Assembly: GCF_901538265.1 (NCBI RefSeq)
Contig: NZ_LR593886.1
Coordinates: 4,919,738 to 4,983,737, forward strand
Length of the DNA stretch: 64,000 bases
Origin: Gemmata massiliana
GTDB taxonomy: Bacteria; Planctomycetota; Planctomycetia; Gemmatales; Gemmataceae
Direction of reading: 5' to 3'
Shown piece after piece: positions 1-64,000 of this stretch. The notes under the pieces are model-generated. The model ran no database searches, was not told the origin of the DNA, and saw only the letters and a program-made list of their open reading frames with translations. A program made the translations under genes and the position numbers. The stretch's first letter is position 1. Each line of letters begins with the position of its first letter.

Positions 1-324
1 AATCGAGCCGAAATCAGTAACGAGGAGCAGGGTGGGAATCGCGAACTGCTGGCAGAGCGCGAGCCGGCGCTTGAAGTGCTCGAAGTGAGCCTTGCGTTGC
101 TCGCCCTGTGACACGAGCAATCCGCCCTGGTACGCGGCTGCGGTGAGCGCGATTCCACGATCTGTGAGGGCGCGTCGTGTGTCGTCGGGTGAGACGGCGT
201 CGAGGTGTTTCTCCAGTTTCGTGAGCCACACTTCGATGGCGGAGCACCCACCGGCCGGGTAATTCGCCACGTCGTCCGCGAACGACCCGGGCAGTGTTGT
301 TACTTGCGAAATACAGGGAATCAT
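1..324 (-). CDS. Sugar phosphate isomerase/epimerase-like protein, N-terminal part only
   Basis: Only the first 107 residues are inside the window; the gene continues past the left edge. The ATG at 324 opens a frame reading ...AIEVWLTKLEKHL... followed by ...QGEQRKAHFEHFKRRLALC... and ...IPTLLLVTDFGSI. That pattern (an early EVW/E-L strand, 'R....F..RL..C...G/A.P.L.V') is what the xylose-isomerase-like TIM-barrel family of sugar phosphate isomerases/epimerases shows over its first three beta-alpha units. The start lies only three bases beyond the stop of the pseudokinase gene, so the two are probably co-transcribed. Substrate cannot be predicted. No signal peptide, so it should be cytoplasmic. 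Confidence 0.65.
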   Translation of the reverse strand, partial: MIPCISQVTTLPGSFADDVANYPAGGCSAIEVWLTKLEKHLDAVSPDDTRRALTDRGIALTAAAYQGGLLVSQGEQRKAHFEHFKRRLALCQQFAIPTLLLVTDFGSI

Positions 325-327
325 GCG

Positions 328-1773
328 TTAGCTTTGGGGTTTCTCACGAGGCTGCTTTGTCTTCGTCTTCTCTTTCTCCGGCTCCTTCTTCTCGGTCGGG
401 GCCGGGCTTGAATCGAAGTTGATGTATCCACCGAGCCAAGCCACGAGCAGGCCGAACGCCGTCAGGTGCATACACAGTCCGATCACGATCAACAATTTTG
501 AACGGTTTTTGTCTTTTTTGGATAATCCCTTCCGTCGCGTGGGCTTCGCGTCAGTTTCGGACGTGGCGTCGGCAAAGGCATCAGGGTTCACCCCCCACCC
601 GTCCGGTTCCGGGGGCGCGACCGGCACCGCCACGGGCAGCGCGGTGTCTCGAATGACCGGTACCGTGGTCACCGATGAGATTGGCACGGCCATTGGGACT
701 GCCGGGGGCGGGGGAAGGGTTCCCGCGCGGCAGAACGGAGCCAACACGTCTTGTACTTCCTGAGCTGTCTGGGGGCGGTCCTCCGGTCGCTTGGCGATCA
801 TCCGCATGACGAGCGCGGCGAGATCGGGAGGGAGGTCTGGTCGCAGTTTGGAGAGCGGAACTGCTTCGGCGGAGTGGATCTTGGTCGCGAGTTCATTCGG
901 GGTGTTGGCAGTGTGTGGCGCCCGTCCCGCGAGCATTAGGTAGAGGGACGCGCCCAAACCGTAAATATCGCCGCGCGCATCGTAACTGTTACTGTCCACA
1001 CTTTCAGGGGAAAGGTACGCCAAAACGTCGGGTGTGCGCGAATTCTGAGCGGTCAGCGCGTGCGCCGGGATCAGTCCCGTTTCGGCCAGTTTCACGATCG
1101 CGTTGTGAGCGGGTCGGCGCTTCGTTGTTCCGTCGGGGTAGGCTTTCGTCGTAAGCGGGCCGACGATTATTAACCCTGGTCGAACTTCGCCGTGCCACCC
1201 GCCGCGATCGTGGATTGTGCGGAGCGCGGACGCGATAGCCCAGCCGTATTCCGCCGCGAGGAACCCCGGCATAGCCCCGCCGATCTCGATCAGGAGCGAA
1301 CCGAGGTCCGTCGAGTCGGTCGGCTGGTCGAGTACCGCGTAAGCTTCCCCACGATATTCCCCGGCATCCAGGAGCGGGAGAAGGTTGGCGTGCGGGAGCA
1401 TCCCGAAGGTACGCGCGCGGTTGATGACACCCGAATTAGACGAGTTGCCGAAAGCGCTTGTGTTCAACCGCCGTAGGACGACCGGAGTGCGTAGCGACGG
1501 GTGAAGAGCCCGGTACGCGGTTCCCCCCGGGCACGGCCCGATTTTGTCAACCACGGGGTAGTTGGCGAAGCTTAAATCCTGCCCGCGCCCCTCGCGGATC
1601 GCGTCAGCTTGATACTGAGTAAGAACGCCTTTTTCGAGCAAGTACGAACACAGTGCGGTGAGGTCGGTTTGGGGGGCGTCGGGCTGGCGAATGATCTGCT
1701 CCACCTGATCGGGGAACAGTACACGGTTTGCTTTTGCGTCGTTGAAAAAACTGGCAATTGAATCGGAGGGCAT
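328..1773 (-). CDS. Serine/threonine pseudokinase with C-terminal membrane anchor
   Basis: A 481-residue protein with the fold of a planctomycete Ser/Thr kinase but without the catalytic residues. The VAIK lysine is Arg (VVLRRL, about 98-103), HRD is HGE (194-196), and the DFG position reads ETG (231-233). SPE (255-257) and DIYGLGASLYLML (helix F region) remain. Residues 1-70 form a helical head with the 'L..G.LT.YQADAI..G' pattern that precedes many planctomycete kinase domains. A Pro/Val-rich linker (355-390) leads to one membrane segment (426-448) and a Lys/Glu-rich tail. The ATG at 1773 is preferred over an upstream TTG at 1839, whose 22 extra residues look unrelated. It is probably a scaffold or sensor rather than an active kinase. 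Confidence 0.8.
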   Translation of the reverse strand: MPSDSIASFFNDAKANRVLFPDQVEQIIRQPDAPQTDLTALCSYLLEKGVLTQYQADAIREGRGQDLSFANYPVVDKIGPCPGGTAYRALHPSLRTPVVLRRLNTSAFGNSSNSGVINRARTFGMLPHANLLPLLDAGEYRGEAYAVLDQPTDSTDLGSLLIEIGGAMPGFLAAEYGWAIASALRTIHDRGGWHGEVRPGLIIVGPLTTKAYPDGTTKRRPAHNAIVKLAETGLIPAHALTAQNSRTPDVLAYLSPESVDSNSYDARGDIYGLGASLYLMLAGRAPHTANTPNELATKIHSAEAVPLSKLRPDLPPDLAALVMRMIAKRPEDRPQTAQEVQDVLAPFCRAGTLPPPPAVPMAVPISSVTTVPVIRDTALPVAVPVAPPEPDGWGVNPDAFADATSETDAKPTRRKGLSKKDKNRSKLLIVIGLCMHLTAFGLLVAWLGGYINFDSSPAPTEKKEPEKEKTKTKQPREKPQS

Positions 1774-1863
1774 CGGGTAACCCAGGGATGAGCGGCGCAG
1801 GCAGGTACGAGTTATTCTAGCGTGCAGAACCGACTTCAAAAGTCAAAATAGGCAAGAACGTCG

Positions 1864-4800
1864 CTACCAACGGGCCACCCATTCGCTCCATGTCACTCGA
1901 CGGGCGAGCGCCCCGGCACCTTGTTCTGGCCCCGCTTCGGTCGTGCGTTCACGGGTATCGAACCGCGCGGCGGCGGCCATATCGAGAAGTCCCCGCAAGG
2001 CGAACGCGGACACCGCGCGCTGGGTTTCCGTCAGTTTGTCGGCCCAGCCCATGTGCGGGATGCTCGCTTCGATTGCCCCACCGATATTCTCAAACGCGAT
2101 TACGAACGGATCGCGACCCAGTGCGGGCGCTCGTAGCTCGATTTCCGCACGTTGGCACCCGAACCGGATCGTGCCTACCTCGACGGCGATTCCGCCCCAA
2201 TCTTTGTTGCCGGCCAAGAGGGGAAGGAGTTCGCGCTCGATGAACCGATGAACCCCCTCGGCCGCGTGCTCCAGTTCGTGGTGCAAGCGGGCAGTTTTGG
2301 CCTTATCGCCCGCGTCGAGAGCGTGCCGCGTCTTGCGGTGCAGCTTCGGAACCGTTCCGGAGTGGAACCCCGGGCGCAGCAGCCCGCGCATCGATTCTCC
2401 GTGTGAACCGAGCATCACCGGTTTCAGATCGGGCGATAGGTTCGCGCGGTACAACCGCCAGTTTTCCTTCAACTCCCACGCGACGAACCCGAAAACACCG
2501 GGGCACCCGTTAATGATCGCGGTAGCGGGTACGATGCCGATCTGCTTGGACAGCGGGACTATCGTTGGCCACACGAGTTTGTGGCCGATTGTGACGACCG
2601 GGAAGTGCTTCACCGGGTTCACTTGAGGTTCCAACAGCAAGTAGAACGCGAACCGCGTCACGTAGGCGATCGGGAACCAAATCAGCCCGAGAATCGCTTT
2701 AAGAGCGAACGAACCCTGCGAATCGCCGCCGCGGAATCGCATCCATTCGTCCACGGCATAAAGTTGCCGCTCTACCCAGTTTGCGAGTGTGCGGAACAGG
2801 TCAATAATCGCGCCGATCAGACCGGGTAAGAGATTGGAACGAACGAGACGCCACCAGTCTGACAAGGCCTCTGCTATACGGTCCTGGAACATCCACCCGG
2901 ACGGCAAGTTGTACAAAGCGGCCAGGGCCACAAACCATACTAATCCCCACCCTAACAGGAACCGTGGGGGCAATCCGAAGATGATGAAAATCCCGACCAA
3001 AATGAGGCTCAGAAGTAGCGGGCTAAAAAAGTGACGGTACAGGAACCGGGCGAAGTTGCTGTGCCGAATCGCGCGCAAGGAAGGTGACCGCCAAATCGCA
3101 CGGGGCAGATCCCAGAGCAATCCCCTTATAGCTCGCCATACGAATCGCAAAGCCGCGACCACCGCGCGCCGGAACGGGGCCGCGTGGAAGATCAACAGTA
3201 GGAAAACTCCTAAACCCAGGAGCGCTGGCCACGTAATCAGACTCGGTTCCGCTTCATAGAATTCGAGTGTTTCTGGGTCGAACTCCCACACCGTGTGCTC
3301 TTTTTTCGCGGCCGACGACGTGAACACGTTTGTCACAAGATCGACACGGGCTTCAACACCTTTCTCCACGAACTCCAGAGTGTCTTCGTCGAAATCGGCT
3401 GGCGTTGGCACCTCGTCTTCAAAAAACTCCAGAGTGTCCTCGTCGAAATCCCATTCCCATTGTTGTGCTTCTCCTCCCGGAGCGTTCTTGAGAGTGATCG
3501 GCGCGACCTGAGCTTTGGTTTTGTCGAACGATTTCCCAACTAATTCGACGACTTTTCCGCCATGATGCCGTATTTCCTCGGCGACCATCAACACGCCGAA
3601 GGCGCCACCGAATGGCAGAAGTAGGTACAGCGTGAGCACCCGCCCCCACGGAGTACCGAAGAAGATCGAACTGAACCGCTGGATCGTTCGGAGGTAGATT
3701 TCTCCCCGTCGGTAGACCCCATCAAGTGCGTATGCGAGATTCCGGTCCGCGCGCAACAAAGGGTCGCCGGTCAGAAATTCCTTGATTCCCGCGAGATCGG
3801 AGAGCTTGAGCCGATTACGTGCGACCGCGTCGCGTAGGTCACCGATCCGGAGGAACCCGCGGTCGCAAATGCGATCGAGCAGCTCCGCAACGAGCTTATC
3901 ACGCGCGACTTCTTCGACCCGGTTGGTCGGCACCACTCCCGCGTCCGTGAGTGCGCGCGTGATGATCGGCTCGAACTCGTGCCGGATCGCATGCGCCCGT
4001 CGGTGGACCTCGTGGTGCATCAGGCGGTCGAGGCGCAGTTGCTCCTGCTCGTCCAACCCCGCGCGGAGAAGTTGCTTGTGCGCCTTATTGAGCGCCATGA
4101 GCAACATGACCGGGCGCGCGTGTGGCAGGTGCCTGCGAACCGGGCGCCGGCCGAACGTGCGAATGTACTCGGGTAGGTCCACGGCGTAAACTTCGCGCGC
4201 GAGATCTGCCGGGATGCGCTGGAGCTCGTAAAGGCAGCGCGCAGCGCGGGGCCAGATACCCGCGGCCGCGAGAGGGAGCAGTGGACCGAGTGCCTGACGC
4301 CACTCCTGGCGCGTTTCGTGGTCCCATTCCAGCACAGCGCCGAGCCGGTCCACCAACTGTCCGAGGGCGTCGATGGCTCCCGCCACGGCCCGCTCGCAGT
4401 CTTCCCCTCGACCGATCTCGGCCGCCTGGGTGCGGAGTATTGCCGCGCGAACGAGGTTCCCTTTCTGTTCGGCGTCGAGTGCTTTTTGGAGTCGTCCGCT
4501 CGTGTCCCCTGGAGCACCCGCACTTGTCGCGGATGTTCGCGGCGAACAAGGCGCGCACCAGCGGTCGTCCGGGGACGGATCGCGTTCCGGGTCCGCAGCG
4601 CCCGCGGGGCGTGAGCGCGTCACGAGTTCCGGGATCGCAATCCCGTCCGAAAGAACGTCTCGAACGGTGTGGCCGTGGGGCAGGGCGGGGAAATACTCCT
4701 CTGCCGCGTGAGTCGTGAAGTGGTCGAGATCGAGGTACACGGCTGCGAACACGCGGTAGCGGTCCGCGTCGCTTGCTTTGGGGTCCGCAAGGTGTTCGCA

Positions 4801-5229
4801 TTCCAAAACGTAGCGGATTTCGCGCGCCGCACTCGGACCAAAGGCATTCAGCCGTGCGGAACACGCTTCCGGGCTGAGTTTCCCGGACGCGAGTTGATCG
4901 TCGACCGCCCGCATGACGGCCGCGCGGAACAGCACGCGCCAGTAAGCACGCAACTGTTCTGCCTGGGGCTTTTTCTCGATCAATCGGTCGTTCGGGTCGG
5001 TCACGAGGAGCAGCCGCGTTTCTGGCCCCTCCGTGACCGCACGCGGGAGTACGTCTGCAGCAACAAGCTCGGCCCGGCTGAACCAGTACGGCAGATCGGT
5101 ACGCGAGGGTAGCGCGTGTCCGCGATCGGCCAGATAGTTCAATACCTGGCGCAAGTGCCGTTCGGACACGAGCCGCAAGGCCGGTTCAACGGCGCGGAGG
5201 ATCGGTTCGAGGCTCGAATCGTGCGACAA
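1864..5229 (-). CDS. Large membrane protein of unknown function (1121 aa)
   Basis: Not recognised. The start is a TTG at 5229, supported by CAGGAG eight bases upstream and an in-frame stop seven codons further up. Residues 1-500 are soluble, Arg/Leu-rich and mostly helical. A hydrophobic hairpin follows (TLYLLLPFGGAFGVLMVA), then an acidic segment carrying three copies of a short motif: DFDEDTLEFFE, DFDEDTLEFVE and EFDPETLEFYE. After these come at least five membrane segments (WPALLGLGVFLLLIF, LLLSLILVGIFIIFGL, GWGLVWFVALAAL and others) and a long soluble C-terminal half. It follows the pseudokinase gene's upstream side with 90 bp between them and may be co-transcribed with it. Probably an inner-membrane protein; no enzymatic motif was seen. 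Confidence 0.75.
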   Translation of the reverse strand: MSHDSSLEPILRAVEPALRLVSERHLRQVLNYLADRGHALPSRTDLPYWFSRAELVAADVLPRAVTEGPETRLLLVTDPNDRLIEKKPQAEQLRAYWRVLFRAAVMRAVDDQLASGKLSPEACSARLNAFGPSAAREIRYVLECEHLADPKASDADRYRVFAAVYLDLDHFTTHAAEEYFPALPHGHTVRDVLSDGIAIPELVTRSRPAGAADPERDPSPDDRWCAPCSPRTSATSAGAPGDTSGRLQKALDAEQKGNLVRAAILRTQAAEIGRGEDCERAVAGAIDALGQLVDRLGAVLEWDHETRQEWRQALGPLLPLAAAGIWPRAARCLYELQRIPADLAREVYAVDLPEYIRTFGRRPVRRHLPHARPVMLLMALNKAHKQLLRAGLDEQEQLRLDRLMHHEVHRRAHAIRHEFEPIITRALTDAGVVPTNRVEEVARDKLVAELLDRICDRGFLRIGDLRDAVARNRLKLSDLAGIKEFLTGDPLLRADRNLAYALDGVYRRGEIYLRTIQRFSSIFFGTPWGRVLTLYLLLPFGGAFGVLMVAEEIRHHGGKVVELVGKSFDKTKAQVAPITLKNAPGGEAQQWEWDFDEDTLEFFEDEVPTPADFDEDTLEFVEKGVEARVDLVTNVFTSSAAKKEHTVWEFDPETLEFYEAEPSLITWPALLGLGVFLLLIFHAAPFRRAVVAALRFVWRAIRGLLWDLPRAIWRSPSLRAIRHSNFARFLYRHFFSPLLLSLILVGIFIIFGLPPRFLLGWGLVWFVALAALYNLPSGWMFQDRIAEALSDWWRLVRSNLLPGLIGAIIDLFRTLANWVERQLYAVDEWMRFRGGDSQGSFALKAILGLIWFPIAYVTRFAFYLLLEPQVNPVKHFPVVTIGHKLVWPTIVPLSKQIGIVPATAIINGCPGVFGFVAWELKENWRLYRANLSPDLKPVMLGSHGESMRGLLRPGFHSGTVPKLHRKTRHALDAGDKAKTARLHHELEHAAEGVHRFIERELLPLLAGNKDWGGIAVEVGTIRFGCQRAEIELRAPALGRDPFVIAFENIGGAIEASIPHMGWADKLTETQRAVSAFALRGLLDMAAAARFDTRERTTEAGPEQGAGALARRVTWSEWVARW

Positions 5230-5433
5230 CGCCGGCTCCTGCGATTATCAGGTGTACCTATCACGATCATCCGAGAACCCGGGCGCCGGTCAAGCCTCTG
5301 CACCCGAAGTTCGGGCGCCCGGGACCGGGCGCGGCCGTCAAACACCGAGGAGTCACGCGCCGGTGGCCGGGGGGCGTATGATTTCCAATAGGCGGACGCG
5401 ATTTACGTCCGGCCGGTACCGGAGCGGCTCACC

Positions 5434-6447
5434 ATGCCCGAGATCCCGAAGTTGACACACCCGTGGTTCGTGGCCGTGTGGCCCGGGATGGGGCACGTGG
5501 CCCTGAACGCGGGCGTGTATCTGCTCGCTAAGCTCGGCATGACCGCCGTGGCCGAGTTCGAGGCCGGGGAACTGTTCGACGTGGCCCAGGTAGAAGTCAA
5601 GGACGGCATAATCCAACCGGCGCGCCGCCCGCGGAACCGGTTCTTCGTCTGGATCGACCCGAACAAGCGGCACGATCTCGTCGTTTTTCTGGGCGAAGCG
5701 CAGCCGCCGGTGGGCAAGTTCCCGTTCTGCCGGCAGGTGATCGATTACGCACGTGAACTCGGGGTCGAGCGGGTGATTACGTTCGCAGCGATGGCAACGG
5801 AGATGCGGCCCGAACATCCCTCGCGCGTGTTCGGCGCCGCGACCGATACGGACGGCGTGGCGGAACTGCGGCGGCTCGACGTGACCATTCTCGAAGAGGG
5901 CCACATCGGGGGGCTGAACGGGGTGCTTTTGGGGGCCGCTGCCGCGAGCGGGCTGCGCGGGAGCTGCTTCCTCGGCGAAATGCCGCAAGTCTTCGCGCAG
6001 GTTCCGTTCCCGAAGGCGTCGCTCGCGATTCTCGAAGCCTTCGCTGTGATGACTGGCATCGAACTGGACCTCGACGAACTCGCGGAGCAGGCGCACGCCG
6101 TGGAGGAGCAATTGGGCGAACTGCTCGCTCGCGTTGAGGACCAGTACGAGAGCCCGAACGAGGAAGCCGAAGAGGGTGCGGGCGACGACGAGGGCGAAGA
6201 GTTTTCCAGCGACGAGGAAGAGTCCGAGAGTGAAAGTAGCTCCGTGCAACACGAGGGGATCGGGTACCAGTACGACGGGCCGGACGAGCCTGTCTCGCAG
6301 ACGGCCGTGCAGCGGATCGAGGAACTGTTCGCGCGCGCCGCGACCGATCGCACCAAGGCGTTCGAGTTGAAACGCGAACTCGACCGGCTCGGGCTGTTCA
6401 AGCGCTACGAAGACCGGTTCCTCGACTTGTTCAAGCACTCCGACTAA
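5434..6447 (+). CDS. PAC2-family protein
   Basis: A 337-residue protein resembling the PAC2 (proteasome assembly chaperone 2-like) family: N-terminal 'HPWFVAVWPGMGHVALNAGVYL', then 'R.FVWIDP....DLVVFLGEAQP', the conserved 'GVERVITFAAMATEM' region, and 'GHIGGLNGVLLGAAAASGLRGSCFLGEMP'. This is the usual order for archaeal and bacterial PAC2 proteins, which are 250-300 residues. The excess length is an acidic, low-complexity insert (about 245-275, runs of Glu/Asp/Ser) before a short helical C-terminus. The molecular role of bacterial PAC2 proteins is poorly known. The downstream CBM9 gene begins 42 bp later on the same strand, so the two could be co-transcribed. Confidence 0.8.
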   Translation: MPEIPKLTHPWFVAVWPGMGHVALNAGVYLLAKLGMTAVAEFEAGELFDVAQVEVKDGIIQPARRPRNRFFVWIDPNKRHDLVVFLGEAQPPVGKFPFCRQVIDYARELGVERVITFAAMATEMRPEHPSRVFGAATDTDGVAELRRLDVTILEEGHIGGLNGVLLGAAAASGLRGSCFLGEMPQVFAQVPFPKASLAILEAFAVMTGIELDLDELAEQAHAVEEQLGELLARVEDQYESPNEEAEEGAGDDEGEEFSSDEEESESESSSVQHEGIGYQYDGPDEPVSQTAVQRIEELFARAATDRTKAFELKRELDRLGLFKRYEDRFLDLFKHSD

Positions 6448-6489
6448 ATCTGAAGGCAAGAACCGTCCTCCTCGCACGGGACTCTTGCT

Positions 6490-7578
6490 ATGCTTCGCTC
6501 GCTCGCAGCCTTTATTGCGGTCGGCTCCGTTATTGCGCTCGCGCTGGTGCCCCACGCCACCGGCGCAGCGCCCGCCGAACCCGACGTGCTCAGCCCATTC
6601 CCGCACCCCAAGGGCTACGTTTGCTACCGAGCCGCAACGCCGGTTGTCATTGACGGCGACCTTAAGGACGCGGTCTGGGACGCGGTCCCGTGGAGCGATC
6701 CGTTCGCGGACATTGAGGGCGACAAGCGACCCAAACCGCGGTTCCGCACGCGGGTGAAGATGCTCTGGGACGACGAGGCGCTGTACATCGCGGCGGAGCT
6801 CGAAGAACCGGACGTCTGGGCCACGCTCAAGGAGCACGATTCGGTCATCTTCGCTGACAACGATTTCGAGGTCTTTCTCGATCCCGACGGCGACAACCAT
6901 CTCTACGGTGAACTCGAACTGAACGCGCTGAACACGACCTGGGATCTGCTGCTCACGAAGCCCTACAAAGACGGCGGCAACGCCATAAATGCCTGGGAAA
7001 TTACCGGTCTGCAAACGGCCGTGAAGGTGAACGGCACGTTGAACGATCCGCGCGATAAGGACACCGGCTGGACGGTCGAAATCAAGTGGCCCTGGAAGGG
7101 CTTAAAGGAATTCAGCGGGCGCCCGATGCCGCCGAAGGACGGCGACCAGTGGCGCATCAACTTCTCGCGCGTGGAATGGGACACGGAACTCGTTGGGGGC
7201 AAAACGCAGAAAATCAAAGGCAAACCCGAGCACAACTGGGTGTGGTCCCCGCAAGGGTTGATCGACATGCACCGGCCCGAACGCTGGGGGTACCTCCAGT
7301 TCAGCACGGCCAAGCCGGGTGAAGCGAAGTTCAAGCCCGATGCGGATTGGGACATCCGTGATGCGCTCCACCGTTGCTACTACGCGCAGCGCGCGTACCA
7401 CAAGAAGAACGGCAAATACACCTCTGCCATTGCGGATCTTGGCCTCAAAGACTTCCCGAACAATGTGCAAGCACAGACGACTCGAACCGGCTTCGAGGTC
7501 TCCTGGATGGGGCGCGACGGCACCCCGCCCAAGCCGCTTTACACGATCACGCACGACGCGCGAATTCGCAAAGAGTGA
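6490..7578 (+). CDS. Secreted carbohydrate-binding family 9-like protein
   Basis: A 362-residue exported protein. The signal peptide is clear (MLRSLAAFIAVGSVIALALV, cleavage near GAAPA). Residues 40-240 have the CBM9/DOMON-like pattern: 'VVIDGDLKDAVWDAVPWSDPFADIEG', 'VKMLWDDEALYIAAELEEPDVWA', 'DNDFEVFLDPDGDNHLYGELELNAL' and 'WTVEIKWPWKGL'. That pattern is found in family 9 carbohydrate-binding modules and related sugar-binding proteins. The last 90 residues (about 285-362) contain 'YYAQRAYHKKNGKYTSAIADLGL', which resembles the C-terminal part of pseudopilin-like proteins and is common in planctomycete secreted proteins. Likely role: binding a polysaccharide or sugar outside the inner membrane. 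The ATG at 6490 begins directly at the signal peptide. Confidence 0.85.
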   Translation: MLRSLAAFIAVGSVIALALVPHATGAAPAEPDVLSPFPHPKGYVCYRAATPVVIDGDLKDAVWDAVPWSDPFADIEGDKRPKPRFRTRVKMLWDDEALYIAAELEEPDVWATLKEHDSVIFADNDFEVFLDPDGDNHLYGELELNALNTTWDLLLTKPYKDGGNAINAWEITGLQTAVKVNGTLNDPRDKDTGWTVEIKWPWKGLKEFSGRPMPPKDGDQWRINFSRVEWDTELVGGKTQKIKGKPEHNWVWSPQGLIDMHRPERWGYLQFSTAKPGEAKFKPDADWDIRDALHRCYYAQRAYHKKNGKYTSAIADLGLKDFPNNVQAQTTRTGFEVSWMGRDGTPPKPLYTITHDARIRKE

Positions 7579-7633
7579 CGGTCTTTTCCTGTTTTGGGAC
7601 CGTGGGATTCCCGTCTGCGGTTCCCAGCTTCGA

Positions 7634-8188
7634 TCACCCAACTTTGTCTGAGTCGGGGGTGGGTGTTGGGGATTCCTGCGATCGTATGGATTCGCGGATC
7701 GCGGCAAGAATCTCCTCGCCACGAGTTCGGGTCCACGGGTCGGGATCTTGGAGCGCGAGAGCCAGTGCCGGGATCGCGGCGCGGCCATAGGAGATCAACG
7801 CGCGAGTTGCTGCGGCTCGGATTTCGGGCGAACCGAATTTCATCACCAGAAGCAGCGGCCGGACTGCGTCGAGGTCGCGCAGTTCTCCGAGCACGTTTGC
7901 GGCGGGTACTGCTATCTTCGGGTCGGCGTACTCAAGTGCCTGGATGAGTACGGCGGTGGCATTTGGACCCTGGCGCCGGAGCGCGTCAAGGGCCGCGTTC
8001 CGTACTTCGGGCATCATGTCTTTGAGCAGCACGAGCAATTCGTCGCACGCCCACGGGTCCGGAACGCCGCCGAGTTGCTCGGCGACCCGGCACCGCACGT
8101 CCGGATCGGCCGCACGGACCTGTGCGGCGGTCGCGTATCTCAACGCGCGGTCGCCGCTACCCCGGAGACGCTTGAACCATCCCAACAT
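7634..8188 (-). CDS. HEAT-repeat protein
   Basis: A 184-residue protein made mostly of HEAT-like helical repeats: 'DPDVRCRVAEQLGGV', 'MPEVRNAALDALRRQG', 'DPKIAVPAANVLGELRDLDAVRPLLLVM', 'SPEIRAAATRALISYG' and 'DPWTRTRGEEILAAI'. Each shows the D-P/x-x-R-x-x-A-x-x-L signature of PBS-lyase/HEAT units of about 30 residues. No enzymatic motif and no signal peptide are present, so it is probably a cytoplasmic protein-protein interaction scaffold. The gene converges with the CBM9 gene, leaving 55 bp between the two stops. Confidence 0.8.
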   Translation of the reverse strand: MLGWFKRLRGSGDRALRYATAAQVRAADPDVRCRVAEQLGGVPDPWACDELLVLLKDMMPEVRNAALDALRRQGPNATAVLIQALEYADPKIAVPAANVLGELRDLDAVRPLLLVMKFGSPEIRAAATRALISYGRAAIPALALALQDPDPWTRTRGEEILAAIRESIRSQESPTPTPDSDKVG

Positions 8189-8262
8189 GGGCGAACCCTG
8201 TTTGGAAGTCGATCGTTACTGCATCGTGCCCGCACCCTTGTGGCGAGAGCGGGCATTCAGAA

Positions 8263-9120
8263 TCACAACCCGTTGCCCGGCGTGACGGTGAGCTTCTTCT
8301 CCTTGCCGTCGCGCTTCACAACGAGCGTCACGGCCTTACCCGGCTTCACGAGTGACGCGGCCAGGAAGGTATCGGCGACGGTATCGGTCCAGCGCCCATC
8401 GAGCGTGAGCAGCCGGTCGCCTTCCTTCAACCCGCCGACCGCCGCGGGGCTTTTCGCGAGCACCTTACCAACCACCACGCCGGCCTCTTCGTCGTCCTTG
8501 TCGCGGGAGACATCGAATCCCCACACCGCGGCCGGGGCAACCACCTTCGGTTCCGGCTTCTTGCCGCTGCTCGCGCCCATGAGCTTTTCCGTCAGACCCT
8601 GCATCGCGTCGCCGGGGACGTAACCGTTGGGGGTCAGCGTCATTTCCTTCTTTTCGTAGTCGATGGACATCTTGTACCGCGCGAAGAACGGGAACCCGAT
8701 GATCCCCTCGACCGGACCGACCACGTCCGCGATCGCCGCGACGGTGGGGTGGTCCATCACCATCGTGGTCATCCCTTCGAGCTTCAGGTCGCCGATTTCG
8801 AGCTTCTTGATGGTCTTCGCGCCCATCGACGCGCCGAACAGCGGTAGCCCGCCCTTATCTTCCTTCGACAGTATCCCGGACGCCTTCGCGATCTTGTTGT
8901 TGACGAGGTTCGTGGGGGCGCCGGTGTCGAAGATCAACCGGTACGGTCCCTTGTCATTGATTTTCACCTGAATCGCCATGTGCCGCGATTTCAGCAACTC
9001 GAACGGAACGACGACGGGCTTCTCATCTATTTTCCGTGAATCTTTTTCCGGCGGTGCAGCAACACCAACCGGCGCGATTGCGAGAGCGGCGAACAGGGAA
9101 AGTGTGCGTGCGAATTGCAT
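8263..9120 (-). CDS. Secreted retropepsin-like aspartyl protease with PDZ domain (copy 2)
   Basis: A 285-residue exported protein. It has a signal peptide (MQFARTLSLFAALAIAPVGVAA), then a single-lobed aspartyl protease domain with the catalytic DTG in 'YRLIFDTGAPTNLVNN' and a second glycine-rich turn near 'GPVEGIIGFPFFARYKMSIDY'. It ends in a PDZ domain (about 195-285) with 'GVVVGKVLAKSPAAVGGLKEGDRLLTLDGR'. A single lobe means it would work as a dimer, as retropepsins do. The ATG at 9120 starts two bases after the stop of a paralogous gene, so this is a translationally close tandem pair. It probably acts in the periplasm; the substrate is unknown. Confidence 0.85.
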   Translation of the reverse strand: MQFARTLSLFAALAIAPVGVAAPPEKDSRKIDEKPVVVPFELLKSRHMAIQVKINDKGPYRLIFDTGAPTNLVNNKIAKASGILSKEDKGGLPLFGASMGAKTIKKLEIGDLKLEGMTTMVMDHPTVAAIADVVGPVEGIIGFPFFARYKMSIDYEKKEMTLTPNGYVPGDAMQGLTEKLMGASSGKKPEPKVVAPAAVWGFDVSRDKDDEEAGVVVGKVLAKSPAAVGGLKEGDRLLTLDGRWTDTVADTFLAASLVKPGKAVTLVVKRDGKEKKLTVTPGNGL

Positions 9121-9122
9121 GA

Positions 9123-9998
9123 TTAGAGCCCCTTTCCGAGTTCGACCACGATCTCTTCTTCTTTGCCGTCGCGTGTGACGTGGAACCGCCACTTGGTGCC
9201 GACTCCGGCTTTCGCGAGCGCCTTCGCTAGGTCTTTGCCGGATTCGACGGTGTCCGTTTTGACGCTGGTGATGCGATCGCCGACCTTGAGTCCGGCTTTC
9301 TCGGCGGGGCTGCCTGCGAGGACCGACTTCACGACGACTTTGCCGTCTTTTTCGTCGAATTCGATCCCGGTGAACCCGCGCGGAGCGATGTCGAAGTTCG
9401 GTTTGATGCCGAGGAGCGAGGTGAGCATTTTCACCATCGGCCCCATCGACTGGATGCCTTCGCCGCCCTTGCCGCCGAGCGGAACGAGCGGCGGCGGGTC
9501 GAACGCGAGCGGCTCGAACACGAGTTTGTCGCTGGTGAGGTCGTACTGGATGCGGAACCGCGCCAGCACGTTGTAGCCGATCACGCCGTGCAGCTCGACA
9601 CCGGCCAATCCCATCCCGTTCATCCCATCAAGCTGAATGAGGTCTTCGACCCGACCGCGAGCCTTCTCGACCTTCAGTCCGCCTTCCAGCTCGAACGAAT
9701 CGAAATCGACCCAGCCCTTTTCGCCTTCCTCAGCTTTGGCCTTCTTCGCGACGCCCTTCGTGATGAACACGGCCGGGGCACCCGTATCCACGATGAGGTT
9801 GAACGGCCCCTTACCGTTGATCTTCGTGCGCACCATCACGTGCTTCGTGTCGGTGAGGCGGTACGGCACCTCGAACTTCTCCGCCTTCGCGGTCACCTTC
9901 GCGTCCGCGGCGGCTTTGGGCTTATCGTCCGCACGCGACGCGGCGAGGGGCACCAGCCCCAAGCACGCCGCGAGCACGAGCGCGTAGCGCAATCTCAT
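9123..9998 (-). CDS. Secreted retropepsin-like aspartyl protease with PDZ domain (copy 1)
   Basis: A 291-residue exported protein paralogous to the next gene. The signal peptide is MRLRYALVLAACLGLVPLAA. The protease domain has DTG in 'FNLIVDTGAPAVFITKGVAKKA' and the second turn in 'GMGLAGVELHGVIGYNVLARFRIQYD'. The PDZ domain reads 'GKVVVKSVLAGSPAEKAGLKVGDRITSVKTD'. The ATG at 9998 is chosen because CCGGAG lies eight bases upstream and the signal peptide starts there; an in-frame ATG at 10019 gives seven extra residues. It is the first gene of the two-gene unit. The two proteins are similar in layout but clearly diverged, so the duplication is not recent. Confidence 0.85.
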   Translation of the reverse strand: MRLRYALVLAACLGLVPLAASRADDKPKAAADAKVTAKAEKFEVPYRLTDTKHVMVRTKINGKGPFNLIVDTGAPAVFITKGVAKKAKAEEGEKGWVDFDSFELEGGLKVEKARGRVEDLIQLDGMNGMGLAGVELHGVIGYNVLARFRIQYDLTSDKLVFEPLAFDPPPLVPLGGKGGEGIQSMGPMVKMLTSLLGIKPNFDIAPRGFTGIEFDEKDGKVVVKSVLAGSPAEKAGLKVGDRITSVKTDTVESGKDLAKALAKAGVGTKWRFHVTRDGKEEEIVVELGKGL

Positions 9999-10541
9999 GT
10001 GCGATCTCCGGAGTTGCATCGTGGAAACACCGACCTCGGTCCCATCGGGATCGAGCCGGCACTGATTGGACATTTCCTCTTCAATAGCAAGGCTATTCGA
10101 CCTTTGCCGGTCCGCGTCGGGTGGCGTGGTGACAATTGCTAACACTTTGGCTCCCGAACCGATCCGCACGACCATTGTGGTACGTTTGCCATGTGCCAAA
10201 TGCCGATCTATTCAGGACTTATAACACTTATAACGTATACACGCTCCCAACCTCTGATTCCGCCCGCGATTGTGGGCTAACAATTGCTACATTTCGACGT
10301 TTTTCCAGGCAAGCGTGCTAACATCGCGATCAGAATCACCGTCATTTTGTGTTGTTGAAGCCCTGTTCCCACATCATTTTCCTAGTCACGCGGATCGCTC
10401 TCTAGACGAATTGTATACCAGTGATCTCTTGGACAATGCAATTATCACACCCAGCGCTCAATGGCGCCAATGAAGCACATCGGCTGTGCGCTCCGCAGTA
10501 AACGATGTGAAGAATTCTATCAGGGAGGTGGGAAGAAGTGT

Positions 10542-10662
10542 GGCGAACCCCGCCCGCGAGGGTGGTGGGTGTTGGTGACCGCTTGCGTGAGGACAACTGC
10601 GGGCGGATGCAGTTACCCGCGGGGCACTGGACAACCCACCGCCCTTGCGGGCGGGGTTCGCC
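10542..10662. repeat. Inverted-repeat element with 29-bp arms
   Basis: The left arm at 10542-10570 begins GGCGAACCCCGCCCGCGAG. The right arm at 10634-10662 is its reverse complement with two mismatches. The 63-base interior contains a smaller GCGGG/CCCGC stem. No transposase or target duplication was seen. It could be a MITE-like or REP-like element, or a long RNA hairpin. Confidence 0.6.
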
Positions 10663-10666
10663 GTCG

Positions 10667-10700
10667 GTGCGCTCACTGCCAACGAAGGCAGTGAGCACAC
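10667..10700 (-). terminator. Terminator-like hairpin after the redoxin/copper-monooxygenase gene
   Basis: A 14-bp stem (GTGCGCTCACTGCC against GGCAGTGAGCACAC, one G-T pair) closes a six-base loop eleven bases beyond the stop of the minus-strand gene. There is no strong T tract on the exit side, so it may only pause or protect the transcript end. Confidence 0.5.
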
Positions 10701-10710
10701 GGTTCGGAGG

Positions 10711-12639
10711 TTACTTCTTGTTGGGGTCCGAGCGGAGCGTGCGGACGCGATCCTTACCAGTGGGCGTGGCACCGAGGAACCCGAACAGCATCTCATTCGT
10801 GGTCTCTTCGCCGAACCGCACGAGCTTCGGCGGGTTGCTGGGGTTGTGGGGGTTCTTGTCGGAGTTATCGAACACGGCCTCCACATCGATCCTGGTACCC
10901 GCCTTCGCGAACACGGGTTTCGCGAACCAGTACGATTCCTGCCAGTTGTAATCCCAGTCCTTGATGTCCACGAGCACGACGGTTTCGCCGCCCGGCGGGG
11001 TCATGCTCACTTTCACGCTCCGGCCGAGCAGGTGCATGTGCGGCATCACGCTGTGAAGGTTCGCGTCCGCGGTGGTCCACGCGGAACCTTTCTCGACGTG
11101 CTTGGCCTTGCCCGCGGGGATGAGCGTGAGCGGGGACATTCCCCCAACAACGAGCGTGGTCCACGGCCTTTCGACCGGCTTCTTCGCGAAGTACAGCCCG
11201 ACCTTTGTGCGGTCCTTTTCGGGCTTCCCGGTGCGGTGGTAGTGGACCTGGAGCACGATCTCTGCTTCCTTGGGCAGCAGCACGCCGGAACTCTCGGGGA
11301 ATTGGGTGCCGAGTTGCCCCGGCGCCCAGCCGCCGAGCGACCCGACCGCCGGAATTTCCGGGCGCGGGGCGTCGGCCTGGTTCGGGATGAAGCCCAAACC
11401 CATTGCGACCGGGTACCCGGGACCGCGGTCGAGTTCGTCCGCGAGCTTCTTGCGTTCGCGCTCGGCGGTTTCGAGCTTGCGCGCCTTACCGGTGGTGTCG
11501 AAGTAGTTGAGCGTGTGGTGAACGACGGTCGCGTTGCCCGGCCTCACCTCGTAAGCGACCACGAACTTGTCTTCCTTCAACCCCGTGGGGAGCACGAAGC
11601 AGCGGAACGTGTCTTTGCCGGCCGCGCCGACGTGGAAATCGTCGGGCACTTCGACCACGAGGTCCGGTTCGCCCAGGCGCCAGCCGTCCGGGAACTTCAC
11701 GGGCGCCGGGGCGTCCTTCGGGTCACCCTCGGGGCAACCGGTCTTTTCCCACAACGCGAGCGTGTCGAGTTCGCGTGCGGTCAGGCTGCGTGCGTTCTTG
11801 AACTCCGGCCCCGCGCTCGGCTTCCACGGTGGCATTTCCTTCGACTGCGTGTAGTGAACGATGTCCGAGGCCCAGTTGAGCGCCTGTTTGTACGTCATCA
11901 GCGCGAACGGCCCCACATCGCCGGGCCGGTGGCAGCTCTGGCAGTGCTTCTGGAGGATCGGCAGCACGTCGCGGTGGTAGGTCACGGTATCGGCGGTGAC
12001 TTTCCGCTCTTTCGCGTCAATATGGCAACCAATGGCCCGCGTCGCAGGGGCCGACACATTCTTGCCTGCAGTGAGTGCTTCGAGCGCGTCACGCAGGTCG
12101 CGTTCGGTCACCTGGGGGTTCTTCTTCAGGCGGCCGTAATACTGGTTGTCGATGCGCCCACGGTACCGCAGGACGTGGTTGTGGTCGAGGACGAACGCTT
12201 CCGGCGTGACGATCGCCTTGAATGCTTCGGCTGCGTCGAGCTTGCTGTCGGAGATGACGGGGAACGGGAGCTTGAAGTCCGCGGCTTTCTTCGCGATCCG
12301 CTCCGCGCTGTCGTCCGTCGGGACGAGCGCGAGGAACTTGACGCCCTTCGCGGAGTAGGTTTTGTGAAGTTCCGCGAGGGTGCCCGCATAGCTGTTCGAG
12401 ACCGGGCAATCGAACGAGAGGAACACGACGACCGTGCCCTTTTCGCCGGCGAAATCCCGGAGCGCGGGCGTCTTCCCGTCGATCGCAGCGAACTTCACGT
12501 TCTCGATTTCCTTGTTGAGCCGGTCCGTGCTGACGTCCGGGTCCGCGGCGGACGTGCGCGCCGGCCCCGAGAACCCGACCAGAACGCCGACCATTGCGAG
12601 AACCGCGCCCGTCAACCCGATGTGAGCCGCCCGAGACAT
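10711..12639 (-). CDS. Redoxin / cytochrome c / copper type II monooxygenase-like fusion protein
   Basis: A 642-residue exported protein with three parts. First, after a signal peptide, a thioredoxin-like peroxiredoxin/redoxin domain (about 40-190) with 'VVVFLSFDCPVSNSYAG', a single-cysteine C-x-x-S type active site. Second, a short haem c segment with 'LQKHCQSCHRPGDVGPFAL' (CxxCH, about 240). Third, a C-terminal region resembling copper type II ascorbate-dependent monooxygenases (peptidylglycine hydroxylase fold), with candidate copper ligands in 'TVVHHTLNYF', 'LQVHYHRTG' and 'SVMPHMHLLG'. The ATG at 12639 has GGAGG seven bases upstream. The fused layout recurs in planctomycetes; its substrate is unknown. 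It should act in the periplasm and be redox-active. Confidence 0.85.
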   Translation of the reverse strand: MSRAAHIGLTGAVLAMVGVLVGFSGPARTSAADPDVSTDRLNKEIENVKFAAIDGKTPALRDFAGEKGTVVVFLSFDCPVSNSYAGTLAELHKTYSAKGVKFLALVPTDDSAERIAKKAADFKLPFPVISDSKLDAAEAFKAIVTPEAFVLDHNHVLRYRGRIDNQYYGRLKKNPQVTERDLRDALEALTAGKNVSAPATRAIGCHIDAKERKVTADTVTYHRDVLPILQKHCQSCHRPGDVGPFALMTYKQALNWASDIVHYTQSKEMPPWKPSAGPEFKNARSLTARELDTLALWEKTGCPEGDPKDAPAPVKFPDGWRLGEPDLVVEVPDDFHVGAAGKDTFRCFVLPTGLKEDKFVVAYEVRPGNATVVHHTLNYFDTTGKARKLETAERERKKLADELDRGPGYPVAMGLGFIPNQADAPRPEIPAVGSLGGWAPGQLGTQFPESSGVLLPKEAEIVLQVHYHRTGKPEKDRTKVGLYFAKKPVERPWTTLVVGGMSPLTLIPAGKAKHVEKGSAWTTADANLHSVMPHMHLLGRSVKVSMTPPGGETVVLVDIKDWDYNWQESYWFAKPVFAKAGTRIDVEAVFDNSDKNPHNPSNPPKLVRFGEETTNEMLFGFLGATPTGKDRVRTLRSDPNKK

Positions 12640-12807
12640 CCGCACACCTCCACAAGACCGCAGCAACACGAGAGGCGACGTTGCCGCACTCTACTTAGCA
12701 TACACGCTCCGGCCGGGGGCGGGTTTCAGGTTCACGGAAGTATCACGGGGCGGGTACCATTGACAGAGCGATTCCTGTCAGAGCGAAAGAGCCTTGGCCA
12801 GAACCGT

Positions 12808-13278
12808 TTAGACACTCGCGATCGCCCGGCATGCCTGACCGAGCGCGAACCCGGTACCGGCCAGCGCCACCATTCCGAGTGCGAGCCGCTGACCCTGTGT
12901 GCGGTAGCGGGCGAACTCGTCCGGTGCGGCACACGCTCGCCAGGGCCAGTGGACCCACGACACATACGTGAACAGTACGCAGGCCGCGAGCCACACGCTG
13001 GCTTTCGCGGTCATTAGTGCGAGCCACGCGATATTTGACCCGTCCCACTTCAGCCCGACGAGTGCGAAGCCTGACAGCCCGCACACCAATAACCCGGCCG
13101 TCACGAAGTACCGCATGTTGTGCGCGAGGTGCGTTGAGAAGTGCTCGTAGTCGGCCTGTTTGTCGAAGAACGTGTATGCCTTCCCATCTATAACCAGCGT
13201 GCGATAGAAGATCGCACCGAACCACGCCGCGGCCGACATTCCGTGAACCCAGAAAAGGAATTGTTCCAAGGTTTTCAT
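12808..13278 (-). CDS. Four-helix membrane protein, CopD-like
   Basis: A 156-residue integral membrane protein with four hydrophobic helices, starting 'FLFWVHGMSAAAWFGAIFY' and ending 'LALGMVALAGTGFALG'. The histidine in the first helix (WVHG) and a second in 'YVSWVHWPW' of the third helix are reminiscent of the CopD/DUF-type haem- or copper-related membrane family, but the match is weak. GGGGAG seven bases upstream of the ATG at 13278 decides the start; an in-frame ATG lies five codons further up. It is 168 bp upstream of the copper-monooxygenase fusion gene on the same strand, which would fit a copper or redox link (inference). Confidence 0.6.
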   Translation of the reverse strand: MKTLEQFLFWVHGMSAAAWFGAIFYRTLVIDGKAYTFFDKQADYEHFSTHLAHNMRYFVTAGLLVCGLSGFALVGLKWDGSNIAWLALMTAKASVWLAACVLFTYVSWVHWPWRACAAPDEFARYRTQGQRLALGMVALAGTGFALGQACRAIASV

Positions 13279-13352
13279 GGCGAATCTCCCCATTGTGTCC
13301 TCACTCCTCACACCGAGATCGTGAGTGCGGACACAACAGGGAAAACCTGCCT

Positions 13353-14243
13353 TCACACCGCGGTCGCCATGATCGGGATGCCGTCGGGTGGAGTCGCGTT
13401 GAGGTCGTGCGCGGGGACGGGCTGCATCCGGGCGACGATGACGGTGATGTTGTCAGAGCCGCCGGCGTCGTTGGCCGCGGTGACAAGAGCGCTCGCGGCG
13501 AGTTCGGCGGTCGGTGCGCTCACGAGGATGTCGTGAATCGCTTCGTCCGTCACCTTGCGCGAAAGCCCATCCGTGCAGAGAAGCAACTCGTCGCCCGGTT
13601 GAAGGGTCGCGTGGTACAAGTCGGGCGTGACGTTCTTCTGACCCGCACCGATACAGTTCCAGAGGGCGTTGCCGAGTCCGGACGCTTCCGCTTGTGCGGC
13701 GGTCAGGAGGCCGTCGTCCACCGCGCGCTGACCGACCGTGTGGTCGGTGGTCCAGCGCTGGAGCTTGCCGTCGCGCCGGAGGTAAAAGCGGCTGTCACCC
13801 GCGTGAACGACGTACACGCGCGGCCACAGCACGCACGCGAGGGTGAGCGTCGTGCCCATTTTGCGGAACCGCGATTGCTCGGCCGCGTCCTTGACCGCTT
13901 CCTGAACCGCCTGAACCGCGTTCTTGAGTTCGTTCTCCAGCTCCTTTTCGCGCCCGTCCTGGTAGCGGTAGAACCACGGCATCGTCTTCGCGACGTACCA
14001 CGAAATCGTTTCCACCGCGAGTCCGCTAGCCAGTTCCCCGCCGGCCAGCCCGCCCATTCCGTCGGCAACCACAAATAAGTGCCCAGTGACTCCCGACTTC
14101 CAGCCGTAAGACTGGGGCGGGGTCAGGCTCGTCTGCGTCACTTGGAGCTGTTTTGTGAGGTCCGCGATCAGGAAGTGATCTTCGTTATTTTTGCGCACGC
14201 GGCCGATGTCCGTCAGCCCGGCGTATTCGACCGTAATAGCCAT
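13353..14243 (-). CDS. PP2C-family serine/threonine protein phosphatase
   Basis: A 296-residue protein with the full set of PP2C metal-binding motifs: 'GRVRKNNEDHFLIAD' (motif 1), 'LFVVADGMGGLAGGELAS' (motif 2), 'VYVVHAGDSRFYLRRDGKL' (motif 5/6), 'LLLCTDGLSRKVTDEAI' (motif 8) and 'GGSDNITVIVARM' (motif 11). It therefore should be an Mn/Mg-dependent phosphatase acting on Ser/Thr-phosphorylated proteins, likely counteracting the many kinases expected in this organism. The ATG at 14243 is used because MAITVEYAGLTD is the usual PP2C opening and GGGAG lies upstream. No membrane segment. Confidence 0.92.
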   Translation of the reverse strand: MAITVEYAGLTDIGRVRKNNEDHFLIADLTKQLQVTQTSLTPPQSYGWKSGVTGHLFVVADGMGGLAGGELASGLAVETISWYVAKTMPWFYRYQDGREKELENELKNAVQAVQEAVKDAAEQSRFRKMGTTLTLACVLWPRVYVVHAGDSRFYLRRDGKLQRWTTDHTVGQRAVDDGLLTAAQAEASGLGNALWNCIGAGQKNVTPDLYHATLQPGDELLLCTDGLSRKVTDEAIHDILVSAPTAELAASALVTAANDAGGSDNITVIVARMQPVPAHDLNATPPDGIPIMATAV

Positions 14244-14381
14244 CGGTGGCGACTCCCGCTTGAGGAAGAAACTCACGTTCTGACTGAGTTGCAAGCGGTG
14301 TGCCGTCGCTCCTATTTTTTAACACCCAATGGAATTAGCCCGCGCGTGAAGTTTGGTTTTGGAGCTTGACCTCAAAACGGT

Positions 14382-15293
14382 TTACTCAGCATCGGTTGGT
14401 GCGGCGGTTGTAAACGGGGGAACAAGTGGTAGGAAGGAAAGGAGGGAGGCAACCGCGTCTTCTTTGCTCGAATACGTGGCGCCGACCGTGTCTCCGTTGT
14501 TGTACCTGATTTGAATTTCGTACCGAGCTACTGGTTTTGCAACTGGAGCACTTTCGTTGTACCGCTCGATGGTTTCGATCGCTCCCTCAATAGTCGGGGC
14601 CTCCGCCGCGATACCATGAAGTGGCAACACGCGGATGACTTCGATATGCCGGGTGACGGCCCTTTCGAGCGCGTCCGCGAACACTTTTACGTCGTTTGCG
14701 TGAGTGGCAAGCAGATTTTCAGCCAGTTTCGTCCGGTCTGCGGGCGGCAGTGCTTCCCAGGCCGCGATCTTCTTTTTGCACTCGGCGTCCGGAGTGTCTT
14801 CCCCAAATGCTGCGTTAATGCCGATCGTACCGAACGCGGCAACGATCGCGTTGTAGCTGAAGTACAAAACGCGGAAACCGAGTGACTGGAGTTGTGTCCG
14901 GGCACCCTCTGTCCACTCACCGGCCACAATGACGCCGATGAACGGAGCGTGTCTTTGGTGCGTGGTGACGAGCGGCAGTACGGCGCCTTGAATTTCTTGG
15001 GCCTTATTTCGAGAGTGTTTGGTGTACCGTCGCCATGCGGTTTCGATGAAGGCCACGGGGTCACCAATCCGCTCCGGTGTTCCGCCGCGCTCGAACACGA
15101 AGTCGAGGTCGTGAGCGTTGCCGTACAGATCCTCCCAGGTAATCTTCTTGCCGGCACGAGCCGGTCGCGGTCCTTTCATGTCCAAAAACAAGCGGTGTTT
15201 CTTCGCGCTGTCCCTGAGTAGCGGGGCGATCGCCACTTCCAGGAACTCTTGCCCGATGATTTGGCCCCATTTGTGAGAGGGTGATTCTGCCAC
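14382..15293 (-). CDS. Putative type II restriction endonuclease
   Basis: A 303-residue protein lying directly after a DNA methyltransferase gene. The methyltransferase stop (TAG) and this GTG start are separated by three bases, and an in-frame stop precedes the GTG, so the start is fixed and translation is probably coupled. The family was not recognised by name. Residues 50-130 carry 'HDLDFVFERGG' followed by 'DPVAFIETAWRRYTKHSRNKAQEIQ'. The D...E-x spacing is compatible with a degenerate PD-(D/E)xK nuclease core, although the expected lysine is not obvious. The job is inferred mainly from gene order. No signal peptide or membrane segment. It could instead be an accessory protein of the modification system. 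Confidence 0.6.
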   Translation of the reverse strand: MAESPSHKWGQIIGQEFLEVAIAPLLRDSAKKHRLFLDMKGPRPARAGKKITWEDLYGNAHDLDFVFERGGTPERIGDPVAFIETAWRRYTKHSRNKAQEIQGAVLPLVTTHQRHAPFIGVIVAGEWTEGARTQLQSLGFRVLYFSYNAIVAAFGTIGINAAFGEDTPDAECKKKIAAWEALPPADRTKLAENLLATHANDVKVFADALERAVTRHIEVIRVLPLHGIAAEAPTIEGAIETIERYNESAPVAKPVARYEIQIRYNNGDTVGATYSSKEDAVASLLSFLPLVPPFTTAAPTDAE

Positions 15294-15296
15294 GGC

Positions 15297-16598
15297 CTAA
15301 CCCTCCACCCACAAGCGTCCCTCGTGCAGCGGAACGCGGTGCTTGCGGTTCTTCCACTTGGTGTTTCGGTCTCGAGTTTTCTCGAACCGGTACTTTTTAA
15401 ACCCCGAAGCCAGGGCCAGTTCGCCGAGCCATCGATCAACCGGGATGTGGACGCCATAGGGGGCCGAGTCGCCGACTACGAAGCACACGCGACAGCCGTC
15501 CGCACAGGCCCGTCGAAGGGCGCCCCAGACTTGGCCCATATCGCGGAAGTAGGCGGCGACCATCGTGTGATATGCTTTCTTACCGCCCCGTGTCAGCCGT
15601 TCGGTACCGAGTTTGTGGCACGCATCTTTAAGTTCGTTCGAGATGGCACCGACCATTGGATCGGCGATCAACTCGTCGGTTTTCTTGATTAGGGGCGTGA
15701 CGTGTTGGGTGCAGGCTCGAATCAGGTGCTTCCGCACGCGCTCCTGTAACCCGCCCCAATCCTCGATTTCGCCGAAGAAGGTCATCTCCAAACGGGTCGC
15801 GTCCGCGTAGTCGTAGTTGTTCGCGTAGGGGGGGGACGTGATGACCAGTTCGGCCCATTGGTTCGGGACGGCAGCTAATTGTCGGGCGTCGTCGTCGGTG
15901 ACTTTCGCGGTAGGGCCGTGTGGGGACCGTTGTCTGACGCTCATGTCCGCGGCAAATGTCCTCACTTTGGCGGTATAAGCATCAAATGGGTCTGAGGATG
16001 TAGCTTTGGATTTTTTGGGCAGTATGTACTGCCATTGTGCGGTTCCGACCGGCGAACACTCGCGCAGGATCGACACCATAGCGAGCCAGGCCAGGTCCGA
16101 AATAGGAGTGTCACTCGCGGAGGCGAGCCACGCTTTGCGCAAAGATTCGAGCCGATGGAGCGTGTCTTCGGGGTAACATTTGGTCAGCAGACTCGGGAAT
16201 TCACGGCTCCGGATTTTATACCTCCGTGCCCGATCGACGAGTTCCGCAGCGTAAATCGAAAATTCGTCTGAGTTCGCACGCCAGTGCAGTTTTGCTCGGG
16301 CGATTCGTGAGACAAATGGGTGCGAATCTGCCCCAATACTGTGGACCAGTGCCGCCTCGCTTTCGAGAGCGACAGTCCCGCTACCCACGAAGGGGTCGAG
16401 CACACGGGTTCGGCCTTCTGCTTTTGCGCGCAGAATGACTTCACGGACCCATCCGGCAGAAAATCCGGCCGAATACCGGAACCAGCGGTGAACGGGCTGG
16501 GAAAGGTTGTCCAGAAAAGTCGAACTTCGAGCTAGCGATGCACTTTCGTTCGGCCCGTCGTCAAACAGAGAGGGCTGTTGTGGCCGAACTTTACTCAT
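15297..16598 (-). CDS. Site-specific DNA methyltransferase (TSPPY type, amino-methylating)
   Basis: A 433-residue enzyme transferring a methyl group from S-adenosylmethionine to an exocyclic amino group in DNA. The AdoMet-binding motif I is DPFVGSGT (68-75) and the catalytic motif IV is TSPPY (254-258), followed by ANNYDYADATRLEM. SPPY is typical of N4-cytosine (and some N6-adenine) enzymes. Motif I precedes motif IV, which is the reverse of the beta class where DPFxGSGT comes last. The ATG at 16598 with GAGGGG upstream is preferred to a GTG five codons earlier. It is followed at three bases by the putative nuclease, so the pair forms a restriction-modification unit. Confidence 0.85.
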   Translation of the reverse strand: MSKVRPQQPSLFDDGPNESASLARSSTFLDNLSQPVHRWFRYSAGFSAGWVREVILRAKAEGRTRVLDPFVGSGTVALESEAALVHSIGADSHPFVSRIARAKLHWRANSDEFSIYAAELVDRARRYKIRSREFPSLLTKCYPEDTLHRLESLRKAWLASASDTPISDLAWLAMVSILRECSPVGTAQWQYILPKKSKATSSDPFDAYTAKVRTFAADMSVRQRSPHGPTAKVTDDDARQLAAVPNQWAELVITSPPYANNYDYADATRLEMTFFGEIEDWGGLQERVRKHLIRACTQHVTPLIKKTDELIADPMVGAISNELKDACHKLGTERLTRGGKKAYHTMVAAYFRDMGQVWGALRRACADGCRVCFVVGDSAPYGVHIPVDRWLGELALASGFKKYRFEKTRDRNTKWKNRKHRVPLHEGRLWVEG

Positions 16599-16682
16599 CT
16601 GCCCCTCTAGCACCGGATCATGACTGGCGGTGTTAACTAGTTATTGTCGGGTTTCGCTTGCTCCCAACTTGAGACGAAGTTG

Positions 16683-17828
16683 TTATTTTTGAGCGCACCC
16701 ACCACTTCCGCACCCCTTCGGTCCCTGATCGTCGCCGAGGAGGGGCAGGGCGGTTTTGCCCTTTTCAGCCACGATCTTGGCCCATTGTGAGCCGCCGTGT
16801 TCGGGGAGGAGTTCGAGCTTTCCCGTGGTTTGAGCATAAATGCCCTTCGCGAGCACGTACCAGCAGAAGTAACAGTGGTTGCTCGTGGCGCCGGGGAGGG
16901 CGTTCGGGTCGCGTGCCAGGATCTCGTCGCGGATGGCAGTCAGCCCGTCGCGGAAGACCGTGCCCACCACCGGGTGATTGCGCGCGAACTGAACGATCTG
17001 CTCGAGGCTATCGGTGTAGATGTTCCCGATCGTGAGTTGGTCCAGGTCCGAGGCGAATCCGCAGCACGGCTTCACTTCGCCCTTCGGGTTCACGATCAGC
17101 GCTTGCCCCGGGCCTTCGCAGTAGTCTTCCTCGAACCACGTGCCGTCCCAGGAGTCGCCGGGGAGTTCCTCAGCGCGCTCCACGGTGGCGAGGTGGTTCC
17201 AGCACGCGGTCATCGTGAAGTCGTCGCTCACGAGCAGGTAGCGCCCGAGCACCTTCGACCACTCGACCACGCCGTCCAGGGCTTCCGCGAGGCGCTTGAT
17301 CGGCTCCAACCCCTTGTTGGGGGCGCGACTCGCGTAACTCAGTGAGAGGATCGTGTCGCGTGCGAAGACCGCGCGCGTTACTCGGCAGAATTCCGCGAGC
17401 TTCTCGATGTCCATGCCGTGGAACTTGTCCACGCTGAGGCCGATTTTGCCACTGAATCCCGCGTCACGGAGGTCGGACAGCACGGCCGTGGCATGCTCCG
17501 CGTCGCGGTGCCAGACGCCGTTCGTCATCAACTTGTCGAACCGGAACCCGAGTTCCGCAGCGCGCGCGGTGAGTGCGTTCAGGAACTCCGGGTACAGGAA
17601 CGGTTCGCCGCCCGTGAAACCGATCGTGCCGATGCCCGCTTGGTGGGCCTGTTCGAGGAACCGGACCGCGGTCGGGATGTCGAGTCGGTCGGGCCACTCG
17701 ATCGGCACGCAGCAGTGCGGGCACGCGAGGTTGCACTGGTAGAGGGGCGCTAACTGCACCATCCGCGGCCGGAACATTCGGGCGGGTGGCTCAGGCGGAG
17801 CGGGTCGCTTGTAAACGGAGGTACTCAT
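16683..17828 (-). CDS. Radical SAM protein with SPASM-like C-terminus
   Basis: A 381-residue enzyme. The 4Fe-4S cluster motif C-x3-C-x2-C is C32/C36/C39 in 'QCNLACPHCC', with an extra cysteine at 40. 'GTIGFTGGEPFLYPEFL' supplies the GGEP AdoMet-binding motif. The C-terminal part has 'VNPKGEVKPCCGFA', 'GNIYTDSLEQIV' and 'SNHCYFCWYV', as in SPASM-type auxiliary cluster domains that often modify peptides. The extreme end reads GPKGCGSGGCAQK, a short Gly/Cys tail that may bind a metal or cluster. No obvious substrate peptide gene sits next to it. It lies 84 bp upstream of the methyltransferase on the same strand, but a functional link is not evident. Confidence 0.85.
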   Translation of the reverse strand: MSTSVYKRPAPPEPPARMFRPRMVQLAPLYQCNLACPHCCVPIEWPDRLDIPTAVRFLEQAHQAGIGTIGFTGGEPFLYPEFLNALTARAAELGFRFDKLMTNGVWHRDAEHATAVLSDLRDAGFSGKIGLSVDKFHGMDIEKLAEFCRVTRAVFARDTILSLSYASRAPNKGLEPIKRLAEALDGVVEWSKVLGRYLLVSDDFTMTACWNHLATVERAEELPGDSWDGTWFEEDYCEGPGQALIVNPKGEVKPCCGFASDLDQLTIGNIYTDSLEQIVQFARNHPVVGTVFRDGLTAIRDEILARDPNALPGATSNHCYFCWYVLAKGIYAQTTGKLELLPEHGGSQWAKIVAEKGKTALPLLGDDQGPKGCGSGGCAQK

Positions 17829-17961
17829 GAGCCACTCTGAGAAGGCTGGCGAGTTATTCTACAAACGTTGGCGACGTCTGTTTGCTAACTCTCGCGATCT
17901 CAGGAGCCGTGGCGGTGGGCGCGTGCAGATCCACACGCCCGACCGCCCCACACTTTGTCAC

Positions 17962-18834
17962 TCACCGACGGATGACGGCCGTCACCGGGAAGTGGTCCGA
18001 GGGCGTGCGGCCGTTCTTCTCAGTGCGATCGATTTCGCCCGCGACCACCTTCCAGTCGCGTGATACGCCGATCCAGTCGATCCGACTCCCCTTATTCACG
18101 CCCGCCTTGAAATCGGTCGTCGTGCCCTCACCCTCTTCGCGCTTCGGGTGTGCCACCCGGAAGCTGTCCACGACCGGCGACTCGTCGTTCCCGCTCTTGT
18201 GGAACAGGGCCTTGTACGGGTCGCTATCCTCGCCGGAGTTAAAATCGCCGGTGAGGACCACGGAACAGTCCTTCCCGAGGGCGGCAATCTGTTCGCGGAT
18301 CAGCTTCGCTGACTTGAGTCGAGCTTCTTTCCCGATGTGGTCGAAGTGCGTGTTCACGAACAGCACCGGCTTGCCGCCCAGTTTGTCCTTCAACCGCACC
18401 CAGGTGACCATACGGGGCAGGGAACTGTCCCAGCTCTTGCTACCCGCGTCCTTCGGCGACTCGCTGAGCCAGAAGTGCCCGCCGTCCGTTTTCTCGAACC
18501 GGGCTTCGCGCCAGTACAGGGCCATCATCTCGCCCTTTTCCTTGCCGTCGTCCCGGCCGACGCCGATCACGCCGAAGCCCTTGAGTTTCTCGGCCAGGAA
18601 ATCGCGCTGGAAGCCCAGTGTTTCCTGCGTGCCGAGCAGGTCCGGGCCGAACGCCTTCACCGTCTCCGCGAGAAACTCTTTCCGCTTGTCCCAGTGGTTC
18701 TCGCCGTCTTTGGCCGTGCCGTAGCGCACGTTAAAGCTCATGATTTTGACATCCGAGCCGGTCGGACCCTCACCGGCGAATGCAGGAGCCGACAGCCCGA
18801 AGATTACGGCAAAACAAATCACCCGAGCAACCAT
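17962..18834 (-). CDS. Secreted endonuclease/exonuclease/phosphatase family protein
   Basis: A 290-residue exported protein with the EEP fold: 'VKIMSFNVRYGTAKDGENHWDKR' (metal-binding Asn), 'DLLGTQET' (catalytic Glu), 'VLFVNTHFDHIG' (His), 'CSVVLTGDFNSGEDSDPYKAL' (GDFN, Asp/Asn) and 'RIDWIGVS...SDHFPVTAVI' (terminal SDH). All catalytic residues are present, so it should be an active Mg-dependent phosphodiesterase or phosphatase. The signal peptide is MVARVICFAVIFGLSAPAFA. The ATG at 18834 is chosen for GAGG seven bases upstream and for the signal peptide. It follows an alkaline-phosphatase-type gene by 71 bp on the same strand. Confidence 0.88.
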   Translation of the reverse strand: MVARVICFAVIFGLSAPAFAGEGPTGSDVKIMSFNVRYGTAKDGENHWDKRKEFLAETVKAFGPDLLGTQETLGFQRDFLAEKLKGFGVIGVGRDDGKEKGEMMALYWREARFEKTDGGHFWLSESPKDAGSKSWDSSLPRMVTWVRLKDKLGGKPVLFVNTHFDHIGKEARLKSAKLIREQIAALGKDCSVVLTGDFNSGEDSDPYKALFHKSGNDESPVVDSFRVAHPKREEGEGTTTDFKAGVNKGSRIDWIGVSRDWKVVAGEIDRTEKNGRTPSDHFPVTAVIRR

Positions 18835-18905
18835 CACGAACCTCGTGGGAGAATTGGTTCTGATCGAAGGCGGAACGCGATAAGTTCGTTCGCTCTTTCT
18901 GAGCG

Positions 18906-20060
18906 TCATTTTTTCTCGAACACCGGTAGAGGCGCTGCGGCCTTCGGGCTTGCGGCACCGAAATCCTCTCCGACCAGAGCGGCAACCGTGGCGGCGACCT
19001 GACTCTGCGTCACCTCAACCTTCTCGCGCTCGCCCAGAGCTGGCGTGTCCGGTCCCATCACTGCGATCCAGATGTGTTCGGCTCCGGCCACGTTCTTCCC
19101 GTGATCGGTCCAGTCCACCCGCGTGCTCCCGCGGCCGTGATCGGTCGTGATGAGGACGGCGGTCTTGTCCTTGTACTGCGGGTCTTTTTGCACCCCGTCC
19201 CACAGTTCCGCCAGGAATCGGTCGGCTTTATTCGCGGAGTCCAGGTACAGGTCGTATCGCCGGCCGTGCCCCCACTCGTCGGTTTCGCCCAGCCCGATGT
19301 ACAGCACGCGGGGCTTGCGCCGTTCCAGGGCCGACTTCGCCGCGCCCATCGTGAACACGTCGAACGCATTGTCCGGCCAGTATCGTGGGAGCAACTCCAT
19401 CGTCTCGTTTAAGCCGCGCTCGCGATCGGTCAACTTGTCGGCTTTGAGCGGCTCCCAGCCGGCCTGAATGCGTAGCCCGTTCTGTTGTGTCCGGAAGATG
19501 GAGGGGAACACGTCCCAGGTGCAGACCGCTTCGACCTTATCCTTGAAGCCCGGCCGACCGTTCAGGAATTCCAGCACCGAGAGGTTCGGGTTGGCTTTCT
19601 TGGCGTTCGAGTCGATTCGCGGATCGGCAAGCCCACAGAACATCTCGCTGTAGCCGGGATAGGAGAACTTGAGCCCGTTGGTGATCTTGGCCGACGAACT
19701 TTTGGCCGGGTTCCCGAACACCTGTCCGTTCTTGGCCACGGTGCCCCACAGGAACGGCATCAGCGCCGTTCGCCGGTCTTCAACTTTCTCGCGCAGGTAC
19801 CGTTTCTTCAGGCCGGGCACGTCCTTCACGCCGCCCTGTTTGGCGTCCATGAACGACTCGTCCCCGCCCTCGAACAGCTCCTGCCAGCGGAACCCGTCGA
19901 GCGTGACAACGATGACGTTTTCGGCTTTTCGCGCGGGTCCGGCTCCCGATGCAGGCGCCGCGAACACGGCGAAAATCACCAGGACGACGGACGAGATCAG
20001 GCGGTGCGAAACGCGGTTCTTGGAGCGCACTACAGCGCGCAGGTTCGACAGGTCCAACAT
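18906..20060 (-). CDS. Secreted alkaline phosphatase superfamily (type I phosphodiesterase-like) protein
   Basis: A 384-residue exported protein with N-terminal hydrophobic segment (LISSVVLVIFAVFAAPASG). It has the alkaline phosphatase superfamily layout: first metal Asp in 'NVIVVTLDGFRWQELFEGGDE', a candidate nucleophile in 'KFSYPGYSEMFCG', metal ligands in 'GLGETDEWGHGRRYD', DH in 'VLITTDHGRGS', and a last His in 'DWTDHGKNV'. The substrate is probably a phosphomonoester or diester; sulfatase activity is less likely because the Cys/Ser-x-P-x-R formylglycine motif is absent. The ATG at 20060 is used; an upstream TTG at 20078 would add six residues. It is part of a minus-strand run of secreted hydrolases. 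Confidence 0.85.
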   Translation of the reverse strand: MLDLSNLRAVVRSKNRVSHRLISSVVLVIFAVFAAPASGAGPARKAENVIVVTLDGFRWQELFEGGDESFMDAKQGGVKDVPGLKKRYLREKVEDRRTALMPFLWGTVAKNGQVFGNPAKSSSAKITNGLKFSYPGYSEMFCGLADPRIDSNAKKANPNLSVLEFLNGRPGFKDKVEAVCTWDVFPSIFRTQQNGLRIQAGWEPLKADKLTDRERGLNETMELLPRYWPDNAFDVFTMGAAKSALERRKPRVLYIGLGETDEWGHGRRYDLYLDSANKADRFLAELWDGVQKDPQYKDKTAVLITTDHGRGSTRVDWTDHGKNVAGAEHIWIAVMGPDTPALGEREKVEVTQSQVAATVAALVGEDFGAASPKAAAPLPVFEKK

Positions 20061-20170
20061 GGCAGCATCTCGGCCCAAAGGGGTGTGCAGAAAAAGTACG
20101 AACCGCGTCGGTGACGCGGTTGAAGTTCAGATGAAGGTGTGAAACGTGCTCATCACTGCGAACGGCACTC

Positions 20171-21571
20171 TCAGTCTTTCACGCGCTTGGCCGTGAAGGT
20201 GACGCTCCGCTCGTCGCCCACCTTCAGTCCCTTACCCGCGTCCCAGATGAGTGTTTCTCCCGGGCACACGACCTTCGCGAAGTCGGTCTTCTCCACTTTC
20301 ACGTCGGTTACCTGGTACGGGAGCATGTGGCAGAAGATGCGCCATCCGCCGTACTTCTCGGCGGTCCGCTTGTTCCCCTCACCGACGAAGTTCACCTTCA
20401 CCTTGTAAGTCATCCGGACGACGTCCTTGTCCCCGGTCTCGGTGACTTCAAGCGTTTCCGCCAGGGCCGGCTCGCGGGTCTTCTCGACACGGGCTTCCAG
20501 GGCCGGGTCGCCATACAGTACGAAGATTTCGTCGGTGAACTCCGTGCCCTGCTTGTCGCGCCCGGACACGACGTTTTCCGCCAGCAAGTATTGGGACCAC
20601 TGGCGCAGCAGGAACAGCGATTCGGAGAACGTCCAGCGTCCCTCTTGCTTGAGAAACCAGTCGGCCATGTTCCAGTTCAGCTCGTACCAGGTGGACTGGA
20701 CCGCGCCGATGTACTGCTTGGTTCCGTTCTTCATCCACGCCAGGGCGTAGGAGTCTTTGAAGTTGTTCCGGCCCGCGTTCACAACCCCGGTGAGGCAGTT
20801 GCCGACGGCCCAGTACACTTTGGGCCGCTTCGCGGTGAGCGCCAGGTCCACGCCCGGCGCGGTCATGGCGAGCTTGCCGTCCTTCGCGGTGAGGAACCCT
20901 TTGCCGCTCGGGTACATGAGCATCCAGTTGTGGTGCCCACCGTGCCCGGACCCGATAATCAGGTCGAATGCGTCATCAGACAGGAGCTTGTGAACGTACT
21001 TCGCGTCGTCCGCGTCGCTCGTCGGCCCCCCGGACCTCAGCGCGAAGTCCGCGCCGGTCTTCTTCGCGCCCAACTCGCCCCGATCCCGGGTCCACTCGGT
21101 GACGTAGTCCCCCTCCGGCACCCAGTTCAACCACGAGCCGAGGGTCTTGGTGAACGCGCGCTTGATTACCACCGGTTCCGCCTTCGCGAGTTCCAGCGCG
21201 TGTTCCTCGTCGAACCCGGTGAGGATACCCCAGATCGCGTCCACATACGGGTCGTCGTCGAGCGTGCGGCAGAATTTATTTGCGACCACGGCGAAGGCCG
21301 GGAAGTTCTCGGTCGGCGGGCACACGAAGCAGACGTACCGCGGGCGATAGGCCCCGACGTCCTTGCGCACGTCCTCGGGGGACTTGTCGTAGGCGAACGT
21401 CTTCGCCTTGTGCTTGGTTTCGAGGAACTTGACGACCTTCCCCCACGGCCCGGCCGCGACGTCCTTGTTGACGACGACCGCGTACCGCGCGACCGGGTCG
21501 GCGCCCCGAATCGCACCGGCCGGCGCGAGCCAACCGACCAAAGCCATCAACCCTACGACGAGTACCCGCAT
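20171..21571 (-). CDS. Secreted C25/caspase-fold (clan CD) peptidase-like protein
   Basis: A 466-residue exported protein with signal peptide MRVLVVGLMALVGWLAPAGA. The middle contains 'DLIIGSGHGGHHNWML' (candidate catalytic His210) and 'KVYWAVGNCLTGVV' (candidate catalytic Cys259). That spacing and the hydrophobic strand before each are the hallmark of clan CD cysteine peptidases such as gingipain (C25). 'YGDPALEARV' after the catalytic core also occurs in C25-like proteins. A C-terminal beta-rich domain (about 385-466) follows. The ATG at 21571 has GGGAGG upstream. Peptidase activity is inferred from motif spacing, not proven. Confidence 0.75.
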   Translation of the reverse strand: MRVLVVGLMALVGWLAPAGAIRGADPVARYAVVVNKDVAAGPWGKVVKFLETKHKAKTFAYDKSPEDVRKDVGAYRPRYVCFVCPPTENFPAFAVVANKFCRTLDDDPYVDAIWGILTGFDEEHALELAKAEPVVIKRAFTKTLGSWLNWVPEGDYVTEWTRDRGELGAKKTGADFALRSGGPTSDADDAKYVHKLLSDDAFDLIIGSGHGGHHNWMLMYPSGKGFLTAKDGKLAMTAPGVDLALTAKRPKVYWAVGNCLTGVVNAGRNNFKDSYALAWMKNGTKQYIGAVQSTWYELNWNMADWFLKQEGRWTFSESLFLLRQWSQYLLAENVVSGRDKQGTEFTDEIFVLYGDPALEARVEKTREPALAETLEVTETGDKDVVRMTYKVKVNFVGEGNKRTAEKYGGWRIFCHMLPYQVTDVKVEKTDFAKVVCPGETLIWDAGKGLKVGDERSVTFTAKRVKD

Positions 21572-21722
21572 GGCACCCTCCCGATTGGGAAACATAATTC
21601 TCGTGTCGGTCGACGGTGAATTTACCCGAACGGCACGACCGCGGGACAGTATACCGTCGCGCGCCGGCGTCGCACGCTGCAACTGTTAGTGACTCGTGCC
21701 CTCAAGTCGCGTCGGGGCGCGG

Positions 21723-23294
21723 TCACTTCTTCACCCGGTACACGTGAACGAGTGGGTGCATCTCGCGCCCCACCGGGTACGCGGCGCAACGCATCACGTA
21801 CAGCGTGCGCGTTTCTTCGTCGAAGCACGCGCCGAACGCCTGCCCCTTCATTTCCGCGTCGGACTGCATCAGGTACGGGGCGGTCGCGCCGACCTTTCGC
21901 GTACCCTTCGCGGTCTCGCCCAGCGCGCGGGCGTCGTAGAAGTACCAGTATTGCGCCTCGCCCGCGTTTCCGATGTGGCCGTAATCGTACCCGAGCCGGC
22001 CGATACCCAACTTCGCGAACGCGATGTAGCCCTGCTTGTCAGCGAGGTCGATCAGCACCCCCGCGCGGGTGTGATCGCAGTACGTCCAAGAACCTGCTGT
22101 GCGGCTTTTGGGCTGGTCGTTCCAGAACCCGCAGTTCGCGTTGAAGTAGTCACCCGGGCGCGGGGCCGGTGTAGTCCCTGGGTAGCCGAGTAGCGAAGTG
22201 ACTTCGGCTTTGCCCTTCGCCGGGTCGGGTGTCGCGACTACGCCGAGTGCAGGTCCGCGGCTGCACGGCTCGACGATGCTGTAATACCCTCCGAACCCGA
22301 CCCCGAGTGTTGCCCCGCCCGTGTATTTGTCCGCGAACGACTTCGGTAACCGCGTTACGCCACCCCAAAACCACTTCTGCCGTGGTAGCATCCACGAGCC
22401 GACTGGCGTGACCGTGCCGTCCGCGTCCAGTTTCGTCGCGTTCAGAACGGGCAAATCCCCTCCGGCCCAGTAGCCGTGGTAGTACGTCCAATACATTGTC
22501 TGGCGCTCGTCCTCCCAGACGAACCCGCCGTTGGCCCCGTACTTCCTGTCCTTGCTCGTGAGGGCGCCCCACTCCTTTTTCACGGTGGCGGTTTTGAGCG
22601 CGGCCGCGTCACCCTTCTCGAACTTGACCGGTTCCGGGACGTCCGTCTCGAACAACACGGGTTCGGGGTGCGTGTAATTCATGAACATGCGCTTGGAGCC
22701 GTCCTTGAGTGTGCGGAGCGCGAGTCCGCTCTCCGAGAACCCGGCCCCGCCTTTGCCCACCGCTTCGGGCACTTTGAACGACCCGAGGTACTCAAAGTCG
22801 TCGAACGTGAGCGGCCGTTTCCCGTTCGGGTCCGGGGCGGGCACCGCACGCGGTTGCTCCTTCGCACCGGCGCGCTTCACTACCGTGATTTCGAGTTTGG
22901 GTGTGGTTTCGCCGAACGCCCCCTTGGGGCCGTGTACGCGCCACTGGAAGTTTTGCTTGCCGGGTTCGCTCGGGGCACGCAGGTACGACGTGTACGTGAT
23001 GTCCTGACCCGGCGCGACGACCACTCCTTGCCCCTGAATGAAGAAGTTGGTCCCCCAGGTGAGGTTGTCCACGGGTTCGGCCGAGTGCAGCGAACTCGGG
23101 ACCACGTCGCGTGCTTCCTTCCACGTCTGGGTGCCGGTGTTGCGCATCGTCACTTTCGCGACGAACACCTGGTCCGCAGTCACTTCCTTCGGGACTTCCA
23201 TTTTGATGTACTTGGAATCCCACTCGACCTGTTGAGCGGTGGCCCGCGGACCAATGAGGGCAAGCAACGCGACGGCAACGCACATGCGATTCAC
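21723..23294 (-). CDS. Secreted protein with NBR1-type Ig-like domain
   Basis: A 523-residue exported protein. The start is a GTG at 23294 with GGAGG seven bases upstream; the ATG three codons later is too far from that site. After a short signal peptide (MCVAVALLALIGPRATA), residues about 25-130 form an NBR1-like Ig domain: 'FVAKVTMRNTGTQTWKEA', 'DNLTWGTNFFIQGQGVVVAPGQDITYTSYLRAP' and 'FQWRVHGPKGAFGETTPKLEITV'. The remaining 390 residues, Trp/Tyr/Gly-rich and beta-like, were not recognised. They contain 'FESDVPEPVKF'-like and 'GRLGYDYGHIGNAGEAQYWYFYD' segments, possibly a beta-propeller. It is likely a periplasmic or surface protein. It opens the run of secreted hydrolases to its left. Confidence 0.75.
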   Translation of the reverse strand: MNRMCVAVALLALIGPRATAQQVEWDSKYIKMEVPKEVTADQVFVAKVTMRNTGTQTWKEARDVVPSSLHSAEPVDNLTWGTNFFIQGQGVVVAPGQDITYTSYLRAPSEPGKQNFQWRVHGPKGAFGETTPKLEITVVKRAGAKEQPRAVPAPDPNGKRPLTFDDFEYLGSFKVPEAVGKGGAGFSESGLALRTLKDGSKRMFMNYTHPEPVLFETDVPEPVKFEKGDAAALKTATVKKEWGALTSKDRKYGANGGFVWEDERQTMYWTYYHGYWAGGDLPVLNATKLDADGTVTPVGSWMLPRQKWFWGGVTRLPKSFADKYTGGATLGVGFGGYYSIVEPCSRGPALGVVATPDPAKGKAEVTSLLGYPGTTPAPRPGDYFNANCGFWNDQPKSRTAGSWTYCDHTRAGVLIDLADKQGYIAFAKLGIGRLGYDYGHIGNAGEAQYWYFYDARALGETAKGTRKVGATAPYLMQSDAEMKGQAFGACFDEETRTLYVMRCAAYPVGREMHPLVHVYRVKK

Positions 23295-23581
23295 GACTGA
23301 TCCTCCGTGCGGATCGGAGTAGCTCGACGGTGATGGTGCCGGAAGTGGTCGCGGCGCCCGGGCGTATCCTACGCCGAAATGCCGTTCGAGGGTCGCAGCT
23401 CCTGAATATCTCTTCACGATCCTGTTCCAAACCAAGACTGCGGCACCGGGCGTCACTTCCACATCGGTGAGCATTGTGCTCGCTTTGGCCCCTGAGTTGC
23501 AGTTGATCTCATTGACGCGCTGACCACCACCGACGGGACACGCCCGCGATCCGGGCAGCGCCTTCATTTCTGGAGAGTGCG

Positions 23582-24031
23582 ATGAAGTTGCCCGTTCGTT
23601 CCGCGGCGTGGGTTGGGATTACCGTAGTGGCCGTTCTGGTCAGCGGAGCGGGGCGCGCCGGCGATGCACCGAAACCCAAGGACGATCCGAAGAAGCCGAC
23701 CGTGATGCAGCGGAAACTGGCCCACGCCCAGAAGGTGCTGGAGGGGCTGGCGACGAACGATTTCAAGAAGATCGATACCGGCGCCGACGGGCTCATTGAG
23801 TGCGTTAAAGACGCCACCTGGAAGATCAACGAGACCGACAAGTACCTGCTGTACAGCAACGAGTTCATGCGCCGGTCCGAGAGCCTCAAGAAAGCGGCGA
23901 AGGACAAGAACACGGACGCCGCAGCCCTGGCGTATGTGGACCTCACGCTCACCTGTGTGCGGTGCCACCAGCACTTGCGCGAAGAGCGCATGACCGCTGC
24001 TCCCGGCTCCACGGGCGTTGCGCACAAGTAG
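23582..24031 (+). CDS. Secreted c-type cytochrome, cytochrome c'-like
   Basis: A 149-residue exported protein. After a signal peptide (VRSAAWVGITVVAVLVSGAG) it is nearly all helical. One haem-binding CxxCH occurs near the C-terminus in 'DLTLTCVRCHQHLREER'. A single C-terminal CxxCH in a four-helix protein of this size is the layout of cytochrome c prime-like proteins. It probably carries electrons or binds small gases in the periplasm; no partner oxidase is nearby. The next gene, a universal stress protein, starts 42 bp later on the same strand. Confidence 0.8.
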   Translation: MKLPVRSAAWVGITVVAVLVSGAGRAGDAPKPKDDPKKPTVMQRKLAHAQKVLEGLATNDFKKIDTGADGLIECVKDATWKINETDKYLLYSNEFMRRSESLKKAAKDKNTDAAALAYVDLTLTCVRCHQHLREERMTAAPGSTGVAHK

Positions 24032-24073
24032 CGGCGCCCGCAGCGTTTCAGGCTCATCTTTTTGGAGGACACC

Positions 24074-24556
24074 ATGCTTCCCATCCGAACCATTCTGTAC
24101 CCGACTGACTTCTCGGACACGGCGTCATCGGCGTTCGAGTTGGCATGTGCGTTGGCCCGCGATTACAGCGCGACTCTGATCGCCGTTCACGTTATTCCCC
24201 CACCGCACGTCTTCGCGGGGGATGGCATGGGCATCGCCGCACCGGTCGAAGACCCGGAAGAGGCCGCCGGGCGATTGGCCACTCTCGGCACGAGTGGGCA
24301 CGGAGGGCGGTTCGAGTACCGATTGCTCGATGGCGATCCGACAGAGCAAATCCTTAAAGTCGCAGGTGATACGAGCGCAGACGTGATCGTGATGGGCACG
24401 CACGGAACGGGCGGCCTGATGCGGTTGCTTATGGGCAGCATCGCCGAAAGTGTTATGCGGAAGGCGCCGTGCCCCGTCCTCACGGTCCGCGGTCAGTTCC
24501 ACCGGCCGCTAGGCCCTGCGGCCGCTCGCGTAGCACAGCAAGCCGCTTCGGTTTGA
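24074..24556 (+). CDS. Universal stress protein (UspA family)
   Basis: A 160-residue cytoplasmic protein with the Usp fold. 'IRTILYPTDFSDTASSAFELACALARDY' is the N-terminal signature, and 'ADVIVMGTHGTGGLMRLLMGSIAESVMRKAPCPVLTVR' is the ATP-binding G-x2-G-x9-G-S motif, complete here, so it should be of the ATP-binding subclass. The ATG at 24074 has GGAGG six bases upstream; a start four codons earlier is unsupported. A good terminator follows 28 bases after the stop. Confidence 0.92.
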   Translation: MLPIRTILYPTDFSDTASSAFELACALARDYSATLIAVHVIPPPHVFAGDGMGIAAPVEDPEEAAGRLATLGTSGHGGRFEYRLLDGDPTEQILKVAGDTSADVIVMGTHGTGGLMRLLMGSIAESVMRKAPCPVLTVRGQFHRPLGPAAARVAQQAASV

Positions 24557-24583
24557 TGGTGGTTAGCCGACTGGTTCGCGTCC

Positions 24584-24617
24584 CAACGGCCCCGCACTGC
24601 GGGGCCGTTGTTATTTC
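24584..24617 (+). terminator. Rho-independent terminator after the universal stress protein gene
   Basis: A perfect 10-bp stem CAACGGCCCC / GGGGCCGTTG closes a seven-base loop and is followed by TTATTT. It sits 28 bases after the stop codon at 24556. Confidence 0.8.
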
Positions 24618-24841
24618 GTGGGGCCGTCGTTCGCGTTGATGGTGTGAGGCGCGTGTGCGGAGTTGGCACGGGGTTGTAGCCCCTCCGCACACCGGTGTCG
24701 CGGTAAGCACATCTCGGTCCCCGCAAGTCTCGATTTTTCAGTGACTTTAAGCGATTTGTTGCACTCGAACGGCTCCGGCACGGGCGTTGCCTAAAGGTCC
24801 ATCAAGCTGTGGAACTCCCAACTTGATGAACGAGGGCCGCC

Positions 24842-25231
24842 ATGACCCACACGCACCTGAGCGCGCTGGCGCTGCGGACGTACCGGCAGAGATTGCGCGA
24901 TTTGCTTTCGCGCCTGTCCGACGGCGTGCCCCGGCTCGAGGCCGAGGGCTTGCGGGCACCTGCGGGGACGGAGCGGGTCGAAGATATGCCCGCGCACGAG
25001 GCCGACCGCGCCGCACGCGAAACCGAAGAGGACGTGGCCCGCGCGCTCTTCGCGAACGAGGAACAGATTCTGGCCGAAGCCACGGCCGCGCTGGAGCGGA
25101 TCGACGCGGGCACGTTCGGAACCTGCACGCAGTGCGGGCACGCGATCGCGAAAGCGCGACTCGACGCGGTACCCTACGCCCGGATGTGTGTTCGCTGTGC
25201 CCGCGAGGACGCTTCGTCGTCAGCGCCTTGA
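24842..25231 (+). CDS. TraR/DksA-type C4 zinc-finger protein
   Basis: A 129-residue protein with a helical N-terminal coiled-coil region (about 10-85) and a C-terminal four-cysteine zinc finger, 'GTCTQCGHAIAKARLDAVPYARMCVRCA' (C-x2-C...C-x2-C). This is the DksA/TraR arrangement, whose members bind RNA polymerase through the secondary channel or act as small regulators. The coiled-coil tip lacks a clear DxxDxA pair, so DksA-like action on polymerase is uncertain. A 68-residue membrane protein gene follows 89 bp later. Confidence 0.85.
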   Translation: MTHTHLSALALRTYRQRLRDLLSRLSDGVPRLEAEGLRAPAGTERVEDMPAHEADRAARETEEDVARALFANEEQILAEATAALERIDAGTFGTCTQCGHAIAKARLDAVPYARMCVRCAREDASSSAP

Positions 25232-25320
25232 GTTACTCGATTCACGCGATTTTAACGGGGACCGCTCACACGCCATCTCGGAGCCGGTTCCATCACACAC
25301 GAGGTGGCGGGGGAAGAACC

Positions 25321-25527
25321 ATGCCAACGGGACTCGAGGCTTCTGAGATCATTGCCATCTCCGCGATGTGCGCGATCGGCTGGCTGAGCATCGCATCCAT
25401 GATCGGTGCGACGCTCGCGTGGTGGGTGTGTCGGGAGCGTGACATTGTCGCTGCTACCGCACCTGCTCCGGCCCCCACGTCGGAACCGGTTCGGGACGGA
25501 ACCCACGCGACCCCGACGTATGCGTAA
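25321..25527 (+). CDS. Small single-span membrane protein (68 aa)
   Basis: Starts at ATG 25321 with GGGGGA upstream. The sequence begins MPTGLEASEIIAISAMCAIGWL and has one long hydrophobic stretch (about 8-36) followed by a Cys/Arg (CRERD) boundary and an Ala/Pro/Thr-rich tail. The family is unknown. It ends only eight bases before the convergent stop of the NtrC-type regulator. Confidence 0.6.
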   Translation: MPTGLEASEIIAISAMCAIGWLSIASMIGATLAWWVCRERDIVAATAPAPAPTSEPVRDGTHATPTYA

Positions 25528-25535
25528 GCGGTGAG

Positions 25536-26939
25536 TTATTCGCTCTCCGCGGCGAGCCGGTGCTTTTCGATCAGGCGGTACAGTGTTCGGCGGCTCACGC
25601 CGAGCGCCTTGGCCGCCTGAACCTTGTTTCCGCCGTGGCGCCGGAGCACGTCCGCAACGTGGTGTCGTTCCATGCGGTCCAGGTCGTCGGGGCTGGTGGC
25701 AACCGGGGGCGGTGGTTCGGTTCCCGGTACCGCGGCGCGGCTTGCCAGAACGGTTTCGGGCAGGTCGTCGGGCGTGATCGTGGTGCCCTCGGCCAGGATC
25801 TGGGCGCGCTCCAGGACGTTCGCGAGTTCGCGGATGTTCCCGGGCCAGTCGTATGAGCACAACGCAGCGCGCGCCACTGGGTCCACGGTCATGAGTCCGC
25901 GCCCCACCTGGCGCGTGTGCAAGAAGTGGGCGATCAGTTCGGGGATGTCTTCGCGCCGCTCTTTTAGTGGCGGGAGCGTAATGGAAATCACGTTGAGCCG
26001 GAAGAACAGATCCTCGCGGAACCGCCCGGCCGATTGCTCGGCTTCGAGTGGCTTGTTCGTGGCGGCAATTACGCGCACGTCGGCACGCTTCTCCTGCGTG
26101 CTCCCGACCCGGCGGTAGTGCCCGTCTTCGAGCACTCGCAGGAGCTTAGCTTGGAGGGCAGGGGCCATTTCTGCGACTTCGTCGACGAACAACGTCCCGC
26201 CCTCGGCCACCTCGAACAAGCCCGGTTTGGCGCGATCGGCCCCGGTGAACGCGCCCCTTTCGTGCCCGAACAGTTCGCTCTCCAACAGGCTTTCTTGTAG
26301 CGTCGCGCAGTTCACGGTGACGAGCGGTTTGTCGCGCCGGGCGCTGTTGCCGTGGAGCGCCCGGGCGATCAGTTCCTTGCCGGTTCCGCTCGGCCCGCGC
26401 ACGAGAACGCCCGCGTTCGTCGGGGCCACTTTCTCGATCATCTGAACGATCTTCCGCACGGCCGGGCTGCTCCCGACGATCCGGTAGCGCTCGGACTCGA
26501 ACGTGAGCCGCTGGACGAAGCGCCGGAGCCGGACGTTTTCGACCCGGAGCCGGCGCACTTCCAGTGCGCGGTCCAGCACGGGCATCACCTGTTGGAGCCG
26601 GAACGGTTTGAGGATGTAGTCGAACGCGCCGGCCTTCATCGCCTCGACCGCGGTCTGGATCGTGCCCTGACCGGTCATGATGACGCCCACGAGGTGCGGG
26701 TCGATCTCCAGGCACTTGCGCAGCAACTGGATGCCGTCGGTCCCGGGCATCATCAGGTCCGAGAGCAGTACATCGCACTCGTGCTCTCGGAGCGCGTCCG
26801 GGGCGAGGGCCGGGTCTGACAGTCCTTGAACCTCGAACCCCTCGTCGGTGAGCGACTCGCACAGGGCGCGCATCAGCTCTACTTCGTCGTCCACCACGAG
26901 TATGTGGCCGCGCGGCTTTTTGTCACCGGTTCCGATCAT
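25536..26939 (-). CDS. NtrC-family sigma-54-dependent response regulator
   Basis: A 467-residue regulator with three domains. The receiver (about 12-125) has phospho-acceptor Asp61 in 'LLSDLMMPGTDG'. The AAA+ sigma-54 interaction domain has Walker A 'GPSGTGKE', the sigma-54 contact loop 'GAFTGADR', Walker B 'LFVDEVAEM' and 'EDLFFRLNVISITLPPLKER'. The C-terminal Fis-type helix-turn-helix ends 'KVQAAKALGVSRRTLYRLIEKH'. When phosphorylated it should activate RpoN-dependent promoters. The histidine kinase encoded upstream on the same strand (27098-28414) is the obvious partner. The two genes are separated by a 158-bp gap holding a palindromic element. Confidence 0.93.
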   Translation of the reverse strand: MIGTGDKKPRGHILVVDDEVELMRALCESLTDEGFEVQGLSDPALAPDALREHECDVLLSDLMMPGTDGIQLLRKCLEIDPHLVGVIMTGQGTIQTAVEAMKAGAFDYILKPFRLQQVMPVLDRALEVRRLRVENVRLRRFVQRLTFESERYRIVGSSPAVRKIVQMIEKVAPTNAGVLVRGPSGTGKELIARALHGNSARRDKPLVTVNCATLQESLLESELFGHERGAFTGADRAKPGLFEVAEGGTLFVDEVAEMAPALQAKLLRVLEDGHYRRVGSTQEKRADVRVIAATNKPLEAEQSAGRFREDLFFRLNVISITLPPLKERREDIPELIAHFLHTRQVGRGLMTVDPVARAALCSYDWPGNIRELANVLERAQILAEGTTITPDDLPETVLASRAAVPGTEPPPPVATSPDDLDRMERHHVADVLRRHGGNKVQAAKALGVSRRTLYRLIEKHRLAAESE

Positions 26940-27000
26940 GGGGCTGTATCCGTTGGTGCGTTTGTGTGCGGATTACGTCAAATCGTGCGGATGACTTGTC

Positions 27001-27076
27001 TTCTGTAGCCGGCCTCGCAGAGGCCGGGGAGCCACAAACGGTGGACGTCCCGGCCTCGCAGAGGCCGGCTACAGAA
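27001..27076. repeat. Nested palindromic element between kinase and regulator genes
   Basis: Two 28-bp arms, 27001-27028 and 27049-27076, are inverted copies beginning and ending with TTCTGTAGCCGGCCTC. Each arm is itself a small palindrome (GGCCTCGCAGAGGCC), so the RNA could fold as one long stem or two short hairpins. Located between two co-directional genes of a two-component pair. Confidence 0.7.
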
Positions 27077-27097
27077 AGCCAGCAAACTGAAACTAGG

Positions 27098-28414
27098 TCA
27101 ATCGCGCAGGCGCGCGACGTTCGTGTCCGGGCGGACCGGCAGCGTGATGCGGATCGTGGTCCCCTGGTTCACGCGGCTCTCGACCTCGAGCGTGCCGTTG
27201 TGCTGCTGGACGATGCGCCGGCAGATGGCCAACCCCAGCCCGGTGCCCTTGCCGTCTTCCTTGGTGGTGAAGAACGGCTCGAACACCCGGTCCTTGAGTT
27301 CGGAGGGGATGCCCACGCCCGTGTCCGTGACCTCGATCACCACGGCCGGCAACCCGTCGGGCAGGCGCCCGGGGCGCACGCGCGGTACCAGTGTCCCGCC
27401 CTTGGGCATCGCGTCGACCGCGTTGGTGAACAGGTTCAAGAAGACCTGGCGCAAGTGTTGGCGGTCCGCGTGGATCGGGGTGACGAGGCGGTCGAACTCC
27501 GGTTGCACCCGGACCCCGTGTTTTCGCAAGTGGTGCCCGATCAGTTCGACCGTTTTGGTGACCTCTTCGCACACGTCTACGGTGGAGACTTGCTCCCGCC
27601 CGGCGCGGCTGAACTGGAGCAGGTTGGACACCAACCCGGCCATGCGTTCCACTTCGCTCTCGACGATCTCCAGGGGTTTGCGCCGGGGGTCGTCGGGGCG
27701 CGTTTTGGCGATCAGCCCTTCGATACGCAGACTCACCGTGCCGAGCGGGTTGTTCAGCTCGTGGGCGATGCTCGCGGCCAGTTCCCCGACCCCCGCGAGC
27801 TTGGCCGCTTGCCACAACTGTTGCGTGGTGGCACGCAGTTCCTCGGTTCGGGTTTGAAGTTCCGTTAGCGCCTGCTCGCGCTGGCGGGCCGTTTCGTGAA
27901 GTTGCTCGTCCGCACGGGCACGGGCCTCGGTGAGTTCCGCCTGTGCCCGGAGGTGCTCCAGTTCCCGCTGGACCGCCTCGAACCGTTTGCGCTCGGTCAC
28001 GTCGCGGACGATCGCGGTGAAGAGCATGTCCGCCCCGGTACCGAACTTCGAGATCGAGATCTCGGCCGGGAACTCGGACCCGTCCTTGCGCTTGCCGAAC
28101 ACTTCCCGGCGCTCGCCCATTAACCGGGCCGGGGCCGGGGACCGCGCGAACTCCTCCACCTGTCCGTGGTGGGGGGCGCGGAATCGGTCGGGGAGGAGCA
28201 GGTCCAGCGGGCGCCCGACCACCTCGTTTGGGTCGTACCCGAACAGCTTGGCCGCGCCGCAATTGAACAGGACGATGTCCTGGCGCACGTCGACGGTCAC
28301 GACGCCGTCTTCGGTGATGTCCAGGATTTGAGCCAATTGGTCGAGGGAAATACGTGTGGTCACAGCGCTCCTGCGCCCCGCAGTGTCGGACAGAATGACG
28401 GTGCAGTTCATCAT
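27098..28414 (-). CDS. PAS-domain sensor histidine kinase
   Basis: A 438-residue soluble sensor kinase. An N-terminal PAS domain (about 22-145: 'LDITEDGVVTVDVRQDIVLFNCGAAKLFGYDPNEVVGRPL', ending 'VRDVTERKRFEAVQREL') is followed by a coiled coil (145-205). The HisKA domain has phospho-acceptor His218 in 'ASIAHELNNPLGT'. The HATPase domain has 'NLFTNAVDAM', 'VTDTGVGIP' and 'GKGTGLGLAI'. No membrane segment, so it senses something cytoplasmic or a partner protein. It belongs to the NtrB-like group and lies immediately upstream of the NtrC-type regulator. The start is the ATG at 28414. Confidence 0.92.
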   Translation of the reverse strand: MMNCTVILSDTAGRRSAVTTRISLDQLAQILDITEDGVVTVDVRQDIVLFNCGAAKLFGYDPNEVVGRPLDLLLPDRFRAPHHGQVEEFARSPAPARLMGERREVFGKRKDGSEFPAEISISKFGTGADMLFTAIVRDVTERKRFEAVQRELEHLRAQAELTEARARADEQLHETARQREQALTELQTRTEELRATTQQLWQAAKLAGVGELAASIAHELNNPLGTVSLRIEGLIAKTRPDDPRRKPLEIVESEVERMAGLVSNLLQFSRAGREQVSTVDVCEEVTKTVELIGHHLRKHGVRVQPEFDRLVTPIHADRQHLRQVFLNLFTNAVDAMPKGGTLVPRVRPGRLPDGLPAVVIEVTDTGVGIPSELKDRVFEPFFTTKEDGKGTGLGLAICRRIVQQHNGTLEVESRVNQGTTIRITLPVRPDTNVARLRD

Positions 28415-28462
28415 GGTTACGGACCGGGGCGCGTGTCAACGAACTTCAATCCAGCGGGCGAA

Positions 28463-28570
28463 CTAGCGCGGGGGGATTTTGCGCAGCAGGAGGTGCGTTA
28501 GCCCGACGAGCATGGTGAGCAGTACGGCCCCGAAGCCCAACATAATCAGCACTTGTACCACGGTTTGCAT
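28463..28570 (-). CDS. Very small membrane protein (35 aa)
   Basis: An ATG at 28570 with GGAGG seven bases upstream opens a 35-codon frame ending in TAG. The product is one hydrophobic helix (QVLIMLGFGAVLLTMLVGL) followed by a basic end, LLLRKIPPR. Composition and ribosome site argue for a real gene although it is far below usual annotation length. It is 48 bp upstream of the histidine kinase on the same strand and could be part of that unit. Function unknown; single-helix proteins of this size often tune a membrane partner. Confidence 0.55.
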   Translation of the reverse strand: MQTVVQVLIMLGFGAVLLTMLVGLTHLLLRKIPPR

Positions 28571-28859
28571 CGCAGCCTCCGGAGTGGGTGGGATGCCGGG
28601 CGCTATCGCAATCCGGGTGCCGGGCGCAGCGGTATCGGAAGGTAGGGATCGTGCCGGGTTTTCGTGCTCTTGGACCGTCCGTTTCGTGGTTCTCGTGTGT
28701 CACGGCGGCACACCGAGTCGCGCCGGGTGTGCGACGCGGGCACGCTTCTGCCCTTTCATTCACCACAATCGGGTTGAACCCGGGCCGGAACGCGGTCGGC
28801 ACGGGTATTGCCTCTGAGCGTGTGCATCCGGCGACAAACTACAAAGGTGGATCGTGGCG

Positions 28860-29138
28860 ATGTGCACCGCGCTCGCGTGTCGAGACCCTCTGGAACGCAG
28901 CCTGCGAGAGTGGGCGACCGAGATCTGTCAGCGCCACCGGAGCCACTTGCGAGAACTGTGGTTCAAGGCCGTGCAACGGGGCGTCGTCATCAGTGGGGTG
29001 GCGCGGTCGTACTACGGCAAGCAACTCGCGCTGTGCGAACTGCAGCGGCGGTGCGGCCTCCCCGTGATCGCGAACCAGATCGAGGTCGAAGCGCCCGAAC
29101 CGGGTGCGAATTTCCCAACGAACCGAATCGGAGGTTGA
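28860..29138 (+). CDS. Small BON-like protein (92 aa)
   Basis: The product contains 'LWFKAVQRGVVISGVARSYYGKQLALCELQRR', which resembles the second half of a BON domain (G-V-V-x-L-x-G-x-V-x-S-Y-x-x-K-x-L-A). BON domains are associated with membranes or phospholipid binding in exported proteins, but no signal peptide is seen here. ATG 28860 is preferred (GGTGG nine bases upstream); a GTG two codons earlier is possible. The next gene starts two bases after this stop, and its ribosome site lies inside this gene's last codons, so they are translationally linked. Confidence 0.6.
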   Translation: MCTALACRDPLERSLREWATEICQRHRSHLRELWFKAVQRGVVISGVARSYYGKQLALCELQRRCGLPVIANQIEVEAPEPGANFPTNRIGG

Positions 29139-29140
29139 CC

Positions 29141-29482
29141 ATGAAACGCGACCCGAACGACGTGCTGCGGGTGTATTCCGGCCCGCTGGCGCTGGTAGAG
29201 GCGCACCGCGCGGCGCTGTCCGAGGCCGGCATCGAGTGCCGCGTCGTCGGAACGGAACTGGTCGGGAGCGTCGGCTCCGTGCTCCCGGAGCCGATCGAAC
29301 TGTGGGTCCACCGGGTCGACATGACCCGGGCCAGAGACATCATTGGGGGTGAATCCGATACTCAAGGGAGTACGACTCACGACCGGCCCCACCACCACTT
29401 CCCCCACCCGGTCAGTGACCCGAAGCCGGCACCCGCTCCGTACCGCCGAGAGCCGTATGTGAACCCCGATCCGAAGGGGTAG
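29141..29482 (+). CDS. DUF2007-type putative signal transducing protein
   Basis: A 113-residue protein. Residues 8-70 ('VLRVYSGPLALVEAHRAALSEAGIECRVVGTELVG', then 'PIELWVHRVDMTRARDIIGG') match the pattern of the small DUF2007 family: a strand, a helix that scans 'E A ... L . . A G I . C', and a final 'A R . I'. The last 40 residues are His/Pro-rich and disordered. GGAGG seven bases upstream fixes the ATG at 29141. Role unknown; the domain is thought to act in signalling. Confidence 0.7.
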   Translation: MKRDPNDVLRVYSGPLALVEAHRAALSEAGIECRVVGTELVGSVGSVLPEPIELWVHRVDMTRARDIIGGESDTQGSTTHDRPHHHFPHPVSDPKPAPAPYRREPYVNPDPKG

Positions 29483-29517
29483 CATTAATCGGTCGGGCCG
29501 TTTTGTGTGGAGGTGAG

Positions 29518-29600
29518 CACGAACGCTCCCGCTCGTAAGCGCGCGGTTCGCCCGGAACATTCTTGGGTGAACCGCGCGCTTACGAGCGGGAGCGTTCGTG
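29518..29600. repeat. Perfect 32-bp inverted repeat between converging genes
   Basis: Arms 29518-29549 and 29569-29600 are exact reverse complements starting CACGAACGCTCCCGCTCGTA, with a 19-base loop. It sits between the ends of a plus-strand and a minus-strand gene and would terminate or block transcription from both sides. No T tract is needed if it works as a long RNA duplex. Confidence 0.75.
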
Positions 29601-29624
29601 TTTGATCCGAATGGGGCCGTTGAC

Positions 29625-30794
29625 TCACTCGTATCCGTAGCGCCGGATCACATCGCCCCAACGCTCGGTCACGAGTGCGTGCTGGGCGTCGGTGAGTTGA
29701 AACTTGTTCGTCTCGTAGTTCGCGTTTTGGCGCTGGTACTCTTCGATCCGCGGTCGCACCACGTCGAAGTCGCCCAAGTTTAGGGTTGCGTACACCTTCT
29801 CTAGCTCGCCGGTGGGATTGCGGACTAGGTCCTCGTATCTCAGTTCCGCGAAGTTCCCTGGCTTGAACAGCGGGCGCCCTTCTTCCAGTCGGTCGTAGAT
29901 CACCCGGAACTCTCGCAGCACCTTTTCTTCGAGTCCTACGTCCGTCGGCGTTTGCAACCCGTGGCTGCGACCCAGCGACCGCCAGAGGTTGATCGTTGAG
30001 GGGTACACCGCGCGCGGGTTACGCACGATGTGAACGAATTTCGCATTCGGGAAGATGTCGAGCAGGACGGGCACGCGGGCCGTGTGCGGGGGTGACTTCA
30101 GCACGAGCTGTTTGCCGGTCCGCAGTGTGACTTCCTTCAGGAAGCGCAGGAACACGCGCTTCCACTTGGCCAGTTGTCGGGGCGAGAGGCCCGACAAATC
30201 GAGCGCGCCGGCGTCTTTGGGTGTCCGGGCCGGGAACGCGAAATCGGTGTACGTGGAGGGCAGCCCCATGAGAGCCAGCGCGAACTCGTCTTCCTGCGGG
30301 CGCTCCCAGCCGAACGGCATGTTGTCCATCGGCCGCTTGTCGGGCAGCATCCACTTCCCGTAGCGCTTGAAGAAGTGGTTGGTGAGGAGCGCGTGGTGCG
30401 GGTTGAAGCAGTCCTGCATGTCCGGGAAGCCGAACTGCGAGTCGCGGATCATCAGTTCGTGCAGGAGCGTGGTGCCGGTGCGCCAGTGGCCGATCACGAA
30501 CACCGGCGGCTTCTCGATCACCGTTTCGCGTACCCGTTCCCCGAACCGCGCGTTGAGCGCCCACCTGAGTGCGGCGTTCGTCACGGAATTGACCGAGACG
30601 ATGGCCGCGATGTACCAGTACGGCGGCTGCACCGCGAACCCGTTGTCCCGCAACAGTCGCATCCAGGTGAAACAGTCCATCCCCTCCCAGACGCGCGGCG
30701 ACCATTCTCGCTTCTGCGGTTTCGCCGGGGCGGGGCGCTTCGGGGCGGGGGCGCTTCCCGTTTCTTTGACTGAGTCGGCCGCGGTCGCGGGCAT
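29625..30794 (-). CDS. Sulfotransferase family protein
   Basis: A 389-residue enzyme. The 5'-phosphosulfate-binding loop is in 'PVFVIGHWRTGTTLLHELM' and the 3'-phosphate-binding region is in 'AKFVHIVRNPRAVYPSTINLW'. Both are hallmarks of PAPS-dependent sulfotransferases of the large planctomycete family. 'DTVDFAFP'-like and 'KSPPHTARVPVLLDIFPNA' fit the same group. It would transfer sulfate to an unidentified acceptor (lipid, sugar or peptide). The N-terminal 35 residues are Ala/Pro/Lys-rich and probably unstructured. ATG 30794 has GGAGG six bases upstream. Confidence 0.87.
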   Translation of the reverse strand: MPATAADSVKETGSAPAPKRPAPAKPQKREWSPRVWEGMDCFTWMRLLRDNGFAVQPPYWYIAAIVSVNSVTNAALRWALNARFGERVRETVIEKPPVFVIGHWRTGTTLLHELMIRDSQFGFPDMQDCFNPHHALLTNHFFKRYGKWMLPDKRPMDNMPFGWERPQEDEFALALMGLPSTYTDFAFPARTPKDAGALDLSGLSPRQLAKWKRVFLRFLKEVTLRTGKQLVLKSPPHTARVPVLLDIFPNAKFVHIVRNPRAVYPSTINLWRSLGRSHGLQTPTDVGLEEKVLREFRVIYDRLEEGRPLFKPGNFAELRYEDLVRNPTGELEKVYATLNLGDFDVVRPRIEEYQRQNANYETNKFQLTDAQHALVTERWGDVIRRYGYE

Positions 30795-31106
30795 CCCGTT
30801 CCTCCATGACGCGACGGACGATTCGCGTGTAGTCAAGTGAAGCGATTCCGCGCACAACGACAACCGCAGCTTGATTCGAGTTCCAGTAGGACCGGTTCAG
30901 TTGCGGCCCACTCTCCGAAATCCGGGGTTCCAGTCTTGACTTCAGTTCGCGCCGCTTTCCGCAAGACGAGTTGCGCCACATGCGCGATTTCCTGACAAAA
31001 CTTGGCCCCAGGAACTTGTAACCCGAGGAGCCTCCGCGATTGTTCGTGACCGCGGTTCCGGGTAGATTCAAAGTCGAGAGTCAACCGACAGGAACAGGAC
31101 GGGCCG
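30795..31106. other. Divergent intergenic region sulfotransferase/dnaX
   Basis: A 312-base gap between two divergent genes. No gene, hairpin or convincing promoter was seen; it must hold the promoters of both. Confidence 0.4.
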
Positions 31107-32936
31107 ATGTCGAAGTCGAAGCCGATCTCCGCACCCGACCCCGGTGCCGACGCGCCGGCGTACACGGTCGTCGCGCGGCGGTACCGGCCACAGCAGTTCG
31201 CGGAGTTAATCGGGCAGGAGCACGTCGCGAACGCGCTGGTGAATGCGCTCAAGTCCGGGCGCGTGGCACATGCGTATTTGTTCACGGGCGCACGCGGGGT
31301 CGGCAAAACCAGCGCCGCCCGTATTCTGGCGAAGGCGCTCAACTGCATGAAGAGCGAGCGCCCGACCGCCACACCGTGCGACGAGTGCGACAGTTGCCGG
31401 GCCGTGATGACCGGTGACGACGTGGACGTGCTGGAGATCGACGGCGCGAGCAACAACAAAGTGGAGGAAGTGCGCGACCTGCGCCAGAACGTCGGGTTCC
31501 GCCCCGCGCGCGGGCGCTACAAGATTTACATCATCGACGAAGTCCACATGCTCTCCACGTCCGCGTTCAACGCGCTTTTGAAGACGCTGGAGGAGCCGCC
31601 CGAGCACGTCAAGTTCATCCTCGCGACAACGGAAGTGCAAAAAATACCGATCACGATCCTGTCACGATGCCAGCGGTTCGATTTCGCGCACGTCGGACCG
31701 GCCAAGATTTTCGACCAGCTCAAGCGGATCGTGGAACGGGAAGGGCACCTCGCCGATGACGACGCGCTACGACTCGTCGCCCGGCGCGCGGCCGGGTCGA
31801 TGCGCGACTCGCAATCGCTGCTCGACCAACTCCTCGCTTCGGCACAGGGCAAACTCACCACGGAGCAAGTGAGTGCCGTTTTGGGGACGGCGGCCGATGA
31901 CCGCGTGATCGAACTCGCCCGCGCCGTTATTGGCGGAGACGCGCGAGCGGCTCTCGATCTCATCGCAGCGTGGGTCGACCGCGGACTTCAGATCGGGGAG
32001 CTTGTTGACCAGCTCGTGGAATACTGGCGCGCACTCATGCTCGTGAGTTGCGGCGGACCAGAGGTTCGTGAACTTCCCGTCTCGCCGAACCAATTTGAGG
32101 CAGTGAAGACGCAATCCCAGAGCGTTTCACTCGACACTATCCTTGCGGGCCTTGAGGTGCTGACCGCGACGAAAGCGCGCATGCGCGGCAGTGCGCACAC
32201 CCAAGTGCTGCTCGAAATGGCTGTGGTCCGGTTGTGCCGGCTCGGGGATCTCCGTTCTCTCGATCAATTGGTGCAAGCGCTGTCGCAACCGGGGGTACAA
32301 TCCGCTGTCGTTGCTACAGGAGCGGGCACCCCGGCCCCAACGCGAGCGCCGGCAGCGGCGGTTCCTGTGGCGGCTGAAGCCGCAAAAAAAAACGGACCCC
32401 TGGCGGGAGCACTGACGGCTAAGCCGGCTGAAAACGGTTCTCCAAATAACAGCACGTCCACGATTCCGCTCAGCGAATCGACCCTTCAAGACGTGTGGAA
32501 TCGCTTTTACCGCTACGCCGGGGAAAGATATCCGATCCTTGCAAAACACTTGAATTCAGTCAGTTCATATGCAATTTCTGCGCCAAATTCTCTGGTAATC
32601 CGCTTCCCTTCGAGTTATAGTGAATCACACGACACGTGTTCGGCCGAGACCGGATCGCTACGGCTCGCGGACGCGCTGAAGAAGGTGACCGGCCAAACGA
32701 TCGCCTTGCGGTTCGAGCGCGATCGCGCCCCAAACTCTCAGCCGCTGGTCCGCGAGGCACAACCCTCGTTGGCGTCGCGCGGGGACGTGAAGCAACTGCT
32801 GCCCAGTCTCCCGCTGTTCAAAAAAGCGCTCGACCTGTTCGGGGCACAGATCCGGCAAGTGGACGACGGCTTCAACCCCTTTGCTGCTCCGCCGAAGGAG
32901 GCGGAGACCAAAGAGGGGACCGACGAGGAAGGGTGA
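31107..32936 (+). CDS. dnaX: DNA polymerase III subunits gamma and tau
   Basis: A 609-residue clamp-loader ATPase of the replicative polymerase. N-terminal 'YTVVARRYRPQQFAELIGQEHV', Walker A 'GARGVGKTSAARILAKALNC', four-cysteine zinc module including 'CDECDSC', Walker B 'IYIIDEVHMLS', sensor 1 'ILATTEVQKIPITILSRCQRFDF' and domain III through about 380. After an Ala/Pro-rich linker (395-430) comes the tau-specific C-terminal region. A run of nine A residues at 32384-32392 falls in that linker, where frameshifting makes the shorter gamma form in other bacteria. It is the first gene of dnaX-ybaB-recR, a conserved order. Confidence 0.95.
   Translation: MSKSKPISAPDPGADAPAYTVVARRYRPQQFAELIGQEHVANALVNALKSGRVAHAYLFTGARGVGKTSAARILAKALNCMKSERPTATPCDECDSCRAVMTGDDVDVLEIDGASNNKVEEVRDLRQNVGFRPARGRYKIYIIDEVHMLSTSAFNALLKTLEEPPEHVKFILATTEVQKIPITILSRCQRFDFAHVGPAKIFDQLKRIVEREGHLADDDALRLVARRAAGSMRDSQSLLDQLLASAQGKLTTEQVSAVLGTAADDRVIELARAVIGGDARAALDLIAAWVDRGLQIGELVDQLVEYWRALMLVSCGGPEVRELPVSPNQFEAVKTQSQSVSLDTILAGLEVLTATKARMRGSAHTQVLLEMAVVRLCRLGDLRSLDQLVQALSQPGVQSAVVATGAGTPAPTRAPAAAVPVAAEAAKKNGPLAGALTAKPAENGSPNNSTSTIPLSESTLQDVWNRFYRYAGERYPILAKHLNSVSSYAISAPNSLVIRFPSSYSESHDTCSAETGSLRLADALKKVTGQTIALRFERDRAPNSQPLVREAQPSLASRGDVKQLLPSLPLFKKALDLFGAQIRQVDDGFNPFAAPPKEAETKEGTDEEG
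32384..32392 (+). promoter_or_regulatory. Nine-A slippage site in dnaX
   Basis: GC followed by nine A and then C, reading GCA AAA AAA AAC in frame (residues 426-429). One extra A leads to a TAA after ten more codons and a product of 438 residues. One missing A leads to a TGA and a product of 435. Both are close to the size of E. coli gamma (431). Thermus thermophilus dnaX uses a run of nine A for the same purpose. Confidence 0.6.
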
Positions 32937-32940
32937 CACC

Positions 32941-33294
32941 ATGTTCAAAGGACTCGGATCGATGCTGAGTCTCCTGGGGAACCAGGGCAAGATTCAGGAA
33001 GAGATTCAGAAGTTCCAGGCGCAAGTGGGGCAGATCACCGCGGAGGCGTCGTCGGGGGCCGGCTACGTCACGGCGAAGGTCAACGGGCGCCTGGAGGTGC
33101 TGAGCGTGCGCATCTCCGAGGACGCGATGAAGCTCAACGACCGCGAGATGCTCGAAGATCTCGTGACCGCTGCGATCAACCAGGCGCTCACGAAGGTGCG
33201 GGCGCAGCTCGCCGAAGAGAGCGCGAAGATGGCCGCGAACATCGGGCTCCCGCCGGGAATGCTCGGGGGCGGCGGGTTCCCCGGAATGGGCTGA
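32941..33294 (+). CDS. ybaB: YbaB/EbfC family nucleoid-associated protein
   Basis: A 117-residue DNA-binding protein. It starts MFKGLGSMLSLLGNQGKI, has a helical middle ('EEIQKFQAQVGQITAEASSGAGYVTAKVNGRLEVLSVRI') and ends in a glycine/methionine-rich tail (GMLGGGGFPGMG), as in the EbfC family. The ATG lies four bases after the dnaX stop. The dnaX-ybaB-recR order supports the assignment. Members bind DNA as dimers and act in nucleoid structure or recombination repair. Confidence 0.92.
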   Translation: MFKGLGSMLSLLGNQGKIQEEIQKFQAQVGQITAEASSGAGYVTAKVNGRLEVLSVRISEDAMKLNDREMLEDLVTAAINQALTKVRAQLAEESAKMAANIGLPPGMLGGGGFPGMG

Positions 33295-33340
33295 TGGGCT
33301 GAGGTGAGTTCCCCGCGCGATCACGACACGAGGTTCGCTC

Positions 33341-33589
33341 ATGCTCGCGTTCATCGTCACGCTCCGGAGCGGTCGGCGCTACACGGTTCAAGCCGAGGAA
33401 CTGCGCTGCACTGGGTGTCACCTGGAACTGGTCGTTGCGGAACCGCCCGCGAGCCCCAATCCCCGGGTGGTCGGGCTGTTCGATCAGAACGAAGTGGTCG
33501 CGGTCGTGGCGCGCGAGCACCTCGTCTCAGAAGAACCGAGCGACGTGGTTCCGCACGCGGTGAGTAGAGTCGATCCGATTCCGTTCTAA
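33341..33589 (+). CDS. Small conserved-looking protein between ybaB and recR (82 aa)
   Basis: Not recognised. MLAFIVTLRSGRRYTVQAEELRC is followed by 'TGCHLELVV', 'VVGLFDQNEVVAVVAREHLVSEE' and a short tail; the whole looks like a small beta-barrel or SH3-like domain. The C-x2-C (CTGC) could bind metal but no second pair is present. GAGG seven bases upstream supports the ATG. It sits inside the dnaX-recR run, 46 bp after ybaB and 48 bp before recR, so it is probably co-transcribed with DNA maintenance genes. Confidence 0.6.
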   Translation: MLAFIVTLRSGRRYTVQAEELRCTGCHLELVVAEPPASPNPRVVGLFDQNEVVAVVAREHLVSEEPSDVVPHAVSRVDPIPF

Positions 33590-33637
33590 CTTCATGGCGG
33601 AGCCTTGGGCGCGAGTCGCCCAAAGGAGTGAGTGGAC

Positions 33638-34234
33638 GTGTCCGAAGCAGGCGTGATTGCGGGGCTGCTTGAGGAGCTAACGAAGCTCCCCGGCATCGGA
33701 CCCAAGAGTGCGGAGCGCATCGCGCACTTCCTGCTCGCGGGCGACCGCCGGCACGCGGTCGAACTCGCTAACGCGCTCCAGGCCGTTGCGGACAAGGTGC
33801 GGCCGTGTTCCGAGTGCTTTAACCTGACCGACGGCACCTTGTGCCCGATTTGTGGAGACCCGAAACGCGACGCGGGGGTTCTATGTGTCGTCGAGACGCC
33901 GCGCGACGTGAACTCGTTCGAGCGCGCGGGTAACTTCCGCGGGCTGTACCACGTCCTGGGCGGGCGCTTGGCCCCGCTCGACGGAATGGGGCCGGACCGG
34001 TTGACCTTTGGCGCGCTCGTGTCGCGTGTGAACCGCGGTGGTGTGCGCGAAGTAATTCTCGCGACCAGCCCGACGCTCGAAGGCGACGGTACCGCGTTGT
34101 TTGCGTCGACGGCACTGGCCCCCACGGGGGTCTCGGTGACGCGACTGGCACGGGGATTGCCTAGCGGTAGTTCCTTGGAACTCGCGAACGCACAAATGCT
34201 AGCCGAGGCACTCGACGGGCGACGAACGTTTTGA
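33638..34234 (+). CDS. recR: Recombination mediator protein RecR
   Basis: A 198-residue protein of the RecFOR pathway, which loads RecA at gaps in DNA. N-terminal helix-hairpin-helix 'LTKLPGIGPKSAERIAHFLL', zinc finger 'CSECFNLTDGTLCPICGD', then a Toprim domain with 'LCVVETPRDVNSFERAGNFRGLYHVLGGRLAPLDGMGPD'. The C-terminus 'SVTRLARGLPSGSSLELANAQMLAEALDGR' is the usual RecR ending. The GTG at 33638 is preferred because GGAG lies nine bases upstream; the GTG two codons earlier has only a three-base gap. Confidence 0.93.
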   Translation: MSEAGVIAGLLEELTKLPGIGPKSAERIAHFLLAGDRRHAVELANALQAVADKVRPCSECFNLTDGTLCPICGDPKRDAGVLCVVETPRDVNSFERAGNFRGLYHVLGGRLAPLDGMGPDRLTFGALVSRVNRGGVREVILATSPTLEGDGTALFASTALAPTGVSVTRLARGLPSGSSLELANAQMLAEALDGRRTF

Positions 34235-34416
34235 GCCAAGCAACCGGGTGCGCGAATGTGAGCACCCCGGGAACTTCGAGAAACTGTTGCCGCAAGAGCG
34301 GAACGCGATCCCGGTATCCGCGAGTAAGCGCAAGTTGTGGAGTTGAGCAAGATTACTGTGGCACGCACGACAGGTGCCCCGCGTGTGACCCACGCACGAT
34401 TCTTGAGAGGGAACCG

Positions 34417-36024
34417 ATGAGCGGTCTCGGAATGAGAATGGACATCCGCGTTCGCCAAGACCTGCGCCAGGTCTTGGCTCCGCGCATGATCCAGTCCATG
34501 GAAATACTCCAGTTGTCCATCACGGACCTCCAAACGAAGATCGACGAGGCTCTCCAAGAGAACCCGTTCCTCGAGCTGAAGGAAAAGCTCGGCGAGGTGG
34601 ACGAGGTGGCCCCGGACTTCAACCCGGACGCGCCGCTCAAGCACGACGAGACGGGCGACCTGGAGTTCAACCGGCTTGAGGAACTCAACCGCGACTGGGA
34701 CGATCACTTCAACGAGGAGCACCGCGGTAGCCGCGCCTCGATGGAAGAGGAGGGGGACCGGAAGCTCGAAGCGATGGCGAACATGCCCGATCGCGCCCCG
34801 TCGCTCCAGGACTACCTCGCGGACCAGATCGGCGAACTGGAACTCGAAGAGGACGAACGGCGCCTCGCGCGGCACATTTGCAGCTTCGTGGACCGCACCG
34901 GGTACCTCGGCGCGCGGCTCAAGGTCCGCAAGGGCAAGGACCGCGAGGAACTGGACGAAGAAGACAAGGACAAGCCCAAGAAGAAGAAGGCCGACGACGA
35001 GAACGACGAGGAACTGTACAGCGACGTCTTCCGCACGGTGCCGCTGAGCGAGATCGCGTCGCTCTACGACGCGACCGTGACCGCCGAAGACGTTGAAGAC
35101 ACGCTCGTCCACGTCGTACAGAAGCTCGACCCGCCCGGCGTCGCCGCTCGTGATCTCAAAGAGTGCCTGTTACTCCAGGTACCGCCCGATGCGCCGATGG
35201 CCGAGGCGATGCGGGTCATCATCCGCGACCACCTCGAAGACGTCGGGGCGAACCGCATCCCGGTGATCCAGAAGGCCACGCGGTACGAACTTGCCACGAT
35301 CCAGGACACGATCGCAGCGATCCAGCACCTGGACCCGAAGCCGGGGTTGAAGTTCTCCGACTCCGGCACGCGGTACGTGATGCCCGACGTGGTGGTGGAG
35401 CGCGCCGACGACAGCGACTACACGGTGCGCCTCACCGACGAATGGGTACCGCGCATCCGCGTGAGCAAGCGCATCGTGGACCTGTGCAAGCGCCAGGATC
35501 TGGACGAGAGCGTGAAGGAAGAACTGCGCAAGAAGCTCCAGTCGGCCGACTGGCTCGTGAAGGCCGTGGAACAGCGCCGCAACACGCTGCTGAAGGTGAC
35601 GAAGGCCATTATTGACCACCAGCGGGCGTTCCTCGACTACGGCCCCGAGCACATTCACCCGCTGAAGATGCAGCAGATCGCCGACCAGGTGAAGGTCCAC
35701 GTCACGACCGTGAGCCGGGCCGTGGACGACAAGTGGGTGCAGACCCCGCGCGGCGTGTTCCCGTTGAAGCGGTTCTTCGGCGGCGGGAAGGCCAACAACC
35801 AGACCGGCGAGGACGTGGCCTACGAGGTGATGAAGCAGAAGCTCCTCGAACTCGTTTCCAACGAGGACAAGGCGAACCCACTGTCCGACGAGGAACTCGT
35901 CACGCTGCTGAAGGCCGACGGGTACCCGGTGGCCCGCCGAACCGTGACCAAGTACCGCAAGATGCTCAACATCCCGAGCAGCCGCCAGCGCAAGGACTGG
36001 TCGCTCTCGCCGACGACAACGTGA
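34417..36024 (+). CDS. rpoN: RNA polymerase sigma-54 factor
   Basis: A 535-residue sigma-54. Region I at the N-terminus is Gln/Leu-rich ('RQVLAPRMIQSMEILQLSITDLQTKIDEALQENPFLEL'). The core-binding region has 'VQKLDPPGVAARDLKECLLLQV', the helix-turn-helix 'MQQIADQVKVHVTTVSRAVDDKWVQTPRGVFPLKRFF', and the RpoN box 'ARRTVTKYR' recognises the -24 element. The ATG at 34417 has GAGAGGG upstream. Odd feature: a charged insert of about 30 residues (near 170-200) rich in Lys, Glu and Asp between the first core-binding helices. The NtrC-type regulator at 25.5 kb and the CARF activator at 60.2 kb are its partners in this window. Confidence 0.95.
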   Translation: MSGLGMRMDIRVRQDLRQVLAPRMIQSMEILQLSITDLQTKIDEALQENPFLELKEKLGEVDEVAPDFNPDAPLKHDETGDLEFNRLEELNRDWDDHFNEEHRGSRASMEEEGDRKLEAMANMPDRAPSLQDYLADQIGELELEEDERRLARHICSFVDRTGYLGARLKVRKGKDREELDEEDKDKPKKKKADDENDEELYSDVFRTVPLSEIASLYDATVTAEDVEDTLVHVVQKLDPPGVAARDLKECLLLQVPPDAPMAEAMRVIIRDHLEDVGANRIPVIQKATRYELATIQDTIAAIQHLDPKPGLKFSDSGTRYVMPDVVVERADDSDYTVRLTDEWVPRIRVSKRIVDLCKRQDLDESVKEELRKKLQSADWLVKAVEQRRNTLLKVTKAIIDHQRAFLDYGPEHIHPLKMQQIADQVKVHVTTVSRAVDDKWVQTPRGVFPLKRFFGGGKANNQTGEDVAYEVMKQKLLELVSNEDKANPLSDEELVTLLKADGYPVARRTVTKYRKMLNIPSSRQRKDWSLSPTTT

Positions 36025-36053
36025 GTGTCGGTGTTCGTACCTTCGAGTTCACC

Positions 36054-36097
36054 AGCCCCGGTCCGCGGTAGTTTCCGCGGACCGGGGCTGTTTTTTG
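36054..36097 (+). terminator. Rho-independent terminator after rpoN
   Basis: A perfect 15-bp stem AGCCCCGGTCCGCGG / CCGCGGACCGGGGCT with a six-base loop is followed by GTTTTTTG. It begins 29 bases after the rpoN stop and closes the dnaX-rpoN region. Confidence 0.92.
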
Positions 36098-36204
36098 TCC
36101 TTGCTCTCGATCGCTGGCAGTAGCGATTCTCGTGGGATGTACCTAGGTGATGCCGTAGTTTGTGGTCACGAGGACGGGCATTCTGGTGAGCGTGAGGGCG
36201 ATCA

Positions 36205-36879
36205 ATGACCGAAGCCGAGTGGCTGACTTGTGATGGGAGTGCGGATGTCTTGCTCCAGCACCTATTTAAAATGTGTCGCCCGTCTCAGCGACAACTTCGT
36301 CTCTACGTCTGTGCCAAGTGCCGGCACACCCGTTATCTGACTGCTTCAATTGCTTCAGCGCGTTACCTTGTGGACAACCGCATCGCACAACAGACCATCG
36401 AGGTTGGTGAGCGATACGCAGACGGCGCGGCGACGGAGGAGGAACGCCTGCTTGCGTTCGAGCCTACCACCCGGGGGCTGGACGGTGAACTGGCCGCTTA
36501 CGGGGATCGAAGCTCGGCCCTTGCCGCGAGACAACGCCTCGCGGCGAGGCAGTGTGTGGTCAGCCGAGTTTCCTCCTCAAAGCTTTCCTCCGGAGAGGAT
36601 GAGGAATTGGATCCTCAGTTCCGGCCGGCGATCCTCCTGCGCGACATCTTCGGCAACCCCTTTCGCCCCGTCGCCTTCTCCCCCGCGTGGCGCACGTCCA
36701 TTGTGGTCGCTCTCGCGGCGCAGATGTACGAGTCCCGAGACTTCAGCACGATGCCGATTCTCGCTGACGCGCTCCAAGACGCCGGCTGTGATAACGCCGA
36801 CATGCTGGATCACTGCCGCGGACCCGGTCCGCACGTGCGCGGGTGCTGGGTCGTCGATCTGGTGTTGGGGAAGGAATGA
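36205..36879 (+). CDS. Gemmata-type conserved protein with LRDIFGNPF motif
   Basis: A 224-residue protein starting MTEAEWLTCDGSADVLLQHL, followed by 'QLRLYVCAKCRHTRYL' and 'ARYLVDNRIAQQTIEVGERYADG'. It ends in 'LLRDIFGNPFRPVAF', 'AQMYESRDFSTMPILADALQDAGCDNADMLDHC' and 'GPHVRGCWVVDLVLGKE'. This combination belongs to a family of many paralogues typical of Gemmata-like planctomycetes; the function is unknown. In the usual form the N-terminal motif has several Cys/Arg residues; here it is C-A-K-C-R. It supports the taxonomic placement. A palindromic repeat follows 15 bases after the stop. Confidence 0.8.
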   Translation: MTEAEWLTCDGSADVLLQHLFKMCRPSQRQLRLYVCAKCRHTRYLTASIASARYLVDNRIAQQTIEVGERYADGAATEEERLLAFEPTTRGLDGELAAYGDRSSALAARQRLAARQCVVSRVSSSKLSSGEDEELDPQFRPAILLRDIFGNPFRPVAFSPAWRTSIVVALAAQMYESRDFSTMPILADALQDAGCDNADMLDHCRGPGPHVRGCWVVDLVLGKE

Positions 36880-36893
36880 GGGCGCGCAATTAG

Positions 36894-36998
36894 ATTTCAC
36901 CGCAGAGGGCGCGGAGAGCGCAGAGAAAAGCACGAGGAGCCGTGATCGCTTCAACTTGGATTCTTCTCCGCGCCCTCTCGTGCTCTCTGCGGTGAAAT
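36894..36998. repeat. Imperfect inverted repeat (ATTTCACCGCAGAG family)
   Basis: The left arm begins at 36894 with ATTTCACCGCAGAGGGCGCG and the right arm ends at 36998 with the reverse complement CTCTGCGGTGAAAT. The inner parts are rearranged copies of GGGCGCGGAG and GAGAGCACGAG. It lies between an LRDIFGNPF-type gene and the first SDR gene. Confidence 0.6.
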
Positions 36999-37087
36999 AC
37001 TCTTCACCGCACTTCGGGTTCCGATTGATCCCGATCACCGATCCGACTACATTCCCTCGCTGGCTATTTCCGGCGAGGGCTTTTCGT

Positions 37088-38131
37088 TTGGCTACACCCC
37101 ACAACACCACAAACGCGACGTGGAGCGGGCGCTGCGTCGCGCTGACCGGCGCGACCGGGTTCGTCGGCTGGCACCTCGCCTCTACTCTGCGTGCGGCCGG
37201 CGCCGATGTGGTCGCGCTCCACCGGGAAGGCTCGGATACGGCCCGCCTTCAGGGGATCGGTGTTCGGACGGCTGTCGCGTCGCTCAACGACGTTCGCGCG
37301 CTGGCGGCGGGTTGTCGTGGTGTGGACGTGCTCATCCACGCGGCGGCGGCAGTTGATTTTGGCGGCGACCGGCAGGCTATTCAACGGGTGAACGTGGACG
37401 GGACGCGCGCAGTGATGGAAGCGGCTCGTGCGTCGGGCGTGCGCCGGGTGGTTCACCTTAGTTCCGTGGCCGCAGTAGGCGCGACGCGGTGGCCCGAAGT
37501 ATGCAACGAGCGCGCGGAATGGACGCTCGGTGCGTTCGACGTGCCCTACGCCACCACCAAGCGCGACGCGGAACTCGTCGCACTCGCCGCGAACGGTTCT
37601 GGGCTAGAGGTCGTGGTGGTCAATCCGGGGTGCGTGATCGGCCCCGATGACTTCGGCGAGAGCGAGTTCGGCTCACTCTGCAAGCGCTTCTGGCGCGGGC
37701 GGGTGCCGTTCCACTTCACTGGTGGAAACAACTTCGTGGACGTGCGCGACGTGGCCGCCGGGGTACTGGCCGCGGCCGATCGCGGGCGCCCGGGGGAGCG
37801 GTACTTGCTTACCGGCGAGAATCGGCGGTGGCAGGGCTTCTTTCAAGACCTCGCGTGGGCAGCGGGGCGTGCGATTCCGCGGGCCACGTTCCCGAGTTGG
37901 CTCGCGCTGCCGGTTGCTCACGTCATGGAGTGGCGCGGACGCAAGAAGAAACGCCGACCGCAATTGAGCATCGATAGTGCGAAGTTCGTGGGCCTGTACT
38001 TCTTCTTCACGGCTGAAAAGGCGCATCGCGAACTAGGCTTTTCCCCGCGCCCGTTGCGCGAATCACTCGCGGACGCATATGCGTTCTGGCACAGTCCCGC
38101 TCAACTCGCTTCGAGAAAGAAAGCCGCATGA
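37088..38131 (+). CDS. NAD-dependent epimerase/dehydratase (extended SDR), copy 1
   Basis: A 347-residue extended short-chain dehydrogenase. The NAD(P)-binding motif is in 'CVALTGATGFVGWHLASTL', the acidic region in 'VDVLIHAAAAVDFGG', and the active-site Y-x3-K is 'VPYATTKRDAE'. 'VVVVNPGCVIGPDD' follows, and 'NFVDVRDVAAGVLAA' is typical of HpnA/dihydroflavonol-reductase-like enzymes. No ATG exists before the nucleotide fold, so the TTG at 37088 with GAGGG nine bases upstream is taken as the start. The stop overlaps the next ATG (ATGA at 38128-38131), so the two SDR genes are coupled. Confidence 0.82.
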   Translation: MATPHNTTNATWSGRCVALTGATGFVGWHLASTLRAAGADVVALHREGSDTARLQGIGVRTAVASLNDVRALAAGCRGVDVLIHAAAAVDFGGDRQAIQRVNVDGTRAVMEAARASGVRRVVHLSSVAAVGATRWPEVCNERAEWTLGAFDVPYATTKRDAELVALAANGSGLEVVVVNPGCVIGPDDFGESEFGSLCKRFWRGRVPFHFTGGNNFVDVRDVAAGVLAAADRGRPGERYLLTGENRRWQGFFQDLAWAAGRAIPRATFPSWLALPVAHVMEWRGRKKKRRPQLSIDSAKFVGLYFFFTAEKAHRELGFSPRPLRESLADAYAFWHSPAQLASRKKAA

Positions 38132-39267
38132 GTGCGACCCCGCGTTCGTTCTGGACGGACACCCCGGTGTGCGTGCTCGGCGGGAACGGGTTCCTCGGTC
38201 GCCACATCGTGAGCGCGCTTTTGCACGCGGGTGCGCGGGTTCGCACGCTTTCGCTTCCGGGACCGTCACCGATCGAAGTTCACCCGAGCCTCGACGCCCG
38301 GACTGGGGATGTCACTGATCCCGTGGCCGCGCGTGCGGCGATCGAAGGCGCGCGCGTCGTGTTTCTGGCCGCGGGACCGGTCGGCGCTGGAGGAAAGATC
38401 GCACGCGGAATGGGCACGCATCCGGACGCACTCGCCAGTGTGCTGAGTGTGCTTCCGCAAAGCGCACGGCTCGTGCTCACGTCGAGCATCGTGGCCGTCG
38501 GTGCCGGTTGGGGCGAGGTGCGGACGGAAGATTCACCGTTCCCAAACGCGCGGTTGCGCGTCAACTACGTCCACGCGAAACGCTCCGCCGAAGAAGCCGC
38601 AATGGTGGCCGCGAAAAAGCACGATGTCGTCGTTGTGAATCCGGGCTACTTATTCGGTCCGGACGACCCCGGGCCGTCGGTGATGGGGGATTTGTGCGTC
38701 CGGTTCTGGCGCGGGAACGTGGCGTTTGCACTACCCGGCGGGATCAACGCGGTGGACGTGCGTGATGTGGCCGCGGGGCACCTGCTCGCGGCGGAGCACG
38801 GGGCGAGTGGTCGGCGCTACATCCTGGGCGGTGAGAACGTGCGATTCACGCGCCTGTTTACCGCACTCGCGCAAGCGGCCGGGTTACGGCGCGCGGTTCT
38901 GTCGTCGTTTCGGCCCGCACTTCCGGCGTGGGCGTGGTTCGGGTTGGCCGCATGCGCTGAACTCGGGCACCGCGTATCGGGCAAGGAACCACGACCGTCG
39001 TTCGAGTTCGTGCGAATGTTTCGGCGGTGCTGGTTCGTGTCGTCTGCGCGTGCAGAAAGTGAACTCGGCTACCGGGTGCGCCCGCTGAGCGAGACGCTCG
39101 CGGACGCCTTCGCGTGGCACGCGGCCCGCACTCGGGTCGCGCCGCGCGGGTTGAACAAACTGTGGCTCCGGCCCACGAAGTCCTCAGCGTTTCGTGGCGC
39201 GGAAGAGAAAGGCTTGGTTCGCGAAACTCAGCCGGTACTCGATGTTCGTGAACCCGGCGTCCGTTAG
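38128..39267 (+). CDS. NAD-dependent epimerase/dehydratase (extended SDR), copy 2
   Basis: A 379-residue paralogue of the preceding gene. The cofactor motif is 'VCVLGGNGFLGRHIVSALL', the active-site Y-x3-K is 'VNYVHAKRSAEE', and the substrate-side segment is 'VVVVNPGYLFGPDDPGPSVMGDLCVRFWRG', closely matching copy 1 (CKRFWRG). 'GINAVDVRDVAAGHLLAAEHG' corresponds to the same family. Its last 28 codons run antisense over the 3' end of the methyltransferase gene, so the true functional C-terminus is probably near GLNKLWLRPT. The pair of diverged tandem SDRs suggests consecutive or alternative steps in one pathway; the substrate is unknown. Confidence 0.82.
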   Translation: MSATPRSFWTDTPVCVLGGNGFLGRHIVSALLHAGARVRTLSLPGPSPIEVHPSLDARTGDVTDPVAARAAIEGARVVFLAAGPVGAGGKIARGMGTHPDALASVLSVLPQSARLVLTSSIVAVGAGWGEVRTEDSPFPNARLRVNYVHAKRSAEEAAMVAAKKHDVVVVNPGYLFGPDDPGPSVMGDLCVRFWRGNVAFALPGGINAVDVRDVAAGHLLAAEHGASGRRYILGGENVRFTRLFTALAQAAGLRRAVLSSFRPALPAWAWFGLAACAELGHRVSGKEPRPSFEFVRMFRRCWFVSSARAESELGYRVRPLSETLADAFAWHAARTRVAPRGLNKLWLRPTKSSAFRGAEEKGLVRETQPVLDVREPGVR

Positions 39268-39951
39268 TTTGGCGGTGATGGTTTCGGCCGAGAGATAGTG
39301 GAACCGCCCCTTGCGGGCCTCGCGCTTCAGCCAGCCGCCGTAGCTCCACATGCCGTAGAGTTTGCCGAGGAACCGTAACTTGCGCTTAGCCGACCAGAAC
39401 GCGCGCATCGCGTTCCACCCGACGCGCCCCCACGACGGCTCGGGCACGTTCATCGAGAACACGAACTTCGCGCCCGGCTTCAGCACGCGGTGAACGTCGC
39501 GGAGCAACTGGTCGTAGGCGTCGGTGGTCCAGCGCTGTTCGGCTTCCGAGTACGACTCGGCGTACTGGATCGCCAGCCCACTCACCGCACCGTCGAATAG
39601 GTTCTCACTGTCCCACGGCAGCCCGGCGCTGAAATCCACCGTCTCGAACTTCAGGCGCTCGCCCGGCGGCGGCGACAGGGACTCCCGCAACTTGGCGAAC
39701 GACTTCGCGTTCAGCGCCGCGACGTCCAGGCCGGTGACTTCCGCGAGCTGCCCGTTGCTCTTGGTCCACAGGGCGCGGCACAAGCGCCCCGAACCGCACC
39801 CGAGGTCGATCCAGCGCCCGCCCGGGACCGGGTTCATCCACTCCGTGGTGTGAGCCAGGAGCTGCTGGTACGCGGGCATCTCGTACTGGCTCCAGAACGC
39901 CTTCGCGCAGCGATCGTCGCGCCAGTAGTTCCGGGGTTGCATCTTCGTCAT
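39184..39951 (-). CDS. Class I SAM-dependent methyltransferase
   Basis: A 255-residue enzyme with motif I 'WIDLGCGSGRLCRALW', the acidic residue after beta2 in 'VTGLDVAAL', 'FETVDFSAGLPW' and motif IV 'FDGAVSGLAIQYAESYSEAEQRW'. 'LLRDVHRVLKPGAKFVFSMNVPEPSWGR' completes a typical UbiE/Methyltransf_11-type domain. It likely methylates a small molecule or lipid. It overlaps the end of the second SDR gene by 84 bp on the opposite strand. The E2-like acyltransferase gene lies 25 bp upstream on the same strand, so these two are probably one unit. Confidence 0.85.
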   Translation of the reverse strand: MTKMQPRNYWRDDRCAKAFWSQYEMPAYQQLLAHTTEWMNPVPGGRWIDLGCGSGRLCRALWTKSNGQLAEVTGLDVAALNAKSFAKLRESLSPPPGERLKFETVDFSAGLPWDSENLFDGAVSGLAIQYAESYSEAEQRWTTDAYDQLLRDVHRVLKPGAKFVFSMNVPEPSWGRVGWNAMRAFWSAKRKLRFLGKLYGMWSYGGWLKREARKGRFHYLSAETITAKLTDAGFTNIEYRLSFANQAFLFRATKR

Positions 39952-39976
39952 GGGGTCGCTTCTCCGATTCGATTGG

Positions 39977-40744
39977 TCAGGCGGCCCGCGAGTGCGCCCC
40001 GCGCACTTCTTCGGCCAGCGTCGTGTTCAGGATGTGTTCGAGGTCGACGAGCACGCGGGCGACGTGGCGCCCGTCCATGACGCGGTGGTCGTAAATGACT
40101 TTGATCGTCACGCGACCGTCGGGTCGGATCGGGCCGAACGTCAAGTAAGTCGTTAGTGGCGTAAGCGGGTGCATCTGCTCGACGCCGTGTGTGCCGAGGC
40201 TCGACATCATGAACGTGCCGAATCGCTTGGCGCGCTTGTAGCCGGAAAAGTAGAGCGACGACCAGAACACGAACCGGCGCAGGAGCCACGGCTGCCGACC
40301 GAGCCGGAGCACCTGACGGAACGGCGACACGGAAAGGACATCGTCTTCTCGGAACCGTCGCAGGTGCTCGTCAATAAGTGTCAGTGGCGTTGTTTCGGGC
40401 GAAATGACCTTCGCGCCCAGCACGACCGGTTCGCCCTCCCATTCCCGCTCGATCAGCACCGCGCAGTCGCTGCGCGGGTGTTCGTAGAGTTTGGCGGTGG
40501 GGTAGGGGATGTACGCGCGCCGCAGAACCGGGTGACGCAGGGCCGTGAGGCCGTAAGCCTTCATGAACAGGCTCGTCCACGACACGCCTGTGCCGGCCCG
40601 CTTGCGGGCGTCGGCGAGCACATCAATGTGGCAGTCGCGCGAGAGTGGGAGCGATGGAACCTGCTTGGCGTGGTGTAGCAGTTCGTCCACCATCCGCCGG
40701 GCGGGTGAAAGCGGAATCACTTTCCCGCGCGGACTACTCGCCAT
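39977..40744 (-). CDS. 2-oxoacid dehydrogenase acyltransferase (E2 catalytic domain)-like protein
   Basis: A 255-residue protein corresponding to the catalytic (CAT-fold) domain of E2 acyltransferases, without a lipoyl or subunit-binding domain. The decisive motif is 'YDHRVMDGRHVARVL', where His and Asp form the H-x3-D-G active site. 'ARRMVDELLHHAKQVPSLPLSRDCHIDV' and 'SWTSLFMKAYGLTALRHPVLRRAY' match the start of that domain. A free-standing catalytic domain would use CoA-bound or carrier-bound acyl groups. The ATG at 40744 has GAGGGG upstream. It heads a two-gene unit with the methyltransferase. Confidence 0.8.
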   Translation of the reverse strand: MASSPRGKVIPLSPARRMVDELLHHAKQVPSLPLSRDCHIDVLADARKRAGTGVSWTSLFMKAYGLTALRHPVLRRAYIPYPTAKLYEHPRSDCAVLIEREWEGEPVVLGAKVISPETTPLTLIDEHLRRFREDDVLSVSPFRQVLRLGRQPWLLRRFVFWSSLYFSGYKRAKRFGTFMMSSLGTHGVEQMHPLTPLTTYLTFGPIRPDGRVTIKVIYDHRVMDGRHVARVLVDLEHILNTTLAEEVRGAHSRAA

Positions 40745-40836
40745 CACCGCCCCTCTGTGCAAATACGTAGGCGAGAGCTTATAAGTCGGGCCGCGTAGTT
40801 TGGTCAAGTCCGGATCGCACGGCATGACATGAAAAT

Positions 40837-41002
40837 CACAGGGCTTCCGCCCTGTGCTACGTCAGACGGCCCCTACCGGGGCGTGAAAGGCATTGACCTT
40901 CGCTGCCACATCGAGAAGAGATGAAAGCGGCCAGTGGCAAATAGGTTTCGCGTTTTCGCCCCGGAGGGGCCGTCTGACGTAGCACAGGGCGGAAGCCCTG
41001 TG
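40837..41002. repeat. 166-bp palindromic element with 46-47-bp arms
   Basis: The left arm (40837-40883) starts CACAGGGCTTCCGCCCTGTG and continues CTACGTCAGACGGCCCC. The right arm (40957-41002) is its reverse complement with a single extra base. Each arm begins with its own small palindrome (CACAGGGC...GCCCTGTG). The 73-base interior shows no coding potential. This looks like a non-autonomous mobile or REP-type element, placed between divergent genes. Confidence 0.78.
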
Positions 41003-41045
41003 GCCTTTGACCGTAGTGTCCCCGAGTCCGGAATATAATTCCGGT

Positions 41046-42656
41046 ATGACACCTCTCACCGAACTCTCCACTGAAGAACACGCGATCCGCCTTGGCGGTG
41101 GCGCCAAGGCGATCGACCGGCAGCACGAAAAGTCGCGGCTCACCGCACGCGAGCGGATCGCAAAACTCCTCGACCCGGGCACGGAGTTGTTCGAGCTGGG
41201 ATTGTGGGCCGCGTGGAAGATGTACGCGGAGTGGGGCGGCGCGCCGGCGGCGGGAGTGGTGACGGGGGTGGGTACCGTTTCCGGCCGGCAGGTGATGGTC
41301 ATCGCGAACGACGCGACCGTGAAGGCCGGCGCGTTCTTCCCCATGACGTGCAAAAAGGTGCTCCGCGCGCAGCGCATCGCGATGGAAAACCGCCTGCCGC
41401 TCGTCTACCTCGTCGATTCCGCCGGCGTGTTCCTGCCGCTCCAGGACGAAGTGTTCCCGGACGAGGACGACTTCGGCCGCATCTTCCGGAACAACGCGGT
41501 CATCTCGGCCGCGGGCATCCCGCAATTCGCCGCGATCATGGGGAACTGCGTCGCGGGCGGCGGGTACCTGCCGGTGCTGTGCGACGTGCTCCTCATGACG
41601 GAGGGGAGCGGATTGTACCTCGCGGGGCCGGCGCTGGTGAAGGCCGCGATCGGTCAGGTGGTCGATTCGGAATCGCTTGGCGGCGCGAAGATGCACGCCG
41701 CTGTTAGCGGAACGATCGATTACCGCGAATCGACCGACGAGGCGTGCCTCGAACGGCTCCAGCGTCTGGTGGCCGCACTACCCGAAGACAAACGCGCCGG
41801 CGCTGCCAATTCGCCGGTCGAGACGGGCGCGAAATGGGATGACTTCACGCAACCCGAATACGACGTGCGCGACCTGCTCAAACTGGTCTTCGACGACGCG
41901 CCGTTTGACGAATACAAGGCCGATTATGGCAAGACGATCGTGTGCGGTTGGGGGAAACTCGGAGGACAAACGGTCGGTGTGGTGGCGAACCAGAAGTTGC
42001 GCGTGAAGGCCACCGTCCCGGCCGCGAAAGGCTCAGTCGACAAATCGGCGCAATTTGAGGACGGGCCGCTCCAGTTCGGCGGTGTGATCTACGTTGATTC
42101 CGCGGAGAAGGCGGCACGGTTCGTGATGGACTGTAACCAGCTCCGCGTGCCTATTTTGTTCGTTCAGAACGTGAACGGGTTCATGGTGGGCAAGGACTCT
42201 GAACAGTCCGGCATCATCAAGGCCGGCGCGAAACTGGTGAACGCGATCTCGAACAGCGTGGTTCCGAAGCTCACGCTCATCACCGGTGGGTCGTATGGGG
42301 CCGGGAACTACGCGCTGTGTGGGAAGGCGTTCGACCCGCGCTTCATCCTCGCATGGCCGACCGCGCAGTACGCGGTCATGGGCGGGAACCAGGCCGCGAG
42401 CACGCTGCTCGACGTACAGGTTCAGGCGCTGAAGCGGGCGGGCAAAGACCCCGACGCGGACGAACTCGCGGCCCTGCGCGACAAGGTGAAGGCCAGTTAC
42501 GACGAACAGACCGACATCCGCTACGCCGCGGCGCGCCTGTGGGTGGACGCGATCGTTCAACCCGAAAACACCCGCGCCGCTCTGCTAACAGCGCTCGCAG
42601 TCGCGACTCGAATCGACGAGGGAAAGCCGTTCAAAACGGGCGTACTTCAGGTATGA
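41046..42656 (+). CDS. Acyl-CoA carboxylase beta subunit (carboxyltransferase)
   Basis: A 536-residue carboxyltransferase. The N-terminus reads 'HEKSRLTARERIAKLLDPGT', the CoA-binding half has 'GVGTVSGRQVMVIANDATVKAGAFFPMTCKK' and 'LPLVYLVDSAGVFLPLQDEVFPDEDDFGRIF', and the biotin-side half has 'PILFVQNVNGFMVGKDSEQSGIIKAGAKLVNAI' and 'TLITGGSYGAGNYALCGKAFDPRFILAWPTA'. The pattern is nearest to methylcrotonyl-CoA carboxylase beta subunits. It needs a biotin carboxylase/carrier subunit, which is not in this window, so the gene is separated from its partner. The ATG at 41046 begins a typical opening (MTPLTELSTEEHAIRLGGG). Confidence 0.9.
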   Translation: MTPLTELSTEEHAIRLGGGAKAIDRQHEKSRLTARERIAKLLDPGTELFELGLWAAWKMYAEWGGAPAAGVVTGVGTVSGRQVMVIANDATVKAGAFFPMTCKKVLRAQRIAMENRLPLVYLVDSAGVFLPLQDEVFPDEDDFGRIFRNNAVISAAGIPQFAAIMGNCVAGGGYLPVLCDVLLMTEGSGLYLAGPALVKAAIGQVVDSESLGGAKMHAAVSGTIDYRESTDEACLERLQRLVAALPEDKRAGAANSPVETGAKWDDFTQPEYDVRDLLKLVFDDAPFDEYKADYGKTIVCGWGKLGGQTVGVVANQKLRVKATVPAAKGSVDKSAQFEDGPLQFGGVIYVDSAEKAARFVMDCNQLRVPILFVQNVNGFMVGKDSEQSGIIKAGAKLVNAISNSVVPKLTLITGGSYGAGNYALCGKAFDPRFILAWPTAQYAVMGGNQAASTLLDVQVQALKRAGKDPDADELAALRDKVKASYDEQTDIRYAAARLWVDAIVQPENTRAALLTALAVATRIDEGKPFKTGVLQV

Positions 42657-42677
42657 ACTTGCCGCAGAGAAGGCAGA

Positions 42678-42810
42678 AAAATCCGCCGCGGATAAACGCA
42701 GATAACGCGGATCAGACAAAGAAAAGAGTGCGATTGATCGGCCCTACCGGGGCTTAAAAATCGTGCTTCTGTCTGATCCGCGTTATCTGCGTTTATCCGC
42801 GGCGGATTTT
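42678..42810. repeat. Perfect 41-bp inverted repeat between converging genes
   Basis: Arms at 42678-42718 and 42770-42810 are exact reverse complements. The left arm begins AAAATCCGCCGCGGATAAAC. The loop of 51 bases has a small CCCTACCGGGG palindrome. It lies 21 bases after the carboxylase stop and 13 bases from the RNA ligase stop, so it probably ends both transcripts. A shorter relative (TGATCCGCGTGCTCTGCGTC) occurs at about 48483. Confidence 0.8.
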
Positions 42811-42823
42811 CCGTTCCCAGCAT

Positions 42824-43879
42824 CTACTCGTCGTACTTGAGCAGGAACTTCGGGTTGATCGCCTTGAAGCTGAGGCGCCCGAGGTAGTGGTCGTCCACCT
42901 CGCGCAGCGGGCGCAGCACAATCCCCTCGCGCTGGGCCTTGGCGTTCAGCACGCTCATACCCTCGGACAGCGCGACGAGCTCGTCTACCCCGTGGCTCAG
43001 CACGAGTGTGCCGAGTTGCGGGACCGCTTCCAGGCCCATTTCGGCGATGGCCGTGAGTACGTCCGCGTGGTCGAGGAACCGGTACGCGCTCACGTCGAAC
43101 ACATTGAACACACGAAGCGCGACCTCCTTGAGCGCGTATTTGTTCTGCTGCACGCCCGGGCCGATGATTTCGCCCTGGACCGCGACCTCGAACCCCCGCG
43201 CCGCACCGAGCGCGCGCAAGCGCTCCTCCAGGTTGAGGCGCTTCGCTACCCCCACGAGTGTGCTCATCGGGTCGGTGGTATCGAGGAGCATGTTCCGGCT
43301 GCACACGCCGAATTCGCCCTCGCGGATGAACGCGGTAAACGAGGTGCCGTCCAGTTTCTCCGTGAGGTAGAACTCCACTCCCTGGTACCGCTCCAGGACT
43401 TTTTCGAGCACCTGTACGCGGGTCTCGTCCGTCTTCGGCAGAAACCCGGGGAAACTCCCGCGCGCACGCCCACTGGCGCCGGTCTGCGGCGGTTCCCACT
43501 TACACACGCCCAGAGCGTCGGTCACGTCCGCGTCTTCGTCGGTGGGCGCGCCGGCGGGCAGGATGTTGAGCGGGAAGCAAATGCCCTGCGACACCTGACC
43601 GCGGAGCTTGATCGTTTTGATGCGGAACCCGCTGGGGAGCACGACCGCACCGGCCGCGTCGGTCCGGGCCGGCTTGAAGCAGTTGGGGCGCAGGAACTCG
43701 AAGTCCGCTGTTTCCGGCAGGAGCGAGTCGATTTCGCAGTACACGACCTTGTCGCCGGGCTTGAACTCGCCCTTTTTCGTGACCACCCACCACCCGAGCA
43801 CGCGAATTTTCTCGATCGCGTCGGCGTTGGGGATCGGCTCCGCGGCGTTCACCGTCTGAATGCTGGCCAGTTTGCGCAT
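42824..43879 (-). CDS. RNA ligase, Deinococcus Rnl (DraRnl)-like
   Basis: A 351-residue ATP-dependent RNA ligase. Covalent nucleotidyltransferase motif I K-x-D-G is at Lys175 in 'YLTEKLDGTSFTAFI'. Motif Ia/III/IV-like segments are 'GVCSRNMLLD', 'VAVQGEIIGPGVQQNKYAL' and 'REGIVLRPL', and the terminal 'LSFKAINPKFLLKYDE' is motif V. The N-terminal 150 residues ('IQTVNAAEPIPNADAIEKIRVLGWWVVTKKGEFKPGDKVVYCEIDSLLPE') form the OB-type domain that precedes the ligase domain in the Deinococcus radiodurans enzyme, whose Lys165 in 342 residues matches closely. That group seals 3'-OH/5'-phosphate nicks in RNA-containing duplexes. ATG 43879 has GGGAG upstream. Confidence 0.85.
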   Translation of the reverse strand: MRKLASIQTVNAAEPIPNADAIEKIRVLGWWVVTKKGEFKPGDKVVYCEIDSLLPETADFEFLRPNCFKPARTDAAGAVVLPSGFRIKTIKLRGQVSQGICFPLNILPAGAPTDEDADVTDALGVCKWEPPQTGASGRARGSFPGFLPKTDETRVQVLEKVLERYQGVEFYLTEKLDGTSFTAFIREGEFGVCSRNMLLDTTDPMSTLVGVAKRLNLEERLRALGAARGFEVAVQGEIIGPGVQQNKYALKEVALRVFNVFDVSAYRFLDHADVLTAIAEMGLEAVPQLGTLVLSHGVDELVALSEGMSVLNAKAQREGIVLRPLREVDDHYLGRLSFKAINPKFLLKYDE

Positions 43880-44412
43880 GATGACTCCCGGTTCGGCCGT
43901 GGGTTCGTGCCGGAAGGATGGCGACACGGTCGAGTTGGTTCAGGTGGTTCGTACTCGCGCGAACTCGAATCGCTCGCGACCCCGTGCGGATCTCTGTTAT
44001 TGGCACCCGATTCCGCGCGATTCAAGTATGAGACATGCATGAGGTGTGAATTTCATACTCATGATATCGTCGGGCAAAATGGCCCCCGCACGTTCACCCC
44101 GGCCGCTAATCAACCAGCGGGGTTATCGCCTTTTTGTTACTGCTCTGCGCGTCTTATCTTCACTCTTGCACCGTTGCTGATTTAGGTATGGTGTAGCAGT
44201 CAAGAAGCTTCAACTAAGGATCGGCTCAACGCTTTCTATTTTCAGGTGTTATCGCGGCAAAGTGGCTTGACCAATTGCGACCAATATCCGAGGCCGGTTC
44301 TGGAGTCGCAATCGCTTAAAGTTGCTTGTGTACCAAGTGCTCATTCAAAGCAGTTGGCACTTGAATTGCAGCTTTCTCATAGTCCCATCCATAAAAATCA
44401 CTGCGGCGAGCT
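43880..44412. other. Divergent intergenic region RNA ligase/dabA
   Basis: A 533-base gap, clearly less GC-rich from about 44030 to 44400 than the flanking genes. No convincing gene was found. Short AT-rich stretches suggest the promoters of both divergent genes, but no -35/-10 pair or sigma-54 site could be assigned with confidence. Confidence 0.4.
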
Positions 44413-47400
44413 ATGGCTGCCAAGAACACCGCACACTCCGACCCTCAGTCTCACGGACCGGGGGCCGATTCACCTGCCGACCGTCTCCGCCACATAATCG
44501 ACCACACCGCCCATCTGCTGCCCGCTCAGGGACCGATTTCGGTCTTCATTCACCACAACACGCTCCACGCATTCGAGCACATGCCGTTCTCAGAAGCGGT
44601 CGAGCACGGGGGCGAGTTGTTCGGGTGCGAGCCGTACATGACTGAGGACCGGTACCGCGACGCGCTCGTGCGCGGGCGCATCCGGTTCGAGGATCTGCGT
44701 GCGGTGCTGGCGAGTGACCTCGGTTCGCGGGCGTCGGAACCGTTCCCGCCCTACGGAACGAGGCTGGATCTGCGGTTGGCGCTGCTCCAGTACCCGCTCC
44801 AGGAAGTGCGGAGCGAGGCCGAGTTGCAGTGGTTCATCGAAGAAACCGATGCGCTACGCCGGGTGCGGCCCGAAGCGTCGGCCGCGGCGCGGTCCAAGTT
44901 GATTGGTGAGACTCGCCGGTGGGCAATGCGTGACCTCCGCGGGAACAACACCGAGCAGCGCCCGGCGTGGCTGGTTCGCGTGCTGGAGGAACACGGCAGC
45001 GACGGCGTGGACATGCTGCCCGAAGAGGTCTGGGAAGCATGCGCGTTGGAATCGCTGTGGCACAGTTGCCTCGAAGGGGTGCGGAACGTGCCGCAAACGG
45101 CGTTCGCGCCGCCGGTACCGATCCGCCACCGCGACTTGCTGTTGACGGTCGCCGGTGTGGATATCGACATCCCGGTCAACGAACTCCTGACCCGATTCTG
45201 CGCCGCGTTCCTCGATCAAGGCGTCGCACACTGGCAGCTCCCGAACCGCGACGAAGGGTTCTTCCGCACGTTCGGGACGCTGTACCGCCAGTCGTCGGCG
45301 GTGCCCAACCGGTGGCTCCGCGGGCTGGACACGGAACTGGCCCGGCTATTGGATGGGAACATATCCCCGCTCGAATCCGCGTGTGCGTCGCTGACCACAC
45401 TCGGTGTCCCGGAAGCCGAGTGGAATGCGTACATCGCTTCAACGCTGCTCTCGCTCCGCGGTTGGGGCGGGATGATCCACCAGACCGAGGAGCGCCGCGA
45501 CCGGCTTCCGACCCCGCCGAAGGCAGGGAGCCTGCACGAATTCGTCGCGGTGCGGCTGCTCCTGGAACGCCTCGCCATTGAGAACGCGGCGCGCGAAACG
45601 CTCGACTACACGGGGCCGCTCGAGGAACTGCGTGCGCACCTGCGATCGCGGCTCAAACCGTGGGCGCCGCCGAGCCTGCAAATGCGCGCGTTCCCGATCT
45701 TCCAACTCGCTCAAGTGCTCGGCTGGTCCCCGGACGAACTGGCCGCGTGGCTGACCCCGGCCGCGTGGGAAACGCTCGTGCGCGAGATCGAGGGCTTTTC
45801 GGACATCCCGCGCCGGCGCGTGTTCCACCTCGCGTATGAGGCCCGATTTCGCGCGCAAGTTCTGGACGCATTAGCACTGCACGCATCACGGAAGCCGACC
45901 GCACCGCGGTTTCAGGTCGTGACGTGTCTGGACGAGCGCGAAGAATCGTTCCGCCGGCACCTGGAAGAAGTCGCTCCGGACAGTGAGACGTTCGGCGCCG
46001 CCGGGTTCTTCGCGCTCCCGATGTACTACAGGGGGGCGACCGACGCACACTTCATCCCGCTCTGTCCCATCGTGATTACGCCAAAGCACTGGGTCGCAGA
46101 GCGCCCCGACGAGAGCCTGGAACAAGCGCACGATCGGGTGCGCCGAACACACCGGGTGCTCGGGCGGGCCGCTCACCAGGCGCACCTCGGCAGCCGGTCG
46201 CTGGCGCTCGGTACGGTGCTCGCGGGCGCCCTCGGGTTTTTTGCCTCGATCCCGCTCGTGGCTCGAACGCTGTTCCCCCGATTGACGGCCCGGGCGCGCA
46301 ACCGGTTCGGCCGGATCGTGTCCCCCACGTCCCGGACCCGGCTCGTGCTGGAGCGCGAGATGGGGTGTACGCCCGGACCGACGAACGGGAGCCTCGGGTT
46401 CACGCTCGACGAACTGGTAGCGAGTGCCGAGCGACTGCTCGGCGACTTGGGTCTGACGAAGAATTTCGCCCGCCTCGTGTTCACGATCGGGCACGGTTCG
46501 TCCAGTTTGAACAACCCGCACAAGTCCGCCTACGACTGCGGCGCGTGCGGCGGGTCGCCGGGCGCGCCAAACGGGCGCGGGGCGGCTCAGGTGCTCAACG
46601 ACCCGCGGGTGCGCCGGCGGCTCGAACAGAACGGGATCGCCATTCCGGACTCGACGTGGTTCGTCGGCGGGTTCCACAACACGTGCAACGATTCGGTCAC
46701 GCTGTTCGACCTGGACCGCGTGCCGGACACGCACCGGGCGGAGTTCAACCGGGCGTGCTCCGAGATCGAACAGGCACTCGACCGCAACGCACACGAGCGC
46801 TGCCGCCGGTTCATGTCTGCGCCCCTGGATCTGACCCCGGCCGAAGCCCGGCGCCACGTCGAGGAGCGGAGCGAGGATCTGGCCCAAACGCGACCGGAAT
46901 TGGGGCACGCGACCAACGCCATCACGCACGTGGGGCGCCGGGAGCGCACGCGGGGGCTGTTCCTCGATCGGCGCGCGTTCCTGACGGCATACGACCCGAC
47001 CCAGGACGATGAGAACGGTACCATCCTGGCCCGTACAATGGCCGCGATTTTCCCGGTGTGTGGCGGGATCAACCTCGAATACTACTTCTCGCACACCGAT
47101 TCGCCTGGGTACGGGTGCGGTACCAAACTCCCGCACAACATCACGGCGCTATTGGGCGTGATGGACGGTGCAGCGAGCGATCTGCGTACCGGGCTACCGT
47201 GGCAGATGGTCGAGATCCATGAACCGGTGCGCCTGCTGATCGTGTGCGAAACCACACCCGAGATCATGCACAAGGTGCTCAACGGCAACCCGCTCGGGAA
47301 GACGATGACCCAGAACGGTTGGGTTCAGCTCGCCGTGCAATCGCCGAACTCGAACGACATCATGCTCTACGAGAACGGGGACTTCCGCCCCTACCGGCCA

Positions 47401-47493
47401 CTCGAAGCGCGGCTACCGACCGCTGCGTCGTCCGCGGACTGGTACCGTCACTGCCGAAATCACCTGGAGTTCGCGGAAATCGGGGTCATGTGA
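44413..47493 (+). CDS. dabA: DabA-type inorganic carbon transport protein (DUF2309)
   Basis: A 1026-residue member of the DUF2309/DabA family, the zinc-containing carbonic-anhydrase-like subunit of DAB CO2-concentrating complexes. Four zinc-site residues can be placed: Cys505 and Asp507 in 'VVTCLDEREE', His694 in 'TIGHGSSS' and Cys709 in 'YDCGACGG'. The His to Cys spacing of 15 equals that in Halothiobacillus DabA. N-terminal 'ISVFIHHNTLHAFEHMPF' is the family opening. DabA normally needs a membrane partner, DabB (NADH-dehydrogenase-like), which is absent here on either side. The upstream neighbour is an RNA ligase in the opposite direction. A terminator follows the stop. Confidence 0.85.
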   Translation: MAAKNTAHSDPQSHGPGADSPADRLRHIIDHTAHLLPAQGPISVFIHHNTLHAFEHMPFSEAVEHGGELFGCEPYMTEDRYRDALVRGRIRFEDLRAVLASDLGSRASEPFPPYGTRLDLRLALLQYPLQEVRSEAELQWFIEETDALRRVRPEASAAARSKLIGETRRWAMRDLRGNNTEQRPAWLVRVLEEHGSDGVDMLPEEVWEACALESLWHSCLEGVRNVPQTAFAPPVPIRHRDLLLTVAGVDIDIPVNELLTRFCAAFLDQGVAHWQLPNRDEGFFRTFGTLYRQSSAVPNRWLRGLDTELARLLDGNISPLESACASLTTLGVPEAEWNAYIASTLLSLRGWGGMIHQTEERRDRLPTPPKAGSLHEFVAVRLLLERLAIENAARETLDYTGPLEELRAHLRSRLKPWAPPSLQMRAFPIFQLAQVLGWSPDELAAWLTPAAWETLVREIEGFSDIPRRRVFHLAYEARFRAQVLDALALHASRKPTAPRFQVVTCLDEREESFRRHLEEVAPDSETFGAAGFFALPMYYRGATDAHFIPLCPIVITPKHWVAERPDESLEQAHDRVRRTHRVLGRAAHQAHLGSRSLALGTVLAGALGFFASIPLVARTLFPRLTARARNRFGRIVSPTSRTRLVLEREMGCTPGPTNGSLGFTLDELVASAERLLGDLGLTKNFARLVFTIGHGSSSLNNPHKSAYDCGACGGSPGAPNGRGAAQVLNDPRVRRRLEQNGIAIPDSTWFVGGFHNTCNDSVTLFDLDRVPDTHRAEFNRACSEIEQALDRNAHERCRRFMSAPLDLTPAEARRHVEERSEDLAQTRPELGHATNAITHVGRRERTRGLFLDRRAFLTAYDPTQDDENGTILARTMAAIFPVCGGINLEYYFSHTDSPGYGCGTKLPHNITALLGVMDGAASDLRTGLPWQMVEIHEPVRLLIVCETTPEIMHKVLNGNPLGKTMTQNGWVQLAVQSPNSNDIMLYENGDFRPYRPLEARLPTAASSADWYRHCRNHLEFAEIGVM

Positions 47494-47511
47494 TCGGAAT
47501 GAAATCAAGGA

Positions 47512-47550
47512 TGCGAGGGAGTCAGCGCTGACTGGCCCTCGCAGTTTAAA
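47512..47550 (+). terminator. Terminator-like hairpin after dabA
   Basis: TGCGAGGG-AGTCAGC pairs with GCTGACT-GG-CCCTCGCA (two-base bulge), followed by GTTTAAAT. Starts 19 bases after the dabA stop. Confidence 0.65.
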
Positions 47551-47728
47551 TGCGCTCCAGTTTACCGAACTTACCTACGGCTTCGCCGAACACATCTCTG
47601 CCTCAAGTGCGCGGTTCAACACTTCCAAAATCACACAAAGTTGCATCGGCCGAGCGCAACGCTTGAGGCGCGCACCGTTCTACTCGCGGAAGGGTTGGCA
47701 TGAAGCCGACCCCGAACGGGGAAGAGCC

Positions 47729-47983
47729 ATGATTCGCAAATTGATTCTGTCCGCTGTGATGGCCACCGCAACTGTCGCCGGCGTGACCTCAATGCCGGCC
47801 ACTGCCGAAGCAAACCCGCCCGCCCTGTTCCCGCGCCGGTTCGAGGTAATGGTTTACCGCGGGCCGCAAGGTTGGCAGAGCCACGGCACGTACAAACTCC
47901 ACGCTCAAGCGGAGCTGGTCGCCATCCGACTGCGTCACGCGGGAAATCGTGTCGAGATTCGGGAATTTTTCAGCGAGAAATGA
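47729..47983 (+). CDS. Small secreted protein (84 aa)
   Basis: An exported protein with signal peptide MIRKLILSAVMATATVAGVTS and likely cleavage near TAEA. The mature part, 'FPRRFEVMVYRGPQGWQSHGTYKLHAQAELVAIRLRHAGNRVEIREF', looks like one small alpha/beta domain. The family is not recognised; similar small exported proteins are common in Gemmata. ATG 47729 has GGGGAAGAG upstream. No partner is evident. Confidence 0.65.
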   Translation: MIRKLILSAVMATATVAGVTSMPATAEANPPALFPRRFEVMVYRGPQGWQSHGTYKLHAQAELVAIRLRHAGNRVEIREFFSEK

Positions 47984-48594
47984 TGCGGGCTCGCCGTAGT
48001 GGTAGTGGAACAAGCTAATCGCGAGACTTGGCGCAAAAAAAGGACCGGCCGCAAATCGTCGAGGCGTCGCCCATTCACCTCGTTGACCGCGGCCGGTCTG
48101 ATGGAAAGATACAAAAGTAGTCCCCTTGCGCTAACAGAGAATGGGCCGAAATTTCACGAGAAATTGCTGTTCGTCCGAGATTCGGACAGTCCGTTGTCTT
48201 TTCTCGTGCGGTGTGAGCAGAAAATACGCACAGAGGTCAAAAGATTCGCGTTCGGAAGTAATCAGGCAAAATCTTAACACGCTGGCGGAACATCTACTAT
48301 CATCACTACACCTAGCCCAAACCGCTCAGCCCTCCTGACTGCCGGACAGTAGTCAATCTCTGAAACATCACTGAAACAGTTCCGGTTCGCCTTCGGAACG
48401 CCGCCCAGGTTGGGTGAGGCCGCCCCGCGCCCTCGCTTCCCCGACCTGGGCGGGTTAATTTTTGCTGGATGCCTTTTTGCTTTGATCCGCGTGCTCTGCG
48501 TCATCCGCGGCTCTTTCGCATTCCATGAATAACGCCACCGTCGGGCAAAGCACATTGGCTTCACCCGACGGTAGTGTTGCGTTACGTCCAGTGC
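47984..48594. other. Intergenic region with hairpins
   Basis: No credible gene in 611 bases, apart from a Lys/Arg-rich open stretch at 47999-48277 that has no ribosome site. A 10-bp stem (GACCGGCCGC 48043-48052 with GCGGCCGGTC 48089-48098) may end the small secreted protein transcript. A fragment of the TGATCCGCG repeat family lies near 48483, and a terminator for the next minus gene is at 48537-48572. Confidence 0.45.
48537..48572 (-). terminator. Hairpin downstream of the cyclase-repeat gene
   Basis: A nine-bp stem ACCGTCGGG / CCCGACGGT closes an 18-base loop, 22 bases beyond the stop of the minus-strand gene ending at 48595. No strong T tract. Confidence 0.45.
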
Positions 48595-49770
48595 TTAGCG
48601 TTGGTAGATGGGCAGAATGCCCTTCTCCAGTTGGAGTAAACACAAGTTGATGCTGGTGGTGTATACCGGCCCGATGCCGCCCGCGGTCCAGGCGCCGCTG
48701 TTCTTTTCCTGGTTGTCGAGGATTTGTGGGAAGTAGCAGTCCTTGAACCGTGCCCAGGAGAGCCACTTGTCCTTCTCCTTCTGGTCCGGGAACATCTCCC
48801 CGTACCGTTCGTCGCCCAGTGAGTACATGGCCTGACCGAAGTAGTACGTCTGGTACTCGTCGTGCGCCTGGCGACCCTTCGCCAAGAAGTTACCTTCGTT
48901 GTCCTTGCAATACTTGAGCCAGCGCTTGGGGAGCTCGGTCTTGTACTGGCCCGCGCTGAACCCGCAGCAGATCGCCGCGGCCGTCAGCGGCGGGCGGCCC
49001 TGTCCGCGACCCGCGACGCCGCCGGTGTAGTTGTAGATGATGCCGCCGTCGGTGGTGGTGCACGCCTCGAGGTAGTTCACGGCCTTGTCGATGTTCTCCT
49101 TGGGAACCGGGATCCCCGCGTTCCGCGCCGCGCGCAGGCCCTGGAGCGCGGTGATGGTCACCGAGCCCTCGTCGAAGTTCCCCCCGTCGGCGGCGCTGAC
49201 GTAGCCCCACCCGCCGATGTCCATGTCCTTGCCCTCGGCCTTGCGGTGCTTCTTGAGGGTCTGGGCCTTGCAGATGAACTCCACCGCCTTCTTCAGCAGC
49301 TTCTCGAGCTTCTCGCGCTGCTCCTTGTCTTCCTCTTCCCCGTACACGCTCGCCAGGAACATCGTCCCGAAACCCTGACCGTACATGTACCGGGTCGATT
49401 CGGTGGGGTTGCGGACGTCGCCGAGCATGCCGTTGGCTTGCTGGCGTGCGGGTGCGAGGAACCAGTCCACGGCCTTCTTCACTTGATCGGAGTACTTGCC
49501 TTCCTTGAGTGTGCTTCCTTCCATGAGGAACGCCATGCCCGCCAGCGCGGTCATCGTGGTCGGGTATTGGCCACCCTGGGCCTCCCAGTGGCCGTCCTGG
49601 GCCTGAGTTTTCTTCAGGTACTCCAACCCTTTCTCGATCGCCTTCTCGATGGCCTTCTTCTGTTCCTTGTCCTTGTCGTCGGCAGCGCAGGCCAGTTGGG
49701 GTGCGGGAACGGCGATCACGCCGCCCACCACACACGCCGCCAGGGTCGCGAGCAACCAACTGTGGGGCAT
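48595..49770 (-). CDS. Secreted prenyltransferase/squalene-cyclase-repeat protein
   Basis: A 391-residue exported protein. The signal segment is HSWLLATLAACVVGGVIAV. The body is an alpha/alpha toroid of terpenoid-cyclase-like repeats: 'AIEKGLEYLKKTQAQDGHWEAQGGQYPTTMTALAGMAFL', 'WFLAPARQQANGMLGDVRNPTESTRYMYGQGFGTMFLA' and 'AVNYLEACTTTDGGIIYNYTGG'. These QW-like (Q-D-G-x-W) repeats occur in planctomycete exported proteins without cyclase activity. The DXDD motif of squalene cyclases is absent, so a structural or binding role is more likely. ATG 49770 has GGAG seven bases upstream. The stop is TAA at 48595-48597. Confidence 0.85.
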   Translation of the reverse strand: MPHSWLLATLAACVVGGVIAVPAPQLACAADDKDKEQKKAIEKAIEKGLEYLKKTQAQDGHWEAQGGQYPTTMTALAGMAFLMEGSTLKEGKYSDQVKKAVDWFLAPARQQANGMLGDVRNPTESTRYMYGQGFGTMFLASVYGEEEDKEQREKLEKLLKKAVEFICKAQTLKKHRKAEGKDMDIGGWGYVSAADGGNFDEGSVTITALQGLRAARNAGIPVPKENIDKAVNYLEACTTTDGGIIYNYTGGVAGRGQGRPPLTAAAICCGFSAGQYKTELPKRWLKYCKDNEGNFLAKGRQAHDEYQTYYFGQAMYSLGDERYGEMFPDQKEKDKWLSWARFKDCYFPQILDNQEKNSGAWTAGGIGPVYTTSINLCLLQLEKGILPIYQR

Positions 49771-50361
49771 GGGAGTTCTCCACGAGGTCTTCACCACCCG
49801 TCCGGTCTTGCACGGAATAACGGGTGTAGGAAAGAGACGATTAGTGGGTAAGGAATTAACAGGAGAGGGCAAATCGTGACCACTCGGCCTCACCCAATCT
49901 TAACTCAACTTACTGTGGTGCTGCAAACGCAATTCCCAAGGCGATTTGTAACGAGATCGTGACATCCGCGAGGGAAGGTGGGGGGCAGGGGAGGCCAGGG
50001 CTGCGATGTGAAGTGGCACTTTCGCGCGCAGCCAGTGCGGGAGTTGAAGAGTTTTGGACAGGATTAACAGGATCGACAAGATTCAAAAGGCGCCCGGCAC
50101 CTTCTTCTTGATCCGGTTGATCCTGTTAATTCTGTTAATCCTGTCTAAGCTCTGTGGAAATTGGAACTTAACCGATCAGCTTACACTGGCCGTTCGTCAA
50201 GACGCGCGGTCTGTTGAACGCTGTTTGTGACTATGCGACTTCGCAAAATGATAATTATGGTCGCAGACGTCCTCTGTGGGTCAAGGGGTTTTACTGCGCC
50301 GTCCGATGTAACTTCGTAACCACAGTTTCGATCGACGTCGATCACCATTCCAAAGGTCAAC
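49771..50361. other. Divergent intergenic region with dispersed repeat
   Basis: A 591-base gap between the cyclase-repeat gene and the aminotransferase gene. No gene recognised. It holds the CCTGTTAATCCTGTC inverted repeat at 50057-50145 and an AT-rich stretch at 50220-50260 that may contain the aminotransferase promoter. Confidence 0.45.
50057..50145. repeat. Inverted CCTGTTAATCCTGTC dispersed repeat
   Basis: GACAGGATTAACAG at 50057-50070 is inverted exactly at 50132-50145, and ATTAACAGGATC at 50063-50074 is inverted again at 50119-50130. The same core, GGTTGATCCTGTTAATCCTG, appears as a single arm at 62113-62134, so this is a multicopy family. Confidence 0.7.
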
Positions 50362-51516
50362 ATGCTCGCGAGTCGCGTTCAGCACTTCACGGAATCGGTC
50401 ATTCGGGAGACGAGCCGGATCGCGCAGCAGTACGGGGCGATCAATCTCGGTCAGGGGATGCCGGATTTCGATCCGCCGGAGGAGGTGAAGGAGGCCGCGT
50501 GCCAAGCCGTGCGCGACGGCTTCAACCAGTACGCGGTGACGTGGGGAATCGCGAGTTTGCGAAAGGCGATCGCGGCGAAGATGCGGACGTTCAACGGGCT
50601 GGAATGGGTCGACGCGGATGCACACGTCACGGTTTGTTGTGGCGCGACCGAGTGCATGATGGCGACCATGCTCGCGCTGATCGATCCGGGCGACGAGGTG
50701 GTGATCTTCCAGCCCTTCTACGAGAACTACGGGCCGGACGCGAAGCTCACTGGAGCGACTCCGAAGTGGGTGTCGCTCCGCTCTCCGGACTGGTCCTTCG
50801 ATCCCGATGAGTTGCGTGCCGCGTTCTCGGCGAAGACCAAGGCCGTTATCTTGAACACGCCCAACAACCCGACGGGCAAGGTGTTCACCCGGGCGGAACT
50901 CGAAACGATCGCGGCGCTGTGCCAGGAGTTCAACGCGGTCGCCATTTCGGACGAGATCTACGAGTACATTAACTTCACATCTCGGCCCCACATCAGCATC
51001 GCGTCGCTACCCGGAATGGCGGAGCGCACGGTGACGATCAGCGGGTTGTCGAAGACGTTCAGCGCGACCGGCTGGCGGCTCGGGTACTGTGTCGCACCAG
51101 TAGCGATCACCGCGGGCATCCGCAAGGCCCACGACTTCCTGACTGTTGGGGCACCGCACCCGCTGCAAGTCGCCGGGGCCACAGCGCTGGCTCTGCCGCA
51201 AACCTACTTCGACGGCCTCCGAGATCACTATCAGCACCGTCGCGACCTGTTCGTGCCGTATTTGGAACGGGCCGGGTTCGCGGTACGCCCGCCGGACGGT
51301 GCCTACTACGTGATGGCCGACTTCACCGCCCTCAGCAAGTTGGACGACGTGTCGTTCGTTCGACACATGATTGAAACGGTGGGAGTCGCGGGGGTGCCCG
51401 GGAGCAGCTTTCACGACCCGAAAATCGACGGCCGGCACCTCGTGCGGTTCATGTTCGCGAAGAAGGACGAGACGCTCCACGCGGCCGGCGAGCGCCTTCA
51501 GGGGCTTCGCCGCTGA
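50362..51516 (+). CDS. PLP-dependent aminotransferase, class I/II
   Basis: A 384-residue fold-type I aminotransferase. Pyridoxal phosphate Lys is in 'TISGLSKTFSATGWRLGY'. Other family elements are 'AINLGQGMPDFDPPEEV', 'CCGATECMMATMLALIDPGDEVVIFQPFYENY', 'VILNTPNNPTGKVF' and 'AISDEIYEYINF' (Asp and Tyr contacting the cofactor). The closest general type is the aspartate/aromatic or kynurenine aminotransferase (I-gamma) group, so substrate is uncertain. Cytoplasmic. The MoxR gene follows 95 bp later on the same strand. The ATG at 50362 begins MLASRVQHFTESVIRE, typical of the family. Confidence 0.9.
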   Translation: MLASRVQHFTESVIRETSRIAQQYGAINLGQGMPDFDPPEEVKEAACQAVRDGFNQYAVTWGIASLRKAIAAKMRTFNGLEWVDADAHVTVCCGATECMMATMLALIDPGDEVVIFQPFYENYGPDAKLTGATPKWVSLRSPDWSFDPDELRAAFSAKTKAVILNTPNNPTGKVFTRAELETIAALCQEFNAVAISDEIYEYINFTSRPHISIASLPGMAERTVTISGLSKTFSATGWRLGYCVAPVAITAGIRKAHDFLTVGAPHPLQVAGATALALPQTYFDGLRDHYQHRRDLFVPYLERAGFAVRPPDGAYYVMADFTALSKLDDVSFVRHMIETVGVAGVPGSSFHDPKIDGRHLVRFMFAKKDETLHAAGERLQGLRR

Positions 51517-51611
51517 TCGCGGGTGCCACAACGACGAGTGGGGCAATCATTTCGGCGCGTGAATTGGTAAAATGCCGTCTCTCGTTCCCAACACGCACCG
51601 GAGCCGCACCT

Positions 51612-52634
51612 GTGGCCGATGACCGTTTCACGGACTACCTGAACAAGTTTTCCGCCGACCGCATCGCGATGCTCGATCAACTCCGGCAGGTGGTCGTCGG
51701 GCAGAGCGAGGTCGTTGAGCAAGTGCTGGCCGCGATCTTCACGCGCGGGCACTGCCTCCTGGTGGGCGTGCCGGGGCTGGCGAAGACGCTGATGGTCAGC
51801 TCCATCGCGCAGATCCTGAGCATCGCGTTCAAGCGCGTGCAGTTCACCCCGGACCTGATGCCCTCGGACATTACCGGTACGACCGTGCTCGACGAGACGG
51901 CCGAGGGGAAGCGCGAGTTCCGGTTCGTGCGCGGGCCGATCTTCGCGAACATCGTGTTGGCCGACGAGATCAACCGCACCCCGCCCAAAACCCAGGCCGC
52001 GCTCCTCGAAGCGATGCAGGAGCGCCAGGTGACCGCGGGCCAGGACACGATGAAACTGCCCGAGCCGTTCTTCGTGATCGCGACGCAGAACCCGATCGAA
52101 CAGGAAGGGACGTACCCGCTCCCCGAAGCGCAGCTCGACCGGTTCATGTTCAACGTAAAGGTGGACTACCCGACCCTGGAGGACGAGCGCCACATCGTTC
52201 TGATGAGCACCCGCAGCGAGAAGCCGGAGCTGACGAAGGTGCTGACCGCGGAGCGCATCATCGCGTGGCAGAAGCTGGTGAAGAAGGTGGAAGTGCCGCC
52301 GTTCGTGAACGAGTTCATCGTAAAATTGGTGCGGGCGACGCGGCCGAAAGACCCGAGCGCGCCCGAACTCATCAAGCGCCTCGTGGATTGGGGTGCAGGG
52401 CCGCGTGCGGGCATCTTCCTCGCGCAAGCGGGTCAGGCGTTCGCCGCGATGGACGGCCGACCGAGCGTCGCCATCGACGACATTAAAAAGGCTGCGATCC
52501 CCGTGCTGCGCCACCGGGTCAGCGCGAATTTCCAGGCCCAGGCCGAGGGCCGCAGCAGCGACGACATCGTGGTCGAACTGCTGAAGATCGTGAGCGAACC
52601 GGAACCGAAGAAATACGTTGAGAAGAAGCGGTAA
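51612..52634 (+). CDS. MoxR-family AAA+ ATPase
   Basis: A 340-residue AAA+ ATPase of the MoxR group, which acts as a chaperone in assembling metal-containing or membrane complexes. Walker A is 'VGVPGLAKT', 'VQFTPDLMPSDITGTTVLDE' is the typical MoxR loop, and Walker B is 'NIVLADEINRTPPKTQAALLEAMQE'. Sensor 1 is 'FFVIATQNPIEQEGTYPLPEAQLDRFMF', and the C-terminal helical part contains 'RLVDWGAGPRAGIFLAQAGQAFAAMDGRPSVAIDDI'. MoxR genes usually neighbour DUF58 and von Willebrand genes, which are not seen here. The GTG at 51612 (GGAG eight bases upstream) is preferred over the TTG at 51564. Confidence 0.92.
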   Translation: MADDRFTDYLNKFSADRIAMLDQLRQVVVGQSEVVEQVLAAIFTRGHCLLVGVPGLAKTLMVSSIAQILSIAFKRVQFTPDLMPSDITGTTVLDETAEGKREFRFVRGPIFANIVLADEINRTPPKTQAALLEAMQERQVTAGQDTMKLPEPFFVIATQNPIEQEGTYPLPEAQLDRFMFNVKVDYPTLEDERHIVLMSTRSEKPELTKVLTAERIIAWQKLVKKVEVPPFVNEFIVKLVRATRPKDPSAPELIKRLVDWGAGPRAGIFLAQAGQAFAAMDGRPSVAIDDIKKAAIPVLRHRVSANFQAQAEGRSSDDIVVELLKIVSEPEPKKYVEKKR

Positions 52635-52685
52635 GCACGCCAGATGTCCGAGTATCGCACGGCACGGTTAACTAAAACCGCGCCG

Positions 52686-54533
52686 TTACGCGAACCGCGC
52701 GGCGATCCAACTGGCCGCGCGGAGTGCCCGGCCGGTAACCGGGGAGATTCTTTCGATCGCTTCCACCCAGCCGCGCACGCGATCCTTGTTTGGGTCCGAT
52801 TTCGCTGTCTCCTTTTCGATGCGCTCCACGTTATCTTTTGCCTCTTTGTGGTCATCCGGGTCAAGGTTCTCTGCGGCGAGTTGGGTCAGAGCCGCTTCTA
52901 AAAACTTTTTCAGCTCCTCTGCTGAAGACGCGCCCGACGGTAACTGTTGACGAATGTTCGTGACGATCTGCTCGGCTGTCACGCTCGCTCCGCGCCCGAC
53001 TGCGCTACCACTGACGTTACCACCGATGTTAATCTTGTCGCCCACGTTGGCCTCCTGATGAGACTGACGGAACTTGCTACGATCGTAAATTGCTCCGACG
53101 TTTCCATAAACGATTAGCGCCCCACTCTCATGAACCCGACCGCGCGAAATGGAAAGTTCATCCGGTCCGAGCACCTCGTCCGAGTTTCTGACGACTAATG
53201 GCTCCGGCCCTACGCCGGTGAGTAACCCTTTGATCTCAAATTGCGCATTGGTATTGAGGTAGGTCACGCGGTGTACCCCGTCGCGCTCAAGTGACAGTAG
53301 GGTCTCGAAGTCGAAAGCCGCGTCTGGGTATCCGAGAACACTTACCGGGATCTTGGTAAAAACGTCAGCCCCGGGAACGAGTTTATTTAATTCGTGGACC
53401 GCTGCGAAATGTTCACGGACCACTGTTAGCGCGCTACGACGCGATGCTTCGGGACCGCGGACAGTGATTGCGACCCGACGCTTGTGGGGTTCCATCTTCA
53501 CGAGTACCTCACACCCGTCGATGCCCAGTATAACGCCGTTGAGCCATGCAATTCGGGGGCGGGTCAGATGCCGGTGTGCGAGTACCACAAATCGCGGGAG
53601 CAGCCCGCGCGGCGGGGTATCCTGGTACTCGTATCGGAATCGAAGTAATCCTGTCTCGTCCCAACCTGGTAGATCGGGTTCCTCCACCGGGAATCGGTTG
53701 GGAACGAGGTATCGGTCTTTGGTCGTAGGGAGTTTGAAACTGAGGCCGAAACGCTCCATCATCTCGGAGATAAATGTCCAGCGTTCGGACGGGTATTGCT
53801 TGGCTAGCTTTTCTGAAAGCCCCGCGAGTAGCGCGCCGATTTCGCTCACAGAAAACTCACCTCCGGCCGTTACCACGTCCGCGTGGGTGAGGATGCGGTA
53901 TACGGCGGTGGTCAGCCAGTTCGGGTCGAGCAGTGTGGTATCGTCGTACTTCACCACCACCCCGATGCGGTCGAGCAGCAAGAGCAGGTTTTCTTGTTCG
54001 TCTTGCTCGGTGATTTTTTGAGTTCGGCACTTGTCGCGGTAGGTATTGGTGTTCAGGATCGACGCTCGACGCGCGGTCTTGGCAAGTTCTTCTTTGACCG
54101 CGAAGTAGCTCCGCGGGAACTGGTCTCGGACGTGAGGCAACTCAGCTCGGATCACCTCAACGATGGTTTGCCGTAACTCGTTGATACCTCGACCCTCAAA
54201 CTCGGCACGGCATGAGGTGCGCACGAATCGCTTGATAACAGGAAACTCGCGCTGGAGACGCTTTTCATCGATCTGAAGATCTTGTGGCGGTTCACTTTTA
54301 TTGATGACGACAACGACGGGTACGTCCTCGGCCGTGCGCGACCGGATCGCACGGAGCCAGGCAATGAGGTGTGCCTCCTGTTCGGTTTCGTTTTCCTTTC
54401 GGGCGCTAAGTACGACGAGGTATAAGGAGCGGGCGGTGAGGAAGAATTGGTGGGTCTCTTTGAGAACCTGCTGCCCGCCGAAGTCCCACACGTTGAGGCG
54501 CAGCGGGGTCTCGCCAACCGCTTCCCGATCCAC
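52686..54533 (-). CDS. ROC-COR part of a broken Roco protein
   Basis: A 615-residue frame. It opens with 'DREAVGETPLRLNVWDFGGQQVLKETHQFFLTARSLYLVVLSAR', which is the second half of a Roco GTPase: G3 is DFGG (17-20) and G4 is NKSE (78-81). The COR domain follows ('FPRSYFAVKEELAKTARRASILNTNTYRDKC', 'RIGVVVKYDDTTLLDPNWLTTAVYRILTHADVV', 'RFRYEYQDTPPRGLLPRFVVLAHRHL'). The C-terminus has a glycine-rich 'VGDKINIGGNVSGSAVGRGASV' stretch and a helical tail (about 535-615). The nucleotide-binding P-loop (G1) and switch I are absent. The LRR part lies upstream in another frame (54152-55273), so the full gene is a decayed or rearranged copy. Confidence 0.75.
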   Translation of the reverse strand: MDREAVGETPLRLNVWDFGGQQVLKETHQFFLTARSLYLVVLSARKENETEQEAHLIAWLRAIRSRTAEDVPVVVVINKSEPPQDLQIDEKRLQREFPVIKRFVRTSCRAEFEGRGINELRQTIVEVIRAELPHVRDQFPRSYFAVKEELAKTARRASILNTNTYRDKCRTQKITEQDEQENLLLLLDRIGVVVKYDDTTLLDPNWLTTAVYRILTHADVVTAGGEFSVSEIGALLAGLSEKLAKQYPSERWTFISEMMERFGLSFKLPTTKDRYLVPNRFPVEEPDLPGWDETGLLRFRYEYQDTPPRGLLPRFVVLAHRHLTRPRIAWLNGVILGIDGCEVLVKMEPHKRRVAITVRGPEASRRSALTVVREHFAAVHELNKLVPGADVFTKIPVSVLGYPDAAFDFETLLSLERDGVHRVTYLNTNAQFEIKGLLTGVGPEPLVVRNSDEVLGPDELSISRGRVHESGALIVYGNVGAIYDRSKFRQSHQEANVGDKINIGGNVSGSAVGRGASVTAEQIVTNIRQQLPSGASSAEELKKFLEAALTQLAAENLDPDDHKEAKDNVERIEKETAKSDPNKDRVRGWVEAIERISPVTGRALRAASWIAARFA

Positions 54534-55273
54534 ATTCCAACTTTTTCGGGAATTGCCGTCACCTTGTCGCAGCCTCCGAGGTCGAGGTCGGTGAGTTGTG
54601 TGAGATTCCGGGCGATGTCTGCGACCCCGGCATCCGTGACCTTGTTGCAGTATTCAAGGCTGAAGTTGGTGAGTTGGGAGAGATTGCGGGCGATGTTCGT
54701 CACCCCGGCGTCCGTCACCTTGTTGCAGTACCCGAGGTTGAGGTTAGTGAGTTGTGTGAGGTTGCGGGCGATGTCCGCGACCCCGACGTCCGTGACCTTG
54801 TTGCAGTATCCGAGGTCGAGGTTGGTGAGTTGTGTGAGGTTGCGGGCGATGTTCGTCACCCCGGCGTCCGTCACCTTGTTACAGTGCTGGAGGTTGAGGT
54901 TGGTGAGTTGGGAGAGGTTGCGGGCGATGTTTGTCACCCCGGCGTTCGTCACCTTGTTGCAGTACCCGAGATTGAGTTCAGTGAGGTTGGCGAGGGTCTG
55001 GGCGATGATTCGGAGGCTAGTATCGGAGATAACAGAAGCAGTCAGGTTCAGCTGAACGAGCTTCTTCAAACCGAGTGTAAATCCGCCGAGTCGTTCAGAG
55101 CTCCAATCTGCGTCAGTGCTCCATACGCGAAGCCCTTCTACTGCCGCGAATGTGTCGACTGCACGGGTCAAGTCCATGAAATCGTTTGCGGATAGTTCCG
55201 GTGGTAATTCCAGGTGTGAGCCGTGGGTCCGTTGATATTCGGCGAGGATGCGTTCGACGACGGGCGAGGGCAT
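54152..55273 (-). CDS. LRR part of a broken Roco protein
   Basis: The ATG at 55273 (GGAG nine bases upstream) begins a 373-residue frame. Residues 1-75 are an N-terminal cap ('PVVERILAEYQRTHGSHLELPPELSANDFMDL'). Then come six cysteine-type leucine-rich repeats of 26 residues with the pattern L-x-L-x-x-C-x-K-V-T-D-x-G-V-x-x-I-A-R-x-L. Coding sense ends at 'VTAIPEKV' near 54540. From there the frame continues as arginine/serine-rich noise antiparallel in frame to the ROC-COR coding, until a stop at 54152. The functional product probably once continued through a P-loop into the ROC-COR frame. Confidence 0.65.
   Translation of the reverse strand: MPSPVVERILAEYQRTHGSHLELPPELSANDFMDLTRAVDTFAAVEGLRVWSTDADWSSERLGGFTLGLKKLVQLNLTASVISDTSLRIIAQTLANLTELNLGYCNKVTNAGVTNIARNLSQLTNLNLQHCNKVTDAGVTNIARNLTQLTNLDLGYCNKVTDVGVADIARNLTQLTNLNLGYCNKVTDAGVTNIARNLSQLTNFSLEYCNKVTDAGVADIARNLTQLTDLDLGGCDKVTAIPEKVGMWIGKRLARPRCASTCGTSAGSRFSKRPTNSSSPPAPYTSSYLAPERKTKPNRRHTSLPGSVRSGRARPRTYPSLSSSIKVNRHKIFRSMKSVSSASFLLSSDSCAPHAVPSLRVEVSTSYGKPSLR
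54585..55020. repeat. 78-bp tandem repeats encoding LRRs
   Basis: Five to six nearly identical 78-bp units, each containing TTGGTGAGTTGTGTGAGGTT or a one- or two-base variant, encode the LRRs of the Roco locus. Identity between units is much higher than needed to keep an LRR, pointing to recent expansion. Confidence 0.8.
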
Positions 55274-55514
55274 AGAGAGTGACTCCGCGGGTGCGAGATG
55301 ATCGTACCGCACCGCGGATGGGTGTGTCACATCGAATTTCGAGCAGGCGGGTGCAGTGACGGATCATTCGATCGCAGATAGGACACTTTACGAGAACAAA
55401 TCTGCCCTTGGATTTGGATACTGTCGGTCGTTGAGCGGTTGCCCTGAAATGCGACCGGCTCGCCATTCGCGCGAGCCGGTCGGTTCATTTGGGGCAATGA
55501 GAGAATCAGATTCG

Positions 55515-56960
55515 TCAGGAGGCCGGCTCTTCTTGCGGCGCCGGCGGTACGAGTAAGCTGACGATCGGGCTGGTCATTGCGGTGGTGATGAGCGCCATCA
55601 GAACCATCATGGCGAACAGCGTCGGGCTGATGACCCCCAAATCGAGGCCGATGTTCAGCACGATCAGTTCCATCAGCCCGCGGGTGTTCATCAGCGCCCC
55701 GAGTGCCGCGGCGTCGCGCCACGACTGCCCCGTGAGGCGCGCCGCGCCGAGCGTGCCGCCGAACTTCCCCACCGTGGCGACGACCACGATCGCGGCGCAC
55801 CACAGCCAGTCCTCGCCGCTGCTGACCAGCCCGATCTGGGTCCGCATCCCGGTGTAGGCGAAGAACGCGGGCAGGAGCAGCACCGTGACCGGGTCTTTCA
55901 GCTTCGCGGTGAACTCGCGGGCGATGCGCCCGTCGTGCGGGACGATTGCCCCGCACAGGAATGCACCAAACAGAGCGTGAATGCCGATCGCTTCCGTAGT
56001 CATGGCAGCCAGCAGCACCGCGAGGAACGTGCCGGAAATGACCATCGGTGGGAGCGGCGCCGTGGTCGCGTCGAACCGTGCACTCAGTCGGGTCACGAGC
56101 GGTCGAACGATCAGGAACATGACCGCGATAAACGCCGCAGCGCCCGCGGTGATAGCGGCCACGTTCGATAGCTTCGACTGCGCAACACCGACGATGAGTG
56201 CCAGGAGGCACCACGCGGTCACGTCGTCCGCGGCTGCACAACTTAGTGCGACCACACCGAGTTCGGTACGCGACATCCGGCGATCCGTGAGGATTCGGGC
56301 CAGAACGGGGAACGCGGTGATCGACATCGCCACGCCCATGAACAGCGCGAAACTCAGGAACGTCGTGCCGGCTGGTGCCAGAGTTTTGTAGAGTCCCAGT
56401 GCGAGGGCCGAGCCGAGCACAAACGGCACGACGATGCTCGCGTGAGAAACGGCGACCGCAGCGTGGGCCTGCTTCCGCAACCGGGCCGCGTTCAGTTCCA
56501 ACCCGACCAGGAACATGTAGAGCACGACGCCGATCTGCGACACGGCCTTGAGTGCGGACGTCACCTGCCCCTTGGGGTCCGTCGTCGCGGACGGGATCAG
56601 GACGTGCATCGCTTCCGGTGAAATGGCTCCGAGCAGCGACGGCCCGAGCATAATCCCCGCGAGCACTTCACCAATAACCGGCGGCTGACCGAGGCGCCGG
56701 CACACTTTTCCGAGGAGCGAGCCGAGGAAAATGACGGCAGCGAGTGTTCCCAAAACGTGCAGCACGATGTTGACCGGTTCGTGCCTGATGGCTCCGCTTG
56801 CGGCTGCCGTGGTGTCTGATGCGGCCGGGACGGTCAGCCCCGAACCCGCGCGACAAATGAGCAAGAAGATCCCGATCCCGGCGACGAGCAGACCGGTATA
56901 CACGGCCGCACCGATCCACGGATTTGGCCGAACAACACGCAGTGCTTCGCTTTGGGACAT
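55515..56960 (-). CDS. Cation:proton antiporter (CPA2/KefB type)
   Basis: A 481-residue integral membrane protein with 12-13 hydrophobic helices. Features of the CPA2 family are 'LGQPPVIGEVLAGIMLGPSLLGAI' (first transport helix), 'AISQIGVVLYMFLVGLELNAARLRK', 'VAMSITAFPVLARILTD' and 'CAAADDVTAWCLLALIVGV' (the paired Asp that binds ions). 'MTTEAIGIHALFGAFLCGAIVPHDGRIA' and 'NTRGLMELIVLNIGLDLGVI' follow. There is no C-terminal RCK/TrkA-N domain. It should exchange Na+ or K+ for H+ at the inner membrane. ATG 56960 has GAGG nine bases upstream. Confidence 0.9.
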   Translation of the reverse strand: MSQSEALRVVRPNPWIGAAVYTGLLVAGIGIFLLICRAGSGLTVPAASDTTAAASGAIRHEPVNIVLHVLGTLAAVIFLGSLLGKVCRRLGQPPVIGEVLAGIMLGPSLLGAISPEAMHVLIPSATTDPKGQVTSALKAVSQIGVVLYMFLVGLELNAARLRKQAHAAVAVSHASIVVPFVLGSALALGLYKTLAPAGTTFLSFALFMGVAMSITAFPVLARILTDRRMSRTELGVVALSCAAADDVTAWCLLALIVGVAQSKLSNVAAITAGAAAFIAVMFLIVRPLVTRLSARFDATTAPLPPMVISGTFLAVLLAAMTTEAIGIHALFGAFLCGAIVPHDGRIAREFTAKLKDPVTVLLLPAFFAYTGMRTQIGLVSSGEDWLWCAAIVVVATVGKFGGTLGAARLTGQSWRDAAALGALMNTRGLMELIVLNIGLDLGVISPTLFAMMVLMALITTAMTSPIVSLLVPPAPQEEPAS

Positions 56961-57072
56961 CGCTACCTCAGTGAGCGGCGGTCTTCACGGAGTGAAAATA
57001 GCTGTTTAGACAACTATCGTCCAGACAACAATACCGCACGACTACAGTCCCCCAACACGACGCAGCCAAAAA

Positions 57073-57136
57073 TGTGCTTACCCGTACCGGGCTTGAGTAG
57101 AACGTGTGCTTACCCGTACCGGGCTTGAGTAGAACG
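57073..57136. repeat. Two perfect 32-bp tandem direct repeats
   Basis: TGTGCTTACCCGTACCGGGC followed by TTGAGTAGAACG occurs twice in immediate succession (57073-57104, 57105-57136). Each copy contains the palindrome CCCGTACCGGG. It lies in the region between divergent genes at 56960 and 57260 and might hold two operator sites. Confidence 0.8.
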
Positions 57137-57259
57137 GCTGACAGAAATACCGCTCCGAACACGCCGGGGCGGTTTTGTGTCCTGCTGGGTGTGAGAACGG
57201 GGTTGGAGCCACGGTTTTTGGGAGTGCTTTCTGTTCCGAGGACCGAGTGGAGCGAACTC

Positions 57260-58051
57260 ATGGGCTTGGTCAGTTGGTTAAGCAAAAAATTCCTGACCGA
57301 TGCCAATCAGCCGCAACTGGTTCTGACCGGGTTGGGGTTCGATGAGGCTATTGCGCTGATCGCGGCCGAGTCGTGGCGCGTTGATGTGACCCGCGCGGCC
57401 CGACAGTTCCCGCTTCAGTTCGGCCCGGAGGTCATTCCCGAGTTGTGGCGGCGCTACGAGAGCATCGGCGAACCACACCCGAGTTTCGAGGCCCGCAAGC
57501 GGAGCATGACCGAGTGGATCGAGTGCTGGTGGCGGGCGCTCGACGCGATCCTGTGTAGCTACCGCGAACACGTACTCCCGTCACTCTGGGAGCGGGTGGA
57601 TGCCAATGACCGGGCGCTACTCCTTTTGTGTCGCCTCGCGGCGGAAGGAGTTGAGCGCGAACTAATCCTGGCCGGACTCCGGGACCGACTGCCGGGAATG
57701 GCCCCGGAGCGGCACGAGTTCATCGTCGAGAACAGCGAGTATTCCGCCCGGAGAGATCCGGATCTCGCAGCGGTTCTGGCCTACCTGCGCCAGGTGCCAG
57801 AATTCGAGCACGCCACGGTCGAAGTGTTGTGCCGGTGCGTCTCCGAGGAACCGGACGATACCGAACTCGCTGCGGTTCTCAAAAAGTTGATCCCGACGCT
57901 CTCCCGTTCGGCCCGGTACCTCGTAGCCGAACGGCTCCATTCGCGCGCCAAGTATGATGCTGTCCGCGCCGTCATGGAAGAGTTGCGACAGGTGCCGGAG
58001 TTCGAGCAAGCGCTCGATGAAGTGCGATCGTTCACCGACCCAACGAAGTGA
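57260..58051 (+). CDS. Unrecognised helical protein (263 aa)
   Basis: Starts at ATG 57260 with GGAG eight bases upstream. It begins MGLVSWLSKKFLTDANQPQL. The body is helical, with two related segments 'VLAYLRQVPEFEHATVEVLCRCV' and 'VMEELRQVPEFEQALDEVRSF', suggesting internal duplication or a repeat protein. 'VLKKLIPTLSRSARYLVAERLHSRAKYDAV' lies between them. The Trp-rich 'WIECWWRALDAI' in the middle is notable. No known motif is visible. Converges with the Ro60 gene, with 17 bp between stops. Confidence 0.6.
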   Translation: MGLVSWLSKKFLTDANQPQLVLTGLGFDEAIALIAAESWRVDVTRAARQFPLQFGPEVIPELWRRYESIGEPHPSFEARKRSMTEWIECWWRALDAILCSYREHVLPSLWERVDANDRALLLLCRLAAEGVERELILAGLRDRLPGMAPERHEFIVENSEYSARRDPDLAAVLAYLRQVPEFEHATVEVLCRCVSEEPDDTELAAVLKKLIPTLSRSARYLVAERLHSRAKYDAVRAVMEELRQVPEFEQALDEVRSFTDPTK

Positions 58052-58068
58052 CGCCCGTTCCTTTGTGC

Positions 58069-59754
58069 TCACGAGCGGGGTGCGTCGCCTACTGCGAATT
58101 GACTCATTAATTGCGGAACGGCCGTATCGAATCCGACCACGTCCATCATCCCCGCGTCGTCCGGATCAGCAATGCTGAACCCGTTCGACACCATCCCCAC
58201 GACGATCAACTTCGCTCCGATCCCCGTCTTCTCGCGGTACCGCTGAAGCGCCTGGATCGGGTGAATGTTCCCGTGCCAGGTTTCGCTGTCCGTGTACACG
58301 ACGAACACATCGATCGCGAGTTTCCGTTCCAGGGCGTAGAGCATCGGTAGCGCGCAGTCGGTCGGTCCCATCGGGAGGTTGTCCACAACGCGGATCGCGT
58401 CGTCCAGGCGCTGGTCGGGGCGGATCGGCAGCATCTCGACCCCGCTCCCGGAGTTCGGGTACGCGGACCACGCACCGAAGGTCGCCGCCTGGGTGCCCGC
58501 AACATGAAACCCGCACCCGGTGAACCCGATGACGTGGTGATTCGGCTCGGTTGCGGCCGTAACCAGGGCCATTGCCGCGGCGCCGTCGCGGGCTGATAAA
58601 CCGGGCACACCGGCGATTGCACTCCAGCCCATGCTCCCGGACACGTCTAATGCCAGGAGCCATTTCTTGTTAGTCGGCTCGGCGTTGCCGAACGCTGCGT
58701 GAAAGGCACCATCGAGCGCGTCCACGACTCGTTGCACCGGAATCCAAAAACCGCGTCCGCGAACACCGCGACCGGATGCGTATGTCCTTAACGCGGCGAG
58801 TATGGCGATTGGGTGAAGTCGGGATCGGCGCAGGCGCTCGGTATCGGCCAGAGCCGCAACGACTCGATCCACCGCGGTCGATTCCGGTGTCAGTAAGCCG
58901 ATCCGTGTCGTCGTCGCGAGGTTTCGCACCAGGGCGCCGAGCGGCATGTGCTCCAGCAGTGCGTCCCACACGTCCATTCGGTTCAGCCACCGGGTCGGGA
59001 CACACTCCCGGGGCAGAGTGTATTCGCGAATCAGGCGGACCACTTCGGCCGGATCGGTCGCGCGCTTGGCCGCTTCAAATCCCACGATTGGCGTGAGCGG
59101 ATCGTTTACATCTACCGTGTCGGGCAATTCTCCCTTCCCAACCGCCCACCGGAGCGCGCTGTTCGACGGTTCGTTCGCTTTGACGTGACATAAACGAAGC
59201 AGATCCCGGTGCGCCCACCCACCGCGCTGCTGATACTTGCTGAGCTGATGGGCCAAGTCGCGTGGCGCCTTTTCGGTGTACCAGTTCCCTACTGCCCTAC
59301 GCAGCGCCCGCCCCCAACCGCGGAACGCCTCAACGCCCTCCACGAACTGGAACAAGTGCGTACCGATCCGGCACACGCGCGGAACAGCGGCGAGAGCTTG
59401 TGCCCGCGTGCCGGGGCTACCCATGCCCGCGGCCATCGCCAGAGCAAATACGGCCGGGTCGTTCTTCGGTGCTCGTCCCGCTTCGCTGATTTCGATGATT
59501 CGAGCTACGGTCCGGCCCCCATTGGCTTCGAGGCACCGGCGCACGGCTTCGGCGTTCTGGAGTGTCAATTGTCGCTCGTCCGCGTAGTAACTTCCGCCCT
59601 CGGCACCGAGCACGAGGAACCGGTCGAGGCGGGTCCAGTCATCAACGGCGAACGAGAAGCCGCTCGCGGAGTTGCGGACCTGCGTGCTTCCCGGGATCGG
59701 TTCGTTTTGAGGCGTGTGGCGGGGCGCGAAGTGCCCGGTGTAGCGAACGGTCAA
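58069..59754 (-). CDS. rsr: Ro60/Rsr-like RNA-binding protein (TROVE and vWA domains)
   Basis: A 561-residue homologue of the Ro 60-kDa autoantigen. The TROVE ring (about 30-350) is recognised by 'GGSYYADERQLTLQNAEAVRRCLEANGG', 'IIEISEAGRAPKNDPAVFALAMAA' and 'LSKYQQRGGWAHRDLLRLCHVK'. The C-terminal von Willebrand A domain has a metal site D-x-S-x-S at Asp370 in 'LALDVSGSMGW'. Ro proteins hold misfolded or damaged RNA ends in the ring and bind Y RNA on its outer face. The start is a TTG at 59754 with GAGGAG five bases upstream. Immediately upstream lies a structured leader and a sigma-54 promoter, opposite a CARF-type activator gene. Confidence 0.9.
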   Translation of the reverse strand: MTVRYTGHFAPRHTPQNEPIPGSTQVRNSASGFSFAVDDWTRLDRFLVLGAEGGSYYADERQLTLQNAEAVRRCLEANGGRTVARIIEISEAGRAPKNDPAVFALAMAAGMGSPGTRAQALAAVPRVCRIGTHLFQFVEGVEAFRGWGRALRRAVGNWYTEKAPRDLAHQLSKYQQRGGWAHRDLLRLCHVKANEPSNSALRWAVGKGELPDTVDVNDPLTPIVGFEAAKRATDPAEVVRLIREYTLPRECVPTRWLNRMDVWDALLEHMPLGALVRNLATTTRIGLLTPESTAVDRVVAALADTERLRRSRLHPIAILAALRTYASGRGVRGRGFWIPVQRVVDALDGAFHAAFGNAEPTNKKWLLALDVSGSMGWSAIAGVPGLSARDGAAAMALVTAATEPNHHVIGFTGCGFHVAGTQAATFGAWSAYPNSGSGVEMLPIRPDQRLDDAIRVVDNLPMGPTDCALPMLYALERKLAIDVFVVYTDSETWHGNIHPIQALQRYREKTGIGAKLIVVGMVSNGFSIADPDDAGMMDVVGFDTAVPQLMSQFAVGDAPRS

Positions 59755-59814
59755 GGCCGCTCCTCGGATGGGATATCGGGAATGTGATAAGTGAGTGGCG
59801 AGTAAACCGCGGGA

Positions 59815-59996
59815 TCGGTGGGGCAGTCGCGGATGGTCCACTTCCGCCCCACCGAGCGCGATTGCGGGGGATGAGCCCGCGGGTGCTGGCCGTGCCAGCG
59901 GCATCGTAACTCGTAGTCCGAAAGGACACCCGTGGATAACCTTCGCCTACGGCTCGCCGGCACCGGGCCGACCGAACAAGGGATTGGAGAAGGTGC
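59815..59996 (-). ncRNA. Candidate structured leader or Y-like RNA upstream of Ro60
   Basis: Low-confidence structural proposal. From the start predicted by the sigma-54 promoter (about 59996) the minus-strand RNA could form several stems: GGCACC with GGTGCC at its 5' end, GTCC-TTTC-GGAC, GCTGGC-ACG-GCCAGC, GCGGG with a seven-base loop and CCCGC, and a perfect 10-bp TCGGTGGGGC/GCCCCACCGA stem ending at 59815. The seven-base loop beside a short closing helix (CGAT/ATCG) recalls the tRNA-like module of bacterial Y RNAs, but the T-loop consensus is not met. It could also be just a long 5' UTR. Confidence 0.3.
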
Positions 59997-60006
59997 CGAT
60001 CGTAAA

Positions 60007-60022
60007 AGCACGCTCGGTGCCA
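60007..60022 (-). promoter_or_regulatory. Sigma-54 promoter for the Ro60 transcript
   Basis: Minus-strand TGGCAC-CGAGC-GTGCT matches the TGGCAC-N5-TTGCA/T consensus at all but one position, with correct spacing between the GG and GC doublets. Transcription would start near 59996, about 240 bases before the Ro60 start codon. Confidence 0.7.
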
Positions 60023-60195
60023 AATCCATTTTGTTGTGGATTGAGCGAATGAATGGGTTTCGGATTTGAAGAGCAGCGAGAGGATCGCAAGTTTCGCCCG
60101 AATCAGCAGTTCGGAGCAATCCGGCCAGGGCAAGAAATCGTGGAGAATACTCGTTCGCGCTTCGCAGTGTGTTGATCTGGGGCACTGATGGAGTT

Positions 60196-60209
60196 ACAAA
60201 ATATTTTGT
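60196..60209. promoter_or_regulatory. Palindrome ACAAAATATTTTGT, candidate activator site
   Basis: A perfect 14-bp palindrome, strikingly AT-rich for this genome, 28 bases upstream of the activator start at 60238 and about 175 bases upstream of the Ro60 sigma-54 promoter. The distance and symmetry suit an enhancer site for a dimeric sigma-54 activator or an autoregulatory operator. Confidence 0.4.
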
Positions 60210-60237
60210 CGCATCGTCCAAAAAAATGGTTCTGCTT

Positions 60238-61827
60238 ATGGCTACTCGCCGCGTGCTCGTGTCGTGGATCGGGTACGCCGATTTCCGGGCGCTGGCCGCG
60301 ACCCTTCCGCCGGACCAGCAGGCCGAGGTGTTGCGCGGGCTGAACCCGCCGACGCCGCTCATCGGCCAGGCGGGGCCGCTCAAAACGCTGCTCGACCACG
60401 AATCGTTCGCCGAGGTCCATCTGCTGACCAGTCACCCCGGCCCGCGGAACCGGCTGTACACCCGGTGGGTCGGCGGCTCCCCGGTTCTCCACCCGATCAA
60501 GGTGAACAACCCGACCGATTACGTCGAAATCTTCCAACTCGTGGATACCGAACTGGCGTCGATCGCCCGACTTCCGCGAGACGCCGACGAGGAACTGTGT
60601 ATCCACCTCAGCCCCGGTACGCCCACCATGACGGCGATCTGGGTGCTGTTGGGGAAGAGCAAGTACCAGCCGGCCACCTTCTACCAGACCCACGACGGGC
60701 GCGCCTGGGTCACCACGATCCCGTTCGACTTGGTGGTGGATTACGTTCCTCAAGTTCTGCGCGACGCGGACGCTCGGCTCCAGCTCCTGGCGGCCCAAAG
60801 TCCGCGGGACGTCCAGGGCTTTCAGGACGTGGCGGGCGACAGTCACGGCATTCGAGTCGCGGTGGGGCGGGCGCGTCGGGCAGCACGGCGCGGAGTGTCG
60901 GTTCTGATCCTGGGCGAAAGCGGCACCGGTAAGGAGTTGTTCGCCCGTGCCGTTCACGATGCGAGCCCCAGACGCGAGGGACCGTTCGTGGCCATCAACT
61001 GTGCCGCGCTCTCCCGGGAACTGCTGGAGAGCGAACTGTTCGGCCACAAGAAGGGAGCGTTCACCGGGGCTGACCGGGATCGGGAGGGGGCATTCGCAGA
61101 GGCGGATGGTGGGACGTTGTTCCTTGATGAGATCGGGGAGTGCGATCCTGCAATGCAGGCCAAGTTGTTGCGCGTCCTGCAACCGCCCGACGGGAGCCCG
61201 TGTCAACGGGTGTTCTGTCGGGTCGGCGATTCGCGCCCGCGGACCAGTGACGTCCGCATCGTTGCCGCCACCAACCGTGACCTGCTCGGGTGCGTCGCGC
61301 AGAACCAGTTCCGCGAGGATCTGTACTACCGACTGGCGACCATTACGATTAAGCTCCCGCCGCTGCGAGAGCGGCGCGGCGACGTGGGCGCGATCGCGGA
61401 ACGGCTGCTCGGTCGGATCAATCGAGATTTTGCCCAGCAGGAACCGGGGTTCCGGCCCAAGCGCCTGTCCCCTTCGGCCCTCGGGTACGTGAAGGGGCAC
61501 TCGTGGCCCGGGAACGTGCGGCAGTTGTACAACACGCTGGTTCAGGCCGCGGTGATGAGCGACGGGGACGTGATCGACCGGCGGGATCTCGACGACGCGG
61601 TCGCCGAGGTTCCGGGGCAGGCCCCCGCAGACTTGCTAGAAGTGCCGTTGGGGGGACGCTTCTCCCTGGAACGGCACCTCGAAGAGATCCAGCGCCACTA
61701 CTTGCGCCGCGCGCTGGCGGAGGCCGACGGGGTCCAACGGCGCGCGGCCGAGCTGCTCGGCTATCGGAACTACCAAACTCTGGCCGCGCAACTGGAGCGA
61801 TTGGGGATCAAAAAGGACGACCACTGA
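60238..61827 (+). CDS. RtcR-like sigma-54 activator with N-terminal CARF-like sensor domain
   Basis: A 529-residue regulator without a phosphorylation receiver. Residues 1-185 form a Rossmann-like CARF-type domain: '[16 protein letters not shown]', '[17 protein letters not shown]', the typical '[15 protein letters not shown]' loop (125-133) and '[15 protein letters not shown]'. The AAA+ sigma-54 domain has Walker A 'GESGTGKE' (226-233), 'GAFTGA' (273-278) and Walker B 'LFLDEIGE'. A Fis-like helix-turn-helix ends the protein ('[23 protein letters not shown]'). RtcR has the same architecture and activates RNA repair genes after sensing RNA ends. Divergent to Ro60, it is its probable activator. 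A start at 60226 is also possible. Confidence 0.88.
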
Positions 61828-61867
61828 CGACCCGCACTCGGGAGACTGGCGCTTCGACTAACCGTCC

Positions 61868-61919
61868 CGGCTCACCACTTCCTTGCCGAGTACGAGGTCG
61901 GCAAGGAAGTGGTGAGCCG
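61868..61919 (+). terminator. Long-stem terminator after the CARF activator
   Basis: A perfect 22-bp stem begins CGGCTCACCACTTCCTTGCC at 61868 and closes at 61919, with an eight-base loop, then CGTTTATAATTT. It lies 41 bases after the activator stop. Confidence 0.8.
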
Positions 61920-62552
61920 CGTTTATAATTTGAAGTGATATAATTTTCACTAGTGATGTTGATATCGATAATCTAATTGTGGTATAATGCAGTGCAATGA
62001 GCCGCACCGTCGTTGCGAACCCGTGGGCAAACGGTCAGTGCGAGTGAATGATTGCGAAGACGCCAGGCAGGATTTACCAGATAAAGACCGCACGCGGGAT
62101 TGTTCGGAATCTGGTTGATCCTGTTAATCCTGTCCAAAATTCTCCCTTGAAAACCCTGTGAGTCCGAAGGCGCCGGGCGCGCAAATGTTAGCCGCGACGA
62201 GTGGCGGGTGCCGTTTTCACCGGGGGAATTGAGGTGCGAGGGCGGCCGGTCACGAAATGTTAGCAAATGTTACTCGCGAGTTCGGACGTTTGGTCCGGCG
62301 TCGCGCGTCCAGTGCGGGTGAACGGTTTCTGATTGTTCGTGTAACAGACCGGGCGGGCACGTTAGGAGGTACGGGGCGGTTCGTCATACCAGATCGATCC
62401 TCTCCATGTAACGGGTTGCGCCGGGCGTCACTTCCCCGGTCAAACAAGGACGTGTAGATTTCTCCTTGTGGGCCACGTGGGAAAGTGACAAAATCGGTCG
62501 GGTGCGCCGGTTGTGCGTTGCGTTCCGGTCACGGACAGAAATGGGAACCACC
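61920..62552. other. Intergenic region before the right-edge gene
   Basis: A 633-base gap without a convincing gene. Its first 70 bases are very AT-rich for this genome (around 61920-61990). It contains one arm of the CCTGTTAATCCTGTC family at 62113-62134. The promoter of the downstream gene is presumably in the last 150 bases, but no box was assigned. Confidence 0.4.
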
Positions 62553-64000
62553 ATGCGTGGCTACAAAATGCGGCTGCTGTCCTGCGCGTTGCTCGTCACA
62601 CTCGTCGCGTGGCTCGTGTCGTGGGGCGGGCACGCGGCCCACGGGCAGTTCGGTGCCGTGGCCCAGCCCGTCGCCCCGGGGCAGAAGGACGTTAAGGGCA
62701 AAGAAAAGAAGGACGATCGATCGGAGCTCGACGAGAGCCTACCGTTCGCCCCGCCTTACGAGCGAGATGCCAAGAGCAAGCTCAAGGCCGCCCGCGACTA
62801 TCTGGCGTTCAAAGAGCCGCCGTACAACACCATTTGTCCGCTGCTCCAAAATATTCTCGACGCGCCGAGCGACTCGTTCTTCGACGTGAAGTACAAGGTC
62901 GGCAACGAGACCCGCGTCAACCGCATCAGCGTGAAGACCGAGGCGAACCGCATTATCGCGGACTTCCAATCCGAGGGGCTCCAGTTCTACCAGCAGGCCT
63001 ACGGCGCGACCGCGGCCGGCCTCCTCGACAACGCGATCGAGGCCAAGGGCGACGTGGCGATTCTCGCCGACGTGTCGCAGCGCTACTTCCACACCCGGGC
63101 CGGGGCCGAGGCGACCGTACTCCTCGGCACGCTCTACCTCGAGCGCGGGAACTTCCTCGAAGCGGCTTACGCCTTCGAGCGCCTGCTCCCGCGCAAGGAC
63201 GTGGACGAGATCCTCACCCCACTCACACTCTTCAAGACCGCACTGGCGTTCAAGCGCAGTCCCGATCCCCGGCACAGCGAATTGTACAAGGAGGCCCAGG
63301 AGAAGCTCCTGAAGGCTACCCGAGACGGGGTCGCGATCGGGCGCAAGAAGTACACCCCGGAAATGATCCGCGCGGAACTGGACCGGCCCATCGAGTTGTT
63401 GCAAGCCAACGCCGTGGTCGGCGAGTGGGGCACCAAGGGCGGCAACGCGGCGCGCAACGCGATTGTGGACGGCGGCCCGCCGTTCCTCGACAAGGTGTTC
63501 GGGTTCCCGATGTTCTACGACGGCGACGACGAGGCCAACCTCTGGATCAAGGGCGAACTGGACCGGCTCTTCGCCCGCGACGGCAAGTCCAAGAGCGTCC
63601 CGCTCCCGGGGACGTTCCCGGTCACCACGGCCGACCTCATCGTGTTCCGCACCTACGACGGCGTCTACGCGGTCGCGACCCGGGACCGCGTGGCGAGCGG
63701 GCGCGTCGTCCGCGCGGGCGAGATCGCGTGGCGCTCGAAGACGACGGCCGGGCTGCACCAGTTGATTAAGAGCGACGGTACCAACGACGTGGACATGTCC
63801 CGCGACGTGAAGGCGTGGTGGACCACGTACAACAGCAAACCGGTCAACGTGTCCAGCATCTTCTACGAGAACCCGCTCATCGGCTCCCTGGCCCACGACG
63901 GCCAGAGCGTCTACTTCGTGGACGACCTCGCGATCACCCCGCCCCCGGTCTTCAACAACCCGGAGTTCGGGATCAACAACGGGCCGCAGTTCCGACACAG
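62553..64000 (+). CDS. Exported TPR/beta-propeller-type protein, N-terminal 482 residues
   Basis: Open from the ATG at 62553 to the right edge, so incomplete. A signal peptide (MRGYKMRLLSCALLVTLVAWLVSW) is followed by a charged linker (Lys/Asp-rich). Residues about 75-250 are helical repeats of TPR type ('LKAARDYLAFKEPPYN', 'FQSEGLQFYQQAYGATAAGLLDNAIEAKG', 'EATVLLGTLYLERGNFLEAAYAFERLL'). After 'LPGTFPVTTADLIVFRTYDGVYAVATRDRV' the rest looks like PQQ-type beta-propeller blades ('HDGQSVYFVDD'). This TPR plus propeller layout is common in planctomycete BamB-like exported proteins, with a structural role at the envelope as the likely function. Its C-terminus is outside the window. Confidence 0.75.
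   Translation, partial: MRGYKMRLLSCALLVTLVAWLVSWGGHAAHGQFGAVAQPVAPGQKDVKGKEKKDDRSELDESLPFAPPYERDAKSKLKAARDYLAFKEPPYNTICPLLQNILDAPSDSFFDVKYKVGNETRVNRISVKTEANRIIADFQSEGLQFYQQAYGATAAGLLDNAIEAKGDVAILADVSQRYFHTRAGAEATVLLGTLYLERGNFLEAAYAFERLLPRKDVDEILTPLTLFKTALAFKRSPDPRHSELYKEAQEKLLKATRDGVAIGRKKYTPEMIRAELDRPIELLQANAVVGEWGTKGGNAARNAIVDGGPPFLDKVFGFPMFYDGDDEANLWIKGELDRLFARDGKSKSVPLPGTFPVTTADLIVFRTYDGVYAVATRDRVASGRVVRAGEIAWRSKTTAGLHQLIKSDGTNDVDMSRDVKAWWTTYNSKPVNVSSIFYENPLIGSLAHDGQSVYFVDDLAITPPPVFNNPEFGINNGPQFRH

Follow-up and report, generated by a model that had tools for sequence, protein, structure and literature searches.

A putative sigma-54 promoter between a CARF-type activator gene and a Y-RNA-like element preceding the Ro60 gene of Gemmata massiliana

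The Ro60 gene of Gemmata massiliana is arranged divergently from the gene of a sigma-54-dependent activator, and a -24/-12 motif lies between the two, on the strand of Ro60. Does this motif act as a sigma-54 promoter, and if so, what is transcribed from it and what switches it on? From the sequence alone, it had been predicted to be a near-consensus promoter aimed at Ro60. We followed up this original prediction by computational analyses of the whole stretch of DNA containing the locus (64,000 nucleotides; hereafter the window) and of related loci in other genomes. The features are collected in Table 1.

Table 1. Features of the Ro60 locus and rpoN, in window coordinates
Feature	Position	Strand	Basis or remark
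rpoN (sigma-54)	34417..36024	+	Pfam AID, CBD and DBD domains over cut-off
Ro60/Rsr gene, 561 aa	58069..59754	-	Two Pfam domains above cut-off: TROVE, 132.9 bits; vWA_Ro60, 202.1 bits
GC-rich hairpin between the Y-like RNA and Ro60	59805..59863	-	Predicted in 8/8 loci; z -4.1 to -6.2 in 7/8, -1.6 in the eighth
T-arm-like element GCGGGCTCATCCCCCGC, 5-bp stem, 7-nt loop	59864-59880	-	Alignment and fold
Arm GCTGGC..GCCAGC	59885-59899	-	Alignment and fold
Y-RNA-like core: ACCUUC/GAAGGU stem, CCCUUG internal loop, GC-rich inner stem, GGUUAUC	59935..59996	-	Identity, consensus fold and covariance model
Predicted transcription start (+1)	59996	-	Inferred, 12 nt past the C at -12
Putative sigma-54 promoter, -24/-12 elements TTGGCAC-CGAGC-GTGCT	60007..60023	-	Sequence, and invariant GGCA/TGC in 8/8 orthologous gaps
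Inverted repeat ACAAAATATTTTGT, candidate enhancer (UAS)	60196..60209		28 bases separate it from the activator ATG; ~205 bp upstream of +1
CARF-AAA+-HTH sigma-54 activator, 529 aa, PADLOC clade RtcR_PspF2	60238..61827	+	PADLOC; Pfam Sigma54_activat and HTH_8

The minus strand from 60022 to 60007 reads TGGCACCGAGCGTGCT, with GG at -24 and GC at -12 placed 10 bases apart. Together with the preceding T, it gives the 17-mer TTGGCACCGAGCGTGCT, which agrees with the sigma-54 consensus used for scoring, YTGGCACGNNNNTTGCW, at 11 of its 13 specified positions. The predicted motif, with its essential GC and exact spacing, was thus recovered as described. A passage of PMC12316311 gives the consensus as TGGCACN5-7TTGCT. 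In the window, the pattern TGGCAC-N6-TGCW has two matches against 0.2 expected under a first-order Markov model, the other one being at 44355 on the plus strand, ahead of the DabA gene. Across the 10.1-Mb genome, YTGGCAC-N5-K-TGCW matches 28 times as compared to 46 times for the backward control, so the pattern is not enriched and a single match alone proves little. By arithmetic, this genome density would place ∼0.0007 matches in the 483-bp activator/Ro60 gap, counting only the strand concerned. Judged from its letters, the site is therefore notable through its location only, and by itself appears to be barely above chance. The earlier argument that this location makes chance unlikely is upheld by the low expectation in the gap and by the conservation in eight of eight loci described below.

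The site does lie between an activator gene and a Ro60 gene, as had been claimed, both genes being real, and the window does encode RpoN, with all three Pfam sigma-54 domains. The longest Ro60 frame has an ATG further upstream, but translation most likely starts at the TTG in position 59754, which is preceded by GAGGAG (59760-59765); the distance from the predicted +1 to this TTG is about 240 nt. The three solved-structure matches of the protein are Ro60 and Rsr, and the DxSxS motif of its vWA domain, DVSGS, is invariant (10/10). The score against the NCBIfam Rsr equivalog was 534.7 bits, below the cut-off of 900. A second, weaker TROVE/vWA-like gene is present in the same genome (G000:C1:4096068-4096736, L022), with no match to the Y-core model described below within the surrounding 14 kb. 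A distant TROVE/vWA-like gene at L055 (2415-4530) adjoins 18 predicted tRNA genes, one of which was read as selenocysteine.

The best PADLOC model for the activator is RtcR_PspF2--CARF_AAA_HTH (545.2 bits, covering profile positions 2-481 of 481), followed by RtcR_PspF1 with 237 bits and RtcR with 176 bits. We rejected its assignment as RtcR proper, given this preference of PADLOC and an NCBIfam RtcR (NF038308) score of 319.8 bits versus a cut-off of 650. When its first 200 residues were modelled (pLDDT 77), CARF proteins (ring nucleases, Csm6 and Card1) occupied Foldseek ranks 1-6, two of them at E<0.001, with modest TM scores to the query of 0.39-0.51. By this model, the N terminus adopts a CARF Rossmann fold. 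With the CARF domain as query, phmmer gave no match among PDB sequences. The activator gene of Gemmata sp. IIL30 (G001) appears frameshifted near codon 447 (L018, near 8209).

We then compared the site across related Ro60 loci. A Ro60-vWA match was present in 15 of the 95 genomes of the family, and ten loci scored like canonical Ro60. An activator orthologue divergently adjoins seven of these ten; none was found at L047, L048 and L050 within the 10-13 kb stretch taken, and L048 has a distant sigma-54 activator-like match 2.8 kb beyond Ro60 (30.6%, AAA part only). Scanning of genome contigs with two short CARF peptide patterns yielded 10 loci, seven of them with Ro60; six of the seven were family genomes already in the set, and the new one was Aquisphaera insulae (L058). 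The comparison set therefore consists of eight divergent activator/Ro60 gaps, from Gemmata relatives and Aquisphaera. As G000/G001 and G007/G010 are near-duplicates, the eight loci represent six independent lineages.

GGCA and TGC are invariant at sigma-54 spacing in all eight gaps. Lack of conservation of the GG/GC doublets upstream of orthologous Ro60 genes had been named as evidence that would speak against the promoter; both doublets are kept at the same spacing in 8/8 activator-linked loci. Mean identity over the eight gaps is 42% in the upstream spacer, 69% in the 17-column motif and 84% in the RNA core, and seven of the 13 invariant columns of the 207-column spacer fall within the 17 motif columns (hypergeometric 8.7e-6). 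The term 'near-consensus' is true of the window copy; the eight orthologous copies score 8 to 11 of 13. The individual scores are indeed not striking: resampling P-values of the best sense site per gap (n=8) were 0.011, 0.011, 0.055, 0.046, 0.332, 0.279, 0.057 and 0.253, a non-conserved sense site outscores the conserved one in the Aquisphaera gap (9 versus 8), and antisense sites outscore it in the G030 gap (10 versus 9) and tie with it in the G089 gap. In the three canonical Ro60 loci of the family that are devoid of the activator, the best sense sites in 510 bases each score 8, 8 and 7 of 13, and one antisense site scores 9. On the level of sequence comparison, it is the conservation and not the single-site score that decides that the site is real.

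What lies immediately downstream of the site? A Y-RNA-like element of 62-66 bases is present in 8/8 loci, with the outline ACCUUC-U-CC ... CCCUUG ... GGYGAAGGUUAYC (the A and the CCC vary). In the consensus fold of its core, a stem containing a pyrimidine mismatch (U-C or C-U) leads through an internal loop to a GC-rich inner hairpin. In the alignment, the inferred +1 is 2-3 nt before the conserved CCTTC in seven of the eight loci and 4 nt before it in Aquisphaera; the start originally predicted near 59996 thus agrees with the base of the conserved stem. R1, a covariance model of the core, has one strong match in its own genome, at this locus (E 2e-21; the next one has E 0.99). In 19 other loci, its top three matches (E 1.2e-5, 1.5e-4 and 1.4e-3) immediately precede Ro60 in the three activator-less loci, so that the conserved RNA accompanies Ro60 there as well (3/3); no match at E<0.01 was obtained in the remaining 16 (best E 0.47). 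A stricter family-wide RNA search found the seven activator-linked family genomes, plus weak matches in G027 and G078, but not the three activator-less loci that the local R1 search had picked up (in G024, in G051 and at the second locus of G089).

Rfam identified no Y RNA and no YrlA in the window at the gathering score; at E up to 5, the only match in 59500-60400 was an unrelated sRNA, ES205 (60196-60245, 18.7 bits versus a gathering score of 86). None of the 18 pairs of the core showed compensation, because the core hardly varies. The core plus arms was no more stable than shuffled sequences in most of the loci (z -2.2 to 0.0), although the whole leader of the window is unusually stable (z -2.9). 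In the T-arm-like element, GCGGGCUCAUCCCCCGY, the final base is C in six of the eight loci and U in two, and its loop, CUCAUCC, is one that we take not to be a standard T-loop. The GC-rich hairpin that follows is perhaps the 3' end of the RNA or a processing site.

As in YrlA and other bacterial Y RNAs (Rfam RF02553), the element lies beside Ro60 and combines a stem bearing CUUG and GGUUAUC with a T-arm-like stem after it. Unlike these RNAs, it has no Rfam match at the gathering score and only one of its arms is tRNA-like. In the activator-less loci L047, L048 and L050, tRNA-like RNAs occur upstream of Ro60, with the Y-like core inserted in the tRNA body. At L048, Rfam reported a tRNA interrupted by the Y core and a sub-threshold YrlA match (20.4 versus 69), and also a nearby nematode ceN72-3/ceN74-2 RNA over the gathering score (40.5 versus 38 bits). 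CeN72 and CeN74 are stem-bulge RNAs (sbRNAs, Y-related), which are counted as Y RNA homologues in a passage of PMC8477234. According to passages of PMC4726728, bacterial Y RNAs share no homology with the vertebrate clades, and no sbRNAs were found when Ro was immunoprecipitated from worms. On the strength of these passages, the sbRNA match at L048 is a likeness and not a proof, and we therefore call the element of the window Y-RNA-like, a putative partner of Ro60.

Upstream of the promoter, ACAA-N6-TTGT is exact in six of the eight Ro60-linked loci, while G014 and Aquisphaera each deviate by a single letter, and it sits 169-205 bp upstream of the inferred start across the eight. This inverted repeat is a likely candidate for the enhancer used by the activator. 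An upstream activation sequence for RtcR is described at the E. coli rtcBA promoter in a passage of PMC9650030. Four of 12 scanned relatives that are not linked to Ro60 (L064, L065, L081 and L082) likewise have the exact repeat ahead of their activator gene, and L064, L065 and L081 have a divergent sigma-54 site as well (10-11 of 13). The divergent sites of L064 and L065 face a DUF3892 gene, and that of L081 faces a small frame and then a calcineurin-like phosphoesterase/AAA gene pair. Therefore, both the repeat and the divergent sigma-54 site may predate the linkage to Ro60.

The CARF domain of the activator was found at E<=1e-8 in 13 of 392 sampled genomes of the phylum. In a tree of 21 activators (midpoint root; two far rows on long branches), the eight Ro60-linked ones form one group (support 99/98), next to L064 and L065. 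The Ro60 tree, made without L055 and L052, is compatible with a single linkage to the activator (support 84/80). HsdR homologues lie downstream of eight of the 12 non-Ro60 relatives (L064, L065, L080, L082, L083, L084, L086 and L091; by Pfam for six). Ten of the 12 (not L080 and L090) have a sigma-54 site scoring 10-12 of 13, located from 1 nt before to 98 nt after the end of the activator stop codon, and seven of these ten are HsdR-linked (type I restriction). L066, L085 and L087 were excluded from this count because their contigs end too soon. Among the Ro60-linked loci, no site of at least 10/13 is present at the activator's own stop (0/8); the G030 locus has a 10-of-13 site some 610 nt past it. 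The Ro60-linked activator thus belongs to a CARF clade that is largely restriction-linked. Two further observations concern these relatives. At L065, a gene for Cap15, a cyclic dinucleotide receptor (4514-5104), is close to the restriction-linked activator. A 13/13 sigma-54 site, TTGGCACGCCCCTTGCA, is present on the minus strand of L066 (2557-2573), a Phycisphaerales contig, pointing away from the CARF activator gene.

Similar arrangements are known. Passages of PMC9879122 and PMC7790460 describe the Salmonella rsr-yrlB-yrlA-rtcB-rtcA operon as controlled by RtcR and sigma-54 (rsrp) in a divergent layout. To the extent described there, the two systems share a divergent CARF-AAA-HTH activator, a sigma-54 promoter (putative here), and Ro60/Rsr with a Y RNA (here Y-like). 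They differ in that the activator here is of the RtcR_PspF2 clade (PADLOC 545 versus 176 bits for RtcR), the Y-like RNA precedes Ro60, whereas in Salmonella it follows, and the unit has no rtcBA. The presence of rtcBA in the Gemmata massiliana unit was rejected, as no less than 1.3 Mb separates the two RtcB genes and the one RtcA gene of this genome from the window. Makarova et al. 2014 (PMC4012209), in the passages concerned, report relatives of RtcR that are unlinked to Rtc and often beside restriction-modification genes, and propose a sigma-54-dependent action for RtcR-like proteins in restriction neighbourhoods; the stop-codon sites of the activator relatives agree with this proposal. RtcR homologues also accompany CoCoNuT systems, according to a passage of PMC11090510. 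The activator here falls by PADLOC name in the same clade as these restriction-linked RtcR-like CARF activators, and the eight described here differ from them by being linked to Ro60 and by having no sigma-54 site of 10/13 or more at their own stop. Among the matches listed in the open-licence literature (titles and abstracts), none connects the RtcR_PspF2 clade with Ro60, and a prior listing is possible. While the Salmonella-type circuit is known, the activator clade, the Y-RNA-first order and the missing rtcBA would appear to be new here.

We consider it highly probable that the site does act as a sigma-54 promoter and that its transcript begins at about 59996 and runs through the Y-RNA-like RNA into Ro60, driven by the divergent CARF activator from the inverted repeat. 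This explanation builds on the conservation of the promoter motif, the repeat and the RNA, on the gene identities and on the single tree group of the Ro60-linked activators, all of which are observed. From these we infer the transcription start, the ligand, the binding at the enhancer, the joint transcript and the function, as follows. The N-terminal CARF domain of the activator would bind a ligand; RNA ends, or a cyclic nucleotide produced upon RNA damage or phage attack, are the probable candidates. The activator would oligomerise on the inverted repeat at about -205, loop to the promoter and remodel the sigma-54 polymerase so that the promoter opens. The polymerase would then make the Y-like RNA and continue into Ro60, and the outcome would be a coordinated, stress-induced output of the Ro60 protein plus its own Y RNA. 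The earlier reading of a promoter aimed at Ro60 is supported in this respect, its doublets being conserved; it was incomplete, in that the Y-RNA-like element comes first, with Ro60 following only after it, and that the clade of the activator and the candidate enhancer had been missed.

The most serious competitor is that the promoter serves the Y-like RNA alone, the hairpin ending the transcript and Ro60 being expressed mainly from another promoter. The coincidence of the inferred +1 with the base of the Y-like RNA fits this, and a hairpin with z of -4 to -6 in 7/8 loci, placed between the RNA and Ro60, might end most of the transcripts. However, neither a T-run terminator nor a sigma-70-like promoter was found in 59700-60300 (one type of each was scanned for), and Ro60 is kept downstream on the same strand as the promoter in 8/8 loci. 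We therefore regard a promoter for the RNA alone as unlikely. With the +1 at the base of the conserved Y-like stem and Ro60 downstream, the promoter most likely makes a joint Y RNA-Ro60 transcript.

Could the motif be no promoter at all? GGCA...TGC contains an inverted repeat (GCA/TGC), and GCAC and GTGC can pair in the window copy; the motif would then be a protein-binding site or a small RNA hairpin in a longer leader. Against this, the first G of GGCA is invariant but pairs with no constant base, G007 and G010 lack the fourth pair (T-T), and the spacing and letters match those of sigma-54 sites, which the same activator clade has at other likely targets; this explanation is very improbable. 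A chance match without function in a GC-rich genome would be in line with the 28 genome matches, fewer than those of the backward control, and with single-gap resampling P-values of up to 0.33. It is largely refuted by the invariance at a near-fixed position in 8/8 loci, with the hypergeometric probability given above, and we give it the least credence of all. The transcript from a sigma-54 promoter through the Y-like RNA into Ro60 hence remains our preferred explanation.

The conservation of the promoter further suggests, by sequence, that an activator often paired with virus-restriction genes was re-aimed once at an RNA-handling particle. A more specific scenario is tentative, and we hold it to be somewhat more likely wrong than right: a CARF clade that normally fires type I restriction via a 3'-end sigma-54 site would have been re-aimed once, with loss of that site and capture of the Y-RNA-Ro60 unit in the divergent promoter slot. 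The Ro60 particle would then be a damage- or phage-induced module, whose RNA partner is made first from the transcription start. If a different CARF activator does govern a minimal Y-RNA-Ro60 unit in this lineage, with the RNA ligase and cyclase missing, then the coupling of CARF sensing would be to Ro60 as such, and the signal could be sought in a simpler system. The lineage would also illustrate how a regulator linked to defence swaps its cargo while keeping the layout of enhancer and promoter.

Other sites in the window were also recorded. On the plus strand, TTGGCACTTGAATTGCA (44354-44370) fits 12/13 sigma-54 positions and is 42 bases ahead of the frame of the DabA inorganic-carbon transporter (44413-47493). 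CTGGCACGGGGATTGCC (34145-34161, plus strand) also fits 12/13; it is inside the frame before rpoN and is probably due to chance. On the minus strand, 52686-55330 encodes a Roc-COR protein, preceded by a frame that by eye resembles leucine-rich repeats.
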